From assembly GCF_011516945.1 (NCBI RefSeq), contig NZ_WOTH01000012.1:1-64000 (forward strand): a stretch of 64,000 nt of DNA, written 5' to 3'. The notes under the pieces were generated by a model, which was given only the letters and a program-made list of their open reading frames with translations, searched no databases and had not been told where the DNA came from. The position numbers and the translations under genes were made by a program. Every line of letters starts with the position of its first letter. Position 1 is the stretch's first letter. Shown piece by piece: positions 1 through 64,000 of the stretch. Source of the stretch: Acetobacter estunensis (GTDB lineage Bacteria > Pseudomonadota > Alphaproteobacteria > Acetobacterales > Acetobacteraceae).

Positions 1-119
1 AACAATCAGAGACCATTCTTCGTCGCTGATATCAGACGGATATGGTTTGCGTGCAGTATTCATCCATCTGTTCTGCAACACTCACGCCAGAAAGTACATA
101 ACACCCTCTAGGTCAGAGT

Positions 120-266
120 ATGACAGTCTGTCAGGCCACTACGCTGCTGAACAATGTTGTGGCTTCCATTCACTCCGCTGTGACATTGAATGGCTGTGGC
201 AAGGTGACGGCAATGAACACGATTACCTTCCCGCCTTCCGCTGGCGGTGGCGGCTTCGGTTCCTGA
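120..266 (+). CDS. Candidate exported-peptide precursor, 48 residues
   Basis: I do not recognise this peptide. The frame opens at an ATG preceded by AGG with a 7-base gap and ends at a TGA just before a strong hairpin. It is neutral to slightly hydrophobic, with cysteines at residues 4 and 26, a Val/Ala/Leu-rich middle (residues 9-23) and a C-terminus of PPSAGGGGFGS. It lies directly upstream of an HlyD adaptor and a C39-peptidase ABC exporter, an arrangement typical of peptide export loci in which an abundant precursor transcript ends at a terminator before the transporter genes. C39 enzymes normally cut after a Gly-Gly that ends an N-terminal leader. Here the only Gly run is at residues 42-45, so classical processing would release just a few residues. 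It could instead be exported uncut, or be cut elsewhere. The role is inferred from context only. Confidence 0.5.
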   Translation: MTVCQATTLLNNVVASIHSAVTLNGCGKVTAMNTITFPPSAGGGGFGS

Positions 267-283
267 TTTTTTATCAGAATCGG

Positions 284-321
284 CCCGCGCAGCCTTCGGG
301 ATGCGCGGGTGTTCCGTTTTT
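284..321 (+). terminator. Hairpin terminator or attenuator between peptide gene and exporter
   Basis: A perfect 8-bp stem, CCCGCGCA (284-291) with TGCGCGGG (302-309), encloses a 10-base loop and is followed within a few bases by a run of T (316-321). It sits 18 bases after the peptide stop codon and about 70 bases before the HlyD gene. It could give an abundant short peptide mRNA with partial read-through into the transporter genes. Confidence 0.7.
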
Positions 322-388
322 CTTTATTATTGGACACTAACCCTGTAAGGGCACGTTTTCCGCACCTCATGGGGTTTGCTCGGTCGTA

Positions 389-1702
389 ATGTCATCTCTT
401 TACCGTCAGGAAGCGCTGGACGCTCGTCGGCAGGCCTGGCTGGGACAGGTGCAGGCGACCCAGTCTCTTTCGATCAGAGTGATCGCGTGGGTTACGCTGA
501 TCCTCGTCCTCCTCACCGTTGTTTATCTCCGATTCGGCATCTACACCCGGCGCGTGCACGCCACGGGACTGATGCTGCCGCCCACTGGCCTTATCACCAT
601 CGATGCGACCGCCGCTGGAATCATCAGTCGGCGCACAGCGGAAGAAGGGCTCCACGTTCACAAGGGCCAACCGCTTTTCGTGATCGACCTTGAGGCGCGC
701 ACATTGGCGGGCGCCACGCAGGAACAGGTGCTTGCCCAACTCCATCGTCAGAAAGAATTGCTGGAACGCCAGAAGGAAATCCGCATCGCGGACGCTCCGG
801 TGGAAAAGCAGTCACTGGTCAATCAGATCCGCAATCTCGATCAGCAGCATCGCCTGACGGCTCTGCAGCTTTCTCACGATGCGCAGGTTCTTCCCGTCGT
901 GGAAGCGGCCGTCAACCGTATGCGCAACGCCCAGAGCGCCCACCTCGTGACGGAGACGCAGTTCCAGAGCCAGCTCTACACCTACGCTCAACTGCTGAGC
1001 AGTCACGCGCAGTTTCTGCAGAATTACACAGATACCGAAGGCAAGATCGCGGACAACACATCCAAGCTCATGCGCTATGACCGTCAGACGGCGCACGATA
1101 TCAACGAACTGGATCGGCAGATTTCCGACGTCGATAAGCAGATCGACGAGAGCGAAAGCCACCGCGAAATCGTCATCACCGCGCCGGAAGATGGCGTTCT
1201 GACCGCTGTGCGCGGCAATCTGGGGCAGCAGGTGTCCACCGGCGCACCGCTTGTCACGCTGCTGCCCACCGGTCGCACGCTGGACGCGGAACTCTATGTC
1301 AGCAGCGCTTCCATCGGCTTTTTGCGTGAAGGCGAGCCGGTTCTTCTGCGTTACGCCGCCTTTCCCTACCAGCGTTTCGGTCTTGCCCGTGGGCATGTGA
1401 TCGAGATTACACGCGCGCCCCTCACCGCCACGGACCCAACGCAGGCGTCCCAGCAGGCAAATGGGCAGGGAAGCCGCGACAAGAAAGACGGAGGCGGTGG
1501 CAACGACATCTACCGTATCCGCGTGAAGCCGGATCTCCCCTATATGATGGCGTATGGGGTGAAGAAACCGCTGGAGGCCGGCATGGCGGTCGAGGCGGAT
1601 ATCGCCATCGATTCCCGTCGACTCTATCAATGGATACTGGACCCTGTGATCAGCATGCATGACAGTCTGACGAACGTCAGCAGCGGGATTACGGGCCAAT
1701 GA
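389..1702 (+). CDS. HlyD-family periplasmic adaptor of a peptide exporter
   Basis: This is a 437-residue membrane fusion protein that would link the inner-membrane ABC exporter encoded next to the outer membrane or periplasm. A short cytoplasmic N-terminus is followed by one membrane segment (about residues 29-50). A first lipoyl-like half lies near residues 68-100 (pattern GxHVxKGQPL), then a long Gln/Glu/Arg-rich helical hairpin (about 105-260). A second lipoyl half follows near 265-300 (TAPEDGVL, GQQV), then a beta-barrel region. This order matches bacteriocin-type HlyD proteins. A Gly/Lys/Asp-rich insert (GGGGND) lies near residue 370. The stop overlaps the ATG of the transporter by ATGA, so the two are translationally coupled. 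The ATG at 389 has only a weak ribosome binding site, which fits coupling to upstream read-through. Confidence 0.85.
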   Translation: MSSLYRQEALDARRQAWLGQVQATQSLSIRVIAWVTLILVLLTVVYLRFGIYTRRVHATGLMLPPTGLITIDATAAGIISRRTAEEGLHVHKGQPLFVIDLEARTLAGATQEQVLAQLHRQKELLERQKEIRIADAPVEKQSLVNQIRNLDQQHRLTALQLSHDAQVLPVVEAAVNRMRNAQSAHLVTETQFQSQLYTYAQLLSSHAQFLQNYTDTEGKIADNTSKLMRYDRQTAHDINELDRQISDVDKQIDESESHREIVITAPEDGVLTAVRGNLGQQVSTGAPLVTLLPTGRTLDAELYVSSASIGFLREGEPVLLRYAAFPYQRFGLARGHVIEITRAPLTATDPTQASQQANGQGSRDKKDGGGGNDIYRIRVKPDLPYMMAYGVKKPLEAGMAVEADIAIDSRRLYQWILDPVISMHDSLTNVSSGITGQ

Positions 1703-3972
1703 AGAATCCGTTCGCGGCGCTCCAGTTCGGTTTCGGCAAGCGCGTTCCAGTTATTTTGCAGGTTGAGGCTGCCGAGTGCGGACTGGCCTGCATCGCCATG
1801 GTCATGGGCTATTACGGCCACCGGATCGACCTCGCGACCATGCGCCGCCGCTACTCCGTCTCCATTCAGGGTGTGACGCTGCGCAGTCTGGTGCAGATCG
1901 CGGACCAACTCGGCTTTTCCACCCGCGCCGTGCGGCTGGAACTGGAAGATCTGACCAACCTTCGCAAGCCCTGCATCCTTCACTGGGGCATGAACCACTT
2001 TGTGGTGCTGGTGGACGTCAAGGGCGACAAGGTCATTATCAATGACCCGGGCGTGGGGCGCCGGACACTCTCCATGGAGGAGGTGTCGCGCGAGTTCACC
2101 GGTGTTGCGCTGGAAATCACCCCCAATGAGGGATTCGAGCGCAAGGACGAGCGCGAGACCATTCGCCTGCGCGATCTGTTCCGCCATGTGGTGGGCCTGC
2201 GCGGCGCGCTGATGGGGCTGTTCTTCCTTTCGCTGGGGCTGGAAGTCATTGCGCTGATGTCGCCGATGGTCTCGCAGGTCGTGATCGATGAGGTGATCGT
2301 CACCGCCGACCACGATTTGCTCAAGACCATCACCTTCGGGCTGGCGTTGCTGCTGCTGCTCCAGATGTTCATTGGCTCCGTGCGGACCTGGGCTGTGACG
2401 CTGTTCAGCACGCGCGTCGGGCTGGAGTGGAGCACCAGCCTGTTCGACCATCTCACGCGCCTGCCGCTGGACTATTTCGCCAAGCGGCATGTGGGTGATG
2501 TACTCTCGCGTTTCGGTTCGCTCGGCTCCATCCAGCAGGCGATGACGACCGACATGGTGCAGACCGTCATGGACGGCATCATGGGCGTGGGCATGGGCAT
2601 CATGCTCTTCGTCTATGGCGGCTGGCTCGGTCTTGTGGCGTGCGTGGCGTTGTTCCTCGACATTTTGCTACGGCTGGTGACGTACAGTACTTACCGCGAA
2701 GCGTCGGAGGAGCAGATCGTCGTCAGCGCCAAGCAGCAGAGTCATTTCATCGAGACGCTGCGCGGCATGGCGAGCGTCAAGCTGCTGGGTCTGCGTGAGC
2801 GCCGCCGTTCGACGTGGCTCAACATCGTCATCGACAGCATCAATATTAAGCTACGCCTGCAACGGTTCGATCTGATCTATGGCCGTCTGGGTGATTTCAT
2901 CTTCGGGGCCGATCGTCTCATCATGATGGTGCTGGGCGCGACGCAGGTGATGGATGGCTCCATGTCGGTCGGTATGCTGGTGGCGTTCCTGTCCTACAAG
3001 GATCAGTTTGCCGGGCGCGTCGGATCGCTGGTCAGCACCGGATTCAAACTGCGGATGCTCAACATCCAGAGCGATCGTCTGGCCGATATCGTCATGACCG
3101 AGCCTGAGCCGATCTCGCCCGGAATCGTGCATGAGGCACACGGCACGCCGGCGGGACTGGCCTGCCGTGGCGTGTCGGTGCGCTATGCCGCGCAGGAGCC
3201 ATGGATTTTCCGCAATCTGGACCTCGATGTACCGGCTGGCAGCAGTGTCGCCATCGTGGGGCCGTCGGGCTGCGGCAAGACGACGCTGCTCAAATCCATG
3301 ATGGGGCTGCATCCGCTCGATGACGGCAATATCTACATGGATGGCATCGACATCGCTGTGATGTCGCTGGAAGCCTACCGCGAGCGGATTGCGGGCGTGT
3401 TGCAGGATGACGGCCTGTTTTCCGGTTCCATTGCGGACAATATCAGCGGTTTTTCCGATCATCCCGATCAGGCGCTGATCGAGCAGTGCGCACAGCGTGC
3501 CGCTATTTTCGATGACATCAAGCGCATGCCCATGGGCTTCGAGACGCTGGTGGGCGACATGGGTGATGCGCTTTCGGGCGGTCAGAAGCAGCGCGTGATT
3601 CTTGCCCGTGCGCTCTACAAGCAGCCGCAAATCCTGTTTCTCGATGAGGCGACCAGCCATCTGGATGAATACACGGAATCGCTCGTGGCTCAGTCGCTGC
3701 GGGACATGAACGTGACGCGTGTGATGGTGGCGCATCGCCCGGCCACGATTGCGCATGCGGACTACATCTATTCGTTTGAGAAGGGCGGCGAACTGGTGCT
3801 GCGCAAGGCACCTCCTCAGCCGGTAGCGCCTGCACCCGCACCCGCACCCGCACCCGCACCCGCACCAGCGGCGGCTCCGGAAACACCGCCCACCGCCTCT
3901 CCGGCGGCGGGGACGGGCACGTATGGCATGACCTACGGCTTCGGCGGCGGCTGGCCCAACACATCGCAGTAA
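1699..3972 (+). CDS. C39-peptidase ABC exporter with Ala-Pro tail
   Basis: This 757-residue protein should cut and export a peptide across the inner membrane using ATP. The N-terminal C39 domain keeps its catalytic set: Gln21, Cys27 (within EAAECG), His100 (GMNHF) and Asp116 (INDPG). A transmembrane region with about six helices follows (about residues 165-450). The ATPase domain has Walker A GPSGCGKTT at 521-529, the signature LSGGQ at 625-629, Walker B ILFLDEA at 645-651, and an H-loop histidine in VAHRPAT. The protein then extends past the usual end with an Ala-Pro repeat and a Gly/Tyr-rich tail (YGFGGGWP). The tail is unusual and faintly echoes the Gly-rich end of the upstream peptide. 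It forms an operon with the HlyD gene. Its substrate is unknown; the 48-residue peptide is the best local candidate. Confidence 0.9.
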   Translation: MKNPFAALQFGFGKRVPVILQVEAAECGLACIAMVMGYYGHRIDLATMRRRYSVSIQGVTLRSLVQIADQLGFSTRAVRLELEDLTNLRKPCILHWGMNHFVVLVDVKGDKVIINDPGVGRRTLSMEEVSREFTGVALEITPNEGFERKDERETIRLRDLFRHVVGLRGALMGLFFLSLGLEVIALMSPMVSQVVIDEVIVTADHDLLKTITFGLALLLLLQMFIGSVRTWAVTLFSTRVGLEWSTSLFDHLTRLPLDYFAKRHVGDVLSRFGSLGSIQQAMTTDMVQTVMDGIMGVGMGIMLFVYGGWLGLVACVALFLDILLRLVTYSTYREASEEQIVVSAKQQSHFIETLRGMASVKLLGLRERRRSTWLNIVIDSINIKLRLQRFDLIYGRLGDFIFGADRLIMMVLGATQVMDGSMSVGMLVAFLSYKDQFAGRVGSLVSTGFKLRMLNIQSDRLADIVMTEPEPISPGIVHEAHGTPAGLACRGVSVRYAAQEPWIFRNLDLDVPAGSSVAIVGPSGCGKTTLLKSMMGLHPLDDGNIYMDGIDIAVMSLEAYRERIAGVLQDDGLFSGSIADNISGFSDHPDQALIEQCAQRAAIFDDIKRMPMGFETLVGDMGDALSGGQKQRVILARALYKQPQILFLDEATSHLDEYTESLVAQSLRDMNVTRVMVAHRPATIAHADYIYSFEKGGELVLRKAPPQPVAPAPAPAPAPAPAPAAAPETPPTASPAAGTGTYGMTYGFGGGWPNTSQ
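3832..3867 (+). repeat. Six-base tandem repeat coding Ala-Pro
   Basis: Five copies of GCACCC and one GCACCA run in frame in the 3' end of the exporter gene and encode an Ala-Pro rod. The perfect nucleotide repetition makes the tract prone to slippage in units of two residues without loss of frame. Confidence 0.9.
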
Positions 3973-4059
3973 AGCCGGGCTTAAATCGACAGGACGTGTC
4001 TGCCAGCCACTGACGGCATTGGGTGCGTTCGCTGCGTTGCGGTATGACACTTTTCTCGC

Positions 4060-5220
4060 ATGCAGAGTGGGAAGAGTTCATTGCGGTTCGTGCACACGTC
4101 CGACTGGCAGATTGGCAAGACCTTTGGCTTTGCCGACGATGAAGTACTCAATGCGCTCCAGAACGAGCGGCTTGAGGTTATTCTCCGCCTTGGCCGTCTG
4201 GCCCGCGCGCAGGGCGCGTCCGACGTGCTGGTGGCGGGCGACGTGTACGACCATGAAAGCCCGTCCGACCGCACGTTGCGTCAGCCGCTGGAGCGGATGC
4301 GCCAGTTTCCGGACCTGCGCTGGCACCTGATTCCGGGCAACCATGACGCACATCTGCCCAATGGTGTCTGGTCGCGCGTTCTTCGCGCTGGCCTGCCGGA
4401 TAACGTGTGCGCGCATCTGGACGCGGCGCCCGTGCCGATGACGCCCGACGGGCAGACATGGCTTTTGCCCGCAGTGCTGAATCGCCGTCACACGATGGGG
4501 GATCCGACCGAATGGATGGACGCCGCCACAACGCCGGAAGGTGCGATTCGCATCGGTCTGGCGCACGGTTCCGTCCGCTCCTTTGGCAGCGACGAGAGCG
4601 CGCAACACAATCTGATCGCCATCGATCGCTCCGCCCGCGCCGGACTGGCCTATCTGGCCATGGGCGACTGGCACGGATTCAACAGGATCGGTGAGCGCTG
4701 CGTCTATTCCGGCACGCCCGAATGTGACGGCTTCGATCTCGGTGGGGAGGGGGGCGGTCACGCGCTGGTGGTGAGCGTGGATGCTCCAGACGCTGTGCCG
4801 GATATGGATGTGCACCGCACGGGACGCTTTTTCTGGTGCGAGATGAAAGCTATCGTGACCACGCGCGAGACGATTGACGATCTGGAAAACCGTCTGCGCG
4901 CAGTGCATCCGGAAGATCCGAGCTGCGTGCTGGTGAAATTGACGGCCGAAGGTGCCCTCACGCTTGACGATATGACAGCGTTCGAGGACCGGATCCTTGG
5001 TTCCGTGGCATCGGCCCTGCGCTGTTTGCGCGTGGAGAAGCTGCCGGAACTGGTGACATCGGCTGATGACCTCATGCTCTTTGATGAATCCGGTGTGGTC
5101 AGTCAGGCGGCGGCGCGTTTGCAGGAACTGGCAGCCGCACCGGGAGAGGAACAGGCGCATGCGGCAGCTGCGCTTCAGCGACTGGCCGTGCTGTGGCGCA
5201 GCGAGAGGGGGGCGGCATGA
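4060..5220 (+). CDS. SbcD/YhaO-like DNA repair metallophosphoesterase
   Basis: This 386-residue protein belongs to the Mre11/SbcD family of calcineurin-like phosphoesterases, which act on DNA ends with an SMC-like ATPase partner. Metal-site motifs are in order: HTSDWQ (Asp15), AGD (Asp61), GNHD (93-96), AHGS and GDWH. The first motif reads Asp-Trp-Gln where classical Mre11 has Asp-x-His. The C-terminal third should hold the capping and partner-binding region. ATG 4060 has no ribosome binding site, whereas TTG 4081 (in frame) follows GGGAAGAG, so translation may start at 4081 with LRFVHTSDWQ. The stop overlaps the ATG of the partner ATPase, so the pair is coupled. The set resembles the YhaO/YhaN pair more than E. 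coli SbcDC, because the partner is shorter. Confidence 0.85.
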   Translation: MQSGKSSLRFVHTSDWQIGKTFGFADDEVLNALQNERLEVILRLGRLARAQGASDVLVAGDVYDHESPSDRTLRQPLERMRQFPDLRWHLIPGNHDAHLPNGVWSRVLRAGLPDNVCAHLDAAPVPMTPDGQTWLLPAVLNRRHTMGDPTEWMDAATTPEGAIRIGLAHGSVRSFGSDESAQHNLIAIDRSARAGLAYLAMGDWHGFNRIGERCVYSGTPECDGFDLGGEGGGHALVVSVDAPDAVPDMDVHRTGRFFWCEMKAIVTTRETIDDLENRLRAVHPEDPSCVLVKLTAEGALTLDDMTAFEDRILGSVASALRCLRVEKLPELVTSADDLMLFDESGVVSQAAARLQELAAAPGEEQAHAAAALQRLAVLWRSERGAA

Positions 5221-7898
5221 GCGGCATGATCCTCACCAGCTTCGAGGTGGAGCAGGTCCGGCGCTTTGGCGCGTGTCACCGGCTGGACGGGCTGGGACCG
5301 GGACTGAACCTGCTGGCTGCGCCCAATGAGGCGGGCAAGTCCACCCTGCTGGCGGCTCTCCGGGCGTTGTTTCTGCTGCGGTTCGGATCGAAAACGCAGG
5401 CCATTCGTGATCTTGCGCCACGCGATGGGGGCAGTCCGCGTATCCGTGCCGAGTTCACGTTGGGGAACGCGGCATACTGTTTTGAAAAACGCTTTCTGAC
5501 GAAGGCCTTTGCGCGTTTGAATGGCGAAGGACGTACGTTGGAAGGCGATGACGCGGAAGCCCAAATCAACGATCTGCTCGGGCTGGATGCGGCCAAGCGC
5601 GGCGAGGTGGAAGGGCTGTTGTCCACTTTGTGGGTGGGGCAGACACAAAGTTTCACGCCGCCCGAACTTTCTGACACTGCACATCGCACCATTCAGTCCT
5701 GTCTTGCCACCGATCTGGACGAGATCACGGGTGGTGCGGAGGCGGGACGCATCCTCGTGCGTGTCAGAAGCGATCTGGCGGAACTGGTCGATGGACGCCG
5801 CAAACCCAAGGGACGCTACGCGGACGCGATCGAAGGCGAGGACGCTGCTATCCAGCGCCTGCGGGATCTGGAAAACCGACGTGCGATGCTGGAACACGAC
5901 ATTGCCGATCTGGACCAGTGCTCCCGCCTTCTGACCAAGGAAGCGGACCCGGCCCGGCAGCAGAGGGATCAGTCTGAACTGGAAAAGGCCCGTGCCCAGC
6001 GCGATGCGCTGATGCGCTTTGCCACCCGTGTGGCGGAGGGGAAGGCCGCGGTGCAGGAAGCGCAGCGTCTGGCGCAGCGGTGGCGTGATGAGCGCGCGCG
6101 TCGGCTGGAGCGTCGCGCGACGCTGACGGCTCTCGGTCATCGGCGGGACGAAGTGGCGGAGGCCGAACGGGCCGCGCAACTGCGTCTGACCCGCGCGGAG
6201 AGCGTGCTCGCGGAAAAGCGGACGCAACTGGCGCAGGCGGAAGAGAAGCTGGCACAGGCCGCGCACGCCACCCGCACAGTGGAGCAGCAGGTCGAACGGC
6301 TTCGCCTGCGTGAGCAGCGTGACGATGTGAAGCGCAGGCTGGAGCGGCTGGAACGCCTGCGCGATCAGGTGGCGCAGACGCGCGCCGCGTTGGGCGCTAT
6401 CGCCGTGAACGAGGCGAAACTGCGCGAACTGACCGTGGCCGAACGCGCTGTGGAGACGGCGCAGGCCGCGTTGCAGGCTCAGGCCACGACTCTGGATGTG
6501 GCGCTGGACGCCGGGGCTTCCGCGCGCGTCACGCTCGATGGAAAGCCGCTGGTGGATGGACGGAGCAATCTGCTCGATCCGGCGGAGCTGCGTATCGAGG
6601 GGGTGGGCGTTTTTCGCATCGCGCCGGCTGTCGGAGATCGGGCCAAAGGACAGGCCGCGCTGGACCGGGCGCGTCATGCGTTCGAAGCCGCGCTGGCCAG
6701 CGTGAAATGCGCTGATATGGCGGAAGTTCACGCCACCATGGAGCGCCGTCGCCAGTTGGCCGTGACGTTGGGTGGCGCGGAAGAAGCCCTGAAGGGTGCC
6801 TGCGCGGAACCGGGGGCAGGCGCCGCGTCGGATGTCGAGAGTGCGCTGTCCCATCTGCGCGAACGGTTGGCGGCTTGCGATGCGGGCTTGACGGACGGCG
6901 TGGAAGAAGAGGGTCTGACAGCGGAGGCGGCGCAGGCCCAGCTTATGGACGCGCGCGCGGCCGCGTTGCAGACCGAGCAGGCCGTGGCGGCTGCGCGTCA
7001 GGCCGTGCTGGAACCCGATGGCGAGCATCGTCTGGCCGAGCGTCTGCTCACGGAGCGCCGCGCCGACAGCCGCACTGTGCGCGAACAGATGGAGCGTCTT
7101 GCGGCGGAAGACGAGATGGCGCGGGGCGAACTCCCCGATGCCGATCTGGATGAGCGGCTGGGCCGGGCGCAACAGACGCTGGAGCAGGCCGAGCGCGCTC
7201 TGGCACGACTGGATGAGCAGCGCCCCGATGGCAGCGAGGCGCTGCTGGATGCGTCCATACAGCGTCTGGAAGAGCGGATTTCCGGCAGTCGCCAGCGTCT
7301 GGCCGACTTGCAGCAACGTCGTGCCGCCTTGCTGGCCCGTGTGCAGGCGACGGAGGGCGAAGGTCTGGATGAAACCATTGACGCCACCCGCCGCGAGCGT
7401 GACCGGCATTGTTCCGCGCGGGAGGCGTGCGAGCGGGAGGTGGGCGCGCTCCGGCTTCTGGCGCGCACGCTGGAAGAGGCCGAACGGTCCGTGACGGAGC
7501 GCTATCTCGCGCCATTGACCCGTGCCGTGCAGCCGGCCATCGAAATGCTGTTCCCCCGTGCCGCGACGCGGTTCGGGACGGATTTCACGATTGAGGGGCT
7601 GGAACGCGGACGCGGCGAGGAGACGCTGGATTCGCTGTCCGATGGCACGCGCGAGCAGATTTCCGTTCTGGTGCGGCTGGGGCTGGCAGATCTTCTGCTC
7701 GCGCGAGGTCGTCCGGCGATGCTGGTGCTCGATGATGCGCTGTGTTTCTCGGATGCGGCAAGGCTGGAGACGATGTTCGACATTCTCGCGGAAGCGTCCC
7801 GACGGATGCAGATCATTGTCATGACCTGCCGCGCGGAAGCGTTCTCCGCTCTCTCGGCGCGAGAGTTGCGGCTGAGCGTTGCAGACATGCCAGCCTGA
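5217..7898 (+). CDS. SbcC/YhaN-like coiled-coil AAA ATPase
   Basis: This 893-residue partner of the preceding nuclease should form the ATP-driven, DNA-tethering arm. Walker A is PNEAGKST near residue 40. Between about residues 190 and 760 the sequence is dominated by Glu, Arg, Gln, Ala and Leu in heptad-like order, with a non-coiled island near 420-480, giving two long coiled-coil stretches. The C-terminal lobe carries the signature-like LSDGTREQ and Walker B MLVLDDAL, followed by a conserved tail. No zinc-hook CxxC is evident in the middle, unlike SbcC and Rad50. ATG 5217 is chosen because it overlaps the upstream stop by ATGA and follows GAGAGGGGGG; ATG 5226 is a second option. A role in DNA double-strand break or end repair is family knowledge, not shown here. 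Confidence 0.85.
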   Translation: MSGMILTSFEVEQVRRFGACHRLDGLGPGLNLLAAPNEAGKSTLLAALRALFLLRFGSKTQAIRDLAPRDGGSPRIRAEFTLGNAAYCFEKRFLTKAFARLNGEGRTLEGDDAEAQINDLLGLDAAKRGEVEGLLSTLWVGQTQSFTPPELSDTAHRTIQSCLATDLDEITGGAEAGRILVRVRSDLAELVDGRRKPKGRYADAIEGEDAAIQRLRDLENRRAMLEHDIADLDQCSRLLTKEADPARQQRDQSELEKARAQRDALMRFATRVAEGKAAVQEAQRLAQRWRDERARRLERRATLTALGHRRDEVAEAERAAQLRLTRAESVLAEKRTQLAQAEEKLAQAAHATRTVEQQVERLRLREQRDDVKRRLERLERLRDQVAQTRAALGAIAVNEAKLRELTVAERAVETAQAALQAQATTLDVALDAGASARVTLDGKPLVDGRSNLLDPAELRIEGVGVFRIAPAVGDRAKGQAALDRARHAFEAALASVKCADMAEVHATMERRRQLAVTLGGAEEALKGACAEPGAGAASDVESALSHLRERLAACDAGLTDGVEEEGLTAEAAQAQLMDARAAALQTEQAVAAARQAVLEPDGEHRLAERLLTERRADSRTVREQMERLAAEDEMARGELPDADLDERLGRAQQTLEQAERALARLDEQRPDGSEALLDASIQRLEERISGSRQRLADLQQRRAALLARVQATEGEGLDETIDATRRERDRHCSAREACEREVGALRLLARTLEEAERSVTERYLAPLTRAVQPAIEMLFPRAATRFGTDFTIEGLERGRGEETLDSLSDGTREQISVLVRLGLADLLLARGRPAMLVLDDALCFSDAARLETMFDILAEASRRMQIIVMTCRAEAFSALSARELRLSVADMPA

Positions 7899-7930
7899 GC
7901 AGGAATGGGCATCGGGTGTCGGCTGTGCGG

Positions 7931-7959
7931 ATGACACGGGGCGGCGACGTTGCTAGAAG
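7931..7959 (+). promoter_or_regulatory. Candidate housekeeping promoter for prs
   Basis: ATGACA (7931-7936) and TAGAAG (7954-7959) are separated by 17 bases and resemble -35 and -10 elements. They end 57 bases before the prs start, in the only gap between two divided transcription units. This is sequence resemblance only. Confidence 0.5.
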
Positions 7960-8016
7960 GCGCGCAACGCCCGGGCACCGGGCGGGTTCCGGGGCAGCTC
8001 ACGGGAATTTCGGCCG

Positions 8017-8949
8017 ATGAAGATCGTCGCTTGTAACAGCAACCTCCCCTTGGCCGAGGCCGTGGCAGCAGAGCTCGACATGTCGCTCTGCAATGTCTCG
8101 GTCCGCCGCTTTGCGGATATGGAGGTCTTTGTCGAGATCTTCGAGAATGTCCGGGGTGAGGACGTGTTCGTGGTGCAGAGCACCTGCACGCCCACCAATG
8201 ACAATCTGATGGAACTGCTGATCATGCTCGACGCGCTGCGTCGTGGGTCGGCCCGTCGCATTACCGCTGTCATGCCGTATTTCGGCTATGCCCGGCAGGA
8301 TCGCAAATCCGGTCCCCGCACGCCGATCAGCGCCAAACTGGTGGCCAATCTGCTGGTCGAGGCCGGGGCGGACCGCGTGCTGACGCTGGATCTGCACGCC
8401 ATGCAGATTCAGGGCTTTTTCGACATTCCTGTGGACAATCTTTATGCCGCGCCGCTGTTCGTGCGCGACATCAAGGAGCGTTACGGCGACCGCGACCTGA
8501 TGATCGTCTCGCCCGATGTGGGCGGCGTGGTTCGCGCGCGTCAGTTGGCCCAGCGCCTAAACACCGATCTGGCCATCATCGACAAGCGCCGTGAGCGCGC
8601 CGGCGTGTCCGAAGTCATGAACGTGATCGGTGACGTGAAGGGGCGCCACTGTCTTCTGGTGGATGACATCGTGGACAGCGGCGGGTCGCTGTGCAACGCG
8701 GCGCAGGCCATCGTGGACAATGGCGCGGCGTCTGTCGGTGCGTATGTCACGCACGGCGTGCTGACAGGGCGTGCGGTTGAGCGTATTGGCGAGTCTCCGA
8801 TTGAGATGCTGACGCTGACGAACAGCATCAAGGCGACCGAAGCGGTGGAAGCCGCGCACAATATCCGCCAGATCAGCATCGCGGGCCTGCTGGCGCGCGC
8901 CATGCGGGCCGTGTCGGACGAAAGCTCCGTCTCTTCGCTGTTCGACTGA
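8017..8949 (+). CDS. prs: Ribose-phosphate pyrophosphokinase
   Basis: This 310-residue enzyme makes phosphoribosyl pyrophosphate (PRPP) from ribose 5-phosphate and ATP in the cytoplasm, supplying purines, pyrimidines, histidine, tryptophan and NAD. Seen in sequence: the N-terminal half with the flexible-loop motif YARQDRKS, the catalytic stretch [11 protein letters not shown], and the PRPP-binding loop [10 protein letters not shown] near residues 210-220. Length and motif spacing match class I bacterial PRPP synthetases. The gene has its own candidate promoter and is followed 12 bases later by a histidine phosphatase gene, so the two may be co-transcribed. Confidence 0.96.
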
Positions 8950-8961
8950 GGGAGAGACGCC

Positions 8962-9552
8962 GTGATTACGCCCACAGCCTACTGGTATCTGCGTCACGGC
9001 GAGACGGACTGGAACCGTCAGGGTCTCTCGCAAGGGCGCACGGACATTCCGCTCAACGCCACCGGTCTCGCGCAGGCCGAGGCGGCGGGAAAGGCGCTGG
9101 TGGCCAATGCCACGGGCGATCTCAAGATCGCCCGTATCGTGTCCTCCCCACTGTCACGAGCCCTGCGCACGGCTGAGATCGCGGCGGACTGTCTGGCCCA
9201 CGCCACGGGGCATCGTCCCCTCATAGGCATGGATGTCGGGCTGGAGGAAGTCTGCTTCGGAGAGCAGGAAGGCCAGCCGATGGGGGAGTGGTACGATGAC
9301 TGGATTGAGGGGCATTACACCCCGCCCGGCGCCGAACCGTTCGCTTTCCTGCGTGACCGGGCTGTGGCCGCGCTCAATCGGGCGCTTGTCGGTCCGGACT
9401 TAGTGCTTGTGGTGGCCCATGGGGCGCTGTTCCGCGCCCTGCGCTCGGCCATGCATCTGCCGGCCAATGTGCGCCTTCCCAACGCTGTGCCTCTTCTCGT
9501 AGAGCCACCGGTCGGGGGCGCTCCGGCGTGGACGCTGCGCCGCTTCGACTGA
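8962..9552 (+). CDS. Histidine phosphatase family protein (phosphoglycerate mutase-like)
   Basis: This 196-residue enzyme carries the phosphohistidine motif RHGETDWN at residues 11-18 and the second catalytic histidine in VVAHGALFRA near residue 152. A conserved Glu precedes the insert GEQEGQPMGEW. These place it in the branch 1 histidine phosphatase superfamily, whose members remove phosphate from sugars, nucleotides or cofactors. The substrate cannot be told from sequence. Translation begins at GTG 8962, supported by GAGGGAGAG just upstream. It lies 12 bases after prs, so the two probably share a transcript. Confidence 0.85.
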   Translation: MITPTAYWYLRHGETDWNRQGLSQGRTDIPLNATGLAQAEAAGKALVANATGDLKIARIVSSPLSRALRTAEIAADCLAHATGHRPLIGMDVGLEEVCFGEQEGQPMGEWYDDWIEGHYTPPGAEPFAFLRDRAVAALNRALVGPDLVLVVAHGALFRALRSAMHLPANVRLPNAVPLLVEPPVGGAPAWTLRRFD

Positions 9553-9557
9553 GACAG

Positions 9558-9590
9558 GGCTGCGCGTTGCGGCGCGCAGCCTTGGGGCGT
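9558..9590. terminator. Hairpin between converging genes
   Basis: A perfect 9-bp stem, GGCTGCGCG (9558-9566) with CGCGCAGCC (9573-9581), has a 6-base loop and lies between the stops of the phosphatase gene and the small gene facing it. There is only a weak T stretch on the + side (TTGGGGCGTTT), so termination strength is uncertain. Confidence 0.5.
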
Positions 9591-9591
9591 T

Positions 9592-9831
9592 TCAGCCGAA
9601 CAGTTTGACGGCTGCCGATCCGACAGCCGTGTGATTCTTGCTCTTGTCTTCGGAGGCGATCACGTTGCCCGTGCTGTCGAGGGCAATGGCGAAGGAACTG
9701 CCATGTCCACGGCTGTTGGCTGCGCCGATGCCGGTGTCCGCCTGTTTGGCGGGCGAAGCAGAGGTGCGGCCGCGATGTTGGAGGGCGAGCAGATCGTGGC
9801 TGGTGCCGGTAATGCTGGCGGTTGTGCTCAT
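9592..9831 (-). CDS. Hypothetical protein, 79 residues
   Basis: I do not recognise this small protein. It is rich in Ser, Thr, Ala, Gly and His, has no membrane segment or signal peptide, and ends AAVKLFG. The middle (GHGSSFAIALDSTGNVIASED) looks like a strand-turn-strand unit, with a DSTGNV turn reminiscent of beta-propeller or quinoprotein-like repeats; this is only an impression. Reality as a gene is supported by an excellent ribosome binding site (AAGGAG, 7 bases plus spacer before the ATG), by its isolation between convergent and divergent genes, and by a hairpin just after its stop. It is transcribed opposite to both neighbours. Confidence 0.65.
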   Translation of the reverse strand: MSTTASITGTSHDLLALQHRGRTSASPAKQADTGIGAANSRGHGSSFAIALDSTGNVIASEDKSKNHTAVGSAAVKLFG

Positions 9832-9964
9832 GACGTATCTCCTTGTCCGGCGCTGACCATGCGCCGCCGGAGTTAGCGAAACATGAATCGTTACATCAGA
9901 TATGAACGCCGGCAGGGCTGGGACGTTGGGAGATCGGGATATTCGTTTCCCGGGAGAAGCAGAT

Positions 9965-10396
9965 ATGCGAATGGGTCAGATAATTCCAGCGGCTTTCATG
10001 ACCATCGGACTGACAGCCGTGTCGTTTGGCGCGGCACAGGCGGCGGATAAGGTGGAATTCGGCGGCCTTTTTACAGGCGAGCACAGCGCGACGTCGCAAC
10101 CCCATGGGGACGTTAAAGCCACGCTCGATCCGGACACCAATAAACTATCCTACAGCATCCGCTGGAGAGGTCTGAGCGGTCCGGTGCAGGCCGCCCATTT
10201 TCATGGTCCGGCTAGTCCGGATCAAGATGCGGATGTCATCGCCCCGATCGACGGTCCGTATAACGAGCCACTCAAGGGCACAGTCCAACTCGACAGCGAG
10301 CAGGTGGCGGAAGTCATGAAGGGGCAGGTATATGTGAACCTGCACACTCAGGCGTTCCCCAATGGAGAAGCCCGTGCCCAGCTTGTGAAGCAGTGA
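9965..10396 (+). CDS. Secreted CHRD-domain protein
   Basis: This 143-residue protein has a typical signal peptide (about residues 1-28, ending FGAAQAA before DKVEF) and one CHRD (chordin-like) domain. Family hallmarks are the AHFHGPAS stretch and the end motif VNLHTQAFPNGEARAQL. It is predicted to be periplasmic or secreted; the biochemical role of single-domain bacterial CHRD proteins is not established. The start at 9965 is chosen because it gives a clean signal peptide and follows GGGAGAAG; a start at 9902 would add 21 residues ahead of the signal sequence. It stands alone with a convergent gene on its right. Confidence 0.8.
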   Translation: MRMGQIIPAAFMTIGLTAVSFGAAQAADKVEFGGLFTGEHSATSQPHGDVKATLDPDTNKLSYSIRWRGLSGPVQAAHFHGPASPDQDADVIAPIDGPYNEPLKGTVQLDSEQVAEVMKGQVYVNLHTQAFPNGEARAQLVKQ

Positions 10397-10456
10397 TGCC
10401 TGTCAAAGAGGCGTAATCATCTTTGAAAACCGATTATCTGTCAGAGGAATCAGGGT

Positions 10457-10497
10457 GAAGGGATCAGCGATCCCTTCCGGGTTCGGGCAGCGCCCGG
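10457..10497. terminator. Two adjacent inverted repeats between converging genes
   Basis: GAAGGGATC (10457-10465) pairs with GATCCCTTC (10469-10477) around a 3-base loop. The next bases form CCGGG (10477-10481) with CCCGG (10493-10497). They lie between the ends of the CHRD gene and serB. No T-run follows on either strand, so these may be weak, possibly bidirectional, terminators. Confidence 0.35.
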
Positions 10498-10519
10498 TAA
10501 TCATCCTCTCCTTGCGGAA

Positions 10520-11416
10520 TCAGCATTCCACAAAATCCGCGCGACGATAGCCTTGGGCGAAGAGTGCTGCGCACAGCATGCCGTGATCGATACGATTGAC
10601 GATCTCGCGTCGCACGGCGGGCTTGGCGTGGTAGGCTAGTCCCAGTCCTGCCGTGCGGAGCATGGGCAGGTCGTTCGCCCCGTCGCCAATGGCCAGCGTT
10701 GCCGCAAACGGCGCATGGGCAGCGGAGGCAAGCCGCGTCAGATGCGCGAGCTTGCTGTCGGGACCGAGGATCGGCTCCGAGACGGTGCCCGCCAGACGGT
10801 CTCCATGAATGTCGAGGGTATTGGCGTGATGTTCGGCAAAGCCGCAGGCTTTCGCCACGCGGTCCGTGAACCACGTAAAGCCACCCGAGACCAGCGCCGT
10901 GACAGCGCCGTTCGCCTTCATGGTGGCGACAAGGGTCTTCGCACCCTTGTTGATCCGAACCTCTTTCCAGGCCTGTTCCAGCAGGGAGGCGGGCAGATCG
11001 TGCAGAAGGGCGACGCGGCTGCGCAACGAGGTAGCGAAGTCGATCTCGCCGTTCATGGAACGGCGGGTTACAGCGGCCACTTCGCCTCCAAGGCCGGGGC
11101 GCAGGCTTTCGGCCTGAGCGGCGATGTCGTCCAGCGTTTCGTTGGCCACCATGGTGCTGTCCATGTCGGCCACGAGCACGCGCTTGCGTCGGCCTTCGCC
11201 CGGTCCATACAGCACGTCGATAAAACGGCTGGAGAGCGCGGTACGGATGGCATCGATCTGCGCTGGTGTGAGCGGCGCGCAGGGGATATCCACGGCCTCA
11301 CCGTCCGAAAGGGTGGCGGCCGTGCGTCCTGCGGCCAGCGTCGTGGCGAGATCGATGTCCTCACGTGTGAGGGTCGTGGCTTCGCGGTTGGCGACGAGTG
11401 TCAGGATGGCAGTCAT
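10520..11416 (-). CDS. serB: Phosphoserine phosphatase
   Basis: This 298-residue HAD-superfamily enzyme performs the last step of serine synthesis, phosphoserine to serine. The nucleophile motif is DMDSTMV with Asp84 and Asp86. The rest of the HAD set follows: the Ser/Thr motif in LVSGGFTWF and the Mg-binding GDGANDLPML. An N-terminal region of about 75 residues resembles the ACT-like extension of SerB. The ATG at 11416 is supported by AGGGA upstream and by the family start; longer frames reach back into miaA and are not credible. It is divergent from miaA with about 76 bases between the chosen starts. Confidence 0.93.
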   Translation of the reverse strand: MTAILTLVANREATTLTREDIDLATTLAAGRTAATLSDGEAVDIPCAPLTPAQIDAIRTALSSRFIDVLYGPGEGRRKRVLVADMDSTMVANETLDDIAAQAESLRPGLGGEVAAVTRRSMNGEIDFATSLRSRVALLHDLPASLLEQAWKEVRINKGAKTLVATMKANGAVTALVSGGFTWFTDRVAKACGFAEHHANTLDIHGDRLAGTVSEPILGPDSKLAHLTRLASAAHAPFAATLAIGDGANDLPMLRTAGLGLAYHAKPAVRREIVNRIDHGMLCAALFAQGYRRADFVEC

Positions 11417-11492
11417 GATGTCCCTGCGTGTGGCAGGGTTGGCGGAAAGAGGCAAGCGGTTGGCGGATCGGGGCAAGCAGGGGGGCGGCACG

Positions 11493-12482
11493 GTGGAGCG
11501 CGCGGCCGTGATCGTTGCGGGGCCGACCTGTTCGGGCAAGTCGGCGCTCGCGCTCGCACTGGGGGAGCGTCTGGCGGGAGAGCGATGGCGCGGCGGCACT
11601 ATCATCAACGCGGATTCCATGCAGGTGTATCGTGACCTGCGCATCCTGACGGCCCGCCCGACACCGGAGGACGAAGCACGCCTGCCGCATCGTCTCTACG
11701 GCGTCAGTCCGGCGGCCGAGGCGCGCAGTGTCGCATGGTGGCGCGAACAGGCTCTGGCCGCGATGGAAGAGGCGTGGGCGGTGGGACGTCTGCCCATTCT
11801 GTGTGGCGGGACGGGCATGTATCTGCGCGCGCTCACCAACGGTCTGGCCGAAGTGCCCGAGCCGACGGAGGCGGCCCGCGCTGAGGCCCGCGCGCTGGCG
11901 GCAGACCCGGCAGCCCTGCATGTCCGGCTGGCGGAGGTGGACCCCGCGACCGCCGCCACTCTCCGTCCGAGCGATCCGCAGCGTCTGGCGCGGGCATGGG
12001 AGGTATGGCGCAGCACGGGAAAGGGGCTTGTGTGGTGGCGCGCCCAGCCCGGCCTGCCCCCGGCGTCCTGTCGTTTTGTCATGGTGCGACTCGCACCCAA
12101 GCGGGAGGTGCTGCGGGAGGCCATCGCGCGCAGGTTTGCGGTGATGATGGAGCAGGGGGCGGTCGAGGAAGTGCGCGCCTTGATGGCGCAGGGGCTGGAC
12201 CCCGCACTTCCCGCCATGCGCGCGCATGGCGTGCCGGAACTCTCGGCTATGCTGCGCGGGGTGTTGTCGCGCGAGGAAGCGGAGGAGCGCGCCGTGCAGG
12301 CCACAGGGCGTTACACCAAGCGGCAGGCGACATGGTTTGCTCACCAGAAATTGGTGGCGGATGAGGATGAGTTTATAATCGGAAACAGATTCGCTGACTC
12401 TGCGCAATTTTCGGAAAGGAAGAACGAAGAAATCGTATCTTTTGTTCTCAATCGGATTGACGCAGTGAGCGCACGGGCCTAA
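11493..12482 (+). CDS. miaA: tRNA dimethylallyltransferase
   Basis: This enzyme adds a dimethylallyl group to A37 of tRNAs that read codons beginning with U. The P-loop GPTCSGKS lies at residues 10-17 from the chosen start. Other family motifs are NADSMQVY, LPILCGGTGMY and YTKRQATWF. GTG 11493 is preferred because AGGGGGG lies 6-8 bases before it and the protein then begins right at the P-loop strand as usual; ATG 11418 would add 25 residues and overlap the serB start. The 329 residues include a C-terminal tail (after FAHQKL) of about 45 residues that is AT-richer and more variable than the core. It is divergent to serB and upstream of ilvB on the same strand. Confidence 0.93.
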   Translation: MERAAVIVAGPTCSGKSALALALGERLAGERWRGGTIINADSMQVYRDLRILTARPTPEDEARLPHRLYGVSPAAEARSVAWWREQALAAMEEAWAVGRLPILCGGTGMYLRALTNGLAEVPEPTEAARAEARALAADPAALHVRLAEVDPATAATLRPSDPQRLARAWEVWRSTGKGLVWWRAQPGLPPASCRFVMVRLAPKREVLREAIARRFAVMMEQGAVEEVRALMAQGLDPALPAMRAHGVPELSAMLRGVLSREEAEERAVQATGRYTKRQATWFAHQKLVADEDEFIIGNRFADSAQFSERKNEEIVSFVLNRIDAVSARA

Positions 12483-12599
12483 ACCCGCACTCCACCCGCG
12501 CCATTGGGGCGTGGGCCACGGCCATGAATGTGTCCGGGAGCGTCCCGGTCCGGCCCCAGACAACCCGGCTTGGAGAGCGATGCCGGGGGAGATGACGCC

Positions 12600-14414
12600 A
12601 TGAACGCCACCACCAAGACAGATATGACCCTGCCCGAGGCCAGCACCGCGCTGACCGGTGCCGAGGTGCTCATGAAGGTCCTTGTGGATCAGGGCGTCGA
12701 GGTCATTTTCGGTTATCCGGGCGGGGCCGTCCTTCCCATTTATGATGCGCTGTTCCAGCAGGACCGCATTCGCCACATTCTGGTGCGTCATGAACAGGCC
12801 GCCGTGCATGCGGCTGAGGCCTATGCCCGTTCCACCGGCAAGGTGGGCGTGGTGCTGGTCACCAGCGGTCCCGGTGCGACCAATGCCGTGACCGGTCTTC
12901 TGGACGCGCTGATGGACTCCATCCCTGTCGTCTGTCTGAGTGGACAGGTGCCGGTGTCCCTGATCGGCAACGATGCGTTTCAGGAAGCCGACACGACAGG
13001 CATCACGCGACCGGTCACGAAATACAATTATCTGGTCAAGCGTCCGGAGGATCTGGCGTCCACCGTGCATGAGGCGTTCACGGTGGCCCGCACGGGCCGT
13101 CCGGGGCCGGTGCTGGTGGATCTGCCCAAGAACATCACCGTCGGACCGGCGCCTTATGAGCCGCCGGGCGGCCCGGAGCGTGCGTCCTATCGTCCGCGCA
13201 CGGAGCCGGATCACGACGCCGTGGCGCGCGCTGTTGCGGCCATGGTGAAGGCCAAGCGCCCGCTGTTCTATGTGGGCGGCGGTGTGGTGAACGCGGGGCC
13301 GAAAGCCAGCGAAGATCTGACGGCGCTGGTGCATGAAACGGGCTTTCCCTGCACCGCAACGCTGATGGGTCTCGGTGCCTTTCCGGGCAGCGACAAGCAG
13401 TTCCTCGGCATGCTGGGGATGCATGGCACATATGAGGCCAATCTGGCCACACATGACTGCGACGTGCTGATCGCGCTCGGCTCGCGCTTCGATGATCGTG
13501 TCACGGGGCGCGTGGATGCGTTCTCGCCGCATTCCTTCAAGATTCACGCCGACATCGATCCATCGCAGATCAACAAGATCATTCGCGTGGACGTGCCGAT
13601 CGTGGGCGATGCCGGTCGCACCATCGAACTGATGCGCGAGGAATGGAAGAAACAGGCGGCCAAGCCCGATGCGGAGGCGCTGAAGGCGTGGTGGGCGCGG
13701 ATCAAGGCGTGGCGTGCGCTTGATTGTCTCCGCTTCACGCAGGATCCATCCCCCGATGCCGTCATCAAGCCGCAGCAGGCGATCCGCCGTATCCATGAGT
13801 TGGCAGTCGAGACGGGTCGTGAGACCTTCGTGAGTACGGAAGTGGGCCAGCATCAGATGTGGGCGGCGCAGTTCTTCAGCTTCGAGAAGCCCAATCACTG
13901 GCTGACCTCGGGCGGTCTTGGCACGATGGGCTATGGTCTGCCGGCCGCGATGGGCGCGCAGGTGGCGCATCCGGACGCTCTGGTGATCGACGTGGCGGGT
14001 GAAGCCTCGACCCTGATGAACATTCAGGAACTGGGGACGATCGCGCAGTATCGCCTTCCGGTGAAGATCTTCATCATCAACAACCACTATATGGGCATGG
14101 TCCGGCAGTGGCAGGAACTGCTGCACGGTTCGCGCTATTCCGAAAGCTACAGCGCGGCTCTGCCTGATTTCGTGAAGCTGGCGGACAGTTTCCACGCCAA
14201 GGGATTCCGCGCCACGAAACTGAGCGAACTGGATGACACGATCCGCGCGGCCCTCGCGCATGAGGGCGCTGCGGTGATCGACATCTGCGTGGCCGAAGGG
14301 GAGAACTGCTTCCCGATGATCCCATCAGGAGCCGCGCATAACGAGATGATCCTTGGCCCAGAGCAGGAAGAAAAAGGCGCGGGCATCACGGATGAAGGGC
14401 GGATGCTCGTCTGA
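12600..14414 (+). CDS. ilvB: Acetolactate synthase large subunit
   Basis: This 604-residue thiamine-diphosphate (ThDP) enzyme condenses two pyruvates, or pyruvate with 2-oxobutyrate, in the first common step of valine, leucine and isoleucine synthesis. Seen: the catalytic Glu65 in RHEQAAVH, the FAD-domain centre, and the ThDP/Mg motif, which reads GEAS...NN (usually GDG or GDA...NN). The C-terminal cap GMVRQWQELL is intact. ATG 12600 is chosen from GGGGGAG 8 bases upstream. The 117-base gap after miaA contains a GC-rich inverted repeat but no convincing leader peptide. A terminator separates it from ilvN, which is unusual for a pair of subunits of one enzyme. Confidence 0.96.
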   Translation: MNATTKTDMTLPEASTALTGAEVLMKVLVDQGVEVIFGYPGGAVLPIYDALFQQDRIRHILVRHEQAAVHAAEAYARSTGKVGVVLVTSGPGATNAVTGLLDALMDSIPVVCLSGQVPVSLIGNDAFQEADTTGITRPVTKYNYLVKRPEDLASTVHEAFTVARTGRPGPVLVDLPKNITVGPAPYEPPGGPERASYRPRTEPDHDAVARAVAAMVKAKRPLFYVGGGVVNAGPKASEDLTALVHETGFPCTATLMGLGAFPGSDKQFLGMLGMHGTYEANLATHDCDVLIALGSRFDDRVTGRVDAFSPHSFKIHADIDPSQINKIIRVDVPIVGDAGRTIELMREEWKKQAAKPDAEALKAWWARIKAWRALDCLRFTQDPSPDAVIKPQQAIRRIHELAVETGRETFVSTEVGQHQMWAAQFFSFEKPNHWLTSGGLGTMGYGLPAAMGAQVAHPDALVIDVAGEASTLMNIQELGTIAQYRLPVKIFIINNHYMGMVRQWQELLHGSRYSESYSAALPDFVKLADSFHAKGFRATKLSELDDTIRAALAHEGAAVIDICVAEGENCFPMIPSGAAHNEMILGPEQEEKGAGITDEGRMLV

Positions 14415-14426
14415 CGTGAACCCGTC

Positions 14427-14460
14427 GGGACCGTCCTGCACGGGCGGTCCCTTTTCTTTT
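14427..14460 (+). terminator. Rho-independent terminator between ilvB and ilvN
   Basis: GGGACCG (14427-14433) pairs with CGGTCCC (14445-14451) around an 11-base loop, followed by TTTTCTTTT (14452-14460). It lies 12 bases after the ilvB stop and 50 bases before ilvN. Confidence 0.85.
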
Positions 14461-14510
14461 GCCCGCGCGGCCTATACAGCCGCACCGATGTCGCAGCGGA
14501 TGTTGAGTCC

Positions 14511-15080
14511 ATGAAACATATTTCCGGTCCGTCCTTCGAGACGGCAAATCTTTCCGCCGATGGCTACGCTTGCGGTCCCGATACGCAGGTGCGCGCGGTG
14601 ATCTCCGTGCTGGTGGACAACGAGAGCGGCGTGCTGGCCCGCGTTGTCGGCCTGTTCTCCGGACGTGGCTACAACATCGAGAGCCTGACGGTTGCGCCGG
14701 TCGAAGCCGAGGGCGGTCGTTCACGCATCAACATCGTCACGTCCGGTACGCCGGAGATCATCGAGCAGATCCGCGCTCAGCTTGAGCGGCAGGTGCCGGT
14801 GTGCCGTGTTGCCAACCTGACGACGCTTGGGCCACATATCGCTCGCGAAATGGTGCTCGTGAAGGTGGTGTCCACGGGTGAGGCCCGAACCGAGGCACTC
14901 CGCATTGCGGAGGCGTTCCGGGCGAGGGCAGTGGACACGACCGCGAGTTCCTTCGTCTTCGAGTTGACGGGAGCGAGTGACAAGTTGGACAGCTTCATCG
15001 AACTGATGCGCCCCATCGGACTGGCCGAGGTGTCCCGTACGGGCGTCGCCGGTCTGACCCGAGGCCCCCGCACGCTCTGA
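14511..15080 (+). CDS. ilvN: Acetolactate synthase small regulatory subunit
   Basis: This 189-residue subunit stimulates the large subunit and gives valine feedback control. The ACT domain (about residues 26-100) begins AVISVLVDNESGVLARV and has the GRGYNIESL turn that forms the valine site. The C-terminal ALS_ss_C domain follows (about 105-185, LVKVVSTGEARTEAL). It has an N-terminal extension of roughly 20 residues relative to compact homologues. No strong ribosome binding site precedes ATG 14511, so a later start is possible. A strong terminator lies just upstream, so a separate promoter or read-through must be used for expression. Confidence 0.94.
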   Translation: MKHISGPSFETANLSADGYACGPDTQVRAVISVLVDNESGVLARVVGLFSGRGYNIESLTVAPVEAEGGRSRINIVTSGTPEIIEQIRAQLERQVPVCRVANLTTLGPHIAREMVLVKVVSTGEARTEALRIAEAFRARAVDTTASSFVFELTGASDKLDSFIELMRPIGLAEVSRTGVAGLTRGPRTL

Positions 15081-15139
15081 CGATTTTCCTTTGCGGACAC
15101 GGCGCTTCTCTTGGCACCGGGTCCGCCGATTTCCACTGA

Positions 15140-16177
<1,038 letters not shown>

Positions 16178-16225
16178 TCTTTGTTTTTTGTGAGATGCGG
16201 GCTTTAGGTCCGCATCTGTGAAAAG

Positions 16226-16259
16226 CCCCTTTCCTGTCTGATGCAGGGAAGGGGTTTTT
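16226..16259 (+). terminator. Rho-independent terminator after ilvC
   Basis: CCCCTTTCCTG (16226-16236) pairs with CAGGGAAGGGG (16244-16254) with one wobble pair, followed by five T. A second shorter hairpin (GATGCGG 16194-16200 with CCGCATC 16210-16216) precedes it. Confidence 0.93.
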
Positions 16260-16274
16260 CGTGAGAGATGCTGT

Positions 16275-16968
16275 TTATTTCAGGCGAACCATGGCGCATG
16301 GTTTGGGGGCGCCTCTGATTTCAATGTCGGCCATACCTGAATCCCGGATCAGTTCGCTCAATTTGGCATAACCAAAATTCTTGGCTGTGAAAGGTGTTTT
16401 CATCTTTCCAAGGTTGATGCCAACAACAGAAAGAGAGGCCCATCCTGTCGCGTCGGCAGAGGCGCGCATGGCCTTGCGCAGTCTGTTCAGATCGTTCTTT
16501 TCGGGAATACGCCGGGTGGAAAAACGCTGTGTGTCTGCAACAGTCTCCGTTTCTTCCAAAGTATCGAAATAAACAAACACGTCGCACGCTTTGGTGAAGG
16601 AATGCGGTGTTTTCCGATCCCCAAATCCATAGGTTGTGACACCCTGTTTTCGGATACGGGCGGCAAGACAGGTAAAATCGCTGTCGCTTGAGATGAGGCT
16701 GAAGTCAGAAAATTGCCTTGTGTGCAGCGGGTCCATGGCATCGATAATCATTGCGCTGTCGGGGGCGTTTTTTTTATGTGTATAAGAAAACTTCTGGCAG
16801 GGATGTATGGAGTGTTCGAGCAGAGCCTCTTTCCGTTCAGATGCGCTTGAGATGAGCGGGGCCATAGGAGCGGACCCGGTTGAGAAGTGGCGTGAGGATG
16901 CGCGGTGTGATGTTGTCGCCATCGATCAGAACGGCTAACGATTTTTTGTTGTCTGTTTCGGATTCCAT
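16275..16968 (-). pseudogene. NYN-domain (LabA/DUF88-like) protein with LOTUS domain, frameshifted
   Basis: Two overlapping minus-strand frames make up one gene. The first (start 16968) gives MESETDNKKSLAVLIDGDNI and reaches AHLKRI before a TGA near 16858. The second resumes as KEALLEHSIHPCQKF and continues through KNAPDSAMIIDAMD and ISSDSDFTCLAARI to an OST-HTH/LOTUS-like C-terminus (NFGYAKLSELIRD...). NYN proteins are PIN-like ribonucleases using Asp residues in DGDN, DSAMIID and SSDSDF; all are present but in different frames. In the family a block of about 12 residues with YGDWT...GW normally joins the halves. Here only about 7 bases separate ATC (Ile) from AAAGAG (Lys-Glu), so an internal deletion of roughly 29 bases probably broke the gene. 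Base composition is visibly AT-richer than the surroundings. The deletion size is inferred from remembered family sequence. Confidence 0.75.
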
Positions 16969-17093
16969 AGAAATGGAAACGCCTTTCCTCAAACTTGCAA
17001 TGTCATGCAGAAGATATGTCTGTCTGCACGGCTTTGCCGCCGTTCTCTGACGTGAGAGGATGCAGTCTGCTCTCTCGTATGGAGATTTCACCA

Positions 17094-17444
17094 ATGACCA
17101 TCAAACGCCTCGCCCCCGAAGAACGCCTCAGCGGAGCCTCTGTCTGCGGAAACATGGTTTATCTCGCAGGCCAGATTGCCGATGACACAACGCTGGACGT
17201 GGAGGGCCAGACCGCTGACATCCTGCGTCAGATCGACACGCTGCTAGCCGAGGCTGACACGAGCAAGAGCAACCTGCTCTCGGTTCAGATCTTCCTTGCC
17301 GATATCAACGATATGGCCGCGATGAACCGTGCGTGGGATGCGTGGCTGGACCGTGCCAACAAGCCTGCCCGCGCTACAGTGGAAGCCAAGCTGGCCGATC
17401 CGTCATGGAAGGTCGAGATCACGGGGGTCGCCGTTATTCCCTGA
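17094..17444 (+). CDS. RidA/YjgF-family protein
   Basis: This 116-residue protein belongs to the RidA family, whose best-studied members hydrolyse reactive enamine and imine intermediates made by PLP enzymes. The key Arg is present in ARATVEAKL, followed by the closing strand WKVEITGVAVI. The form resembles the RidA subfamily with the pattern LAGQIADD...Q. ATG 17094 is chosen with GGAG 9 bases upstream; the frame is open further upstream but without a signal. It is divergent from the broken NYN gene and converges on the acuI-like gene with only 24 bases between stops. Confidence 0.87.
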   Translation: MTIKRLAPEERLSGASVCGNMVYLAGQIADDTTLDVEGQTADILRQIDTLLAEADTSKSNLLSVQIFLADINDMAAMNRAWDAWLDRANKPARATVEAKLADPSWKVEITGVAVIP

Positions 17445-17468
17445 CGTCATCAGGATTGTTCCGGTGCG

Positions 17469-18455
<987 letters not shown>

Positions 18456-18484
18456 GGGAATCCTCCCTGTTTCCGCATCCTTGT

Positions 18485-18506
18485 CCTCACATGAAATCAA
18501 GTGAGG
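18485..18506. promoter_or_regulatory. Inverted repeat upstream of acuI-like gene
   Basis: CCTCAC (18485-18490) and GTGAGG (18501-18506) form a 6-bp inverted repeat with a 10-base spacer, 30 bases before the acuI-like start. The size and centre spacing suit a dimeric repressor site, but no regulator gene is adjacent. Confidence 0.35.
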
Positions 18507-18813
18507 CTGGACGCTGTCATTCTGTCCGATGATCGGTGTTATCGCTGAGTCTATGCCAATATTTTCGCGCGGCAATCACTTCACACCTGCGTGGCCGGTC
18601 GATGCCTTGAATTGTAACAAAACATCGCATGGTAGTGCTGTTTGGGATTGTAAAACGGGAAGGATCGCCCCATGTCAGTCGGGCGTGCCGGTTTCTTCTT
18701 CCGCACGGTGCGTCGGGCGATTCTGATGTTCTTTCCGTTCAGGAAGGCGACAACAGAATCGCCCGTTACGCCGCGTCATGCGTAATGCTGAAAATATTTT
18801 GATTTTGGAGAAG
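18507..18813. other. Intergenic stretch between acuI-like gene and tRNA-Arg
   Basis: This stretch, together with the upstream operator candidate, is about 360 bases without a convincing gene. A 65-codon frame at 18529-18726 has no ribosome binding site and no family resemblance. The right half holds the paired inverted repeats described separately; the left half is AT-richer than average and shows nothing else I can name. Confidence 0.6.
18715..18785. repeat. Long inverted repeat plus second hairpin next to tRNA-Arg
   Basis: GGGCGATTCTG (18715-18725) and CAGAATCGCCC (18754-18764) are perfect 11-base complements around a 28-base loop that itself contains TTCC/GGAA arms. Immediately after, TTACGC (18766-18771) pairs with GCGTAA (18780-18785). 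The block is 29 bases from the 3' end of tRNA-Arg, so it could act in its termination, though no T-run follows the stems on the minus strand. Confidence 0.6.
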
Positions 18814-18890
18814 TGGCGCACCCGAAAGGACTCGAACCTCTAACCCCCAGATTCGTAGTCTGGTGCTCTATCCAATTGAGCTACGGGTGC
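18814..18890 (-). tRNA. tRNA-Arg (ACG anticodon)
   Basis: On the minus strand the sequence folds as a full cloverleaf of 77 bases: acceptor GCACCCG/CGGGTGC, D-arm with TAGCTCAATTGGATAGAGC, anticodon stem CCAGA/TCTGG with loop CTACGAA, and T-loop GGTTCGAGTCC. The discriminator G and CCA are encoded. Anticodon ACG (read as ICG) decodes CGU, CGC and CGA. Confidence 0.97.
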
Positions 18891-18979
18891 GTTGCGAGGC
18901 GCCTTATAGGCGGAGGAAAAACGCCCGACAATCCCCTTTTGTCATTTTTCCGAAAAAATTTCCGTCGTTGCGGAATATA

Positions 18980-20185
18980 TCAGGAAAAATGCGGCGCCAT
19001 CAGCCGACTCCATGCCTGTGCACGATCACGCAGGAGTTGCATGGCAAAAGTGAGCGCCTTTTTCTGCCGTTCTCCACATGCCGGTTCAGGCAGCATCGTG
19101 AAATATGCGGTCTGGGCATAGCCCGTCAGGCGACGAATCATCTCCATGGCTGCGAACCCCGCCATATCCTGTCGGATGACAGCCAGTTCGTCTTCATCGA
19201 CACCTCTTCTGTGGCGCAGAAAAGCGGGCGCTAGATCGGCCTCCGGTGCGCCGTTCGCACAAAGATGGCGATATTCTGACTCGAAGTTCTCCGCGAACAG
19301 CGGCAGCGCCGTCGCCAGATGGGCGCGTGCGTCGGTGTCGGGCAGGGCGAATCCGGCGAGTAGCAGGCTTGCGGCGAACATACCGCAGTCGAAGCCGATG
19401 GGGCCGACCAACGCGAACTCGCCGTCGATCACGGCGGTGTCCGTGCCTTTCACCATGATGGAACCCGCGTGCAGATCGCCATGCAACAGAGCCTGCCGAC
19501 TGGTGAGAAAACGCTCCTGCATCCGGCAGACGGCGTGGTGAATCTGCGCGTCCGTGTGAAGCTGTTTCACGAGATCGGTCAGCGCAGGGTGATGATGGTT
19601 GCGGGGATGCACGCGGTAGGGATCGCTCAGCACCAGATCGACGGTGATGCGCGTCAGCACCGTATTGCCGGCAAAGATCTGCTCGCGCCGCGCGCATTCC
19701 TCGAACGGGCCGCCGCGCGGAGACGTGTGAAAGGCGGTGTGGGCGATGAAGCGCCCAATCCGGTGCGCCACCGGCAGCGGATCGTGGCCTTTCAGAAGTG
19801 CCGGGCCGAGGGTCTCGTAACCGTCGAGGCAATGGGTGATGAGCAAATATAGTGTCGGGTTGAAATGCAGGAGTGCGGGAATGGCGTCGCCCACGAAGGG
19901 CGCGACGTTTTCCAGCCATGCTTTTTCGAATGCGGTGCGGTCCAGCGGCATCTTCCATGACGGGTCCACGCGCACATGCGGCAGGGACTGCTTGGCGCAC
20001 AGCGAACCGGTGGGGCCATGCACCAGCCACACGGTGTTGAGGTTGCCGTCGCTCACTTCCCGGATGGACCAGTTGTCGGGCGCCCCTCCCAGTCGTTGTA
20101 CCAGTGCGGGCACACCGGCCAGTTCGGCGCGCAGCCCCTCGATATCGAGGGGGCGATAGGAAGGGGGCAGAGAAGGTGCGCTCAT
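18980..20185 (-). CDS. mtnK: S-methyl-5-thioribose kinase
   Basis: This 401-residue kinase phosphorylates methylthioribose in the methionine salvage pathway. It belongs to the aminoglycoside phosphotransferase-like fold, and the MtnK-specific pattern is clear: SDGNLNTVWLV in the N-lobe, HGDLHAGSIMV at the catalytic loop, then VIDGEFALVGPIGFDCG (family usually DPEF), and the late EMIRRLTGYA motif. The Asn seen after the catalytic Asp in ordinary APH kinases is absent, as in MtnK. The ATG at 20185 follows AGG; a TTG at 20215 is less likely. No other methionine salvage gene is in the window. It is downstream of a ProP-like transporter, separated by a strong terminator. Confidence 0.82.
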   Translation of the reverse strand: MSAPSLPPSYRPLDIEGLRAELAGVPALVQRLGGAPDNWSIREVSDGNLNTVWLVHGPTGSLCAKQSLPHVRVDPSWKMPLDRTAFEKAWLENVAPFVGDAIPALLHFNPTLYLLITHCLDGYETLGPALLKGHDPLPVAHRIGRFIAHTAFHTSPRGGPFEECARREQIFAGNTVLTRITVDLVLSDPYRVHPRNHHHPALTDLVKQLHTDAQIHHAVCRMQERFLTSRQALLHGDLHAGSIMVKGTDTAVIDGEFALVGPIGFDCGMFAASLLLAGFALPDTDARAHLATALPLFAENFESEYRHLCANGAPEADLAPAFLRHRRGVDEDELAVIRQDMAGFAAMEMIRRLTGYAQTAYFTMLPEPACGERQKKALTFAMQLLRDRAQAWSRLMAPHFS

Positions 20186-20215
20186 GAAGTTGAGCCTGCC
20201 ACGAAGGGCAGACAA

Positions 20216-20258
20216 GAAAAAAGCCTCTTTCCGCTTCGTAGGAAGAAGGAAAGAGGCT
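20216..20258 (-). terminator. Rho-independent terminator after the ProP-like gene
   Basis: Read on the minus strand, AGCCTCTTTCC (20258-20248) pairs with GGAAAGAGGCT (20232-20222) and is followed by six T (20222-20217). It starts 5 bases past the transporter stop and ends before mtnK. Confidence 0.93.
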
Positions 20259-20263
20259 GCGTC

Positions 20264-21718
20264 TTATGGCGCGGCCGGTCGCACCTGATCGACGGTGAGG
20301 GGCTGTTTGCCCTGCATGAGTCGATCCGCCTCATCCTCGCTTGCTACGGCAGGCGGTGAGCCGCGCAGCGGCATGCGGGCAGTTTCCTTCACCGTCAGCA
20401 TCGTCACGGCGCCGACAACGGCGGCCGCCATGAGATACCACGCGGGCATGTCGAGTTGTCCGGTTGTCTTCACCAGCCACGCCGTTACCAGCGGCGTCGT
20501 GCCGCCGAACAGGGAGACCGAGACGTTGAACGCCACCGAAAGCGCTGTGTAGCGAATGGGCGTGTAGAACAGCGCGGGCAGCGTGGACGGCATGGAACTG
20601 GTGAAGCACACCAGCGCCAGTCCGAGCAGCATCAGGCCCGTGAAGATCAGCATGTCATTGCCGCTGCGGATCAGGTGGAAGCAGGGAATGGCGAGCACCA
20701 GAAGCGCCAGACAGGCGCCGATGATCATGGGACGACGCCCCAGCCGGTCGCTGAAATAACCTCCCACCACATTCAGTGGCATCATCATCAGCATGACGAT
20801 GATGATGAGGATCAACCCCTTGCTCTCAGGGTAGTTGAGCGTGACCGTCATGTAGCTCGGGATATAGGTAAGCAGCATGTAATCGGTGACGTTGAACACC
20901 AGCACGAGTCCGATGCACTTCAGAAGCTGCCGCCAATGCACCACGAGCAGTTCGCGCCAGCCCGGTTTTTCAAGCTCGCGTTTTTCCGCTTCCACGGCGT
21001 AGGCCTGAAAGGCCGGTGTCTCTTCCAGCTTCATGCGCATGTAGAGACCCAGAAGCCCGAGAGGTCCGGCAATGAGGAAGGGTATGCGCCAGCCCCAACT
21101 CACCATGGCGGTCTCATCCAGCGTCAACTGAAGCGCGGTCACCACGCCTGCGCCGGCCACGTAGCCCGCCAGCGTGCCGAACTCCAGCCAGCTCCCCATC
21201 AGGCCGCGATTTCGGTCGGTGGAGTATTCCGCAATGAAGGTGGCCGCTCCCCCGTATTCGCCGCCTGTGGAGAACCCCTGCACCAGACGGGCGAGCAGGA
21301 GCAGCAGGGGCGCGCCAACACCGATTCGGCCATAGGACGGGATGAGGCCGATGGAAAACGTCCCCAGCGCCATCAGGATCATGGTGGTGGCGAGCACCTT
21401 CTGGCGTCCGTAGCGGTCTCCCAGCGGTCCGAACACGGCGCCGCCGATGGGACGCACGAGAAAGGCGACGGTGAAGGTGGCGAATGTGGCGATCAGCCGC
21501 ACCATGGCGTCATCGGATGGGAAGAACACCTTGCCCAGCGTGACGGCGATGTAGCCATAAACGCCGAAGTCGAACCACTCCATGGCGTTGCCAAGAGCGG
21601 CCGCGCCGACGGCTCTTTTAAGCATATCCGTGTCAACGACAGTAATGTCATCCGGACTTAACTGCTTTCGACGCTTGAACCAGCCGAAATGCGGGTGAAG
21701 TGTGTCGTGAGTATTCAT
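20264..21718 (-). CDS. ProP-like MFS osmolyte or organic acid:proton symporter
   Basis: This 484-residue transporter of the metabolite:H+ symporter family has 12 predicted membrane segments. Family marks are GNAMEWFDFGVYGYIA in helix 1, GPLGDRYGRQKVL in loop 2-3, and RLVQGFSTGGEYGGAA with FIAEYSTDRNRG in the middle. ProP itself takes up proline and betaine, and close relatives carry citrate, oxoglutarate or shikimate, so the substrate is open. There is a hydrophilic N-terminal tail of about 35 residues. ATG 21718 (AGAGG 8 bases before) is chosen over GTG 21727. The gap of 295 bases upstream to the divergent oxygenase gene holds no other gene that I can see. Confidence 0.87.
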   Translation of the reverse strand: MNTHDTLHPHFGWFKRRKQLSPDDITVVDTDMLKRAVGAAALGNAMEWFDFGVYGYIAVTLGKVFFPSDDAMVRLIATFATFTVAFLVRPIGGAVFGPLGDRYGRQKVLATTMILMALGTFSIGLIPSYGRIGVGAPLLLLLARLVQGFSTGGEYGGAATFIAEYSTDRNRGLMGSWLEFGTLAGYVAGAGVVTALQLTLDETAMVSWGWRIPFLIAGPLGLLGLYMRMKLEETPAFQAYAVEAEKRELEKPGWRELLVVHWRQLLKCIGLVLVFNVTDYMLLTYIPSYMTVTLNYPESKGLILIIIVMLMMMPLNVVGGYFSDRLGRRPMIIGACLALLVLAIPCFHLIRSGNDMLIFTGLMLLGLALVCFTSSMPSTLPALFYTPIRYTALSVAFNVSVSLFGGTTPLVTAWLVKTTGQLDMPAWYLMAAAVVGAVTMLTVKETARMPLRGSPPAVASEDEADRLMQGKQPLTVDQVRPAAP

Positions 21719-22013
21719 GGGGAACACCTCTTCCTGCAGTGCGTTTTGAAATCTGTGCAGGGGATGTTCGTGGCTACTGTGGAACTGTTATCGGATCTCA
21801 TGGCGCTGCATTTACACATTTCCGTCATGTATGTCGAAAATAGAATATCTGTTGAAGAGACAACGCATCGGCACCGGAAAAGATTGTCCGTTTTCTAAAA
21901 GGCCGGTGGGGGCGAGGGCGTATGACGCATTCCGACAACACCTTGGCCATTTCCGTGCGCTGTCTTTGGGATCGCGCTTGCGTCCATCCGCTCCCATGTG
22001 AAGGATGGCGGCC

Positions 22014-22685
22014 ATGACAGCCACACCCTCATCTCCCGTTCTCAAGACCGCTCTCGCCGGTCTGCACGGCGCACTCGCCCGGGCGCGGGAAGACGTAACG
22101 CCGTTCCGCCACTGGACGCTGGACGATGTGCTGCCCGAAGCGGCCTGTCAGGCTCTGGTGGAATGGGAACCCGAACCGACCTCCGTTGCGGGCGACACGG
22201 GTGGGCGACGCGAGACCCGCAATGGCGCGCGGGTGTTTGTGGAACCGCAGGCGCGCGCGCGCGACGCACGACTGGATGTGATGGCGCGGATGTTCGATGC
22301 GCCGGAGGGACGTGCGGCCATTGAGGCGTTATGCGACACCGATCTGGCGCATACGGCCCTGCGGCTGGAACTGAGTCTGGACACGGATGGCTTCTGGCTG
22401 GAGCCGCACACCGATATTGGCGCCAAGAAACTGACGTTGCTGATTCCGCTCTCCGAGCATCCTGACGCCGAACAGTGGGGCACGGATCTGATGAACGCGG
22501 AGGGGGATTCCGTGGTCCGCAGTTCCGGCCGTTTCAACAGCGGCACCCTGTTCGTGCCGGGTGACGATACGTGGCATGGCTTTGTCCGTCGCCCCATCAC
22601 GGGCTTGCGGCGCGGGTTGATCGTCAATTTCGTGGACACGACATGGCGGGCCACGCAGGAACTGGCGTTCGGTCCCGCTATCTGA
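22014..22685 (+). CDS. 2-oxoglutarate/Fe(II) oxygenase-like protein
   Basis: This 223-residue protein has the facial-triad pattern of 2OG-Fe(II) dioxygenases: HTD in WLEPHTDIGAKKLTLLIPLS, a distal His in DDTWHGFVRRP, and an Arg in GLRRGLIVNFV that would bind 2-oxoglutarate. The jelly-roll strands around these fit the prolyl-hydroxylase-like superfamily. The N-terminal region is helical. The substrate cannot be deduced; similar genes occur beside sugar or polysaccharide genes elsewhere, but no such neighbours are seen here. ATG 22014 is chosen because AAGGA lies about 9 bases upstream, whereas ATG 22005 abuts that site. A perfect 11-bp inverted repeat follows the stop. Confidence 0.78.
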   Translation: MTATPSSPVLKTALAGLHGALARAREDVTPFRHWTLDDVLPEAACQALVEWEPEPTSVAGDTGGRRETRNGARVFVEPQARARDARLDVMARMFDAPEGRAAIEALCDTDLAHTALRLELSLDTDGFWLEPHTDIGAKKLTLLIPLSEHPDAEQWGTDLMNAEGDSVVRSSGRFNSGTLFVPGDDTWHGFVRRPITGLRRGLIVNFVDTTWRATQELAFGPAI

Positions 22686-22703
22686 TTGCGATACCCTCTG
22701 GCG

Positions 22704-22733
22704 GTTCTGTCGTGTGCTCCGTCACGACAGAAC
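22704..22733. repeat. Perfect 11-bp inverted repeat upstream of ETF-QO gene
   Basis: GTTCTGTCGTG (22704-22714) and CACGACAGAAC (22723-22733) flank an 8-base loop, 18 bases after the oxygenase stop and 91 bases before the ETF-QO start. No T-run follows, so it is either a weak terminator or an operator for the electron-transfer genes. Confidence 0.6.
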
Positions 22734-22824
22734 GGTCTTGGCAAAACGGGACGAACGTCCTACCCCCCGACGCATCCGGGAGCGTCGTCTCCCGCCCGCA
22801 CGCAGATCATGGAGAGCAGCAGCG

Positions 22825-24456
22825 ATGAGCGAACGCGAGGCGATGGAATTCGATGTCGTCATCGTGGGTGGCGGCCCGGCCGGTCTTGCCGCCGCGATCC
22901 GCATGCGACAGGTTGCGCCCGAGGCCACTGTCTGCCTGATTGAGAAAGGCAGCGAGATCGGCGCGCATATCGTCTCCGGTGCGGTGATTGAACCGCGCGC
23001 GCTGGATGAGCTGTTGCCCGACTGGCGCGAGCGCAACGCGCCCATCACGACGCCCGTCACGCAGGAGGAGATGTATTTCCTCACCGAGAAAAAGGGCTAC
23101 AGGATTCCAGCCCTTGAGCGCGTGATGCCGCACATTGCCAATCACGGGAACTACATCGTCAGTCTCGGTGAGGTCTGCCGCTGGCTTGCCGCGCAGGCCG
23201 AAGAGATGGGCGTGGAGATCTACCCCGGCTTCGCGGGCGCGGAACTGTTGATCGAGCGGAACCGCGTGGTTGGTGTGGCGACCGGCGACATGGGCATTGG
23301 CCGCGATGGCGAGAAAGGCCCGAACTATCAGCCGGGCATGGAGCTGCGTGCGAAATACACGCTGTTCGCGGAAGGTTGCCGTGGTTCGCTGAGCAAGCAA
23401 CTCATGGAGCATTACAATCTGCGCAAGGGCGTGGACCCGCAGACCTATGGGCTGGGCGTCAAGGAAGTGTGGGAAATCCCCGCCGAGAACCATCGCCCCG
23501 GTCTTGTGGTGCACAGCTTCGGCTGGCCGCTCGATGACCGCACCTATGGCGGCGCGTGGCTCTATCATTTCGGGGAGAACCTTGTCTCCTACGGCTTCGT
23601 CACGGGGCTGGATTACGAGAACACGTGGCTCTCGCCGTTCGAGGAAATGCAGCGCACCAAGCTGCATCCGATCTTCCGTCCGCATTTCGAGGGTGGCCGT
23701 CGTCTGATCTATGGCGCACGCGCCCTGTCCGAAGGTGGCCTGCAGTCCATTCCGCGCCTGACCTTCCCGGGTGGTGCGCTGATTGGGGACACGGCGGGCT
23801 TCCTCAACACGCCCAAGATCAAGGGCACGCACACAGCCATGAAGTCCGGCACGCTGGCGGCGGAAGCCGTGGCGGAGGCTCTGACGACCGAGCGCGTGGA
23901 GCCTGCGTCCTACACGGATCGCGTGCGCAATTCGTGGGTGTTCGAGGAACTGCATTCCGCCCGCAATGTGCGTCCCGCCTTTGCGCGTTGGGGTTCGAAA
24001 CTGGGCGCGCTCTATTCCGGCTTCGACGCGATGGTGCTGCGGGGCAAAGCGCCGTGGACGCTGCACTTCAAGCACGCGGACAACGAAACACTGCGTCCGG
24101 CGGAGCTCTGCAAGCCGATCGATTATCCCAAGCCCGACGGCAAGGTGACGTTCGATCGTCTTTCCTCTGTCTTCCTCTCCAACACCAACCATGAGGAGGA
24201 CCAGCCGGTTCATCTCAAGGTCCGCAACATGGCCCTTTGGAAGACGGTGAACTGGGACGTGTTCCGCGCGCCCGAGAGCCGTTATTGCCCGGCGGGTGTG
24301 TATGAAGCGGCGGATGTGGAGACGGAAGCGCGTCTGGTCATCAATTCGCAGAACTGCGTGCATTGCAAGACCTGCGACATCAAGGATCCGACCCAGAACA
24401 TCGACTGGGTCACGCCGGAAGGCGCAGGCGGCCCCAACTACCCCGCAGGGATGTAA
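22825..24456 (+). CDS. Electron transfer flavoprotein:ubiquinone oxidoreductase
   Basis: This 543-residue membrane-associated flavoprotein passes electrons from ETF to ubiquinone. The FAD motif VIVGGGPAGLAAA is at residues 12-24. The ubiquinone-binding and membrane-contact region lies in the middle. The C-terminal ferredoxin part has cysteines at 488, 511, 514 and 517 (CPAG...NCVHCKTCD), the [4Fe-4S] ligands, followed by the family end motif NIDWVTPEGAGGPNY. ATG 22825 follows GGAGAG. The gene is 104 bases upstream of etfB and etfA, so the whole ETF branch (fatty acid, amino acid or choline derivative oxidation into the respiratory chain) is encoded together. Confidence 0.95.
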   Translation: MSEREAMEFDVVIVGGGPAGLAAAIRMRQVAPEATVCLIEKGSEIGAHIVSGAVIEPRALDELLPDWRERNAPITTPVTQEEMYFLTEKKGYRIPALERVMPHIANHGNYIVSLGEVCRWLAAQAEEMGVEIYPGFAGAELLIERNRVVGVATGDMGIGRDGEKGPNYQPGMELRAKYTLFAEGCRGSLSKQLMEHYNLRKGVDPQTYGLGVKEVWEIPAENHRPGLVVHSFGWPLDDRTYGGAWLYHFGENLVSYGFVTGLDYENTWLSPFEEMQRTKLHPIFRPHFEGGRRLIYGARALSEGGLQSIPRLTFPGGALIGDTAGFLNTPKIKGTHTAMKSGTLAAEAVAEALTTERVEPASYTDRVRNSWVFEELHSARNVRPAFARWGSKLGALYSGFDAMVLRGKAPWTLHFKHADNETLRPAELCKPIDYPKPDGKVTFDRLSSVFLSNTNHEEDQPVHLKVRNMALWKTVNWDVFRAPESRYCPAGVYEAADVETEARLVINSQNCVHCKTCDIKDPTQNIDWVTPEGAGGPNYPAGM

Positions 24457-24560
24457 TTTCCGCGATAGTACGTTAAGCCAGCCGCCAATTCAGGTGGTCC
24501 GTCTGCGGGGCGTGGTTCCGTGGGCGGCTCACTTCCCCACGCGTACAGGCTAGAGAGACC

Positions 24561-25310
24561 ATGAAGATTCTCGTCCCCGTGAAGCGCGTCGTCGATTACA
24601 ACATCAAGGTTCTGGTCAAGTCCGACGGAACCGGGGTGGAGACGGCCGGTCTGAAGATGTCCATGAACCCCTTCGACGAAATTGCCGTCGAGGAAGCCGT
24701 GCGCCTGCGCGAGAAAGGTGCGGCGACGGAGGTGATCGCCGTTTCCATCGGTGTGCAGCAGGCGCAGGACACGCTGCGCACAGCCATGGCGATGGGGGCC
24801 GATCGCTCCATCCTCGTACTGTCCGAGGAAAGCCCCGAGCCGTTGGCTGTGGCCAAGGTGCTCAAGGCGCTGGTCGAGCGCGAAAAGCCCGATCTGGTGT
24901 TCCTTGGCAAGCAGGCCATCGATGACGACATGAACGCGACGGGCCAGATGCTGGCCGGTCTGCTCGGCTGGGGTCAGGGTACGTTCGCCAGCAAGGTCGA
25001 ACTGGCCGATGGTCGCACCGAGGTCACGCGCGAAGTGGACGGTGGCACCGAGACGGTTTCGCTCGCGCTGCCCGCCATCGTGACGGCGGATCTGCGCCTG
25101 AACGAGCCGCGCTATGCCTCGCTGCCCAACATCATGAAGGCCAAGAAGAAGCCGATGGAAACGCTTCAGGCGGCCGATCTGGGCGTGGACATGGCACGTC
25201 GCCTCACCACTCTGTCGGTGGCTGAGCCGCCGGCCCGCAAGGCAGGCGAGAAGGTCGGCTCGGTGGCCGAACTGGTTGAGAAGCTGCGCAACGAAGCCAA
25301 GGTGATCTGA
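24561..25310 (+). CDS. etfB: Electron transfer flavoprotein beta subunit
   Basis: This 249-residue subunit binds AMP and forms ETF with the alpha subunit, carrying electrons from acyl-CoA and related dehydrogenases. Diagnostic stretches are the N-terminal [27 protein letters not shown], and the beta-signature [28 protein letters not shown] 24561 follows AGAGAGA. It lies two bases before etfA. Confidence 0.96.
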
Positions 25311-25312
25311 TC

Positions 25313-26248
25313 ATGACGGTTCTTGTTCTTATCGAGACCGAAGACGGACAGGTCCGTCAGGCGTCCCGTTCCGCCATTGCCGCTGCAGGCAAGCTGGGCG
25401 AAGTCCATGCGCTCGTAACCGGCACGGAAGCCTCCGCACAGGCGGCTGCCGATGCGGCTGCGAAGGTTCCGGGTGTGGCCAAGGTGCGCAAAGTTGCGTC
25501 CGACGTGCTGGCGCACGATCTGGCCGAGCCTCTGGCGGATGTGGTGGTCGCGCTCGCGGATGATTACAATCACATTGTCGCGGCGTCCACGGCGTCCGGC
25601 AAGAATGTGCTGCCCCGCGTGGCCGCCCTTCTCGATGTGCAGCCGATCCCCGATGTGGTGGAGATCAAGGCCGCCGACACGTTCGTGCGTCCGATCTATG
25701 CGGGTAACGCTCTGGCGACGGTGAAGTCTTCCGACACGAAGAAGGTGCTGACGATTCGTCCCACCAACTTCGATCCGGCAGCCGCCGAGGGCGGTTCCGC
25801 CGCGATTGAAGCTGTTGTGCCGAATGTGACGGACACCGTCTCACGCTTTGTCTCTTCTGAGACACCACAGAGCGACCGTCCGGAACTGGAGTCGGCGCGC
25901 GTGATCGTGTCCGGTGGACGTGGTCTGGGAAGCTGCGAGAACTTCCACAAGATTCTCGATCCGCTGGCGGACAAGCTGGGTGCGGCCCTCGGCGCCTCTC
26001 GCGTGGCGGTCGATTCGGGCTTTGCGCCGAATGACTGTCAGGTGGGTCAGACCGGCAAGGTCGTGGCGCCGGAGCTGTATATTGCGGTGGGCATTTCGGG
26101 TGCGATCCAGCATCTGGCCGGCATGAAGGACAGCAAGGTGATCGTGGCGATCAACAAGGACCCCGATGCGCCGATTCTTCAGGTGGCGGACTACGCACTG
26201 GTGGGCGATCTGTTCGAGATTGTGCCGGAACTGACGAACGCGATCTGA
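25313..26248 (+). CDS. etfA: Electron transfer flavoprotein alpha subunit
   Basis: This 311-residue subunit carries the FAD. The C-terminal FAD-binding domain is plain: [13 protein letters not shown], the loop [30 protein letters not shown], and the terminal INKDPDAPI. The N-terminal third is the variable domain I. It starts three bases after the etfB stop, probably through translational coupling, and is closed by a strong terminator. Confidence 0.96.
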
Positions 26249-26273
26249 ACGTCTCCGTCATTGAACATCTGAG

Positions 26274-26313
26274 GAAGGGCGCTCCGTTACCAGACGGGGC
26301 GCCCTTCTTCTTT
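26274..26313 (+). terminator. Rho-independent terminator after etfA
   Basis: GAAGGGCGC and CCGT (26274-26287) pair with ACGG and GCGCCCTTC (26294-26307) around a 6-base loop, followed by TTCTTCTTT. It lies 25 bases after the etfA stop. Confidence 0.9.
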
Positions 26314-26393
26314 ACGAACATTCATCGTTGTTAACGCACCGGTGACGCACAGCAGGCACACTTGGGACTTCTGCCCCGAAAACAGTGTGCTCC

Positions 26394-28748
26394 ATGCCCG
26401 ATCTCCTCCGAGAACTTGCCGCCCACAACCCGCTGTTCCTCGCGGGTGCGACTTTGCTGTGCGCGGCGACGATGCTGATTTCGGTCCGCATGATCTGTCG
26501 TGCCGCCATGGCGCGACGGCGTTCGCAACGCTTGACACGGTTGTTTCTGGCGGCGGCGGTGGCGGCCAATGGCGTCTGGGCCACCCATTTCATGGCCATG
26601 CTGGGCCGTCAGTCCGCCGTTCAGACAGCCTATGACCTGCCGCTGACACTGTTTTCGGTCATCGTGGCGTGCGGGTTTTTTCTGGCCGCGTGGTGGGTCG
26701 AGATCCGGACGAAGGGTGGTTCCCGCTCGCCGCTGACCGCTCTTCTGATGACGGCCGCCGTGGGTGGCATGCACTATATCGGCATCGCGGCCATCACGAG
26801 CGATGCCTCCACCCATGTGCAACCACTCCGTATCGGATTGTCGCTGGGAAGCGGCTTTCTGCTGTTTCTTCTGGGGACATGGCTGCTGCGTGAGGAGCGA
26901 GGACACCGTCGTGCGTTTGCCGCTGTCGCGTGGATTCTTGGCGTTGTCCTTCTGCATTTCATCGGTATGCCCGCCGATCATATGACCGCAGCTATGTCGC
27001 ACGCGGCCCATCGCGCCGATTCGGTTTCCCTGGCCGCGATGGTGATGGGCGGTTCCGGCTCATTTCTCGGACTGGCTCTGGTTTTTCTGTTGCTGGAGTA
27101 TCGCGGTGTTCGGCATCGCAATGAGGAAAATCTGCGGGCCCGTCATTTTGCGGATGTGGCCATAGAAGGCCTCATCATCACGAGTGGCGGGGCTATTGTG
27201 GACGCCAACGCGGCTTTCTGGGAACTGGTGGGGGCGGCGCGTCCGGATGTGGGGCTGGTCCGTTCCCGTCTGCCGGATCTGCAAACGGAAGATGATGTGC
27301 AGGCGCTCGTGCGGCAGGAAAAGCCGCGTGAGATGGTCATGGTGCGCGCCGATGGCGAGACGATCCCTGTGGAAGTCTATGGGCGTCATGTCTCGTGGCA
27401 GGGGAAGAATCGTGACGTTCTGGCCATTCTCGATCTGCGGGCGCGGAAAGAAGCCGAGATGGCGCTGCAGGAACTGGCCGTCAGGGACATGCTCACGGGC
27501 ATCGGTAATCGTGCTTTCTTCGTCTCTACCCTGACAGACATACTGGAACACGGAAAACGGCACGGGCGTTATCTGGCCGTGTTTCTGGTCGATGTGGACC
27601 GCTTCAAGTCCATCAACGAGACCTGTGGGCACGCGACGGGGGATGCGGTTCTGGGAGCTATCGCCCGCAGGCTCCAGCTTCTGGTGCCGCAAGGTGCGAT
27701 CAGCGCGCGGATCGCTGGGGACGAGTTTGCCGTGGCCTTCGATGTCACGGAGCGGGATGCGGGCGAGTTCGCGGTGTATCTGGCGCACCAACTCCGGATG
27801 CCACTGCCCGATCATCCGGACGAACTGCCTGTTTCGGTCAGCGTCGGGTTTGTGATGTCCTCTGACGAGACACCGGACGGGGATACGCTGCTGCATCGCT
27901 CCGGCATAGCGCTTCTGGCCGCCAAGCAGGCGGGACGCGGCAATGCCCGCGAATATGACCAGTCCTTCGATACGTCGATTCGCGAGCGTATCCGCATGGA
28001 ACGCGAAATCCGGCAGGCGCTGGATCGCGAGGAATTCTTTCTTGAATATCAGCCGATCATGTCCACCGGCGATCATTGCCTGACGGGCTACGAAGCGCTG
28101 GTGCGCTGGCAGCATCCGGAGCGTGGGCGGGTACCCCCCGATCAGTTTATCGGGGTGGCCGAGGAATGCGGTCTCATTGCCGATCTGGGCGAATGGGTGG
28201 TGCGCCGCGCCTGCGCCGATGCCGTGTCATGGAAAAACGGATTGGGCGTGTCCGTGAATGTTTCGCCCGTGCAGTTCGCCATGTCCGACCTTCCGGCGGT
28301 CATCAGTGCGGCACTGGGAGATTCCGGATTGTCGCCCGACCGGCTGAGCGTGGAAATTACGGAAAATACATTGCTGCAGGGGCGTGAGAATGTCCGCATC
28401 CTGCGTCAGTTGCGCGAAATTGGCGTGGGCATTGTCATGGACGATTTCGGGACCGGATATTCCAGCCTGAGTTATCTGCGAGAGTTCCAGTTCGACAGGA
28501 TAAAGATCGACCGTTCGTTCATTGGGGACATGCTGAGGGAACGCCAGTCGGCCGGGATTGTGGATTTGATCCTGTCGCTTGGGCGCGTGCTGGGGGTGGA
28601 CATCGTGGCCGAAGGAATCGAGACGGCCGATCAGTTGTCCTATCTGGAGGCGCGGGCCTGCACGTTGGTGCAGGGATATTTCATCGGTCGTCCCAGCCGG
28701 GAGATCGCGCCTGCGCCGTCTGCCGCGGCTTTGGCGGTCTCGCCCTGA
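26394..28748 (+). CDS. MHYT-PAS-like-GGDEF-EAL cyclic-di-GMP signalling protein
   Basis: This 784-residue membrane sensor would set cyclic-di-GMP levels. The N-terminal region (about residues 10-235) has seven predicted helices with MHYT-type motifs: ATHFMAML, GMHYIGI and LLHFIGM, thought to bind copper and sense oxygen, CO or NO. A PAS-like linker follows (about 245-360). The GGDEF domain has AGDEF at 441-445 in place of GGDEF, with DVDRFKSINE conserved. The EAL domain starts with YEALVRW (E567-L569) and keeps ENT, DDFGTGYSS and KIDRSFI, so it should be an active phosphodiesterase. GTG 26385 is an alternative start; neither has a strong binding site. It converges on the efflux gene with 9 bases between stops. 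Confidence 0.9.
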   Translation: MPDLLRELAAHNPLFLAGATLLCAATMLISVRMICRAAMARRRSQRLTRLFLAAAVAANGVWATHFMAMLGRQSAVQTAYDLPLTLFSVIVACGFFLAAWWVEIRTKGGSRSPLTALLMTAAVGGMHYIGIAAITSDASTHVQPLRIGLSLGSGFLLFLLGTWLLREERGHRRAFAAVAWILGVVLLHFIGMPADHMTAAMSHAAHRADSVSLAAMVMGGSGSFLGLALVFLLLEYRGVRHRNEENLRARHFADVAIEGLIITSGGAIVDANAAFWELVGAARPDVGLVRSRLPDLQTEDDVQALVRQEKPREMVMVRADGETIPVEVYGRHVSWQGKNRDVLAILDLRARKEAEMALQELAVRDMLTGIGNRAFFVSTLTDILEHGKRHGRYLAVFLVDVDRFKSINETCGHATGDAVLGAIARRLQLLVPQGAISARIAGDEFAVAFDVTERDAGEFAVYLAHQLRMPLPDHPDELPVSVSVGFVMSSDETPDGDTLLHRSGIALLAAKQAGRGNAREYDQSFDTSIRERIRMEREIRQALDREEFFLEYQPIMSTGDHCLTGYEALVRWQHPERGRVPPDQFIGVAEECGLIADLGEWVVRRACADAVSWKNGLGVSVNVSPVQFAMSDLPAVISAALGDSGLSPDRLSVEITENTLLQGRENVRILRQLREIGVGIVMDDFGTGYSSLSYLREFQFDRIKIDRSFIGDMLRERQSAGIVDLILSLGRVLGVDIVAEGIETADQLSYLEARACTLVQGYFIGRPSREIAPAPSAAALAVSP

Positions 28749-28757
28749 GAACGGATT

Positions 28758-29990
28758 TCAGGGACCGGGACTGAGACGACGGCGTAGGGCGTTTGCCGCC
28801 ACCATCATCACCGGCCCCAGCGCCATGACGCAGAAGGTGGGGATGATCGAGTCGGCGGGCATGAAGCCCATGATAAGGCCGCTCACCGATCCGATGCTGA
28901 ATTGCAGTGTGCCCATCATGGCCGAGGCAGTGCCGGCATGAGCGCCGTGATGGTGCAGGGCCAGCACGGTGGCGTTGCCTCCGATAAAGCCCAGAGAGCC
29001 GGTCATGAAGACGATCAGTGCGCCTATGGCAAGCGGCGTAGCGGCCGTCACGATATGGGATGCGACCAGTCCCACACTCAATAATCCGGCACACGCGCAC
29101 CACGCGATGCCGAACTGCATGAGCGTTTCCAGTTCCATGCGGTGAATGAGCCATCCACTGACCTGTGTGCTGGCAATGAACAGGGCGGCATTGATGCCGA
29201 AGAAGATGGCGAACTGAGCGGGGGAGAAGCCCAGAAGATGCTCGAACACCACAGGTGCGCCGCCGATATAGGCGAACATGACAAAGGTGGAAGCACTGGC
29301 GATGAGCGCATTGAGCAGGAAATGCGGCTCGCGCAGAACCAGAAGATAGCGTGAAAGGATGGCGATGGGCGGCAGACGCACACGTCGCGCCTGTGGAAGT
29401 GTTTCGGGCAGCATGAGCGCAATCGCCGCGCACCCTATGAGGCCATAGAGCACGGCAATCCAGAAGATATACCGCCATGAGCCGAAGGCGAGAACGACTC
29501 CGCCCAGAGAAGGCGCCAGAATCGGCATGACACCGAATACCAGCGTGAGCTGAGTCATGATGCGTGCGCCGTCCCGTCCGGTCGCGATGTCGCGGATCAC
29601 GGCGCGCGGCACCACGGCGCTGGCCGATCCCCCGATGGCCGCGAGAAAACGGAACACACAGAAAAGGTGAAAGTTGGCGGTTACGGCGCAGCCGATGGAC
29701 GCGAGGATGTAGATCAGCAACCCACCCATCAGCGGTGCGCGTCGCCCGAACCGGTCCGAAAGGGGACCTGAGGAAAACTGCCCCACCGCCAGCCCGGCAA
29801 ACCATGCTGCCAGCGTGAACTGGGCGGAACCCGGCCCTCCCCCGAGATCGTGATCCAGAATGGGAAAGGCCGGAAGATACATGTCGGTGGACAGCGGACC
29901 GATGGCGGTCACGAGGCCCAGCAGGACGACAAGGGAGAAGGGCAGGCGTCCACTGGCCTGCATCAGTTCGACGGAGTGCTTGCTGGGCAT
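28758..29990 (-). CDS. Bcr/CflA-family MFS drug efflux transporter
   Basis: This 410-residue protein has 12 predicted membrane segments and the Bcr/CflA signatures: LSTDMYLPAFP in helix 1, SGPLSDRFGRRAPLM in loop 2-3, FRFLAAIGGSASAVVPRAVIRD in helix 4-5, and GNATVLALHHHGAHAGTASAMMG in helix 10-11. Members export drugs such as bicyclomycin, chloramphenicol or sulfonamides, and some export cysteine. ATG 29990 is used; the ribosome binding site is weak and an internal ATG at 29963 is possible. It lies downstream of the RNA methyltransferase gene on the same strand, with a 107-base gap. Confidence 0.88.
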   Translation of the reverse strand: MPSKHSVELMQASGRLPFSLVVLLGLVTAIGPLSTDMYLPAFPILDHDLGGGPGSAQFTLAAWFAGLAVGQFSSGPLSDRFGRRAPLMGGLLIYILASIGCAVTANFHLFCVFRFLAAIGGSASAVVPRAVIRDIATGRDGARIMTQLTLVFGVMPILAPSLGGVVLAFGSWRYIFWIAVLYGLIGCAAIALMLPETLPQARRVRLPPIAILSRYLLVLREPHFLLNALIASASTFVMFAYIGGAPVVFEHLLGFSPAQFAIFFGINAALFIASTQVSGWLIHRMELETLMQFGIAWCACAGLLSVGLVASHIVTAATPLAIGALIVFMTGSLGFIGGNATVLALHHHGAHAGTASAMMGTLQFSIGSVSGLIMGFMPADSIIPTFCVMALGPVMMVAANALRRRLSPGP

Positions 29991-30097
29991 GCCTGAATCC
30001 GGCCAGAAAACGAGAGAGTTGCGCCTATGCCCGTGCAGGCTGAGCCTGTCCATGCCTGCCCGGTGTGAAGCCGACCTCGGCACACGGCATGGCGGCG

Positions 30098-31438
30098 TTA
30101 GCGGGTGGTTTTGCGTGAAAAACGGCAGACCGTCTCGATCTCGGCCGACCACAGGAACTGGTCCACTACGGTCACCGCATCGATCGTGTAGCCACAGGCC
30201 AGAAGTCGGGTGGCATCACGAAACAGCATCTGCGGATTGCAACTTACATAGATGAGGGTCGTGGGTTTGGCGTCGAGCAGAGCCTGCATTTGCAGCCCGG
30301 CGCCCCCATACGGTGGGTCGAGCACCACAGCCAGCGCTGTTCCGAGTTCGCGGGTGTTCAGTGGCTGCCGGTCAAGATCGCGCTGGTGAGCTTCCACCCG
30401 ATGCCCTGTGGCCGCGCGCTGAAGGGCGCGGGTGGCTCCGCGATGGCCCTCATACGCTTCGACCCGGACATGCTCTGCCAACGGAAACGTGAGAGTTCCA
30501 CAGCCCGCGTGGAGTTCGACGACGTGGGCTTTGCGTCCCGGAATACGAGGCAGCGCGGCTACAACGGCCTGCTGGATCGCGGCTTCCCCTTCCCGACTGG
30601 CCTGCAGAAAGGCTCCGGGCGGTGGTTCGACATCCACGCCTGCAAAAGCGATTCGCGGCGCGCCCACCTGAGCCAGTATTTCCGGCTCTTCCTTCGGTCC
30701 CGGCTGTTTGCCCGCAATGCGGGGAATGCCGTGCGCACGGGCGAAATCGGCCAGCCGCTCCCGATCGCGTGGGGAGGCATCGTGCTTCGAGACGATCAGA
30801 AGATCAGGCCCGGTATCGAGAAGATTGATCGCAAGTTCCGCTTCGCGACGGAACAGATCAAGCCGGGGAAACAGATCCCGCAGAGGGGGAAGAAGCTTCA
30901 GGATATCGGGGTGCAGCACATGGCATTCGGTCAGATCCACCACATCGCCGCCACGGCGATGCAGGCCGATAACCAGAGCTGTGCCCTGTTGGCGCACGGC
31001 CAGATCCGCACGCCGGCGTGTGGAAGGCGCCGTTGCGACAACGGAGATCGACGGAAGCGTTGTGGCGCCCGCTTTTTGGAGCCCGTCCTGAATCCGGTTC
31101 TTCTTCCACGTCTGAATCCACGACAGGGGAAGATGCTGGAGCGTGCAGCCGCCGCAGACACCGAAAAGCCCGCAAGGTGGCGGAACCCGCTCGGGAGCCG
31201 GGATCATCACCTCCACAAGTCGGGCGCGGCCTTGAGCACTCGGCTGGGCCAGCACCACGTCGCCGGGGGCTGTCAGGGAGATGAAGGCAACATCCGTGCC
31301 ATTCGACGGATCGAGTGGCCGCGCCAGCCCATCCCCGGCACTTCCAAGCGCTTCGACCTTCCATGCGAAAGGCGGAACAAGGACAGCGTCAGGACGAGGT
31401 GAAGTGCGGGAACGGCGGCGCTCAGGCTTCCGCCGCAT
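30098..31438 (-). CDS. RumA/RlmD-family 23S rRNA (uracil-C5)-methyltransferase
   Basis: This 446-residue class I SAM methyltransferase methylates a uracil in RNA. The N-terminal part is TRAM-like (GDGLARPLD...GDVV). The iron-sulfur cysteines are in CGLFGVCGGCTLQHL with a fourth probably in TECHVL. The SAM motif is ELHAGCGTLTFPLA, the NPPY-like motif reads DPPYGGAGLQ, and the catalytic Cys is in YVSCNPQMLFRD. The exact target uracil (U747, U1939 or tRNA) cannot be assigned. ATG 31438 lies inside the end of the helicase gene, overlapping it by 17 bases, so the two are coupled; the first 20 residues are basic and low complexity, so the true start could be later. Confidence 0.88.
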   Translation of the reverse strand: MRRKPERRRSRTSPRPDAVLVPPFAWKVEALGSAGDGLARPLDPSNGTDVAFISLTAPGDVVLAQPSAQGRARLVEVMIPAPERVPPPCGLFGVCGGCTLQHLPLSWIQTWKKNRIQDGLQKAGATTLPSISVVATAPSTRRRADLAVRQQGTALVIGLHRRGGDVVDLTECHVLHPDILKLLPPLRDLFPRLDLFRREAELAINLLDTGPDLLIVSKHDASPRDRERLADFARAHGIPRIAGKQPGPKEEPEILAQVGAPRIAFAGVDVEPPPGAFLQASREGEAAIQQAVVAALPRIPGRKAHVVELHAGCGTLTFPLAEHVRVEAYEGHRGATRALQRAATGHRVEAHQRDLDRQPLNTRELGTALAVVLDPPYGGAGLQMQALLDAKPTTLIYVSCNPQMLFRDATRLLACGYTIDAVTVVDQFLWSAEIETVCRFSRKTTR

Positions 31439-33623
31439 CCTCACCCATATCCTCGATCTTTACCGGCACGCGGCGGGGGAGCGTCATGAAGTGGGGCATA
31501 TCCGCGCCAAAACCGGTCACGCTTTCTGCCGGGGCATCGGGGATATCGGAACTGCCGTTATTGTTGCGACGGTCATCGCGCTTGCGCGGTGGTGCACGAC
31601 GCTCCTCACGGGCCGGAGCCTGCGTTTCTTCACGAGGCTTGACCGGACGGGCCTCACGCTCCTCGGTCTTGCGTGCGGCGGGTTGCGCGTCCGTCTCGGA
31701 TTTTTTGTCCGCGTTGCTGCGGCGCTTGCGCTTGTTGCGGCCGCGTCCACCCGTGTCATCGTCTTCCGCAGCCCAATCGAGCTGTTCGACGCCTTCGAGT
31801 TTAAGGCGGGGAATCGGCGCGCCGGTCAGGGCTTCGATCGCTTCGGCGAATTTGCGGTCATGCGGCGTGGCCAGACTGTAAGCCTTGCCTTGCTTTCCCG
31901 CGCGACCGGTGCGTCCGATGCGGTGGACATAATCCTCCGCATGGAACGGCAGGTCGAAATTGAAAACATGCGACAGACCGCCGATGTCGATCCCGCGAGC
32001 GGCAACATCAGAGCAGACAAGAATCTTCAGTTCGCCGGACTTGAACTTCTCCAGTGTCTGGAAACGAACCGACTGCGGCAGGTCGCCATGCAGTGCGCCT
32101 GCGGAGAAACCGTGCTTGAGCAACGATTTCAGCAGCACATCCACGTCACGTTTGCGGTTGCAGAAGATGATCGCATTCTGGAGATTTTCGGCCCGCAGCA
32201 TACGGCGCAGCGTCTTGCGCTTGTCCCCGTCGTCCACGACCACCAGGCCCGCTTCGATCGTCGTGGCCACCGTGGAGGGACGGCTGACGGTGATCTCACG
32301 CGGGGACTGGAGAAAAGCGTCGGCCAGACGACGGATTTCGGGAGCCATGGTGGCCGAGAAGAAGAGTGTCTGGCGGGTGCGGGGCAGGAGGCCCACAATA
32401 CGCTCAATGTCGGGGATGAAACCCATGTCCAGCATGCGGTCGGCTTCGTCGATGACGAGGATGCGCGTCTGCGTCAGCAGCAGGCCGCCACGCTCGAACA
32501 GGTCGATCAGGCGACCGGGGGTTGCGATCAGCACGTCCACGCCGCGGTTCAGCACTTCCTTCTGATCGGCCATGCTTTCACCGCCGATGAGCAGCGCGTG
32601 GGTCAGCTTGAGGTGCTTGCCGTAGTTGACGAAGTTCTCCGCCACCTGAAGCGCAAGTTCGCGCGTCGGTTCGAGAATGAGAGAGCGCGGCATCCGGGCG
32701 CGGGCGCGGGAGCCGGACAGGATTTCAAGCAGCGGCAGCGTGAAGGAAGCTGTCTTGCCGGTGCCGGTCTGCGCCACGCCCAGCACATCCTGCCCACGTA
32801 ACACGGCGGGAATGGCCTGCGCCTGAATCGGTGTCGGATGGACGTAGCCCATCTCCTGCACGGCTTGCAGGAGCGGTGCGGAAAGACCCAGATCGCTGAA
32901 CAATGGCTCAGCGTCTTCGGCTTTGGCCACAGGTGCCGCAACGACAGGCGCCGCTTCGACAATGACGGATTTGTGCGACTGGGGAGCCGGTTCTGTGGTG
33001 ACTTCCAGCGCGCCGGTGATGTGGAGCGGGTGGTGCTCCTCATCTTCCGCAGGCGTCTGCGGTTCGACGGTTTCAGCCGTAGGGGTCGTCTCTTCGGTGG
33101 CTTCTACCTTGGTCGCTTTCTTTGCACGCGGTTTGCGGGTGGTCGTGCTGGTGGCGCGCTTGCGCGGTGTCTTTTTCGGAGTGTCCTCAGCAGCCTCGGG
33201 CGCGTCAGCCGATTCGGCTGCTGGTGCGGCTTCGGCAACAGCGGTTGTCGCGGCCTTGCGCCGGGGCGTCCGCTTTTTTACCGGGGCCTTCACCTCTTCC
33301 TCAGTGGCCGTCGGTGTTTCCACCTCTGTGGCAACTTCAGGCTTGGCAACTTTTTTGCGTGTGCGCGTGGTCTTGGGCGCAGGCTTCGCCGGAGTCTCTT
33401 CGATCTCGACTGCGGGCGTTTTCACTGCCGCGCTCGTCTTGCGTCGTGTCGTTCGTCGAGCGGGCTTGCCGGTCTCGGCCTGAGGGGCCTCTGTCTGCAC
33501 GGCAGGGACTTCCGTCGTCTCGTCGGGGACGGGAGCTTCCGCTGTGGCGGCCTTGCGGGCGCGTGGACGTGCTGCCGCCTTGCGCGGCTTCCTCTCGGTC
33601 GTGTCGGTGGCTTTGGGGCTCAA
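31422..33623 (-). CDS. DEAD-box RNA helicase with histone-H1-like N-terminal extension
   Basis: This 733-residue ATP-dependent RNA helicase has a typical core: Q motif PTPIQAQA, Walker A AQTGTGKT near residue 285, DEAD box VIDEADRML near 388, SAT in FFSATM, and HRIGRTGRAGK. The core resembles RhlE. What is unusual is the first 240 residues, a low-complexity Lys/Arg/Ala/Thr/Pro/Glu region with KKTPRKR, TRKPRAKKATK and RRTTRRKT motifs, like histone H1 or AlgP-type tails. The C-terminal 110 residues are also basic, then acidic. The only available start is TTG 33623 (GAGAG 4 bases before), as no ATG occurs before the core. It would act in ribosome assembly or RNA turnover, and is coupled to the RNA methyltransferase gene. 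Confidence 0.9.
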   Translation of the reverse strand: MSPKATDTTERKPRKAAARPRARKAATAEAPVPDETTEVPAVQTEAPQAETGKPARRTTRRKTSAAVKTPAVEIEETPAKPAPKTTRTRKKVAKPEVATEVETPTATEEEVKAPVKKRTPRRKAATTAVAEAAPAAESADAPEAAEDTPKKTPRKRATSTTTRKPRAKKATKVEATEETTPTAETVEPQTPAEDEEHHPLHITGALEVTTEPAPQSHKSVIVEAAPVVAAPVAKAEDAEPLFSDLGLSAPLLQAVQEMGYVHPTPIQAQAIPAVLRGQDVLGVAQTGTGKTASFTLPLLEILSGSRARARMPRSLILEPTRELALQVAENFVNYGKHLKLTHALLIGGESMADQKEVLNRGVDVLIATPGRLIDLFERGGLLLTQTRILVIDEADRMLDMGFIPDIERIVGLLPRTRQTLFFSATMAPEIRRLADAFLQSPREITVSRPSTVATTIEAGLVVVDDGDKRKTLRRMLRAENLQNAIIFCNRKRDVDVLLKSLLKHGFSAGALHGDLPQSVRFQTLEKFKSGELKILVCSDVAARGIDIGGLSHVFNFDLPFHAEDYVHRIGRTGRAGKQGKAYSLATPHDRKFAEAIEALTGAPIPRLKLEGVEQLDWAAEDDDTGGRGRNKRKRRSNADKKSETDAQPAARKTEEREARPVKPREETQAPAREERRAPPRKRDDRRNNNGSSDIPDAPAESVTGFGADMPHFMTLPRRVPVKIEDMGEDAAEA

Positions 33624-33721
33624 GTCGCTCTCAGATATGTCGGCTGCGGTGAGGCAGATGCGCGCGGTGCGCGGATGGCCGGGATCAGAACCGGTGCCTG
33701 TCGGTAGGCTGTCCCGAGCAG

Positions 33722-33757
33722 AAAATCAAGCACCGTCGGCGGTACGGGCGCCGACGG
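33722..33757 (-). terminator. Probable terminator after CopD-like gene
   Basis: CCGTCGGCG and CGCCGACGG (33733-33741 and 33749-33757) form a perfect 9-bp stem with a 7-base loop. On the minus strand TGCTTGATTTT follows, giving a short T stretch. It lies 20 bases past the stop of the CopD-like gene. Confidence 0.5.
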
Positions 33758-33776
33758 AAATGAGGCGATGCGTGCG

Positions 33777-34226
33777 TCAGAACCCGTGTCCCATCGCCGC
33801 GCAGAGAATGGCGAGCATTCCACAGCCCACGATCCCCAGCATCAGGCTGCGGATGGAGTCGAACGTAGCGGGCTTGGGCCGCATGGCGCGTCGGGCCGTC
33901 TGATAGGGACCGTAGAAGACACGCAGGAACAGTCCAGCCATGATGAGACCGAAAACCTGCATGGCGTTGACGGTCCAGGGCATGACGGCAAAGCCGCCTT
34001 CGTGCACGATCATGAGCCAGCCGGTGATCAGCACCGTGGGCATCAGGTGCCAGACCACGCGCAGGAACCGCTTGAGCGTGAGCAGATGCACGGCGCTGCG
34101 CTGGGCGTTGTCGAGTAGCGTGAGCGCCGGACGGAGGATCAGCGCGGCATAGGTCGCCCCACCCACCCAGACGGCCATGCCGGCGATGTGCAGGGTGAGA
34201 ACGAGGCTCCAGAGGATGTGAGGCAT
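33777..34226 (-). CDS. Small four-helix membrane protein, CopD/HemJ-like
   Basis: This 149-residue inner-membrane protein has four predicted helices (about residues 5-30, 55-76, 84-105 and 125-146). The first helix contains LTLHIAGMAVWVGG, and the second follows a His in RVVWHLMP, a pattern typical of CopD-like and HemJ-like proteins in which the histidines could hold haem or copper. The sequence does not decide between a copper-handling and a protoporphyrinogen-oxidase-like role. ATG 34226 follows GGAG at 5 bases. It is divergent from the NAD(P)H-hydrate repair gene. Confidence 0.72.
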   Translation of the reverse strand: MPHILWSLVLTLHIAGMAVWVGGATYAALILRPALTLLDNAQRSAVHLLTLKRFLRVVWHLMPTVLITGWLMIVHEGGFAVMPWTVNAMQVFGLIMAGLFLRVFYGPYQTARRAMRPKPATFDSIRSLMLGIVGCGMLAILCAAMGHGF

Positions 34227-34346
34227 GCGGACTCCATCGGATCAGGACGACAGGACGATCGTGCGGCTTGATCGCCAATTCGGCCAAGGAACGCAAGCGA
34301 GCGCCTGTTTCGCGCGGCTTGCCGAAATCATGAAAGGTTCCCCGAC

Positions 34347-35804
34347 ATGACACAGGACCGTCACACATTCGCTCTTCCGTCCCCGCAGGAAATGGGGCGC
34401 ATCGATCACGCAGCCTCCCGCACCGTGCCTGTGAGTGTTCTCATGGAACACGCCGGTCGGGCCGTGGCCCGCGCCGTGCGACGTTTCACGAAACCGGTTC
34501 GTGTGCTGGTCCTCTGCGGGCCGGGCAATAATGGCGGTGACGGCTGGGTGGCCGCCCGCCATCTGGCGAATGCGGGCTGGCCCGTCAGCGCCGCCGTAAT
34601 GGCGGAGCCGAAACCGGGTAGCGATGCTGCGGCGGTGATGGCCCGATTCCATGGGCCGCGCGTGCCGTTTACGGCTCAGGAGGCCGCGCATGCCGATCTT
34701 GTGATCGATGCGGTGTTCGGCGCGGGTCTGTCGCGAGATGTGAGCGACGATGTGGGCGCTGTGCTCGCGGCGGCGAAGCGTGTCGTGGCCATCGACATGC
34801 CGACGGGTGTGGACGGCGCGACAGGGCATGTGCGCGGTCCTGCGCGGGCTGCGGAACTGACGGTCACGTTCTTTCGTGCCAAGCCCGGGCATCTGCTTCT
34901 GCCGGGACGGGAGTTGTGCGGCCGACTGGAAGTGCATGACATCGGCATTCCTGTCGCCACGCTCGATGACGTCGCGGTGCAGACGTTCTGGAACAGGCCG
35001 GGTTTGTGGCGGCTTCCAGTTCCGGGAATGGAGTCGCACAAATACAGCCGTGGCGTGGTGAGTCTGTGCGCGGGAGCAGCCATGCCGGGAGCGGCGCGTC
35101 TTTCGGCCACGGCCGCACGGCACACGGGCGCCGGACTGGTGCGCGTTGCAGCGGGTGAGGCGGCGCCCGGCTTCCGGCTGGGGGCGCCGGGGCTGATCAT
35201 CGATGACGGGGCTCTCGAGACGTTGCTGGAGGACCAGCGGCGACATGTCTGGATCTGCGGTCCCGGTCTGCTGCCGGAAGAAGTGGAAAAGGTGATGCCT
35301 GCGCTGGTGGCGGCAAAGCGCTGCGTGCTGGCGGATGCGGGAGCGTTTTCGTGGGCGGCCGGTGCGCCGGAGCGTCTGCGTGGCGTGGCCGTGGTGACGC
35401 CCCATGCGGGCGAGTTCGCGCGGGTGTTCGGCAAGCCGGGCGACGACCTTCTGGCAGCGGCCCGCGCGGCGGCGGCGCACATTGAGGCGGTGGTGGTGCT
35501 CAAGGGCGCGTCCACGCTCATCGCGGCGCCGGACGGTCGCGTGGCGATCAACACGCATGCCACCCCCGCGCTCGGGACGGCGGGTTCGGGAGACACGCTG
35601 ACGGGGATCATCGGGGCGCTGCTCGCGGCCCGGATGGCGCCATGGGAGGCGGCCTGCGCCGGTGTGTGGCTGCACGGAGAGGCCGGCCTGCGCGCTGGAG
35701 ACTGGCTGATCGCGGAGGATCTGGACGTGCATCTGGGCGCAGCCCGGGATGAGGCGACGCGGCTTCAGGGGGAGAGCAATGAGGCGGAATCCCGGAAACG
35801 GTGA
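34347..35804 (+). CDS. nnr: Bifunctional NAD(P)H-hydrate epimerase / ADP-dependent dehydratase
   Basis: This 485-residue repair enzyme restores hydrated NADH and NADPH. The N-terminal YjeF domain (about residues 1-205) epimerises the hydrates and has CGPGNNGGDGWVAARHL. The C-terminal ribokinase-like domain (about 225-475) dehydrates the S-form and shows SHKYSRG, CGPGL, VTPHAGEFARVF, VVLKGASTLIA and the catalytic GTAGSGDTLTGII. Both halves appear intact. ATG 34347 follows AAAGG. tRNA-Leu begins 90 bases after its stop. Confidence 0.94.
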   Translation: MTQDRHTFALPSPQEMGRIDHAASRTVPVSVLMEHAGRAVARAVRRFTKPVRVLVLCGPGNNGGDGWVAARHLANAGWPVSAAVMAEPKPGSDAAAVMARFHGPRVPFTAQEAAHADLVIDAVFGAGLSRDVSDDVGAVLAAAKRVVAIDMPTGVDGATGHVRGPARAAELTVTFFRAKPGHLLLPGRELCGRLEVHDIGIPVATLDDVAVQTFWNRPGLWRLPVPGMESHKYSRGVVSLCAGAAMPGAARLSATAARHTGAGLVRVAAGEAAPGFRLGAPGLIIDDGALETLLEDQRRHVWICGPGLLPEEVEKVMPALVAAKRCVLADAGAFSWAAGAPERLRGVAVVTPHAGEFARVFGKPGDDLLAAARAAAAHIEAVVVLKGASTLIAAPDGRVAINTHATPALGTAGSGDTLTGIIGALLAARMAPWEAACAGVWLHGEAGLRAGDWLIAEDLDVHLGAARDEATRLQGESNEAESRKR

Positions 35805-35894
35805 GCGCACAAGGAGCGGCCGCGACCTTGCCCCGCGCGGCGGTCTGCGGTAAGCGGGCGCCCTTGACGTTCCGGGTGAGCCGGCAGGTCATGT

Positions 35895-35979
<85 letters not shown>

Positions 35980-36004
35980 ATTGTCTGTCTTGGGCTGAGG
36001 ACGT

Positions 36005-36023
36005 GACCGCTGTCGCGGTCTTT
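36005..36023 (+). terminator. Short hairpin after tRNA-Leu
   Basis: GACCGC (36005-36010) pairs with GCGGTC (36015-36020) around a 4-base loop, followed by TTT. It lies 25 bases past the tRNA 3' end and before tig. The T-run is short. Confidence 0.45.
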
Positions 36024-36104
36024 CGCCGGAATGACGGGTGCAGCCACGAGGGTCGGCGCCCGGATGTTTGTGACGAGTTCGTACGAAGAGGATGGCCTGG
36101 GCAT

Positions 36105-37436
36105 ATGCAGGTTACAGAGACGCTTTCCGAAGGCCTGAAGCACGCCTTCACCGTGGTCGTTCCGTCGGCCGAACTCGAGCAGAAGGAGGAGGCCCGTCTC
36201 AAGGAAGTGGCCGCTTCCGCCAAGCTGCCGGGCTTCCGTCCGGGCAAGGTGCCCGTCGCCATCGCGCGTCAGCGCTTCGGTGACAGCGTGAAGGGCGAAG
36301 TGCTTGAGCAGACGGTGAACGACTCGCTGCGCAGCCTGTTCGAGGAGCGTAACCTGCGCCCCGCTCTCCAGCCGAAGGTCGAAGTGACGTCGGGTGGTGA
36401 CGGCAAGGGCGATCTGGAATTCAAGGTTGAGACGGAAGTTCTGCCCGAAATCAAGGTGCCGGATCTGTCCGATCTGTCCCTCGTGCGCCTGAAAGCCGAG
36501 CCGGACGCCGCCACGGTGGACAAGGCCATTGAGGACATCGCCAAGCGTCAGCGTGAATTCGTAACGGTCGAGGAAGTGCGTCCGGCCACCAAGGGCGACG
36601 TCATCGCGATCGACTTCGTGGGTAAGCGCGATGGCGTGCCCTTCGAGGGCGGCACGGCTGAGAACATCAATGTCGAGATCGGCGGCGAAGGGTTCATCCC
36701 CGGTTTTGCCGAGCAGATCGAGGGCATGAAGCCGGGCGAGGAGAAGGTCATCACGGTGACGTTCCCCGAGGATTACGGCGCGAAGGAACTGGCCGGTCAG
36801 ACCGCCACGTTCGACATCAAGGCCCGTGAACTGAAGAAGCCGGTCGAATCCGAGATCAACGACGATCTGGCCAAGAAGCTCGGTTTCGAGAGTCTTGAGC
36901 AGATCCGTGAGCTGATCGGCAAGCAGGTCGAGGGCGAATACGAGCAGCTTTCTCGCCTGCGTCTGAAGCGCGAGCTTCTGGACAAGCTGGCCGAAAAGAC
37001 CGATTTCCCCGCGCCGGAAGGCATGGTGGACGCCGAGTTCGAGCAGATCTGGGCGCGTGTCGAGGCTGACCGCAAGTCGGGCGAACTGGACGATGAAGAC
37101 AAGGACAAGGACGAAGCGACGCTGAAGGCGGACTACCGCAAGATCGCCGAGCGTCGCGTGAAGCTGGGTCTTCTTCTGGCCGAAATTGGCCGCGAAAAGG
37201 GCATCACCGTCACGCAGGACGAGATGGCGCGCGCCATCCGTGCCGAGGCCATGCGCTATCGTGGTCAGGAGCAGCAGGTGTTCGACTTCTTCGTGAAGAA
37301 CCCGCAGGCGGCCGAGTCCCTTCGGGGCCCGATTTTCGAAAACAAGGTGATCGACTACATTGTCGAACTGGCGAAGGTTGAGGACAAGACGGTGACACCG
37401 GATGAGCTGGCCGACATGCCAGCCGCTGGCGCCTGA
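36105..37436 (+). CDS. tig: Trigger factor
   Basis: This 443-residue ribosome-bound chaperone and prolyl isomerase meets new chains at the exit tunnel. The N-terminal ribosome-binding domain carries the signature GFRPGKVP near residue 43. The FKBP-type domain (about 150-240) contains GDVIAIDFVGKRDG and FIPGFAEQIEGMKPGEEK. The helical C-terminal arms follow. An acidic insertion (ELDDEDKDKDEA) lies near residue 325. ATG 36105 is chosen as the family start; the purine-rich GAGGA lies rather far upstream. It heads the protein-quality block and ends in a strong terminator before clpP. Confidence 0.96.
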   Translation: MQVTETLSEGLKHAFTVVVPSAELEQKEEARLKEVAASAKLPGFRPGKVPVAIARQRFGDSVKGEVLEQTVNDSLRSLFEERNLRPALQPKVEVTSGGDGKGDLEFKVETEVLPEIKVPDLSDLSLVRLKAEPDAATVDKAIEDIAKRQREFVTVEEVRPATKGDVIAIDFVGKRDGVPFEGGTAENINVEIGGEGFIPGFAEQIEGMKPGEEKVITVTFPEDYGAKELAGQTATFDIKARELKKPVESEINDDLAKKLGFESLEQIRELIGKQVEGEYEQLSRLRLKRELLDKLAEKTDFPAPEGMVDAEFEQIWARVEADRKSGELDDEDKDKDEATLKADYRKIAERRVKLGLLLAEIGREKGITVTQDEMARAIRAEAMRYRGQEQQVFDFFVKNPQAAESLRGPIFENKVIDYIVELAKVEDKTVTPDELADMPAAGA

Positions 37437-37471
37437 AACGGTTGAGCGGCCCTTTCGGGGCTTGCGATTCG

Positions 37472-37519
37472 CGGCACCCATCCCTTCCGGTGTGAGGGGA
37501 TGGGTGCCGTGTTCGTTTT
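37472..37519 (+). terminator. Rho-independent terminator after tig
   Basis: CGGCACCCATCCC (37472-37484) pairs with GGGATGGGTGCCG (37497-37509) perfectly around a 12-base loop, followed by TGTTCGTTTT. Confidence 0.85.
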
Positions 37520-37678
37520 GGGGCATATGTTGGCGCCCGCGATGCAAATCACACCGATTTTCGCGTCGCGGGGTGGCGTCGGAGAGGTTTATCTCTATCT
37601 TAGGCAGACCGGGCGCTGCTCCGCCCCGTCTCCGCCATCGGGGCGGGACACGCAGGCACACAAGTCGGGAATGATGTG

Positions 37679-38317
37679 ATGAGGGATTCGAACCCTGTCG
37701 AGATTTACAACAACTCTCTCGTGCCGATGGTGGTCGAGCAGACCTCTCGGGGCGAGCGTGCGTTCGATATCTATTCGCGCCTTTTGCAGGAGCGGATCAT
37801 TTTCCTGACCGGTCCGGTCTACGATCAGGTCGCCTCCGTCATCTGTGCGCAGCTTCTTTATCTGGAGAGCGTGAACCCGACGAAGGAAATCTCGTTCTAC
37901 ATCAACAGCCCCGGCGGCGTAGTGTCGGCGGGCCTGTCGATCTACGACACCATGCAGTACATCCGCAGCCCGGTCAGCACGGTCTGTCTGGGGCAGGCGG
38001 CGTCCATGGGATCGTTGTTGCTGGCCGGGGGTGCCGCCAAGCGCCGCTACGCGCTGCCGAATGCGCGCGTGATGGTGCATCAGCCCTCGGGTGGTGCGCA
38101 GGGACAGGCGAGCGATATCGAGATTCAGGCGCAGGAGATCCTCACGATCCGCCGGCGCCTCAACGAGATCTACCGCGAGCACACCGGTCAGACGCTTGAG
38201 GAAATCGAGCGCAAGCTGGAGCGTGACAGCTACATGTCCGCCGAAGAAGCCAAGTCTTTCGGTATCGTGGACGAAGTCATCCGCAGCCATGAGGCCCAGT
38301 CACCGGAGAAGGCGTAA
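37679..38317 (+). CDS. clpP: ATP-dependent Clp protease proteolytic subunit
   Basis: This 212-residue serine protease forms the barrel that degrades proteins fed by ClpX. Catalytic Ser lies in [13 protein letters not shown], His in [11 protein letters not shown], and Asp in [13 protein letters not shown] 37679 follows GGGA; GTG 37676 is three bases earlier. It is 127 bases upstream of clpX; the gap contains a GCCCG/CGGGC hairpin without a clear T-run. Confidence 0.97.
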
Positions 38318-38444
38318 ATCCTTCGCCGCAGGCCGGGATGGCCTCGCCTCGCCTTGATGGGCAGGCAGGGAGCGGCTACGGTTTTTATTTGGCCCGGCTT
38401 TCAGGTCGGGCGGCCCTTCGGGGTCAGAGGTTGAGGAACGGCTG

Positions 38445-39710
38445 ATGAACGCGAAGTCCGGCGATTCCAAGAACACGCTGTATTGCTCGTTCTGCGGGAA
38501 GTCCCAGCATGAGGTCCGCAAGCTCATCGCGGGGCCGACGGTGTTCATCTGCGACGAGTGCGTCGAGCTGTGCATGGACATCATCCGTGAGGAGCACAAG
38601 ACGACGTTGGTGAAGTCGCGCGACGGCGTGCCGACTCCCAAGGAAATCTGCGCGATCCTCGACGATTATGTGATCGGCCAGTCCGAGGCGAAAAAAGTGC
38701 TGTCGGTCGCGGTTCATAATCACTACAAGCGGCTGGCCTACGCACAGAAGAACAGCGACGTTGAGATTTCGAAGTCCAACATCCTGCTCATCGGCCCGAC
38801 CGGTTCGGGCAAGACGCTGCTGGCCCAGACACTGGCGCGCATTATCGATGTGCCGTTCACCATGGCCGACGCCACCACGCTGACCGAAGCGGGGTATGTG
38901 GGCGAGGATGTGGAGAACATCATCCTCAAGCTGCTGCAGGCGGCGGACTACAATGTGGAACGCGCGCAGCGCGGCATCGTCTATATCGACGAGATCGACA
39001 AGATTTCCCGCAAGTCCGACAACCCTTCCATCACCCGTGATGTGAGTGGCGAGGGCGTGCAGCAGGCGCTGCTTAAACTGATGGAAGGCACGGTGGCGTC
39101 CGTGCCGCCGCAGGGTGGGCGCAAGCATCCGCAGCAGGAATTCCTGCAGGTGGACACCACCAACATGCTCTTCATCTGTGGCGGTGCGTTCGCGGGGCTC
39201 GAGAAGATCATTTCCGCGCGTGGAAAAGGTTCGGGCATCGGCTTCGGTGCCGATGTGAAGGACCCGGACGAGCAGCGCACGGGTGCTGTGCTCAAGAATG
39301 TGGAGCCTGAGGATCTGGTCAAGTTCGGCCTGATCCCCGAGTTTATCGGTCGTCTGCCTGTCGTGGCGACGCTTGACGATCTGGACGAAGCTGCATTGGT
39401 GCAGATTCTGTCCGCGCCGAAGAACGCGCTGGTCAAGCAGTATGCCAAGCTCTTCCAGATGGAAGATGTGAAGCTGACGTTCACGGACGACGCTCTGAAA
39501 GCGATTGCCCACCGTGCGCTGGAGCGCAAGACGGGTGCGCGCGGTCTGCGCTCCATTCTCGAGAGCATTCTGCTGTCCACCATGTTTGACCTGCCCGGGC
39601 TGGAAAACGTGGAGGAAGTGGTGGTCAACCACAATGCCGCGGAGGGCCGTGCCGCTCCTGTCTATGTGTATGGCAAGGGCAAGGAGCAGCCGACGGAGCA
39701 GTCCGCCTGA
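38445..39710 (+). CDS. clpX: ATP-dependent Clp protease ATP-binding subunit ClpX
   Basis: This 421-residue AAA+ unfoldase selects substrates and threads them into ClpP. The N-terminal zinc domain has CSFCGKSQ and ICDECVELC. The ATPase has Walker A GPTGSGKT, Walker [10 protein letters not shown], the pore loop GYVGEDVE, and a sensor 2 arginine in GARGLRSI. The IGF-type ClpP-docking loop reads [13 protein letters not shown] 38445 follows GAGGAAC. Confidence 0.97.
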
Positions 39711-39750
39711 GTGCGGCCGGCTCTCTTTGCTTCACACTGCGGGGACGAGG

Positions 39751-39764
39751 GGAACATCTGTTCC
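39751..39764. promoter_or_regulatory. 14-base palindrome upstream of lon
   Basis: GGAACATCTGTTCC is a near-perfect palindrome just ahead of the candidate lon promoter. It resembles the Gram-positive SOS box core more than the GTTC-N7-GTTC box of alphaproteobacteria, so LexA binding is doubtful. It may be an operator or a small hairpin. Confidence 0.35.
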
Positions 39765-39772
39765 GCTGGCCC

Positions 39773-39801
39773 CTTGTGAGCGCACCAATCGATACCGATA
39801 T
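39773..39801 (+). promoter_or_regulatory. Candidate heat-shock (RpoH-type) promoter of lon
   Basis: CTTGTG (39773-39778) and CCGATAT (39795-39801) are 16 bases apart, close to the RpoH consensus CTTGAA with CCYTATNT. It ends 122 bases before the lon start, in an otherwise gene-free gap, and lon is a classical heat-shock gene. Confidence 0.5.
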
Positions 39802-39923
39802 CAAGGAAGGAAGCGGCGGCCGGAATGTAGGTCGCCGTTTGCCGACGGGCAGATCTGCCGTGGGCGTGCCGAAGGCGGGCGCGCAGGGCGGGATCGTCCA
39901 TTCAGGAGGTCATCGGCACTAGT

Positions 39924-42422
39924 ATGACAGAAAAAAACAAGACCCCCGCTCCGCGCCGCAAGCGCACCACCAAGAAGACGGAAGCGGTTGTGCCTGCCAC
40001 GTCTCCCGTGGAAGAGGCGGTGAAGACGCTTCCCGAGACGCCGGGCCGTGTGGCGGTGCTGCCGCTGCGCGACATTGTGGTCTTTCCGCATATGATCGTT
40101 CCCCTCTTCGTGGGACGCGAGAAGTCCGTGCGCGCCCTGGAAGCCGTCACCAGCGAGGACAAGCAGATCCTGCTGGTGACGCAGAAGGATGCGACGGTGG
40201 ACGATCCGGCGGCGGACGATATCTATCGTTTCGGTACGGTTTCCACGATCCTGCAGCTTCTCAAGCTGCCCGATGGCACGGTGAAAGTGCTGGTCGAGGG
40301 CAACCGCCGCGCACGGGTAAAGACGCTGCACGAGGTCGAGGGCCATTTCGAGGCCGACATCGAACTGGTCGAGGATGTCCCGGTCGCGAGCGAGGAGGCG
40401 GAAGCCCTTGCGCGCGCGGTGGTGGGGCAGTTCGAGCAGTATGTGAAGCTCAACAAGAAGATCGCGGCCGAGGTGATGGTCTCGCTGAATCAGATCAGCG
40501 ACCTGTCCAAGCTGGCCGACACGATTGCGAGCCATCTCAATCTCAAGATTTCCGAGAAGCAGGAAATCCTTGAACTGCCGACAGTCACCAAGCAGCTTGA
40601 AAAGATTCTCGCCCATATGGAAGCCGAGATCGGCGTCCTGCAGGTGGAGAAGCGCATCCGTGGCCGTGTGAAGCGGCAGATGGAGAAGACGCAGCGCGAG
40701 TACTATCTCAACGAGCAGCTCAAGGCGATCCAGAAGGAACTGGGCGAAGGCGAGGACGGCAAGGACGAGACGGCCGAACTCGAAGAGAAGATCGCCAAGA
40801 CGAAGTTCAGCAAGGAGGCGCGCGAGAAGGCGCAGGCCGAGCTGAAGAAGCTGCGCGGCATGAGCCCGATGTCGGCCGAGTCCACGGTCGTGCGCAACTA
40901 TCTCGACTGGCTGCTGAGCGTGCCATGGAAGAAGCGCACCAAGGTCAAGACCGATCTGGTCGAGGCCGAGAAGGTTCTTGATGAGGACCATTATGCGCTG
41001 GAGAAGGTCAAGGAGCGTATCCTTGAATATCTCGCGGTGCAGAGCCGTTCCCAGAAGGTGAAGGGGCCGATCCTGTGCCTTGTCGGGCCGCCGGGCGTGG
41101 GTAAGACAACCTTGGCGCGCGCCATCGCGAAGGCGACGGGGCGGCACTATGTCCGCATGTCGCTGGGTGGCGTGCGTGACGAGTCCGAGATCCGTGGCCA
41201 CCGCCGGACCTATATCGGCTCCATGCCGGGCAAGATCATTCAGGGTATGAAGAAGGCGAAGGTGTCCAACCCGCTCTTCCTGCTTGATGAGATCGACAAG
41301 CTCGGCGCGGACTGGCGTGGCGATCCGGCATCCGCCCTGCTTGAGGTTCTCGACCCTGAGCAGAATGCGACGTTCTCGGACCACTATCTCGAAGTGGATT
41401 ACGACCTGTCGGATGTGATGTTCGTCACCACGGCGAACAGTCTGAACATGCCGCAGCCGCTTCTGGACCGCATGGAGATCATTCGTCTCTCCGGTTACAC
41501 TGAGGATGAGAAGCTCAACATCGCCAAGCGGCATCTGATCGTCAAGCAGAGCGAGGCGCATAACCTCAAGCCTGAGGAGTGGTCGATCTCGGATGCGGCG
41601 CTGATGGATCTGATCCGCTTCTACACACGTGAAGCGGGTGTCCGCAGTCTTGAGCGTGAGATTGCCAATGTGGCCCGTAAGGTCGTGAAGGAAATCGTCA
41701 CGGGCAAGGCCAAGAAGGTCGCGGTCACCGAGAAGAATCTCGGCAAGTTCGCGGGTGTGCGCCGGTTCTCGCATGGAGAGACGGAGATCACCGACATGGT
41801 CGGCGTGGTCACCGGGCTGGCCTGGACCGAGGTAGGTGGCGAGATCCTGACGATCGAGAGCGTGATGGTGCCCGGCAAGGGCAACGTCAAGCAGACCGGC
41901 AAGCTGGGCGATGTGATGCAGGAGAGCGTCTCTGCGGCTCTTTCCTATGTCCGTAGCCGTGCGGTGCAGTTCGGCATCAAGCCGACGCTGTTCGAAAAGC
42001 GCGATCTGCACGTGCATGTTCCGGAAGGGGCGACTCCGAAAGACGGTCCTTCGGCGGGCATCGCCATGGCGACGTCGCTGGTCAGCGTGCTGACGGGTAT
42101 TCCTGTGCGGCATGACGTAGCCATGACCGGGGAGATCACTCTGCGTGGCCGTGTGCTGCCCATTGGCGGTCTCAAGGAAAAGCTGCTGGCGGCTCTGCGC
42201 GCCGGCATCAAGACCGTGTTCCTGCCCAAGGAGAACGAGAAGGACATTGCGGAACTTCCCGAGGCGGTGAAGCGGAATCTTGAGCTGGTTCCGGTCTCGC
42301 ATGTGGATGAGGTGATCGACCGCGCGCTGGTTCGTGTCCCGGTGCCGATCGAGTGGGAGGATGAGACGGACCAACTCGCTCCCATCGCCGCTCCCGCCGT
42401 TGCGAGCGCTGTCGCTCACTGA
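39924..42422 (+). CDS. lon: ATP-dependent protease La (Lon)
   Basis: This 832-residue cytoplasmic protease degrades damaged and regulatory proteins. It has the N-terminal substrate domain ([15 protein letters not shown], about residues 45-240), the coiled-coil linker ([21 protein letters not shown]), and the AAA+ core with Walker [14 protein letters not shown]. The C-terminal protease has the Ser-Lys dyad in [12 protein letters not shown] and [15 protein letters not shown] Lys/Thr/Pro-rich tail of about 30 residues precedes the usual start ([13 protein letters not shown]). The best ribosome binding site AGGAGGT ends 13 bases before ATG 39924, longer than usual, though no better start exists. 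A heat-shock-type promoter candidate is upstream. Confidence 0.97.
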
Positions 42423-42482
42423 AGGGTGGAGTCGTCAACGGGCAGGTAACCATTTTTGCGGGCCTGCCGCACGCGGAGGCTG

Positions 42483-42510
42483 TTGACGTGGCGGAAAACG
42501 GCTTCATAGT
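42483..42510 (+). promoter_or_regulatory. Candidate promoter of hup
   Basis: TTGACG (42483-42488) and CATAGT (42505-42510) lie 16 bases apart and match -35/-10 elements well. The predicted transcript would begin near 42517, placing a GC-rich stem-loop at its very 5' end. Confidence 0.6.
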
Positions 42511-42522
42511 GCGCCGCGGAAT

Positions 42523-42553
42523 GTCCCCCGGGGTCGGAACGGTTCCGGGGGAC
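42523..42553 (+). repeat. Stem-loop in the hup leader
   Basis: GTCCCCCGG (42523-42531) and CCGGGGGAC (42545-42553) are perfect complements around a 13-base loop. The hairpin ends 22 bases before the hup ATG and about 10 before its ribosome binding site AAAGG. No T-run follows, so it is not an obvious terminator for lon. Confidence 0.75.
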
Positions 42554-42575
42554 CTGAACATAGAAAGGCGTACGT

Positions 42576-42860
42576 ATGGACAAACCGCTCAACAAGCAGG
42601 AACTCGTCTCGGTTGTTGCAGACGAAGTTGACCTGCCCAAGGCGAAGGCTGGCGAAGTGGTGGACGCGGTGTTCGCGGCTATCGAGAAGGCGCTCAAGGG
42701 TGGGCAGGAAGTCCGTCTCGTCGGTTTCGGCTCGTTTGTGACGGCTCACCGCAAGGCCACCAAGGGCCGCAATCCGCGCACCGGTGAGGAGATCGACATT
42801 CCGGCCTCCACCTCCGTGCGCTTCAAGCCGGGCAAGACCCTCAAGGACGCCGTGAGCTGA
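42576..42860 (+). CDS. hup: DNA-binding protein HU
   Basis: This 94-residue nucleoid protein of the HU/IHF family bends and compacts DNA. The pattern is canonical: MDKPLNKQELVSVVAD, dimer core KAKAGEVVDAVFAAIEKAL, LVGFGSF, and the DNA-gripping arm RKATKGRNPRTGEEIDIPASTSVRFKPGK. ATG 42576 follows AAAGG. It is downstream of lon, as in many proteobacteria, with its own candidate promoter and a terminator after it. Confidence 0.97.
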   Translation: MDKPLNKQELVSVVADEVDLPKAKAGEVVDAVFAAIEKALKGGQEVRLVGFGSFVTAHRKATKGRNPRTGEEIDIPASTSVRFKPGKTLKDAVS

Positions 42861-42887
42861 TCACGGTCCTTTAGGGCAAGCTTTTGG

Positions 42888-42925
42888 AACGGGCGGTCAG
42901 GGGAAACTCTGTCCGCCCGTTTCGT
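42888..42925 (+). terminator. Rho-independent terminator after hup
   Basis: AACGGGCGG (42888-42896) pairs with CCGCCCGTT (42913-42921); the inner TCAG/CTG bases can extend the stem. TTCGTATTT follows. Confidence 0.82.
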
Positions 42926-42971
42926 ATTTCAGCGACTTGATTGTTCCGTGGCTTTTGGCTAACCACGGCGC

Positions 42972-43046
42972 GGGTGATTAGCTCAGCGGTAGAGCGTCTC
43001 GTTTACACCGAGATGGTCGGCGGTTCGATCCCGTCATCACCCACCA
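42972..43046 (+). tRNA. tRNA-Val (TAC anticodon)
   Basis: The 75-base cloverleaf has acceptor GGGTGAT/ATCACCC, D-arm TAGCTCAGCGGTAGAGC, anticodon stem TCTCG/CGAGA with loop TTTACAC, T-loop GGTTCGATCCC and encoded CCA. Anticodon TAC reads GUN valine codons. Confidence 0.97.
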
Positions 43047-43382
43047 TTCTCTCTTCCTTGCAAATTGCTGTTTCACGTCTCGACTGCTGGCGCAGAAAAC
43101 CTTTGCGCGGCCGCCCGTAGTGTTTCGTGCACGGAATGACATACCGATTTGTTTCATGTCATTGCGTGTCACATGCGCGTGTGTTGAATAAGAAAAAGTG
43201 GCTGTTTTCCGTAGGGATCGCCGTGACTGTATACGGGCGAGTCGTTTCACACGGAAAAGTTCCCGTGCAGATGGGGGCGCGTCACTGGTCAGGCTGGGTT
43301 CACGGACCTAGTTTGGGCGCGACGGTTAGGACAGACGGGACACACCATCCGCAGCCATCGGATGGAGGAGAAGGGAGACAGC
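43047..43382 (+). other. Leader and promoter region of the nuo operon
   Basis: These 336 bases between tRNA-Val and nuoA contain no convincing gene; a frame at 43127-43519 overlaps nuoA in the wrong phase and has no family resemblance. The only clear structure is an inverted repeat, AATGACAT (43135-43142) with ATGTCATT (43156-43163), spaced by 13 bases. The stretch is AT-richer than average near 43140-43215, as expected around promoters, but I could not fix -35 and -10 elements. Confidence 0.55.
43135..43163. promoter_or_regulatory. Inverted repeat, possible operator upstream of nuoA
   Basis: AATGACAT and ATGTCATT are perfect 8-base complements separated by 13 bases, 220 bases before nuoA. 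The spacing suits a dimeric regulator acting on the nuo promoter; no regulator gene is adjacent. Confidence 0.4.
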
Positions 43383-43748
43383 ATGACTTCGACGATCGAC
43401 GCTTATCTTCCCGTGCTGATTTTCGGAGCGCTGGCGGTGGTAATCGCCGGTGCGATGCTGGGCGCTTCCCTCGTGTGCGGGCAGCAGAAGCCCTATGCCG
43501 AGAAACTCACGGCGTATGAGTGCGGATTCGAGGCGTTCGATGACGCCCGACGTCGCTTCGATGTGCGGTTCTATCTCGTCTCGATCCTGTTCATCATCTT
43601 CGATCTGGAAGTGGCCTTCCTGTTCCCTTGGGCAATCAGCCTTTCGCGGATCGGGTTGCTCGGCTTTCTGTCCATGATGGGTTTTCTCGGCGTGCTGGGA
43701 ATCGGTTTTCTCTACGAGTGGCGCAAAGGTGCGCTCGATTGGGATTGA
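43383..43748 (+). CDS. nuoA: NADH-quinone oxidoreductase subunit A
   Basis: This 121-residue membrane subunit of complex I has three helices and helps form the quinone entry site. The conserved loop KLTAYECGFEAFDDARRRFDVRFYLVSILFIIFDLEVAFLFPWA region is fully recognisable (about residues 37-80). ATG 43383 follows GAAGGGAG; a frame open further upstream is not supported. It is the first gene of the complex I operon. Confidence 0.96.
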   Translation: MTSTIDAYLPVLIFGALAVVIAGAMLGASLVCGQQKPYAEKLTAYECGFEAFDDARRRFDVRFYLVSILFIIFDLEVAFLFPWAISLSRIGLLGFLSMMGFLGVLGIGFLYEWRKGALDWD

Positions 43749-43800
43749 TGGACTGGGTGCGAGAGTACGGCCGAGTGTGTGATGTGGTGGAGAACGCGCG

Positions 43801-44382
43801 ATGAGCGGTGAAAACCCCGAGACAGCCCAAAATGCGGGGCAGAATATCGTCTGGAACCGCGACATGGTGCCGCCGGGGCCCGAGCAGGACGCCATCGTCC
43901 GCGGAATCACCGGTGAGATCAGCGAGAAGGGCTTTGTCGTCGCCAGTCTCGACAAGCTGGTGAACTGGGGACGCACGGGCAGCCTGTGGCCGATGTCCTT
44001 CGGTCTGGCCTGCTGCGCGGTGGAGATGATCCACGCTTACATGCCGCGCTACGATCTTGACCGCATGGGCATCATCCCGCGTGGATCGCCGCGTCAGTCG
44101 GACGTGATGATCGTGGCGGGGACGCTCACCAACAAGATGGCGCCCGCTCTGCGGCGCGTGTACGACCAGATGGCCGAGCCACGCTGGGTCATTTCCATGG
44201 GCTCCTGCGCCAATGGTGGTGGCTATTACCATTATTCCTATTCGGTCGTGCGGGGCTGTGACCGCGTGGTGCCGGTGGATGTGTATGTGCCCGGCTGCCC
44301 GCCCACGGCGGAAGCGCTGATCTACGGCATTCTGCTGCTTCAGAAAAAGATTCGTCGGACAGGGACCATTCTCCGTGGCTGA
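43801..44382 (+). CDS. nuoB: NADH-quinone oxidoreductase subunit B
   Basis: This 193-residue peripheral subunit holds the N2 [4Fe-4S] cluster that reduces quinone. Ligand cysteines are in [22 protein letters not shown] and PGCPPTAE. An N-terminal tail of about 25 residues precedes the core. ATG 43801 follows GGAGAA. Its end overlaps the nuoC start by 8 bases. Confidence 0.97.
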
Positions 44383-45031
44383 GGCAACCGCACCCGTTGG
44401 GACGCGCGGCTCGTCCTGCCTTTCCGCTCTGGCGTTCACCCTCTCCACGACGCTGCCGGGCATCCGCTCCGCGTCGCTGGAAGGCGGGGAACTCGTTGTT
44501 CGGGCCGAACGTGAACGCCTGATCCCGCTGATGACGCTGTTGCGTGACGATCCGCGCTTTCGTTGCGAACAGATGATGGATCTCTGTGGCGTCGATTTCC
44601 CGGAGCGTCCAGAACGGTTCGACGTGGTGTACAACCTGCTCTCCGTCAGTCACAATCACCGCATCCGCGTGATCGTGACGACCGATGAACTCACGCCGGT
44701 CCCCTCCATTCACAAGCTTTGGCCCTGCGCCACGTGGTGGGAGCGGGAGTGCTACGATCTGTTTGGCGTGCTGTTCTCAGGCCAGCCGGATCTGCGGCGC
44801 ATCCTCTCGGATTACGGGTTCGAGGGGCATCCGCTGCGCAAGGATTTCCCGCTGACGGGGTACACCGAGGTCCGCTACGACCCGGACCGTCGCCAGATCG
44901 TGCGCGAGCCGGTTTCGCTCACGCAGGATTTCCGCGATTTCGATTTCGTCTCGCCATGGGAAGGGGTGCTGACCCTGCCGGGTGACGAGCGGGCGCATGA
45001 ACTGCGCCAGATCATGAAGAAGCTGAAGTGA
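44375..45031 (+). CDS. nuoC: NADH-quinone oxidoreductase subunit C
   Basis: This 218-residue peripheral subunit docks with NuoD. The family signature is plain: [25 protein letters not shown], then [40 protein letters not shown]. Translation starts at GTG 44375 inside the end of nuoB. NuoC and NuoD are separate here, unlike the fused E. coli form. Confidence 0.96.
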
Positions 45032-45044
45032 CAGGAGCCCAAGG

Positions 45045-46337
45045 ATGACACAGGCCCTGAAAACGGATGGACCGCAGCCCGGTCTGCGTGATGTGCTCGA
45101 TGAAGGTCCGCTGCCGGAATCGCTCCTGCCGGAACCCGCGGTCGAGCAGAAAGTCGAGCGGCGCACGGTCGAGATCGACAGCCATTCGCTGAATTTCGGC
45201 CCCCAGCATCCGTCGGCACATGGTGTGCTGCGTCTGGTGCTGGAGATGGAGGGCGAGGTTGTGGCCCGTGCGGTGCCACATATCGGCCTGTTGCATCGCG
45301 GCACGGAAAAGCTGATCGAATACAAGACATATCCCAAGGCGCTGCCCTATTTCGATCGGCTCGATTACGCCTCCCCGATGAGCGAGGAACATGCGTTCGC
45401 GCTGGCAACCGAGAAGCTTCTGGGCATCACGGCGCCGGAGCGGGCGCAGTGGATTCGGGTCATCTTCGCGGAAATCACACGCATCCTGAATCATATCCTC
45501 AATCTGACCGCCATGGGGCTGGATTGCGGCGCGGTGACGCCGGCACTTTGGGGATATGAGGAGCGTGAAAAGCTTCTCGAATTTTATGAAGCCGTCTCGG
45601 GTGCGCGGTTCCATGCCAACTATTTCCGTCCCGGCGGCGTGGCGCGTGATCTTCCGGCGGGGCTGGAAGAGCGGATCGGTCGGTGGGCGGATGAGTTCCC
45701 GGCATGGATCGACGATCTCGAAAGCCTGCTGACGGAAAACCGTATCTGGAAGCAGCGCACGGTGGGGATCGGTGTGTTCACCAGCGAGCAGGCGCTGGCG
45801 TGGGGTTTCAGCGGTCCCTGCCTGCGTGGCTCGGGTGTGCCATGGGATCTGCGGCGTTCGCAGCCTTATGACACCTATGACCGGGTGACGTTCGACATCC
45901 CCGTGGCGCGGCATGGTGACTGCTACGACCGCTATCTCGTCCGTGTGGCCGAGATGCGCGAGAGCGTGAAGATCATCAAGCAGGGGCTGGAGCAGATCAA
46001 GCCCGGTCCGGTGAAGGTGCAGGATCCCAAGTTCTCGCCGCCGCCGCGCGCGGAGATGAAGCGTTCGATGGAAGCGCTGATCCATCACTTCAAGCTGTTT
46101 ACCGAAGGCTATCACGTGCCGCCGGGCGCGACCTATACGGCGGTCGAGACGCCAAAGGGTGAGTTCGGCGTCTATCTGGTGGCGGACGGCAGCAACCGAC
46201 CCTATCGCTGCAAGATCCGCCCCACGGGTTTCGCGCATTTGCAGGCCATCGATGAGATGTCGCGGCGCGGCATGCTGGCCGACGCCGTGGCGATCATCGG
46301 ATCGCTGGATCTCGTCTTTGGTGAGGTGGACCGATGA
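45045..46337 (+). CDS. nuoD: NADH-quinone oxidoreductase subunit D
   Basis: This 430-residue subunit of hydrogenase ancestry forms the quinone cavity with NuoB. Recognisable are [55 protein letters not shown] and the C-terminal DLVFGEVDR. An N-terminal extension of about 45 residues (acidic, Pro-rich) precedes the core. GGAG and AAGG lie before ATG 45045. Its stop overlaps nuoE by ATGA. Confidence 0.97.
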
Positions 46338-46975
46338 GCGACGTGAATCACGATCAGCCGACACACTTCGCGTTCGATGAAGTGAGCGAGGCCGAGATCA
46401 CAAAGGTTCTGGCTAAGTATCCGCCCGAGCGGAAGGCCAGTGGCGCGCTGCCGTTGCTCTACATCGTGCAGGACCAGATGAAGCGCCAGACCGGTAGTGC
46501 CTGGGTGCCAACGGTGGCGATGGATGTGGTGGCGGAGCGTCTCGATGTCGCGCCGATCCGCATTTACGAGGTCGCGACATTTTACACGATGTTCAATCTC
46601 AAGCCGATCGGGAAGTATCACCTTCAGGTCTGCACCACGACATCATGCTGGTTGCGCGGTTCGGACGATGTGCTGGGCGCGTGCAAGAAAGCCGCAGGCA
46701 TCGCTCATGTGGGTGGCACCAGCGCGGACGGCCTGTTCACGCTGAGCGAGGCGGAATGTCTTGGCGCATGCGCCAATGCGCCGATCCTTCAGGTGGATAA
46801 CGATTTCTATGAAGACCTCGACGGCCCGCGCACCGAAGCGCTGATCGCGGCGTTGCGGCGTGACGAGGTGCCGCAGCCCGGCCCCACCAACGGTCGGCAC
46901 GGCTCCGAGCCCGAAGGCGGACGACGGGTGTTGCTTGACGCGAACGCGGGGGCCGCAGGCCCACAGAAGGGCTGA
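46334..46975 (+). CDS. nuoE: NADH-quinone oxidoreductase subunit E
   Basis: This 213-residue thioredoxin-like subunit binds the [2Fe-2S] cluster N1a beside NuoF. Ligands are in [15 protein letters not shown] and in [12 protein letters not shown]-terminal tail of about 35 residues, rich in Gly, Pro and Arg, extends past the core. The start overlaps the nuoD stop. Confidence 0.95.
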
Positions 46976-46987
46976 GGAGAACCGGCG

Positions 46988-48322
46988 ATGCTGAGCGACA
47001 AGGACCGGATTTACACCAATCTCTACGGCCAGAACGATTGGCATCTCGCGGGTGCTCGCGCGCGTGGGGATTGGGATGACACCAAAGCCATTCTCGACAA
47101 GGGTCGCGATTGGATCGTGAGTGAGATGAAGGCGTCGGGCCTTCGCGGACGTGGTGGCGCGGGCTTCCCGACGGGTGTGAAGTGGTCCTTCATGCCGAAG
47201 GGCGATGGGCCGCTGCCGCATTACCTCGTCATCAATGGGGACGAGTCCGAACCGGGCACCTGCAAGGACCGCGAGATCCTGCGCCATGAGCCGCACAAGC
47301 TGATCGAGAGTGCACTGATCGCCTCCTTCGCCATGGGGGCGCACGCGGCTTACATCTATATCCGCGGCGAGTTCTATAACGAGGCACGGCATCTCCAGAT
47401 CGCGGTGGATGAGGCCTACGAAGCCGGGCTGCTGGGCAAGAATGCGGCGGGCACCGGCTGGGATTTCGATTTCTACATCCATCGTGGCGCGGGTGCGTAT
47501 ATCTGCGGTGAGGAAACGGCGCTGCTGGAAAGCCTTGAAGGCAAGAAGGGCCAGCCGCGCATGAAGCCGCCTTTCCCGGCGGGGGCGGGTCTGTATGGGT
47601 GCCCGACGACGGTGAACAATGTGGAGTCCATCGCCTCGGCCTCCACCATTCTGCGTCGTGGGGCCGCGTGGTTCTCCGCTCTTGGTCGTCCGAACAATGC
47701 GGGCACCAAGCTGATGGCCATCTCAGGTCATGTGAATACGCCCTGCGTGTTCGAGGAAGAGCTGGGTGTTTCGATGAAGGAGATCATCGAGAAGCATGGC
47801 GGCGGCGTGCGCGGCGGGTGGGATAACCTGCTGGCTGTCATTCCCGGCGGCTGCTCGGTGCCGGTGTTGCCGAAAGAGACCTGTGAGACCGTGCTGATGG
47901 ACTATGACAGCCTGCGGGCCGTGCAGTCCGGTCTGGGCACCGGCTGCATGATCGTGATGGATAAATCCACCGACATCATCAAGGCGATCGCCCGTTTTTC
48001 ACAGTTCTTCAAGCATGAGAGTTGCGGTCAGTGCACGCCCTGCCGTGAAGGCACGGGCTGGATGATGCGCGTGATGAACCGGATGGTCGAAGGACGGGCG
48101 GAGATCGAGGAGATCGACATGCTCGAACAGGTCACGCGGCAGGTGGAAGGCCACACGATCTGCGCGCTGGGCGATGCGGCAGCGTGGCCGATCCAGGGGC
48201 TGATCCGCCATTTCCGTCCGGTGATGGAAGAGCGCATCCGCACCTATAAACGGCAGCATGGCGGCTCGCAGCAGGTGCAGGTGCCTGTCGGTGCGCCGCT
48301 CGCCACGATTGCGGCGGAGTAA
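46988..48322 (+). CDS. nuoF: NADH-quinone oxidoreductase subunit F
   Basis: This 444-residue subunit binds NADH, FMN and the N3 [4Fe-4S] cluster, the electron entry point. Motifs are [18 protein letters not shown] (NADH), [16 protein letters not shown] (FMN), [23 protein letters not shown], and the cluster ligands in [15 protein letters not shown]. It starts 12 bases after nuoE. Confidence 0.97.
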
Positions 48323-48327
48323 AGCGG

Positions 48328-50358
48328 ATGGTCAAGGTTATCGTTGACGGCATTCCGGTCGAGGTTCCCGCTGGGTCTTCCGCGTTGCAGGCGTGTGAGG
48401 CGGCGGGCAAGGAAATCCCACGCTTCTGCTACCACGAGCGTCTGTCGGTCGCGGGTAACTGCCGCATGTGTCTCGTGCAGGTGGCGCGTGCGCCCAAGCC
48501 GGTGGCATCGTGCGGTTTCCCGGTGGGCGAGGGAATGCAGATCTTCACCGACACCGAGACCGTGCGGAAAGCACGGCGGGCGGTGATGGAGTTCCTGCTC
48601 ATCAACCATCCACTCGATTGCCCGATCTGCGATCAGGGGGGCGAGTGCGACCTTCAGGATCAGGCCTACGGGTATGGCAGCGGCATGTCCCGCTACCATG
48701 AAGACAAACGCGCCGTGACCGACAAGAATCTTGGGCCGCTGGTCAAGACGGTGATGACACGCTGCATCCAGTGCACCCGCTGCGTGCGTTTCTCCACGGA
48801 GGTGGCGGGCACGCCAGAGTTGGGCGGTATTTCGCGCGGCGAAAATCTGGAGATCACCACCTATGTCGAGAAAGCACTGACGTCCGAGCTTTCGGGCAAC
48901 CTGATCGACATCTGCCCTGTGGGCGCATTGACGTCGAAGCCTTCGGCCTTTCAGGCGCGGCCGTGGGAATTGAAAAAGACGGACGCCATCGACGTGATGG
49001 ACGCGGTGGGCACCAACATCGTCATTCAGGCGCGGGGCGGCGAAGTTAAGCGCATCGTGCCGCGCATCAATGACGAGGTGAACGAGGAGTGGCTGTCCGA
49101 CAAGGGACGCTTCTCTGTGGATGGCCTCAAGCGTCGTCGTCTCGATCGGCCTTGGGTGCGCGTGCATGGCAAGCTGCATCCGGCTTCGTGGCAGGATGCA
49201 TTCGTGGCCATAGCCAAACGTCTCGAAGGTGTGCCCGGCTCACGGATCGGCGCGATTGTGGGCGATCTGTGCGAGGCCGAGAGCATCATGGCGCTGCGTG
49301 ATCTGATGCACGCGCTCGGTTCAAGCAACCTCGATTGCCGTCAGGATGGTGCGCAATACGATCTGACCGATCGTGCGAACTACATTTTTGCCGATGGCAT
49401 CACGGGCATTGATGAGGCGGACGCGGTGCTGGTCGTGGGCGCGAATGTCCGTCAGGACGCGCCGGTGCTCAATGCGCGCATCCGCAAGCGGTATCTCTCG
49501 CTTGGGCGCGGCGGTCTGCCGATTGGCGTGATCGGCACGCTGCCCTCCGATCCGACATGGGCCTATGAGCCACTTGGCGATGATCCGACGGCGCTGAACG
49601 CGCTGATGGATGGCACGGAAGGCTTCGCCGCGAAGCTCAAGGCGGCCAAGCGGCCTTTGATTATTGTCGGGCAGGAAGTTCTGGTGCGTGAGGATGCGCT
49701 GGCGATCCTCGCCGGGTGCCGCAAAGTGCTGGCAGCGGGTGAGCGGGCGGAAGGCTGGCACGGTTTGAACATCCTGCACACGGCGGCCTCGCGCGTGGCG
49801 GCTCTGGATCTGGGCTTCGTGCCCGGCAATGGCGGCCGCAGCGTGCGCGGGATGCTCAGCGGCGGTGTGGATGTGCTGTGGCTGCTGGGCGCGGATGAGT
49901 TTCCTGTTCACTCCATCAGCCCGGACACGTTCGTGGTCTATCAGGGCCATCATGGGGACGCAGGGGCCGCGCGCGCGGATGTGATTCTGCCGGGTGCGAC
50001 CTACACCGAGAAAGAGGGCACCTGGGTCAACACAGAAGGGCGCGTCCAGCGTGGCTTTCAGGCGGTGTTCCCGCCGGGCGAGGCCAAGGAGGACTGGAAA
50101 ATCCTGCGTGCTGTCTCGGAAGTTCTGGGGGCGACGCTGCCCTATGACACGATTGGCGCATTGCGCGAACGAATGCAGCTTGGCGTTTCATCGGCGGCCG
50201 CTGCGCCTGAGGTAGCCAGTCAGGTGGCGCTCGACGCACGGCCTCTTGTACCGGCAACACACGGATATTACCTGACAAATCCGATCAGCCGGGCCAGTCC
50301 GACCATGAATGAGTGCGCGGCGGTGTATGCGCCGAGTGCGGCTGTAGCGGCGGAGTAG
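48328..50358 (+). CDS. nuoG: NADH-quinone oxidoreductase subunit G
   Basis: This 676-residue iron-sulfur subunit carries the chain from N3 towards NuoI. Ligands are visible in [35 protein letters not shown] and [11 protein letters not shown] molybdopterin-oxidoreductase-like body follows, which is structural in complex I. The length fits the alphaproteobacterial type. ATG 48328 lies 5 bases after nuoF. Confidence 0.96.
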
Positions 50359-50362
50359 GAAC

Positions 50363-51385
50363 GTGGCGTATTTTTTCCTCCGTACGCTGATCGGTCAGAT
50401 CATTCTGATCGCTCTTGAAGCGCTGGCGGTGCTGGTGCCGCTGCTGATCGCCGTGGCCTATCTCACGCTGATGGAGCGCAAGGTGATGGCCGCGATGCAG
50501 TTGCGTCGCGGGCCGAACGTGAACGGCATTTTCGGTCTGCTTCAGGCTTTTGCCGACGCGATCAAGATGATCACCAAGGAGACCATCATTCCGGCGGGGG
50601 CCAACAGGTTCCTGTTCCTGTTCGCTCCGTTCCTCACCTTCTCGCTGGCCATGCTGGCCTGGGCGGTGATCCCGACCGGCAGCGGGCTGGCGGTGGCCAA
50701 CATCAATGTGGGTATTCTCTACCTGCTCGCTATTTCCTCGCTGGGGGTTTACGGCACCCTGATCGCGGGCTGGGCGTCCAATTCCAAATACGCCTTTCTC
50801 GGTTCGCTGCGAGCGGCGGCGCAGATGGTGTCCTACGAAGTCTCCATCGGCTTGGTGATCGTCTCGGTACTGCTGGCGGTGGGAAGCCTGAACCTCAATG
50901 ACATCGTGCTGGCGCAGCAGCACATCTGGTTCTGCGTGCCGATGTTCCCGATGTTCATCGTGTTCTTCATCTCGGCGCTGGCCGAGACGGGGCGCGCACC
51001 GTTCGACCTTCCCGAAGGCGAGAGCGAACTGGTGGCTGGCTTCTTCGTGGAATATTCCTCGCTGTCGTTCGGCCTCTTCTTCCTTGGTGAATACGCCAAC
51101 ATGATCCTCATGTCCGGCATGGTCAGCATCCTCTTCCTTGGTGGCTGGTTGCCGCCGCTCGGGATCGCGCCCTTTACATGGGTGCCGGGGCCGCTGTGGT
51201 TCATCGCCAAGATTCTGTTCTGTCTTTTCGTGTTCATCTGGACCCGCGCAACCTTTCCCCGCTTTCGCTACGATCAGCTCATGCGGCTGGGCTGGAAGAT
51301 CTTCCTGCCCATGTCCCTGCTGTGGATGATCGCGACGGCCGGGTTCCTTCTCGCGACGGGCATGTTGCCGCAGGGAGCAAGCTGA
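50363..51385 (+). CDS. nuoH: NADH-quinone oxidoreductase subunit H
   Basis: This 340-residue membrane subunit joins the peripheral arm to the membrane arm and lines the quinone tunnel, with eight predicted helices. Signatures are [20 protein letters not shown] and [27 protein letters not shown]. Translation starts at GTG 50363, preceded by AGTAGGA. It overlaps nuoI by one base. Confidence 0.97.
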
Positions 51386-51873
51386 TGGCTGGCATGGACC
51401 GCGCACTGAAGTCTTTTCTTCTGACCGAGATCGTCTCCGGCATGGTTTCGACCTTCAAGACGATGTTCAAGCCGAAGGTCACGCTGAACTATCCCTATGA
51501 AAAGGGACCGCTCTCGCCGCGTTTCCGGGGCGAGCACGCCCTGCGCCGCTACCCCAATGGGGAAGAGCGCTGCATCGCCTGCAAACTGTGCGAGGCGACG
51601 TGCCCGGCGGAGGCCATCACGATCGAGGCCGAGCCGCGCGAGGACGGCTCGCGCCGCACCACGCGCTACGACATCGACATGACCAAGTGCATCTATTGCG
51701 GTCTGTGCGAGGAGGCCTGCCCGGTCGACGCGATCGTGGAAGGGCCGAACTACGAGTTCGCGACCGAGACCCGCGAGGAGTTGATGTACAACAAGGACAA
51801 GCTGCTCGCGAACGGGGACCGCTGGGAAAGCGTGCTGGCACGGAGGCTCGAACTCGATGCGCCGTATCGCTGA
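51385..51873 (+). CDS. nuoI: NADH-quinone oxidoreductase subunit I
   Basis: This 162-residue ferredoxin-like subunit carries clusters N6a and N6b. The two ligand sets [12 protein letters not shown] and [12 protein letters not shown] are intact. The start at 51385 is chosen because it shares a base with the nuoH stop and gives the standard N-terminus; a longer frame begins inside nuoH. Confidence 0.97.
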
Positions 51874-51915
51874 TCGTCCCGTCATGACGACCTGCTCCAA
51901 GGGAAGGGCGGCCTG

Positions 51916-52656
51916 ATGCTCCAGTTGATCTTCTATGTGTTCGCGACGATCCTTGTCGCTTCTGGCGCGATGGTCATCAGCGCGCGCAATCCGGTTCACT
52001 CGGTGCTGTTCCTGATCCTTGCGTTCTTCAACGCGGCGGGACTGTTCCTGTTGGCCGGGGCCGAGTTCCTCGCGATGATCCTTGTGATCGTCTATGTCGG
52101 CGCGGTCGCGGTGCTGTTCCTCTTCGTGGTGATGATGCTCGACATCGACTTCACGAAGATGCGCGAAGGTTTGCAGAAATACGCGCCGTTCGGGGCGGCG
52201 GTGGGCTGCATCCTGTTCGCGGAACTGGTGATGGCCGGGCTGCACTGGATGTTCTCGCCCGTCATGCCGCTGCCCATCACGGGTGGGCTGGGACAGATGG
52301 GCGGTCCGGTGACCAATACCGGCGCGCTCGGCACGCTGATCTACACGCATTATCTGCTGCTCTTCCAGCTTTGCGGGCTGGTGCTCCTGGTCGCGATGAT
52401 CGGCGCGATTACGCTCACGCTGCGCGACCGTCCGACAGGGCGCCGTCAGATCATCTCGCTTCAGCACGAGCGCAAGCGCGCCGACACGCTGGAGATGATG
52501 GATCTGCCGCTCGGTCAGGGCACGGACGCCAATGGCGGTTTCCTGCGCCCGCATGACTCCTACTACGTCACGGCGGTGCCCGGTTCCTACGGCGTGCCAG
52601 AGGCCGTCGAGGAGGAACACGAGGAACTGGTGGTCCGCGAAGGAGAGGAACGATGA
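51916..52656 (+). CDS. nuoJ: NADH-quinone oxidoreductase subunit J
   Basis: This 246-residue membrane subunit has five helices; its third helix contains the pi-bulge linked to coupling. The core is clear from [25 protein letters not shown] and [29 protein letters not shown]. The soluble C-terminal tail (from about residue 175) is longer than in E. coli. ATG 51916 follows AAGGGAAGGG. Its stop overlaps nuoK by ATGA. Confidence 0.95.
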
Positions 52657-52976
52657 ACGCTGCGATCGCCCAGATCGGGCTTGGTCCCTACCTCACGGTC
52701 AGCGCGGCGCTGCTGGTGCTGGGCGTGTTCGGGATTTTCCTCAACCGCAAGAACATCATCATTATCATGATGTCGATGGAGCTGATCCTGCTCTCGGCCA
52801 ATCTCAACCTCGTGGCGTTTTCGGCCGCTCTGGGGGATCTGTCGGGACAGGTGCTCACGCTGTTCGTGCTGACCATCGCCGCTGCTGAAGCGGCGATCGG
52901 GCTGGCCATTCTCACCGTCTATTTCCGCAACCGTGGCTCGATTCAGGTCGAGGACGTTGCGACGATGAAGGGCTGA
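52653..52976 (+). CDS. nuoK: NADH-quinone oxidoreductase subunit K
   Basis: This 107-residue membrane subunit with three helices carries the buried glutamates of the proton pathway in [17 protein letters not shown] and [15 protein letters not shown]-like context (seen as [17 protein letters not shown]). It is coupled to nuoJ by an ATGA overlap and ends 5 bases before nuoL. Confidence 0.96.
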
Positions 52977-52981
52977 GCACC

Positions 52982-54925
52982 ATGCAAGCCGCACTCATCC
53001 TTTTCTCGATTGCCATTCTTGCCCCTCTGGGTGGCTCCCTGATCGCGGGGCTGTTCGGACGACGCATGGGCGACGGTCCGGCGCAGGCCGTGACCATTGC
53101 CTTCATGCTGGTGGCGACGCTGTGCAGTTATGGCGCGCTTCTGGGCGGTCTGATCGGTGGCGGGATGCCCGGCGTGGCACTGTTGGCGCACTGGGTGGAT
53201 GCGGGGTCGTTCCATGTGAACTGGGCGCTGCGCTTCGACACGCTCTCGATCACCATGGCGGCCATGGTGCTGACAGTCTCGCTGCTCGTGCATGTGTACA
53301 GCCTCGGTTACATGGCGCACGATTCCATGCCGCGGTACCGGTTTTTCTCGTACCTCTCGCTGTTTACCTTCGCCATGCTGATGCTGATCTCGTCCAACGA
53401 CCTGATGCAGCTCTTCTTCGGTTGGGAGGGCGTGGGTCTCGCGAGTTACCTGCTCATTGGCTACTGGTATCAGCGCCCGAGCGCCTGTGCAGCGGCCATC
53501 AAGGCCTTCGTGGTCAATCGTGTGGCGGACCTGTTCTTTCTGGTGGGCATCGGCCTGATCTTCGTGGTGTTCGGCACCATCCAGTATGACGACATCTTCG
53601 CTACCGTGCCGGATCAGGTGAACACGACGTATCATCTGTTCGGCGCCAATCATTCGGTGCTGGAACTGATCGCGACCCTTCTGTTCATCGGGGCGATGGG
53701 CAAGTCGGCGCAGTTGTTCCTGCACACATGGTTGCCGGATGCGATGGAAGGCCCGACGCCGGTCTCCGCCCTGATCCATGCGGCCACCATGGTCACGGCA
53801 GGCGTATTCCTGATGGCGCGCATGTCGCCGCTGGTGGAGTTTGCGCCCGATACGCGCATCTTCATCGTGCTGATCGGGGCGACGACCTGTTTCTTCGCCG
53901 CAACCGTGGGGCTGGTGCAGCCCGACATCAAACGCACGATTGCCTATTCCACCTGTTCGCAGCTTGGCTACATGTTCATGGCGATTGGTGTGGGCGCGTA
54001 TCAGGCGGCGGTGTTCCATCTGACCACGCACGCTTTCTTCAAGGCGCTGCTGTTCCTTGGTGCGGGCTGCGTGATCCATGCTCTTCATGACGAGCAGAAC
54101 ATGTTCCGCATGGGCGGTCTGTGGAAGAAAATCCCCGTGACCTACGCTGTCATGTGGATTGGCAGTCTGGCGCTGGCGGGTGTGTTCCCCTTTGCGGGTT
54201 ACTGGTCCAAGGATGCCATTCTCAACGCCGCATGGGCTTCGCATTCGGGCATCGGCACCTATGGCTGGGTGCTGGGCACGATCACGGCCTTCATCACGGC
54301 GCTGTATAGCTGGCGTCTCATCTTCCTCGTCTTCCACGGTACGCCGCGCGATCAGCACGCACACGATCATGCGCATGAAAGCCCGCCGGTGATGATGGGT
54401 CCGGTGGTGATCCTCTCCATTGGCGCCGTTGTGGCGGGTGTCGTGCTGGCGCCGTTTTATATCGGCGGCAAGCAGGCGGCTTTCTGGAGCGGGGCGATCT
54501 TCAACGCGCCGGGCAACACCATCATGGAGCGTCTTGAGGACGTGCCTGCTCTGATCGGGCTGCTGCCGAGCATCGTGGGGCTTGCTGGCATTGCGCTGGC
54601 CTATGTTCTCTACATCGCCAAACCCGAACTGCCCGCGTCCATCGCCACGTCCTTTCGGCCGATCTACCTTTTTCTGCTCAACAAATGGTATTTCGACGAG
54701 TTGTATGACGTGATCTTCGTTAAGCCCTACGCCTTTATCGCGCGTGTGCTGTGGCGGGGTGTGGATGAAGGCGCGGTGGAGAAGCTGCCCGTCGGGCTGG
54801 CGCGTGCCACCCGCGATACGGCGATTGTCGCTACCCGCACGCAGACCGGCTCGATCGCGGTCTATGCGCTGACCATGCTTGTGGGCCTCGTGGTGCTGGT
54901 CACCACCGTGGTGTTCTTCCAATGA
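52982..54925 (+). CDS. nuoL: NADH-quinone oxidoreductase subunit L
   Basis: This 647-residue antiporter-like subunit forms the distal end of the membrane arm and has the long lateral helix at its C-terminus. Signatures are LFFGWEGVGLASYLLIGYWY, LPDAMEGPTPVSALIHAATMVTAGVFL, and the antiporter lysine region QPDIKRTIAYSTCSQLGYM. It appears full length. Its TGA overlaps an ATG by ATGA, but that ATG opens only a 17-codon frame rather than nuoM. Confidence 0.97.
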   Translation: MQAALILFSIAILAPLGGSLIAGLFGRRMGDGPAQAVTIAFMLVATLCSYGALLGGLIGGGMPGVALLAHWVDAGSFHVNWALRFDTLSITMAAMVLTVSLLVHVYSLGYMAHDSMPRYRFFSYLSLFTFAMLMLISSNDLMQLFFGWEGVGLASYLLIGYWYQRPSACAAAIKAFVVNRVADLFFLVGIGLIFVVFGTIQYDDIFATVPDQVNTTYHLFGANHSVLELIATLLFIGAMGKSAQLFLHTWLPDAMEGPTPVSALIHAATMVTAGVFLMARMSPLVEFAPDTRIFIVLIGATTCFFAATVGLVQPDIKRTIAYSTCSQLGYMFMAIGVGAYQAAVFHLTTHAFFKALLFLGAGCVIHALHDEQNMFRMGGLWKKIPVTYAVMWIGSLALAGVFPFAGYWSKDAILNAAWASHSGIGTYGWVLGTITAFITALYSWRLIFLVFHGTPRDQHAHDHAHESPPVMMGPVVILSIGAVVAGVVLAPFYIGGKQAAFWSGAIFNAPGNTIMERLEDVPALIGLLPSIVGLAGIALAYVLYIAKPELPASIATSFRPIYLFLLNKWYFDELYDVIFVKPYAFIARVLWRGVDEGAVEKLPVGLARATRDTAIVATRTQTGSIAVYALTMLVGLVVLVTTVVFFQ

Positions 54926-54975
54926 GCGCCGTCTTTCCGACTGATCTGATGAACGTCATGGAGTACGGGCGATGA
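54922..54975 (+). pseudogene. nuoM: 17-codon remnant at the nuoM position
   Basis: Between nuoL and nuoN, where nuoM (about 1.5 kb, 500 residues) is expected, only MSAVFPTDLMNVMEYGR remains. Its ATG (54922) overlaps the nuoL TGA and its TGA (54973-54975) overlaps the nuoN ATG (54972), each as ATGA. These are exactly the junctions an intact, coupled nuoM would be expected to have on both sides. The simplest reading is an in-frame internal deletion of nuoM that kept its first and last codons. NuoM is one of three proton-pumping antiporter-like subunits and is required in E. coli. Whether another copy exists outside this window cannot be seen. An assembly error is a possible alternative. Confidence 0.7.
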
Positions 54976-56396
54976 ACTGGATGCTTGCCTTGCCGGAACT
55001 GGTGCTGGCGGTCAGTGGTCTTGTCGTGCTTTCGGGCGGCGTTCTGACGAAGAAGGGCCATGCGTTCCTGCCCACGGCGGCGCTCACCATCGCGGCGTTC
55101 GTGGCGACGATCTTTCTCGTCGGCCTGTCCCCGGATGGCGTGGGGTATCATGGCCTGTTTCAGGTCGATGCCTTCGCGCGTTTCATCAAGGTGCTGGCCC
55201 TGATCGGGGCCATCGTGGCGGTGGCGCTTTCGGTGGGGCATCGCGATGAGGGCCATGAGCTTCCGTTCGAGATGCCGGTGCTGGTGCTGTTCTCCACGCT
55301 GGGCGCGATGGTGATGGCGTCGTCCGCCAGCCTGATGACGCTGTTCGTGGGGCTGGAGTTGTCCTCACTCTCCATCTACGTGCTGTGCGCGATTGAGCGG
55401 GATCGCCCGCAGGCGGCGGAATCCGGACTGAAATATTTCATTCTTGGATCGCTGGCTTCAGGGCTGCTGCTTTACGGCATCTCGCTGGTCTATGGCTTTG
55501 CCGGGACGCTGTCGTACGCGCCCATCGCCGCCGAGATCAACAGTGTGGGCGCGCTGCCGCTGGGTCTGGTGATCGGTGTTGTGTTCATGCTGGTGGGACT
55601 GGCGTTCAAGCTGTCCGCCGTGCCGTTTCATATGTGGACGCCGGATGTCTATCAGGGCGCACCCACGCCCGTGACGGCTTACATGGCGGGTGCGCCGAAA
55701 TTCGCGGCGTTCGCGTTGATCCTGCGTGTGATGAGCGGTCCCTTCGGGGCGATGTCTCCGCGCTGGCAGATCCTCGTGGAAGTGATCGCGGCGATGTCGA
55801 TGCTCTTCGGCTCGTTCGCGGCCATTCCGCAGCACAATATCAAGCGACTGATGGCCTATTCCTCCATCGGGCACATGGGCTACGCCATGATGGGTCTGGC
55901 GGCCGCCTCTCCCGCCGGGACGACGGGCACGCTGGTCTATCTTTCGACCTATCTGGTGATGAACGCGGGCACGTTCGGTGTGATCGAGGCCATGCGGCGT
56001 CGCGGGCAGGAAGTGGACGAGATCTCGGATTTGGCGGGACTTGGTCGCACCAACCCGGGCATGGCGCTGATCCTTGCCATCTGCATGTTCAGCATGGTGG
56101 GCGTGCCGCCTCTGGCCGGGTTCTTCGGCAAGTTCATGGTGTTCGCTGCAGCCTGGCAGGCGGGGCTGTATCCGCTGATCTTCCTCGGTGCGGTCTCTGC
56201 CGTGGTGGGCGCCTATTACTATCTGCGCGTGGTGAAGGTGGCGTGGTTCGATGCGCCAGCGGCACCGTTCGACCGTCCGGCGGCCTCTGTCTCCTTCGTG
56301 TCCATCGCCATGGGACTGGCGACGGTGCTGTTCCTGCTGGGGCTGGGGCCGATCAGCGACGCTGCACGGGCAGCGGCCATGGCGCTCGTTGGCTGA
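54972..56396 (+). CDS. nuoN: NADH-quinone oxidoreductase subunit N
   Basis: This 474-residue antiporter-like subunit sits next to NuoK in the membrane arm. It is NuoN and not NuoM, as judged by MTLFVGLELSSLSIYVLCA, RPQAAESGLKYFILGSLASGLLLYG, FHMWTPDVYQGAPTPVTAYMA and QHNIKRLMAYSSIGHMGYAMMG. It has the expected 13-14 helices and ends normally. The start is coupled to the 17-codon remnant. The birA gene begins 7 bases after its stop. Confidence 0.96.
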   Translation: MNWMLALPELVLAVSGLVVLSGGVLTKKGHAFLPTAALTIAAFVATIFLVGLSPDGVGYHGLFQVDAFARFIKVLALIGAIVAVALSVGHRDEGHELPFEMPVLVLFSTLGAMVMASSASLMTLFVGLELSSLSIYVLCAIERDRPQAAESGLKYFILGSLASGLLLYGISLVYGFAGTLSYAPIAAEINSVGALPLGLVIGVVFMLVGLAFKLSAVPFHMWTPDVYQGAPTPVTAYMAGAPKFAAFALILRVMSGPFGAMSPRWQILVEVIAAMSMLFGSFAAIPQHNIKRLMAYSSIGHMGYAMMGLAAASPAGTTGTLVYLSTYLVMNAGTFGVIEAMRRRGQEVDEISDLAGLGRTNPGMALILAICMFSMVGVPPLAGFFGKFMVFAAAWQAGLYPLIFLGAVSAVVGAYYYLRVVKVAWFDAPAAPFDRPAASVSFVSIAMGLATVLFLLGLGPISDAARAAAMALVG

Positions 56397-56403
56397 GGGG
56401 CGC

Positions 56404-57195
56404 GTGACGGACGGGGCTTTCGGCCCGGTTCCATTGGGTTGGCGGTTCGAGGTGTATGACGAACTGCCCTCCACCTCCGATTTATGTGTCGAGCGGGCAG
56501 ATGGAGGCGAAGGCGGCTGCCTCGCGGTCCTTGCCCGTCGTCAGACGAAAGCGCGAGGCAGCCGGGGGCGTTCGTGGTCCGATCCGGGCGAAAGCTTGGC
56601 GCTTTCCGTTCTGTTGCGGCCGGAAGAGGCGGAGCGAGCGCGTCCCGATATATGGCCGTTTCTTGCGGCTCTGGCGTTTCACGATGCTCTGGGAGGCGAG
56701 CGCTCCAGTTCCCGGCTGCGCATCAAATGGCCCAATGACATTCTGTACGATGGCCGCAAGCTGGGCGGCATCCTGATCGAGACCGGCGGCGGAGCGTCCC
56801 CGTGGGTGGTGATCGGGTTTGGTGGAAACCTGACATCTTCGCCCGCTGTGCCGGGCCGACGGCTGGCGTGTCTGGGGGAGTTTCGGGTGGACTGCGCGCC
56901 CGAACCTCTGGCGCTACGGCTGCTGGAGGCGCTGGACGTGTGGCGGACGGTTCTGGCGCAGAAAGGCGTGGCGGCTCTCCATGCCGCGTGGCTTGCGCGC
57001 GGGCTGCCCCTTGGCTCGCCTCTTGTGGTTCGGGGCATGGGAACCTATGCTGAAGGCCTTTTCATGGGCATTGGAGAGGGCGGGGAACTGCTCCTTGATT
57101 GCAACGGCAAGGTGGAGCGTGTGATTACCGGTGATGTCCTCTTTGGCAATCACGTGACAAACGAAGTGGGTTCCGGTCGTGCTGCTGGTCATTGA
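56404..57195 (+). CDS. birA: Biotin--[acetyl-CoA-carboxylase] ligase
   Basis: This 263-residue ligase attaches biotin to carboxylase carrier protein. It has no N-terminal helix-turn-helix, so it is not a repressor. Motifs are [12 protein letters not shown], the biotin loop [16 protein letters not shown], and the core [19 protein letters not shown]. The translation start is uncertain: GTG 56404 lies just after GAGGGG, with a TTG overlapping the nuoN stop as an alternative. It probably belongs to the nuo transcript and overlaps coaX by 17 bases. Confidence 0.88.
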
Positions 57196-57991
57196 CGCTG
57201 GCAACACCAACGTCGTCTTTGCCGTGGATGACGGCGAAAAATGGCGCGGCACATGGCGCATCTCGATGCAGACCGCGCGGACCACGGACGAATACGCTGT
57301 CTGGCTGCTGACCCTGCTGCACAATGAAGGTCTCTCGCCTCGTGACATCACCGGTGCCGCCATTGGAACGGTGGTGCCGGCCGCGCTTTATCACCTGCGG
57401 CAGCTTTGCCGGCAGTATTTCGAGGTCGAGCCGCTTATTGCCTCGCCGCGGCTGGACTGGGGGTTTTCGATTGCGCTGGACAACCCGCAGGAAGTGGGCG
57501 TGGACCGGCTGCTCAACGGATTGGCGGCGCACAGGCTGTATGGCGGTCCGCTTGTGGTGATCGACTTTGGCACGGCTACGACGTTCGATGTCGTGGGAGG
57601 AGATGGAACCTATTGCGGCGGCGTGATCGCGCCGGGCATCAATCTTTCGGTGGAGGCGCTGCATACGGCGGCGGCGCGTCTGCCACGCATCGGAATTGGA
57701 CGGCCCGAAGGCGGGCTGGTGATCGGGCGGAACACGAACATGGCCATGCGGTCGGGCGTGTTCTGGGGGTATATCGGACTGGTCGAGGGGATTGTTGAGA
57801 GGATCCGCAAGGAATTCGGGGCATCCATGAAGGTGCTTGCGACCGGCGGTCTGGCTCCGCTCTTTTCGGAAGGCACACGTATCTTCGATCACATCGATCC
57901 TGAACTGACCATCAATGGATTGCGGTTTCTGGCCGAACGTAACCCGGAACCGCCACTGCACAACGCATCTGACATCACACAAGAAGGATGA
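57179..57991 (+). CDS. coaX: Type III pantothenate kinase
   Basis: This 270-residue kinase phosphorylates pantothenate in the first step of coenzyme A synthesis. The ATP motif [11 protein letters not shown] is at residues 6-16; pantothenate and dimer motifs follow as [12 protein letters not shown] and [13 protein letters not shown], then [11 protein letters not shown]. Translation starts at GTG 57179 inside the end of birA. The birA-coaX-rnj order is common in alphaproteobacteria. Confidence 0.94.
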
Positions 57992-58000
57992 CCTGACGAT

Positions 58001-59650
58001 ATGACAGAACACGACGACGGTCTGGCCTTCCTGCCTCTGGGCGGGACGGGCGAGATCGGCATGAACCTCAACCTCTACCGGTTGGGCGAGACATGGCTGG
58101 CTGTGGATTGCGGCATCGGCTTTTCGGGCAACGATACGCCGGAAGCCGAGATTCTGGTGCCCGATCCCACCTACATCATGGAGCGTCGCGACAAGTTGGC
58201 CGGTCTGGTCATCACGCACGCGCATGAAGATCACATCGGCGCTGTGGCGCATCTGTGGACGCGGCTGGGCTGCGCTATCTACGCCACGCCGTTTGCTGCG
58301 ACTGTCCTGCGCCGCAAGCTGGGCGAGGCGCGGCTTGATCAGCAAGTGAAGATCCACGTCATCAAGTGTGGCGGACGCTTCAATGTCGGTCCGTTCGACA
58401 TTGAGTTCATCCCTGTGACGCATTCCGTGCCGGAAGCGCAGGCGATGGCCATCCGCACGCCGCACGGGCTTGTGGTCCACACAGGCGACTGGAAGCTCGA
58501 TCCGTCCCCCATGGTCGGGCCGCCGACGGATGTGGAGCGTCTGCGTCAGATCGGTGACGAGGGCGTGCTGGCGCTGGTGTGCGACAGCACCAACGTCATG
58601 ACGCCGGGCGCATCGCGTTCCGAGGGCGAAGTGCGCATTGGGCTGACGGAGCTGATCTCCTCGCTCAAGGGGCGCATCGCGGTGACGTGCTTCGCGTCCA
58701 ACGTGGCGCGTGTCGAGACCATCGCCATGGCCGCGCAGGCGGCGGGGCGCACGGTCGTGCTGGTGGGGCGTTCGCTGCGTAATCTCGATGTGGCGGCGCG
58801 TGAGTGCGGCTATCTCTCGGGCGTGCTGCCGTTCCTGACGGAACACGAAGCCAACGATCTTCCCGATGAACAGGTGGTGATGATCATCACCGGCAGTCAG
58901 GGCGAGCCGCGCTCGGCACTTTCGCGCATCGCCTCCGACACGCATCCGTCCATCGCGCTGGGCGAGGGCGATACGGTCATCTATTCCAGCCGTATGATCC
59001 CCGGAAACGAACGGGCCATCATGCAGGTGCAGGACAATCTGACCCGTCGCGGCGTGCGCGTCATCACCGACAAGGACGGGGTGATGATCCATTGCTCCGG
59101 TCATGCCACGGCGGACGATGTGCGGACGATGTACGACCTCATCCGCCCGCAATACGCCGTGCCGACGCATGGCGAGTGGCGTCACCTGACGGCGCATGCC
59201 GCGCTCGCTCAGGAAAAGGGCATTGCCGCCGTTCTTCTGGAAGACGGGGACATCCTCAATCTGGCGCCGGGCAAGGTGCAGGTGGTGGACACGGCTCCCA
59301 CGGGTCGCCTGGCAGTGGACGGCAATCGCCTGCTGGCCATGACGGGCGATGTGCTGACCGCGCGCCGCAAGATGCTGTTCAACGGCATCATCATCGCGAG
59401 CTTCGCGGTGGACGATGAGGGCTATGTGATCGGTGAGCCCAAGATCAGCGCGCCGGGCCTGCTGGAGCCGGATGAGCCTGAGAGCATCCGTGTGCGTGAG
59501 GAGTTCGCGCAGGCGATCGACGAGATCCCCGACGAGTTGCGTCTGGACGATCAGGCGTTTCGCGAGGCCGCCAAGACGGCGTTGCGTCGCGCGCTGGGCC
59601 GCAAGCTCCAGAAGCGTCCGCTGGTGGACGTTCACGTCCTGCGCGTCTGA
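58001..59650 (+). CDS. rnj: Ribonuclease J
   Basis: This 549-residue metallo-beta-lactamase ribonuclease acts as a 5' exonuclease and endonuclease in mRNA decay and rRNA maturation. The zinc motif HAHEDH is at residues 73-78, with GDWKLD and the beta-CASP motifs SGHATADD and PTHGEWRHLTAH following. The C-terminal domain is present. It starts 9 bases after coaX. The hairpin behind it may end the transcript. Confidence 0.95.
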   Translation: MTEHDDGLAFLPLGGTGEIGMNLNLYRLGETWLAVDCGIGFSGNDTPEAEILVPDPTYIMERRDKLAGLVITHAHEDHIGAVAHLWTRLGCAIYATPFAATVLRRKLGEARLDQQVKIHVIKCGGRFNVGPFDIEFIPVTHSVPEAQAMAIRTPHGLVVHTGDWKLDPSPMVGPPTDVERLRQIGDEGVLALVCDSTNVMTPGASRSEGEVRIGLTELISSLKGRIAVTCFASNVARVETIAMAAQAAGRTVVLVGRSLRNLDVAARECGYLSGVLPFLTEHEANDLPDEQVVMIITGSQGEPRSALSRIASDTHPSIALGEGDTVIYSSRMIPGNERAIMQVQDNLTRRGVRVITDKDGVMIHCSGHATADDVRTMYDLIRPQYAVPTHGEWRHLTAHAALAQEKGIAAVLLEDGDILNLAPGKVQVVDTAPTGRLAVDGNRLLAMTGDVLTARRKMLFNGIIIASFAVDDEGYVIGEPKISAPGLLEPDEPESIRVREEFAQAIDEIPDELRLDDQAFREAAKTALRRALGRKLQKRPLVDVHVLRV

Positions 59651-59659
59651 TCCCGCTCG

Positions 59660-59688
59660 CCCCGCGACGGCTTTCAGCGGTCGCGGGG
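59660..59688 (+). terminator. GC-rich hairpin after rnj
   Basis: CCCCGCGAC (59660-59668) and GTCGCGGGG (59680-59688) form a perfect 9-bp stem with an 11-base loop, 10 bases after the rnj stop. No T-run follows, so termination would be weak or factor-dependent. Confidence 0.45.
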
Positions 59689-59800
59689 GCTGGGCGCTTG
59701 CATCCTGCGCCCGCGTGGGAGAACAGTTACGCCTCCGATGTCATCCGGTTGGGTGACGCTGTTTCAATGCCTTGCATTTCTGTCACGAGAGTTGTCGCGC

Positions 59801-61129
59801 ATGCGCCTGTCCCGCAGTTTTCTGCCCACCCTGAAGGAAACCCCGGCGGAGGCGCAGATCGCGTCGCACCGTCTCATGCTGCGCGCCGGTTTGGTGCGTC
59901 AGACGGCTTCGGGCATCTACACCTGGTTGCCGGCGGGCCTGCGGGTGCTGCGCAATATCGCCAATATCGTGCGTGAAGAGCAGGATCGTGTGGGCGCGCA
60001 GGAAGTGCTGATGCCCACGATCCAGTCCGCCGATCTGTGGAAGAAATCGGGTCGTTACGACGCTTATGGTCCCGAGATGCTCCGCATCAAGGACCGTCAC
60101 GAGCGTGAACTGTTGTACGGACCGACGAACGAAGAAGTCATCACCGACATCTTCGGGCAGGCGGTGAAGTCCTACAAGGAACTGCCGCAGGTTCTTTATC
60201 AGATCCAGTGGAAGTTTCGTGACGAGGTGCGTCCGCGTTTTGGCGTGATGCGGGGCCGCGAATTCTACATGAAGGACGGTTACGGCTTCGATATCGACTA
60301 CGAGGGCGCGGTCGATACCTATCGCCGCATGATGCTGTCCTATCTTCGCACTTTCCAGCGTCTGGGCGTGCGCGCGGTGCCGATGGTGGCCGACACAGGC
60401 CCGATCGGCGGCGATCTGAGCCATGAGTTCCTGATTCTTGCCCCCACTGGGGAGAGCGGCGTGTTCTATGACGGCGCGCTGGACACGTTGGACTGGCTGG
60501 CCGATCCGGTGGACGTGGACAAGTCCGAGGATCTGGAGCGCTTCTTCAACAACGTTTCGTCTTATTACGCCGCGACGGACGAGAAGCATGACGAGACGGC
60601 GTGGGCGTCCGTCCCGCAGGATCGTCGCCGTGAAGGGCGCGGCATCGAAGTCGCGCACATCTTCTATTTCGGTACCAAATACACCAAGTCGATGGACATC
60701 ACGGTGACGGGGCCGGACGGCTCGCCGGTTTATCCGGAGATGGGATCGTATGGCATCGGCGTGTCGCGTCTGGTGGGCGCGATCATCGAAGCCAGCCATG
60801 ACGAAAACGGCATCATCTGGCCGGACAGTGTCGCCCCCTTCAAGGCTGCGATCCTGAACCTCAAGGTGGGTGACGAAACCTGTGATGCGGTGTGCGAGAC
60901 GATTTACAACAAGGCTCCCACGCAGTTCCTCTATGACGACCGCAGCGACCGCGCGGGTGCCAAGTTCGCGGATGCGGATCTGATGGGCCATCCGTGGCAG
61001 ATCATCGTCGGTCCACGTGGAGCCAAGGACGGCAAGGTCGAACTCAAGCGCCGTGCCACGGGCGAGCGGTTCGAACTGTCCGCCGATGAAGCGCTGGTGA
61101 AAGTGCTCGCTCCGGCCGCGGAGGGCTGA
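59801..61129 (+). CDS. proS: Proline--tRNA ligase, short editing-free type
   Basis: This 442-residue class II synthetase charges tRNA-Pro. Motif 1 lies in [25 protein letters not shown], motif 2 in [29 protein letters not shown], and motif 3 in [13 protein letters not shown]; the anticodon domain follows (PFKAAILNL onward). The roughly 180-residue INS editing domain of the E. coli enzyme is absent between motifs 2 and 3, as is usual in alphaproteobacteria. ATG 59801 is chosen, 21 codons inside a longer frame without support. It shares a base with lolC. Confidence 0.95.
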
Positions 61130-62376
61130 TGTTCAACGCCTTCGAGCGCGCCGTTGCCGGGCGTTACCTGCGCGCCCGCAAGGGGGAGCGGTTTGTCTCG
61201 GTCATCGCCATCTTCTCGCTGGTGGGGATCGCGCTGGGCGTGGCCACGCTCATTATCGTCATGGCGGTGATGAACGGCTTCCGCTCCGACCTGATGGGCC
61301 GCATCCTTGGCCTCAACGGTGATCTTTCGCTCTATGGCGTGACACGCTCGATCACGGATTACGATGATGTGGCCGCACGGGTGCGCAAGGTGCCGGGCGT
61401 GGTCAGCGCCACGCCGCTGCTTGAGGGACAGGTGCTGCTGAGTGCCGGCAACTACAGCGCCGGTGGTGTGGTCCATGGCATGACAAGGCAGGGGCTGACG
61501 GATCTGTCGGCGGTCAGTTCGTCCATCATCGCCGGTTCATTGGATCAGTTCGATGGCGATGACGCCGTGGCCATCGGTGTGACGCTGGCGGATCGTGCGG
61601 GGCTGAACATCGGCTCACAGATCACGCTGGTCTCGCCCAATGGCGCGGCGACGGCGTTCGGCACGATGCCGCGTGTGCGGGCCTATCATGTCGTGGCGAT
61701 CTTTGACGCGGGCGTGAACGATTACAATGCGGGCTATGTGTTCCTGCCGCTCAAGGCGGCGCAGGTCTATTTCCAGATGCCCAATGCCGTCAGCCAGATT
61801 CAGGTGATGACGAAGGACGCCGAGAATGTGCGGCCCATCACGCAGGCCATCGTGAACACGCTGCGCGATCCGCGCATCCGGGTGTTGGACTGGACCCGCA
61901 GCAACAATGCGTTCTTCGGCGCCGTGCAGGTCGAGCAGAACGTAATGTTCCTTATCCTGACGCTGATTATTCTGGTCGCGGCGTTCAATGTCATCTCGTC
62001 CCTCATCATGATGGTGAAGGACAAGACGGTGGACATCGCGGTTCTGCGCACGCTTGGAGCTACGCGCGGTGCGATCATGCGCATCTTCCTGATGTGCGGC
62101 GCGTCCGTCGGCGTGACGGGCACGGTGCTCGGCACGCTGATCGGTGTGGTGTTCTGCGAAAACATCGAGCGTATCCGCCAGCTTTTGCAGAAACTGACGG
62201 GCACCAACCTGTTCAACCCGGAGGTCTATTATCTTGAGCATCTGCCCGCCAAGCTGGTGTGGGGACAGGTGATCGAGGTGATTGTCATGGCGCTGGGTCT
62301 GTCGCTGCTGGCGACGCTCTATCCCTCATGGCGTGCGGCCAAGACGGACCCCGTGGAGGCGCTGCGTCATGGCTGA
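61129..62376 (+). CDS. lolC: Lipoprotein-releasing ABC transporter permease LolC/LolE
   Basis: This 415-residue inner-membrane permease extracts lipoproteins for transfer to LolA. The N-terminal [48 protein letters not shown] region holds the first helix. A large periplasmic domain follows, then three C-terminal helices with [21 protein letters not shown] (seen as [17 protein letters not shown]). The ends overlap proS by 1 base and lolD by 8, so the three are coupled. As in other alphaproteobacteria, one permease probably serves as both LolC and LolE. Confidence 0.95.
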
Positions 62377-63049
62377 GGCGGTGATGCATCTGCGCGATGT
62401 GGCGCGGGAGTTCGTCAGTGGCGACGAGACGTTGCATGTCCTGCGCGGCGTAAACTTTACGCTCAATGCGGGTGAGACGGTGGCGCTCGTGGCCCCGTCC
62501 GGCACGGGCAAGTCCACGTTGCTGCATGTGGCGGGACTTCTGGATCACCCTGACAGCGGCACGGTGCGGATTGCGGGCAGAGACGCGGCCAAGCTGCCGG
62601 ACGGCGAGCGCACCGCTATCCGCTGTTCCGAGATCGGCTTTGTCTATCAGTTCCATCATCTTCTGGGCGAGTTCACGGCGCGTGAGAACGTCATGCTGCC
62701 GCAGATGATCGCGGGCGTGCCGAAAGCGCAGGCGCGTGTGCGGGCGGATGAACTGCTTGGCCTGTTCGGGCTGGGACATCGGCTGAACCATCTGCCGGGC
62801 AAGCTTTCGGGCGGTGAGCAGCAGCGCGTCGCGATTGCCCGTGCGTTGGCCAATGCGCCGTCAATCCTGCTGGCGGACGAGCCGACCGGCAATCTGGATG
62901 TGGCGACGGCGGATGTGGTGTTCGATGAACTTCTGCGGGTCGTACGGGGGTCCGGTCTGGGAGCGTTGATCGCCACCCATAACGACGATCTGGCACGGCG
63001 CATGGATCGGGTGGTGGCGCTGCGCGACGGTGTGCTGGTCGAACTATAG
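62369..63049 (+). CDS. lolD: Lipoprotein-releasing ABC transporter ATPase LolD
   Basis: This 226-residue ATPase powers LolC. Walker A is APSGTGKST, the signature is [15 protein letters not shown], Walker B is [12 protein letters not shown], and the H-loop is ATHND. The LolD-type stretch [22 protein letters not shown] is present. ATG 62369 lies inside the end of lolC; a longer frame starting inside lolC is rejected. Confidence 0.96.
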
Positions 63050-63144
63050 GTGCCCTCGCGGATATGTGAGGGGTGTTTCACCTGTCGGTCATTGTGGTGC
63101 ATCATAAACGAGACACAACAGGCCGGTGAAAGGGCAGCGAAAGA

Positions 63145-64000
63145 ATGAAGGCTTTGGGAGCGGCGGCGCTGGCCGTGACGGTGGCAGCGTGGTCTTCACC
63201 CGCCTTGTGCGAAACAGCGGGCGAGACGACCGCTCCCACCGCCGGTTCCTTGTCCGTCATGGGCGAGACGCCGCCCACAGCCCCCACCGATCCAGCCTCT
63301 TCTGTCGTGCCGCCGGAGAGCGTTCCTGCACCGCCCCCCGTGATCGTGCCGCCTCTGCCGTCGCTGGACGATGACGCCGCGCGTGCCGAGGCCATGAAAC
63401 TGTCTGTCGCGATGCGGCGCGAGGTCGTGGGCGTGCAGAAGCTGACCGCCGATCAGAAGGCGAAATGGGTGAAACTGGCGCAGGACCAGATTGCACAGTC
63501 CGATTTTCGCATTACCCGTGCACAGGTCATTGCCGTCGTGGATCGTAACCCGAAGGTGCAGCGTCTGGCGCTCATTCTTGCCCTGCCGGACACGACCGAC
63601 TGGATGGTGATCGGCAGCGTGAAGGTCTCCACCGGCACGACGGGCCGCAAGTATTACTACATCACGCCGACGGGCGTGTTTCCCAACACAACGGATCGTC
63701 TGGGTTATCGCGCCGAAGGGACGAAGAACGAGAACGGCATCCGGGGCATTGGCGCCAAGGGAATGCGCGTGTGGGATTTTGGCTGGCACAATGCGGTGAA
63801 AGGCTGGCTCACCAAAGGTGAGACGGGCGACATCCGGTTGGAAATGCACGCTACGGACCCGCAGTTCCTTGAATGGCGGCTGGGGCATCCGGCGTCCGAA
63901 GGCTGCGTGCGGATTCCCGCGACGTTCAATGTGTTCATGGATCATCACGGCCTGCTCGACGTCGAATACGAGCAGGCAGCGAGTTACGATCCGCGTTTCA
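63145..64000 (+). CDS. L,D-transpeptidase (YkuD) family protein, 3' end missing
   Basis: This periplasmic cell-wall enzyme would crosslink peptidoglycan or anchor proteins to it. At least 285 residues are visible before the window end. A signal peptide (about residues 1-23, ending PALCETA) is followed by a Pro-rich stretch (PPESVPAPPPVIVPPLP). A helical region with repeated Gln/Lys/Ala follows, then the YkuD domain. The catalytic motif has His235 and Cys254 within HPASEGCVRIP. ATG 63145 has AAAGGG about 13 bases upstream. It begins 95 bases after lolD and has no stop before 64000. Confidence 0.87.
   Translation, partial: MKALGAAALAVTVAAWSSPALCETAGETTAPTAGSLSVMGETPPTAPTDPASSVVPPESVPAPPPVIVPPLPSLDDDAARAEAMKLSVAMRREVVGVQKLTADQKAKWVKLAQDQIAQSDFRITRAQVIAVVDRNPKVQRLALILALPDTTDWMVIGSVKVSTGTTGRKYYYITPTGVFPNTTDRLGYRAEGTKNENGIRGIGAKGMRVWDFGWHNAVKGWLTKGETGDIRLEMHATDPQFLEWRLGHPASEGCVRIPATFNVFMDHHGLLDVEYEQAASYDPRF

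Follow-up and report, generated by a model that had tools for sequence, protein, structure and literature searches.

The window, i.e. the whole stretch of 64,000 nucleotides from Acetobacter estunensis analysed here (contig NZ_WOTH01000012.1), contains eleven complex I genes in order, nuoA to nuoK (43362..52976, +), followed by nuoL, a short coupled frame and nuoN. The features of this region are:

43362-43748, + strand: nuoA (subunit A models, E 1e-30, under their cut-offs)
43801-44382, + strand: nuoB (NCBIfam model, at least one cut-off passed)
44375-45031, + strand: nuoC (NCBIfam model, at least one cut-off passed)
45045-46337, + strand: nuoD (NCBIfam model, at least one cut-off passed)
46334-46975, + strand: nuoE (NCBIfam model, at least one cut-off passed)
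46988-48322, + strand: nuoF (NCBIfam model, at least one cut-off passed)
48328-50358, + strand: nuoG (NCBIfam model, at least one cut-off passed)
50363-51385, + strand: nuoH (NCBIfam model, at least one cut-off passed)
about 51388-51873, + strand: nuoI (NCBIfam model, at least one cut-off passed)
51916-52656, + strand: nuoJ (NCBIfam model, at least one cut-off passed)
52653-52976, + strand: nuoK (NCBIfam model, at least one cut-off passed)
52982-54925, + strand: nuoL, 647 codons, full length (TIGR01974, 791.6 bits)
54922-54975, + strand: 17-codon coupled mini-ORF, sitting where other alphaproteobacteria have nuoM
54972-56396, + strand: nuoN, 474 codons, full length (NF004440, 577 bits, above cut-off)
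56251-57195, + strand: frame of birA, true start not settled
57179-57991, + strand: coaX
58001-59650, + strand: RNase J gene

The alphaproteobacterial nuo14 operon (nuoA-nuoN) has the same order of nuoA to nuoL and nuoN, with birA and RNase J downstream, whereas the window has no nuoM between nuoL and nuoN, and the canonical arrangement is not found in its operon. The frame at this position translates as MSAVFPTDLMNVMEYGR up to its stop, and shares one ATGA with the nuoL stop and another with the nuoN start. The original prediction, that nuoM alone is absent from the operon and that a 17-codon frame overlaps both neighbours by ATGA, was borne out when the junction and both overlaps were read directly in the sequence. 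The other nuo genes are present as it had stated, since nuoB to nuoL and nuoN are over at least one NCBIfam cut-off, and nuoA is matched under the cut-offs. All 8 relatives compared have birA and RNase J after nuoN, and coaX was matched in 5 of these 8; the nuo operon of the window is therefore probably at its native place.

The assembly of the same genome (G000; 3.45 Mb, 120 contigs, completeness 100) was searched with the NuoM model, and two matches over the cut-off were obtained. The stronger one (C10, match region 73651-75081; TIGR01972, 554 bits vs a cut-off of 263.8) belongs to an intact nuoM at G000:C10:73636-75153, which has 505 codons and a GTG start (protein P0003), and no other nuo genes were seen beside it when the locus was read. 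The weaker one (C1:1413-2864, 515 bits) is the NuoM of a second complex I operon. Rescue by a homologue elsewhere had been one of three options in the original prediction, and it is this option that the C10 gene supports. The best solved relative of the C10 protein is chain M of 8qby (complex I subunit M; E 3.5e-126). Four charged pump residues, E144, K223, K254 and E396 (TM5 Glu, TM7 Lys, TM8 Lys and TM12 Glu), are conserved in every NuoM row, detached (40 of 40) or operonic (31 of 31); we take them to correspond to E. coli E144, K234, K265 and E407 in numbering and pump roles. Among the 118 columns invariant in operonic NuoM, 87 are retained in at least 95% of detached rows and 31 are not.

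Within Acetobacter (GTDB sense), NuoM is over the cut-off in all 49 genomes, the window's own included. The nuoL-nuoN junction was read in 47 of them (the window's own and 46 others), the unread ones being G017, where nuoN was not found, and G030, where nuoN is in three pieces. None of the 47 junctions has NuoM between nuoL and nuoN, so the arrangement does not stem from faulty assembly of a single genome. In G017, NuoM is present and a good nuoD or nuoN match is absent; because RNase J, the operon neighbour, is absent too, a missing region is suggested, and G017 was rejected as a true orphan nuoM. As for single genomes, the three nuoN pieces of G030 (G030:C214:26025-27447) reflect a broken gene or assembly errors, and in G027 (L226) nuoL apparently has a premature stop 444 bp ahead of nuoN, and NuoL-like sequence continues past it (frameshift or sequencing error).

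At the family level, 299 genomes were searched with NuoM and NuoN, and 112 genomes are among the matches listed for both. In these, nuoM is only detached in 40, beside nuoN in 67 (24-257 bp before nuoN, among the matches listed) and both in 5, namely three genomes of a genus here called g100 (2.7 Mb, one contig) and two fragmented assemblies (5 and 7 percent contamination). The detached nuoM shares its distribution with nuoN: each of the 40 family genomes whose NuoM reaches 59% identity or more with P0003 has a NuoN match among the matches listed. Another 17 genomes, counted by eye, have weak matches only (NuoM E 1e-73 to 1e-91, NuoN 1e-47 to 1e-64), a pattern that would be expected if only an E. 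coli-like complex I remains there. Mixed genomes among the matches listed are G064 (NuoM without NuoN match), G141, G178, G191 and G334 (NuoN without NuoM match), and G077, G150, G157 and G263 (one of the two weak); each of the nine assemblies is fragmented, with 290 to 1110 contigs, and lies outside the 40 with NuoM at least 59% identical. Around nuoN in 80 named loci, a NuoM match of 100 bits or more precedes nuoN in 74, and the remaining 6 are all from acetic acid bacteria (Acetobacter tropicalis, an Acetobacter bin, Gluconacetobacter, Nguyenibacter, Commensalibacter and Komagataeibacter). Whole-genome search found NuoM in 5 of these 6. The exception is Nguyenibacter (G052), with a nuoM-less junction and no NuoM match in contigs of at least 3 kb; fragmentation may be the reason, and the case counts against the explanation preferred below.

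In a 71-row tree, the 40 detached NuoM rows, which are distinct proteins and include two extra copies from g100, form one clade with support 100/100. When E. coli-like NuoM is used as outgroup, the Acidocella-type operonic NuoM comes out as the sister of this clade (99/90). Nine other Nuo subunits taken together give the same Acidocella sister (SH-aLRT 96) in a quick 23-taxon tree that includes a single Acidocella and six acetic acid bacteria, and the NuoL and NuoN trees do not contradict this placement. The acetous and acidophilic clades are also sisters in a published phylogeny, in the main text of which the word nuoM is absent (PMC10715153). Because NuoM and the nine other subunits share their sister, NuoM has probably shared the history of its complex throughout, the change being one of gene address only.

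The address itself is not uniform. Synteny was read at 17 loci of detached nuoM, 12 of them displayable and 5 left uncounted where a longer overlapping frame had been chosen over nuoM. A mutL-like frame stands directly before nuoM in 7 of the 12, and among 11 acetic-acid genomes 8 have parE no more than 12 kb from nuoM, the others being G000, G040 and G050; these gene names, and mlaA and mlaC below, come from reading the sequences without a family search. In the window's genome nuoM is located behind mlaA-like and mlaC-like genes, likewise in G040, while the G007 locus has neighbour frames in common with both G000 and G040, and the detached nuoM of g100 has a third location. These several locations indicate, as far as gene order tells, that the address of detached nuoM has changed more than once.

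At one end of contig C1 (G000:C1:1-14000, - strand) is the second complex I operon, which has a fused nuoCD as well as a nuoL, a nuoM and a nuoN of its own; the NuoL-, NuoM- and NuoN-like frames and the 49-kDa subunit rest on model matches, and the other names on reading of sizes and sequences. Its NuoM is 39% identical to that of C10. Six NuoM-model matches, as expected for two complex I sets, were found in 12 of 49 Acetobacter genomes, and only three in 35 of 49, which give no sign of a second set and each have a NuoM over the cut-off. Other nuo-like loci were also seen. On contig C8 of the window's genome (L341:6980-9367), a NuoD-like gene (611 aa) and a NuoB-like gene (168 aa) lie downstream of parC, and between parC and these genes a 598-aa frame includes a NuoM-like stretch (C8:15470-15721); the locus looks like an energy-converting-hydrogenase-related complex. 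In Asaia, the common nuo operon is described as lost and another one as present (PMC4596401). Two bins labelled Asaia bogorensis (L055, L056) have an operonic nuoM, and L055 is placed among other Acetobacteraceae; both bins are probably mislabelled.

The trait of a translational-coupling mini-cistron, i.e. a kept frame whose stop falls on the next start codon, is found at the nuoN start in 45 of 47 Acetobacter junctions (13 to 47 codons long when counted from ATG, and up to 51 with a GTG start), all except G037 and G046, and the exact 46-bp spacer with the 17-codon form occurs in 11 of 47. Of 27 junctions, 25 have a coupled ATG frame that is 13 codons or longer, vs 5.1 expected from shuffled spacers, the 27 being hand-picked from the 47 for spread and including relatives, so that they are not independent events. 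Shuffling just the 46-bp spacer of the window gives a probability of 0.60, and a single junction therefore proves nothing. In the seven clusters with a ratio, pN/pS of the peptide is 0.19 (the cluster of the window's near relatives), 0.60, 0.67, 0.70, 0.95, 1.08 and 3.37, and judged by these values its amino acids are hardly conserved. Shine-Dalgarno-like letters stand ahead of the mini-ORF start in 12 of 45 cases. A long variant occurs in G019, G032 and G035 (L218, L230, L233), where the 148-bp nuoL-nuoN spacer holds an uninterrupted 51-codon frame that begins at a GTGA overlap and runs to the ATGA of nuoN. In other acetic-acid genera, 26 reads (with some species represented twice) show nuoL-nuoN gaps of -1 to 35 bp and six further reads show gaps of 12 to 27 bp, and a frame of 13 codons is missing from 25 of the 26. 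The exception is G069 (L185), of the genus nearest Acetobacter in our trees, with a 13-codon TTG frame that overlaps at both ends. The mini-ORF is most likely a coupling mini-cistron of Acetobacter, perhaps also of its nearest neighbour genus, which would act as a relay only.

The original prediction had taken this frame for the scar of an in-frame deletion of nuoM, and its position, the double ATGA overlap and a weak resemblance between its N-terminal residues and the starts of operonic NuoM (p 0.01 in the first test and p 0.04 in the control test, with only the start tested; down to p 0.002 for a single peptide) point that way. However, among nine control profiles, the starts of NuoL (p 0.04) and NuoK (p 0.025) score at the same level as NuoM and only the other seven lower, and the relic test was dropped as support for a scar for this reason. 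The 25 other-genus junctions without a 13-codon frame and the six with short gaps also speak against a remnant, and a relic would need many separate losses; no alignable nuoM fragment was seen at the junctions of basal acetic acid bacteria. We thus consider a nuoM remnant unlikely.

From the above, we hold it very likely that a moved nuoM supplies a complete complex I in trans, with the mini-ORF as a coupling relay. nuoM would have moved out of the nuo operon in an ancestor of acetic acid bacteria to become a separate gene (here the one on C10), and its product, made in trans, would join NuoA-L and NuoN to give an ordinary 14-subunit complex I. In Acetobacter, the poorly conserved short frame between nuoL and nuoN, which ends on the nuoN start, would relay translational coupling. 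That NuoM made in this way assembles and pumps is probably the case, and is the best reading. Published protein data of A. pasteurianus under acetic acid are available for comparison: NuoM was detected as fig_HN.1610, apart from fig_HN.3342-3354, and its four ratios (0.62, 0.33, 2.16 and 1.78, from the part of the table below its header) go in the same direction as those of NuoB to NuoI (PMC10742644). In the same part of that table, NuoN has a first ratio of 0.93 and does not follow NuoM and NuoB-I, which counts against this reading (PMC10742644). The poorly conserved mini-ORF peptide and the two Acetobacter junctions without the frame weigh against the explanation as well.

If the operon's complex I were truly without NuoM, as in the altered or inactive enzyme of the original prediction, it would pump fewer protons or be dead and the detached NuoM would serve otherwise. 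Besides the position of nuoM outside the operon, only G017, which apparently has NuoM without the operon, points to this, and G017 is also missing RNase J. Full-length nuoL and nuoN in the window, an intact NuoM in the same genome, the four pump residues in all 40 rows, NuoN in each of the 40 family genomes with a close NuoM, and the co-varying protein levels in the available data (PMC10742644) all stand against it, and we regard it as very improbable. The second operon does hold its own nuoM, and this E. coli-like NuoM might be lent to the window's complex while the C10 gene is a spare; but the two proteins are only distantly alike (39%) and the 35 genomes with no second set nevertheless have their NuoM, so lending is hardly credible. 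A more speculative version of the moved nuoM, to which we give little weight, is that detachment sets the NuoM supply separately, and some of the cell's complex I would then lack NuoM or be finished later, with the mini-cistron keeping nuoL and nuoN coupled; if true, complex I coupling would be tuned by gene position.

How the move took place is a further question, and g100 bears on it. G159, G215 and G257 carry both an operonic and a detached NuoM, and the extra copies of G159 and G215 fall inside the detached clade (100/100), as would be the case if duplication came first, the two copies coexisting as they still do in g100 before the operonic one was lost. Against this, grouping of the other Nuo subunits of g100 with acetic acid bacteria is disfavoured (p-AU 0.019) and its ParE leans likewise (p-AU 0.078), which also weakens g100 as a frozen intermediate; for the same grouping NuoN can go either way (p-AU 0.199) and NuoM is weakly against (p-AU 0.042). 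Because its other Nuo subunits fall outside acetic acid bacteria, g100 may have gained its extra nuoM sideways, and duplication first is a possible route that we lean slightly against.

Displaced complex I genes have precedents. Rickettsia and relatives have split nuo operons, with complex I genes in several clusters, whereas here a single gene is displaced. In A. pasteurianus, nuoM likewise lies outside the operon: it is listed there as APT_00690 in strain SKU1108 (PMC5158111), and strain 386B has, in addition to the operon, an extra complex I tag without gene name, APA386B_2247 (PMC3751514), which is probably the same gene. A nuoM outside the operon is thus already known in this species. The available text of these papers lists it without comment, whereas the present data describe a clade-wide pattern, a single clade, a changed address and a mini-ORF. 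No description of a clade-wide nuoM move or of the mini-ORF was found in the main text of the open-access literature searched.

In summary, what was suspected to be a broken enzyme becomes a clade-shared case of a subunit gene leaving a conserved operon. Where annotation or metabolic modelling relies on operon-wise counts of nuo genes, complex I in these bacteria should not be called incomplete. Acetic acid bacteria offer a natural test of how the amount of a membrane-arm subunit is matched when it is made from a separate message.
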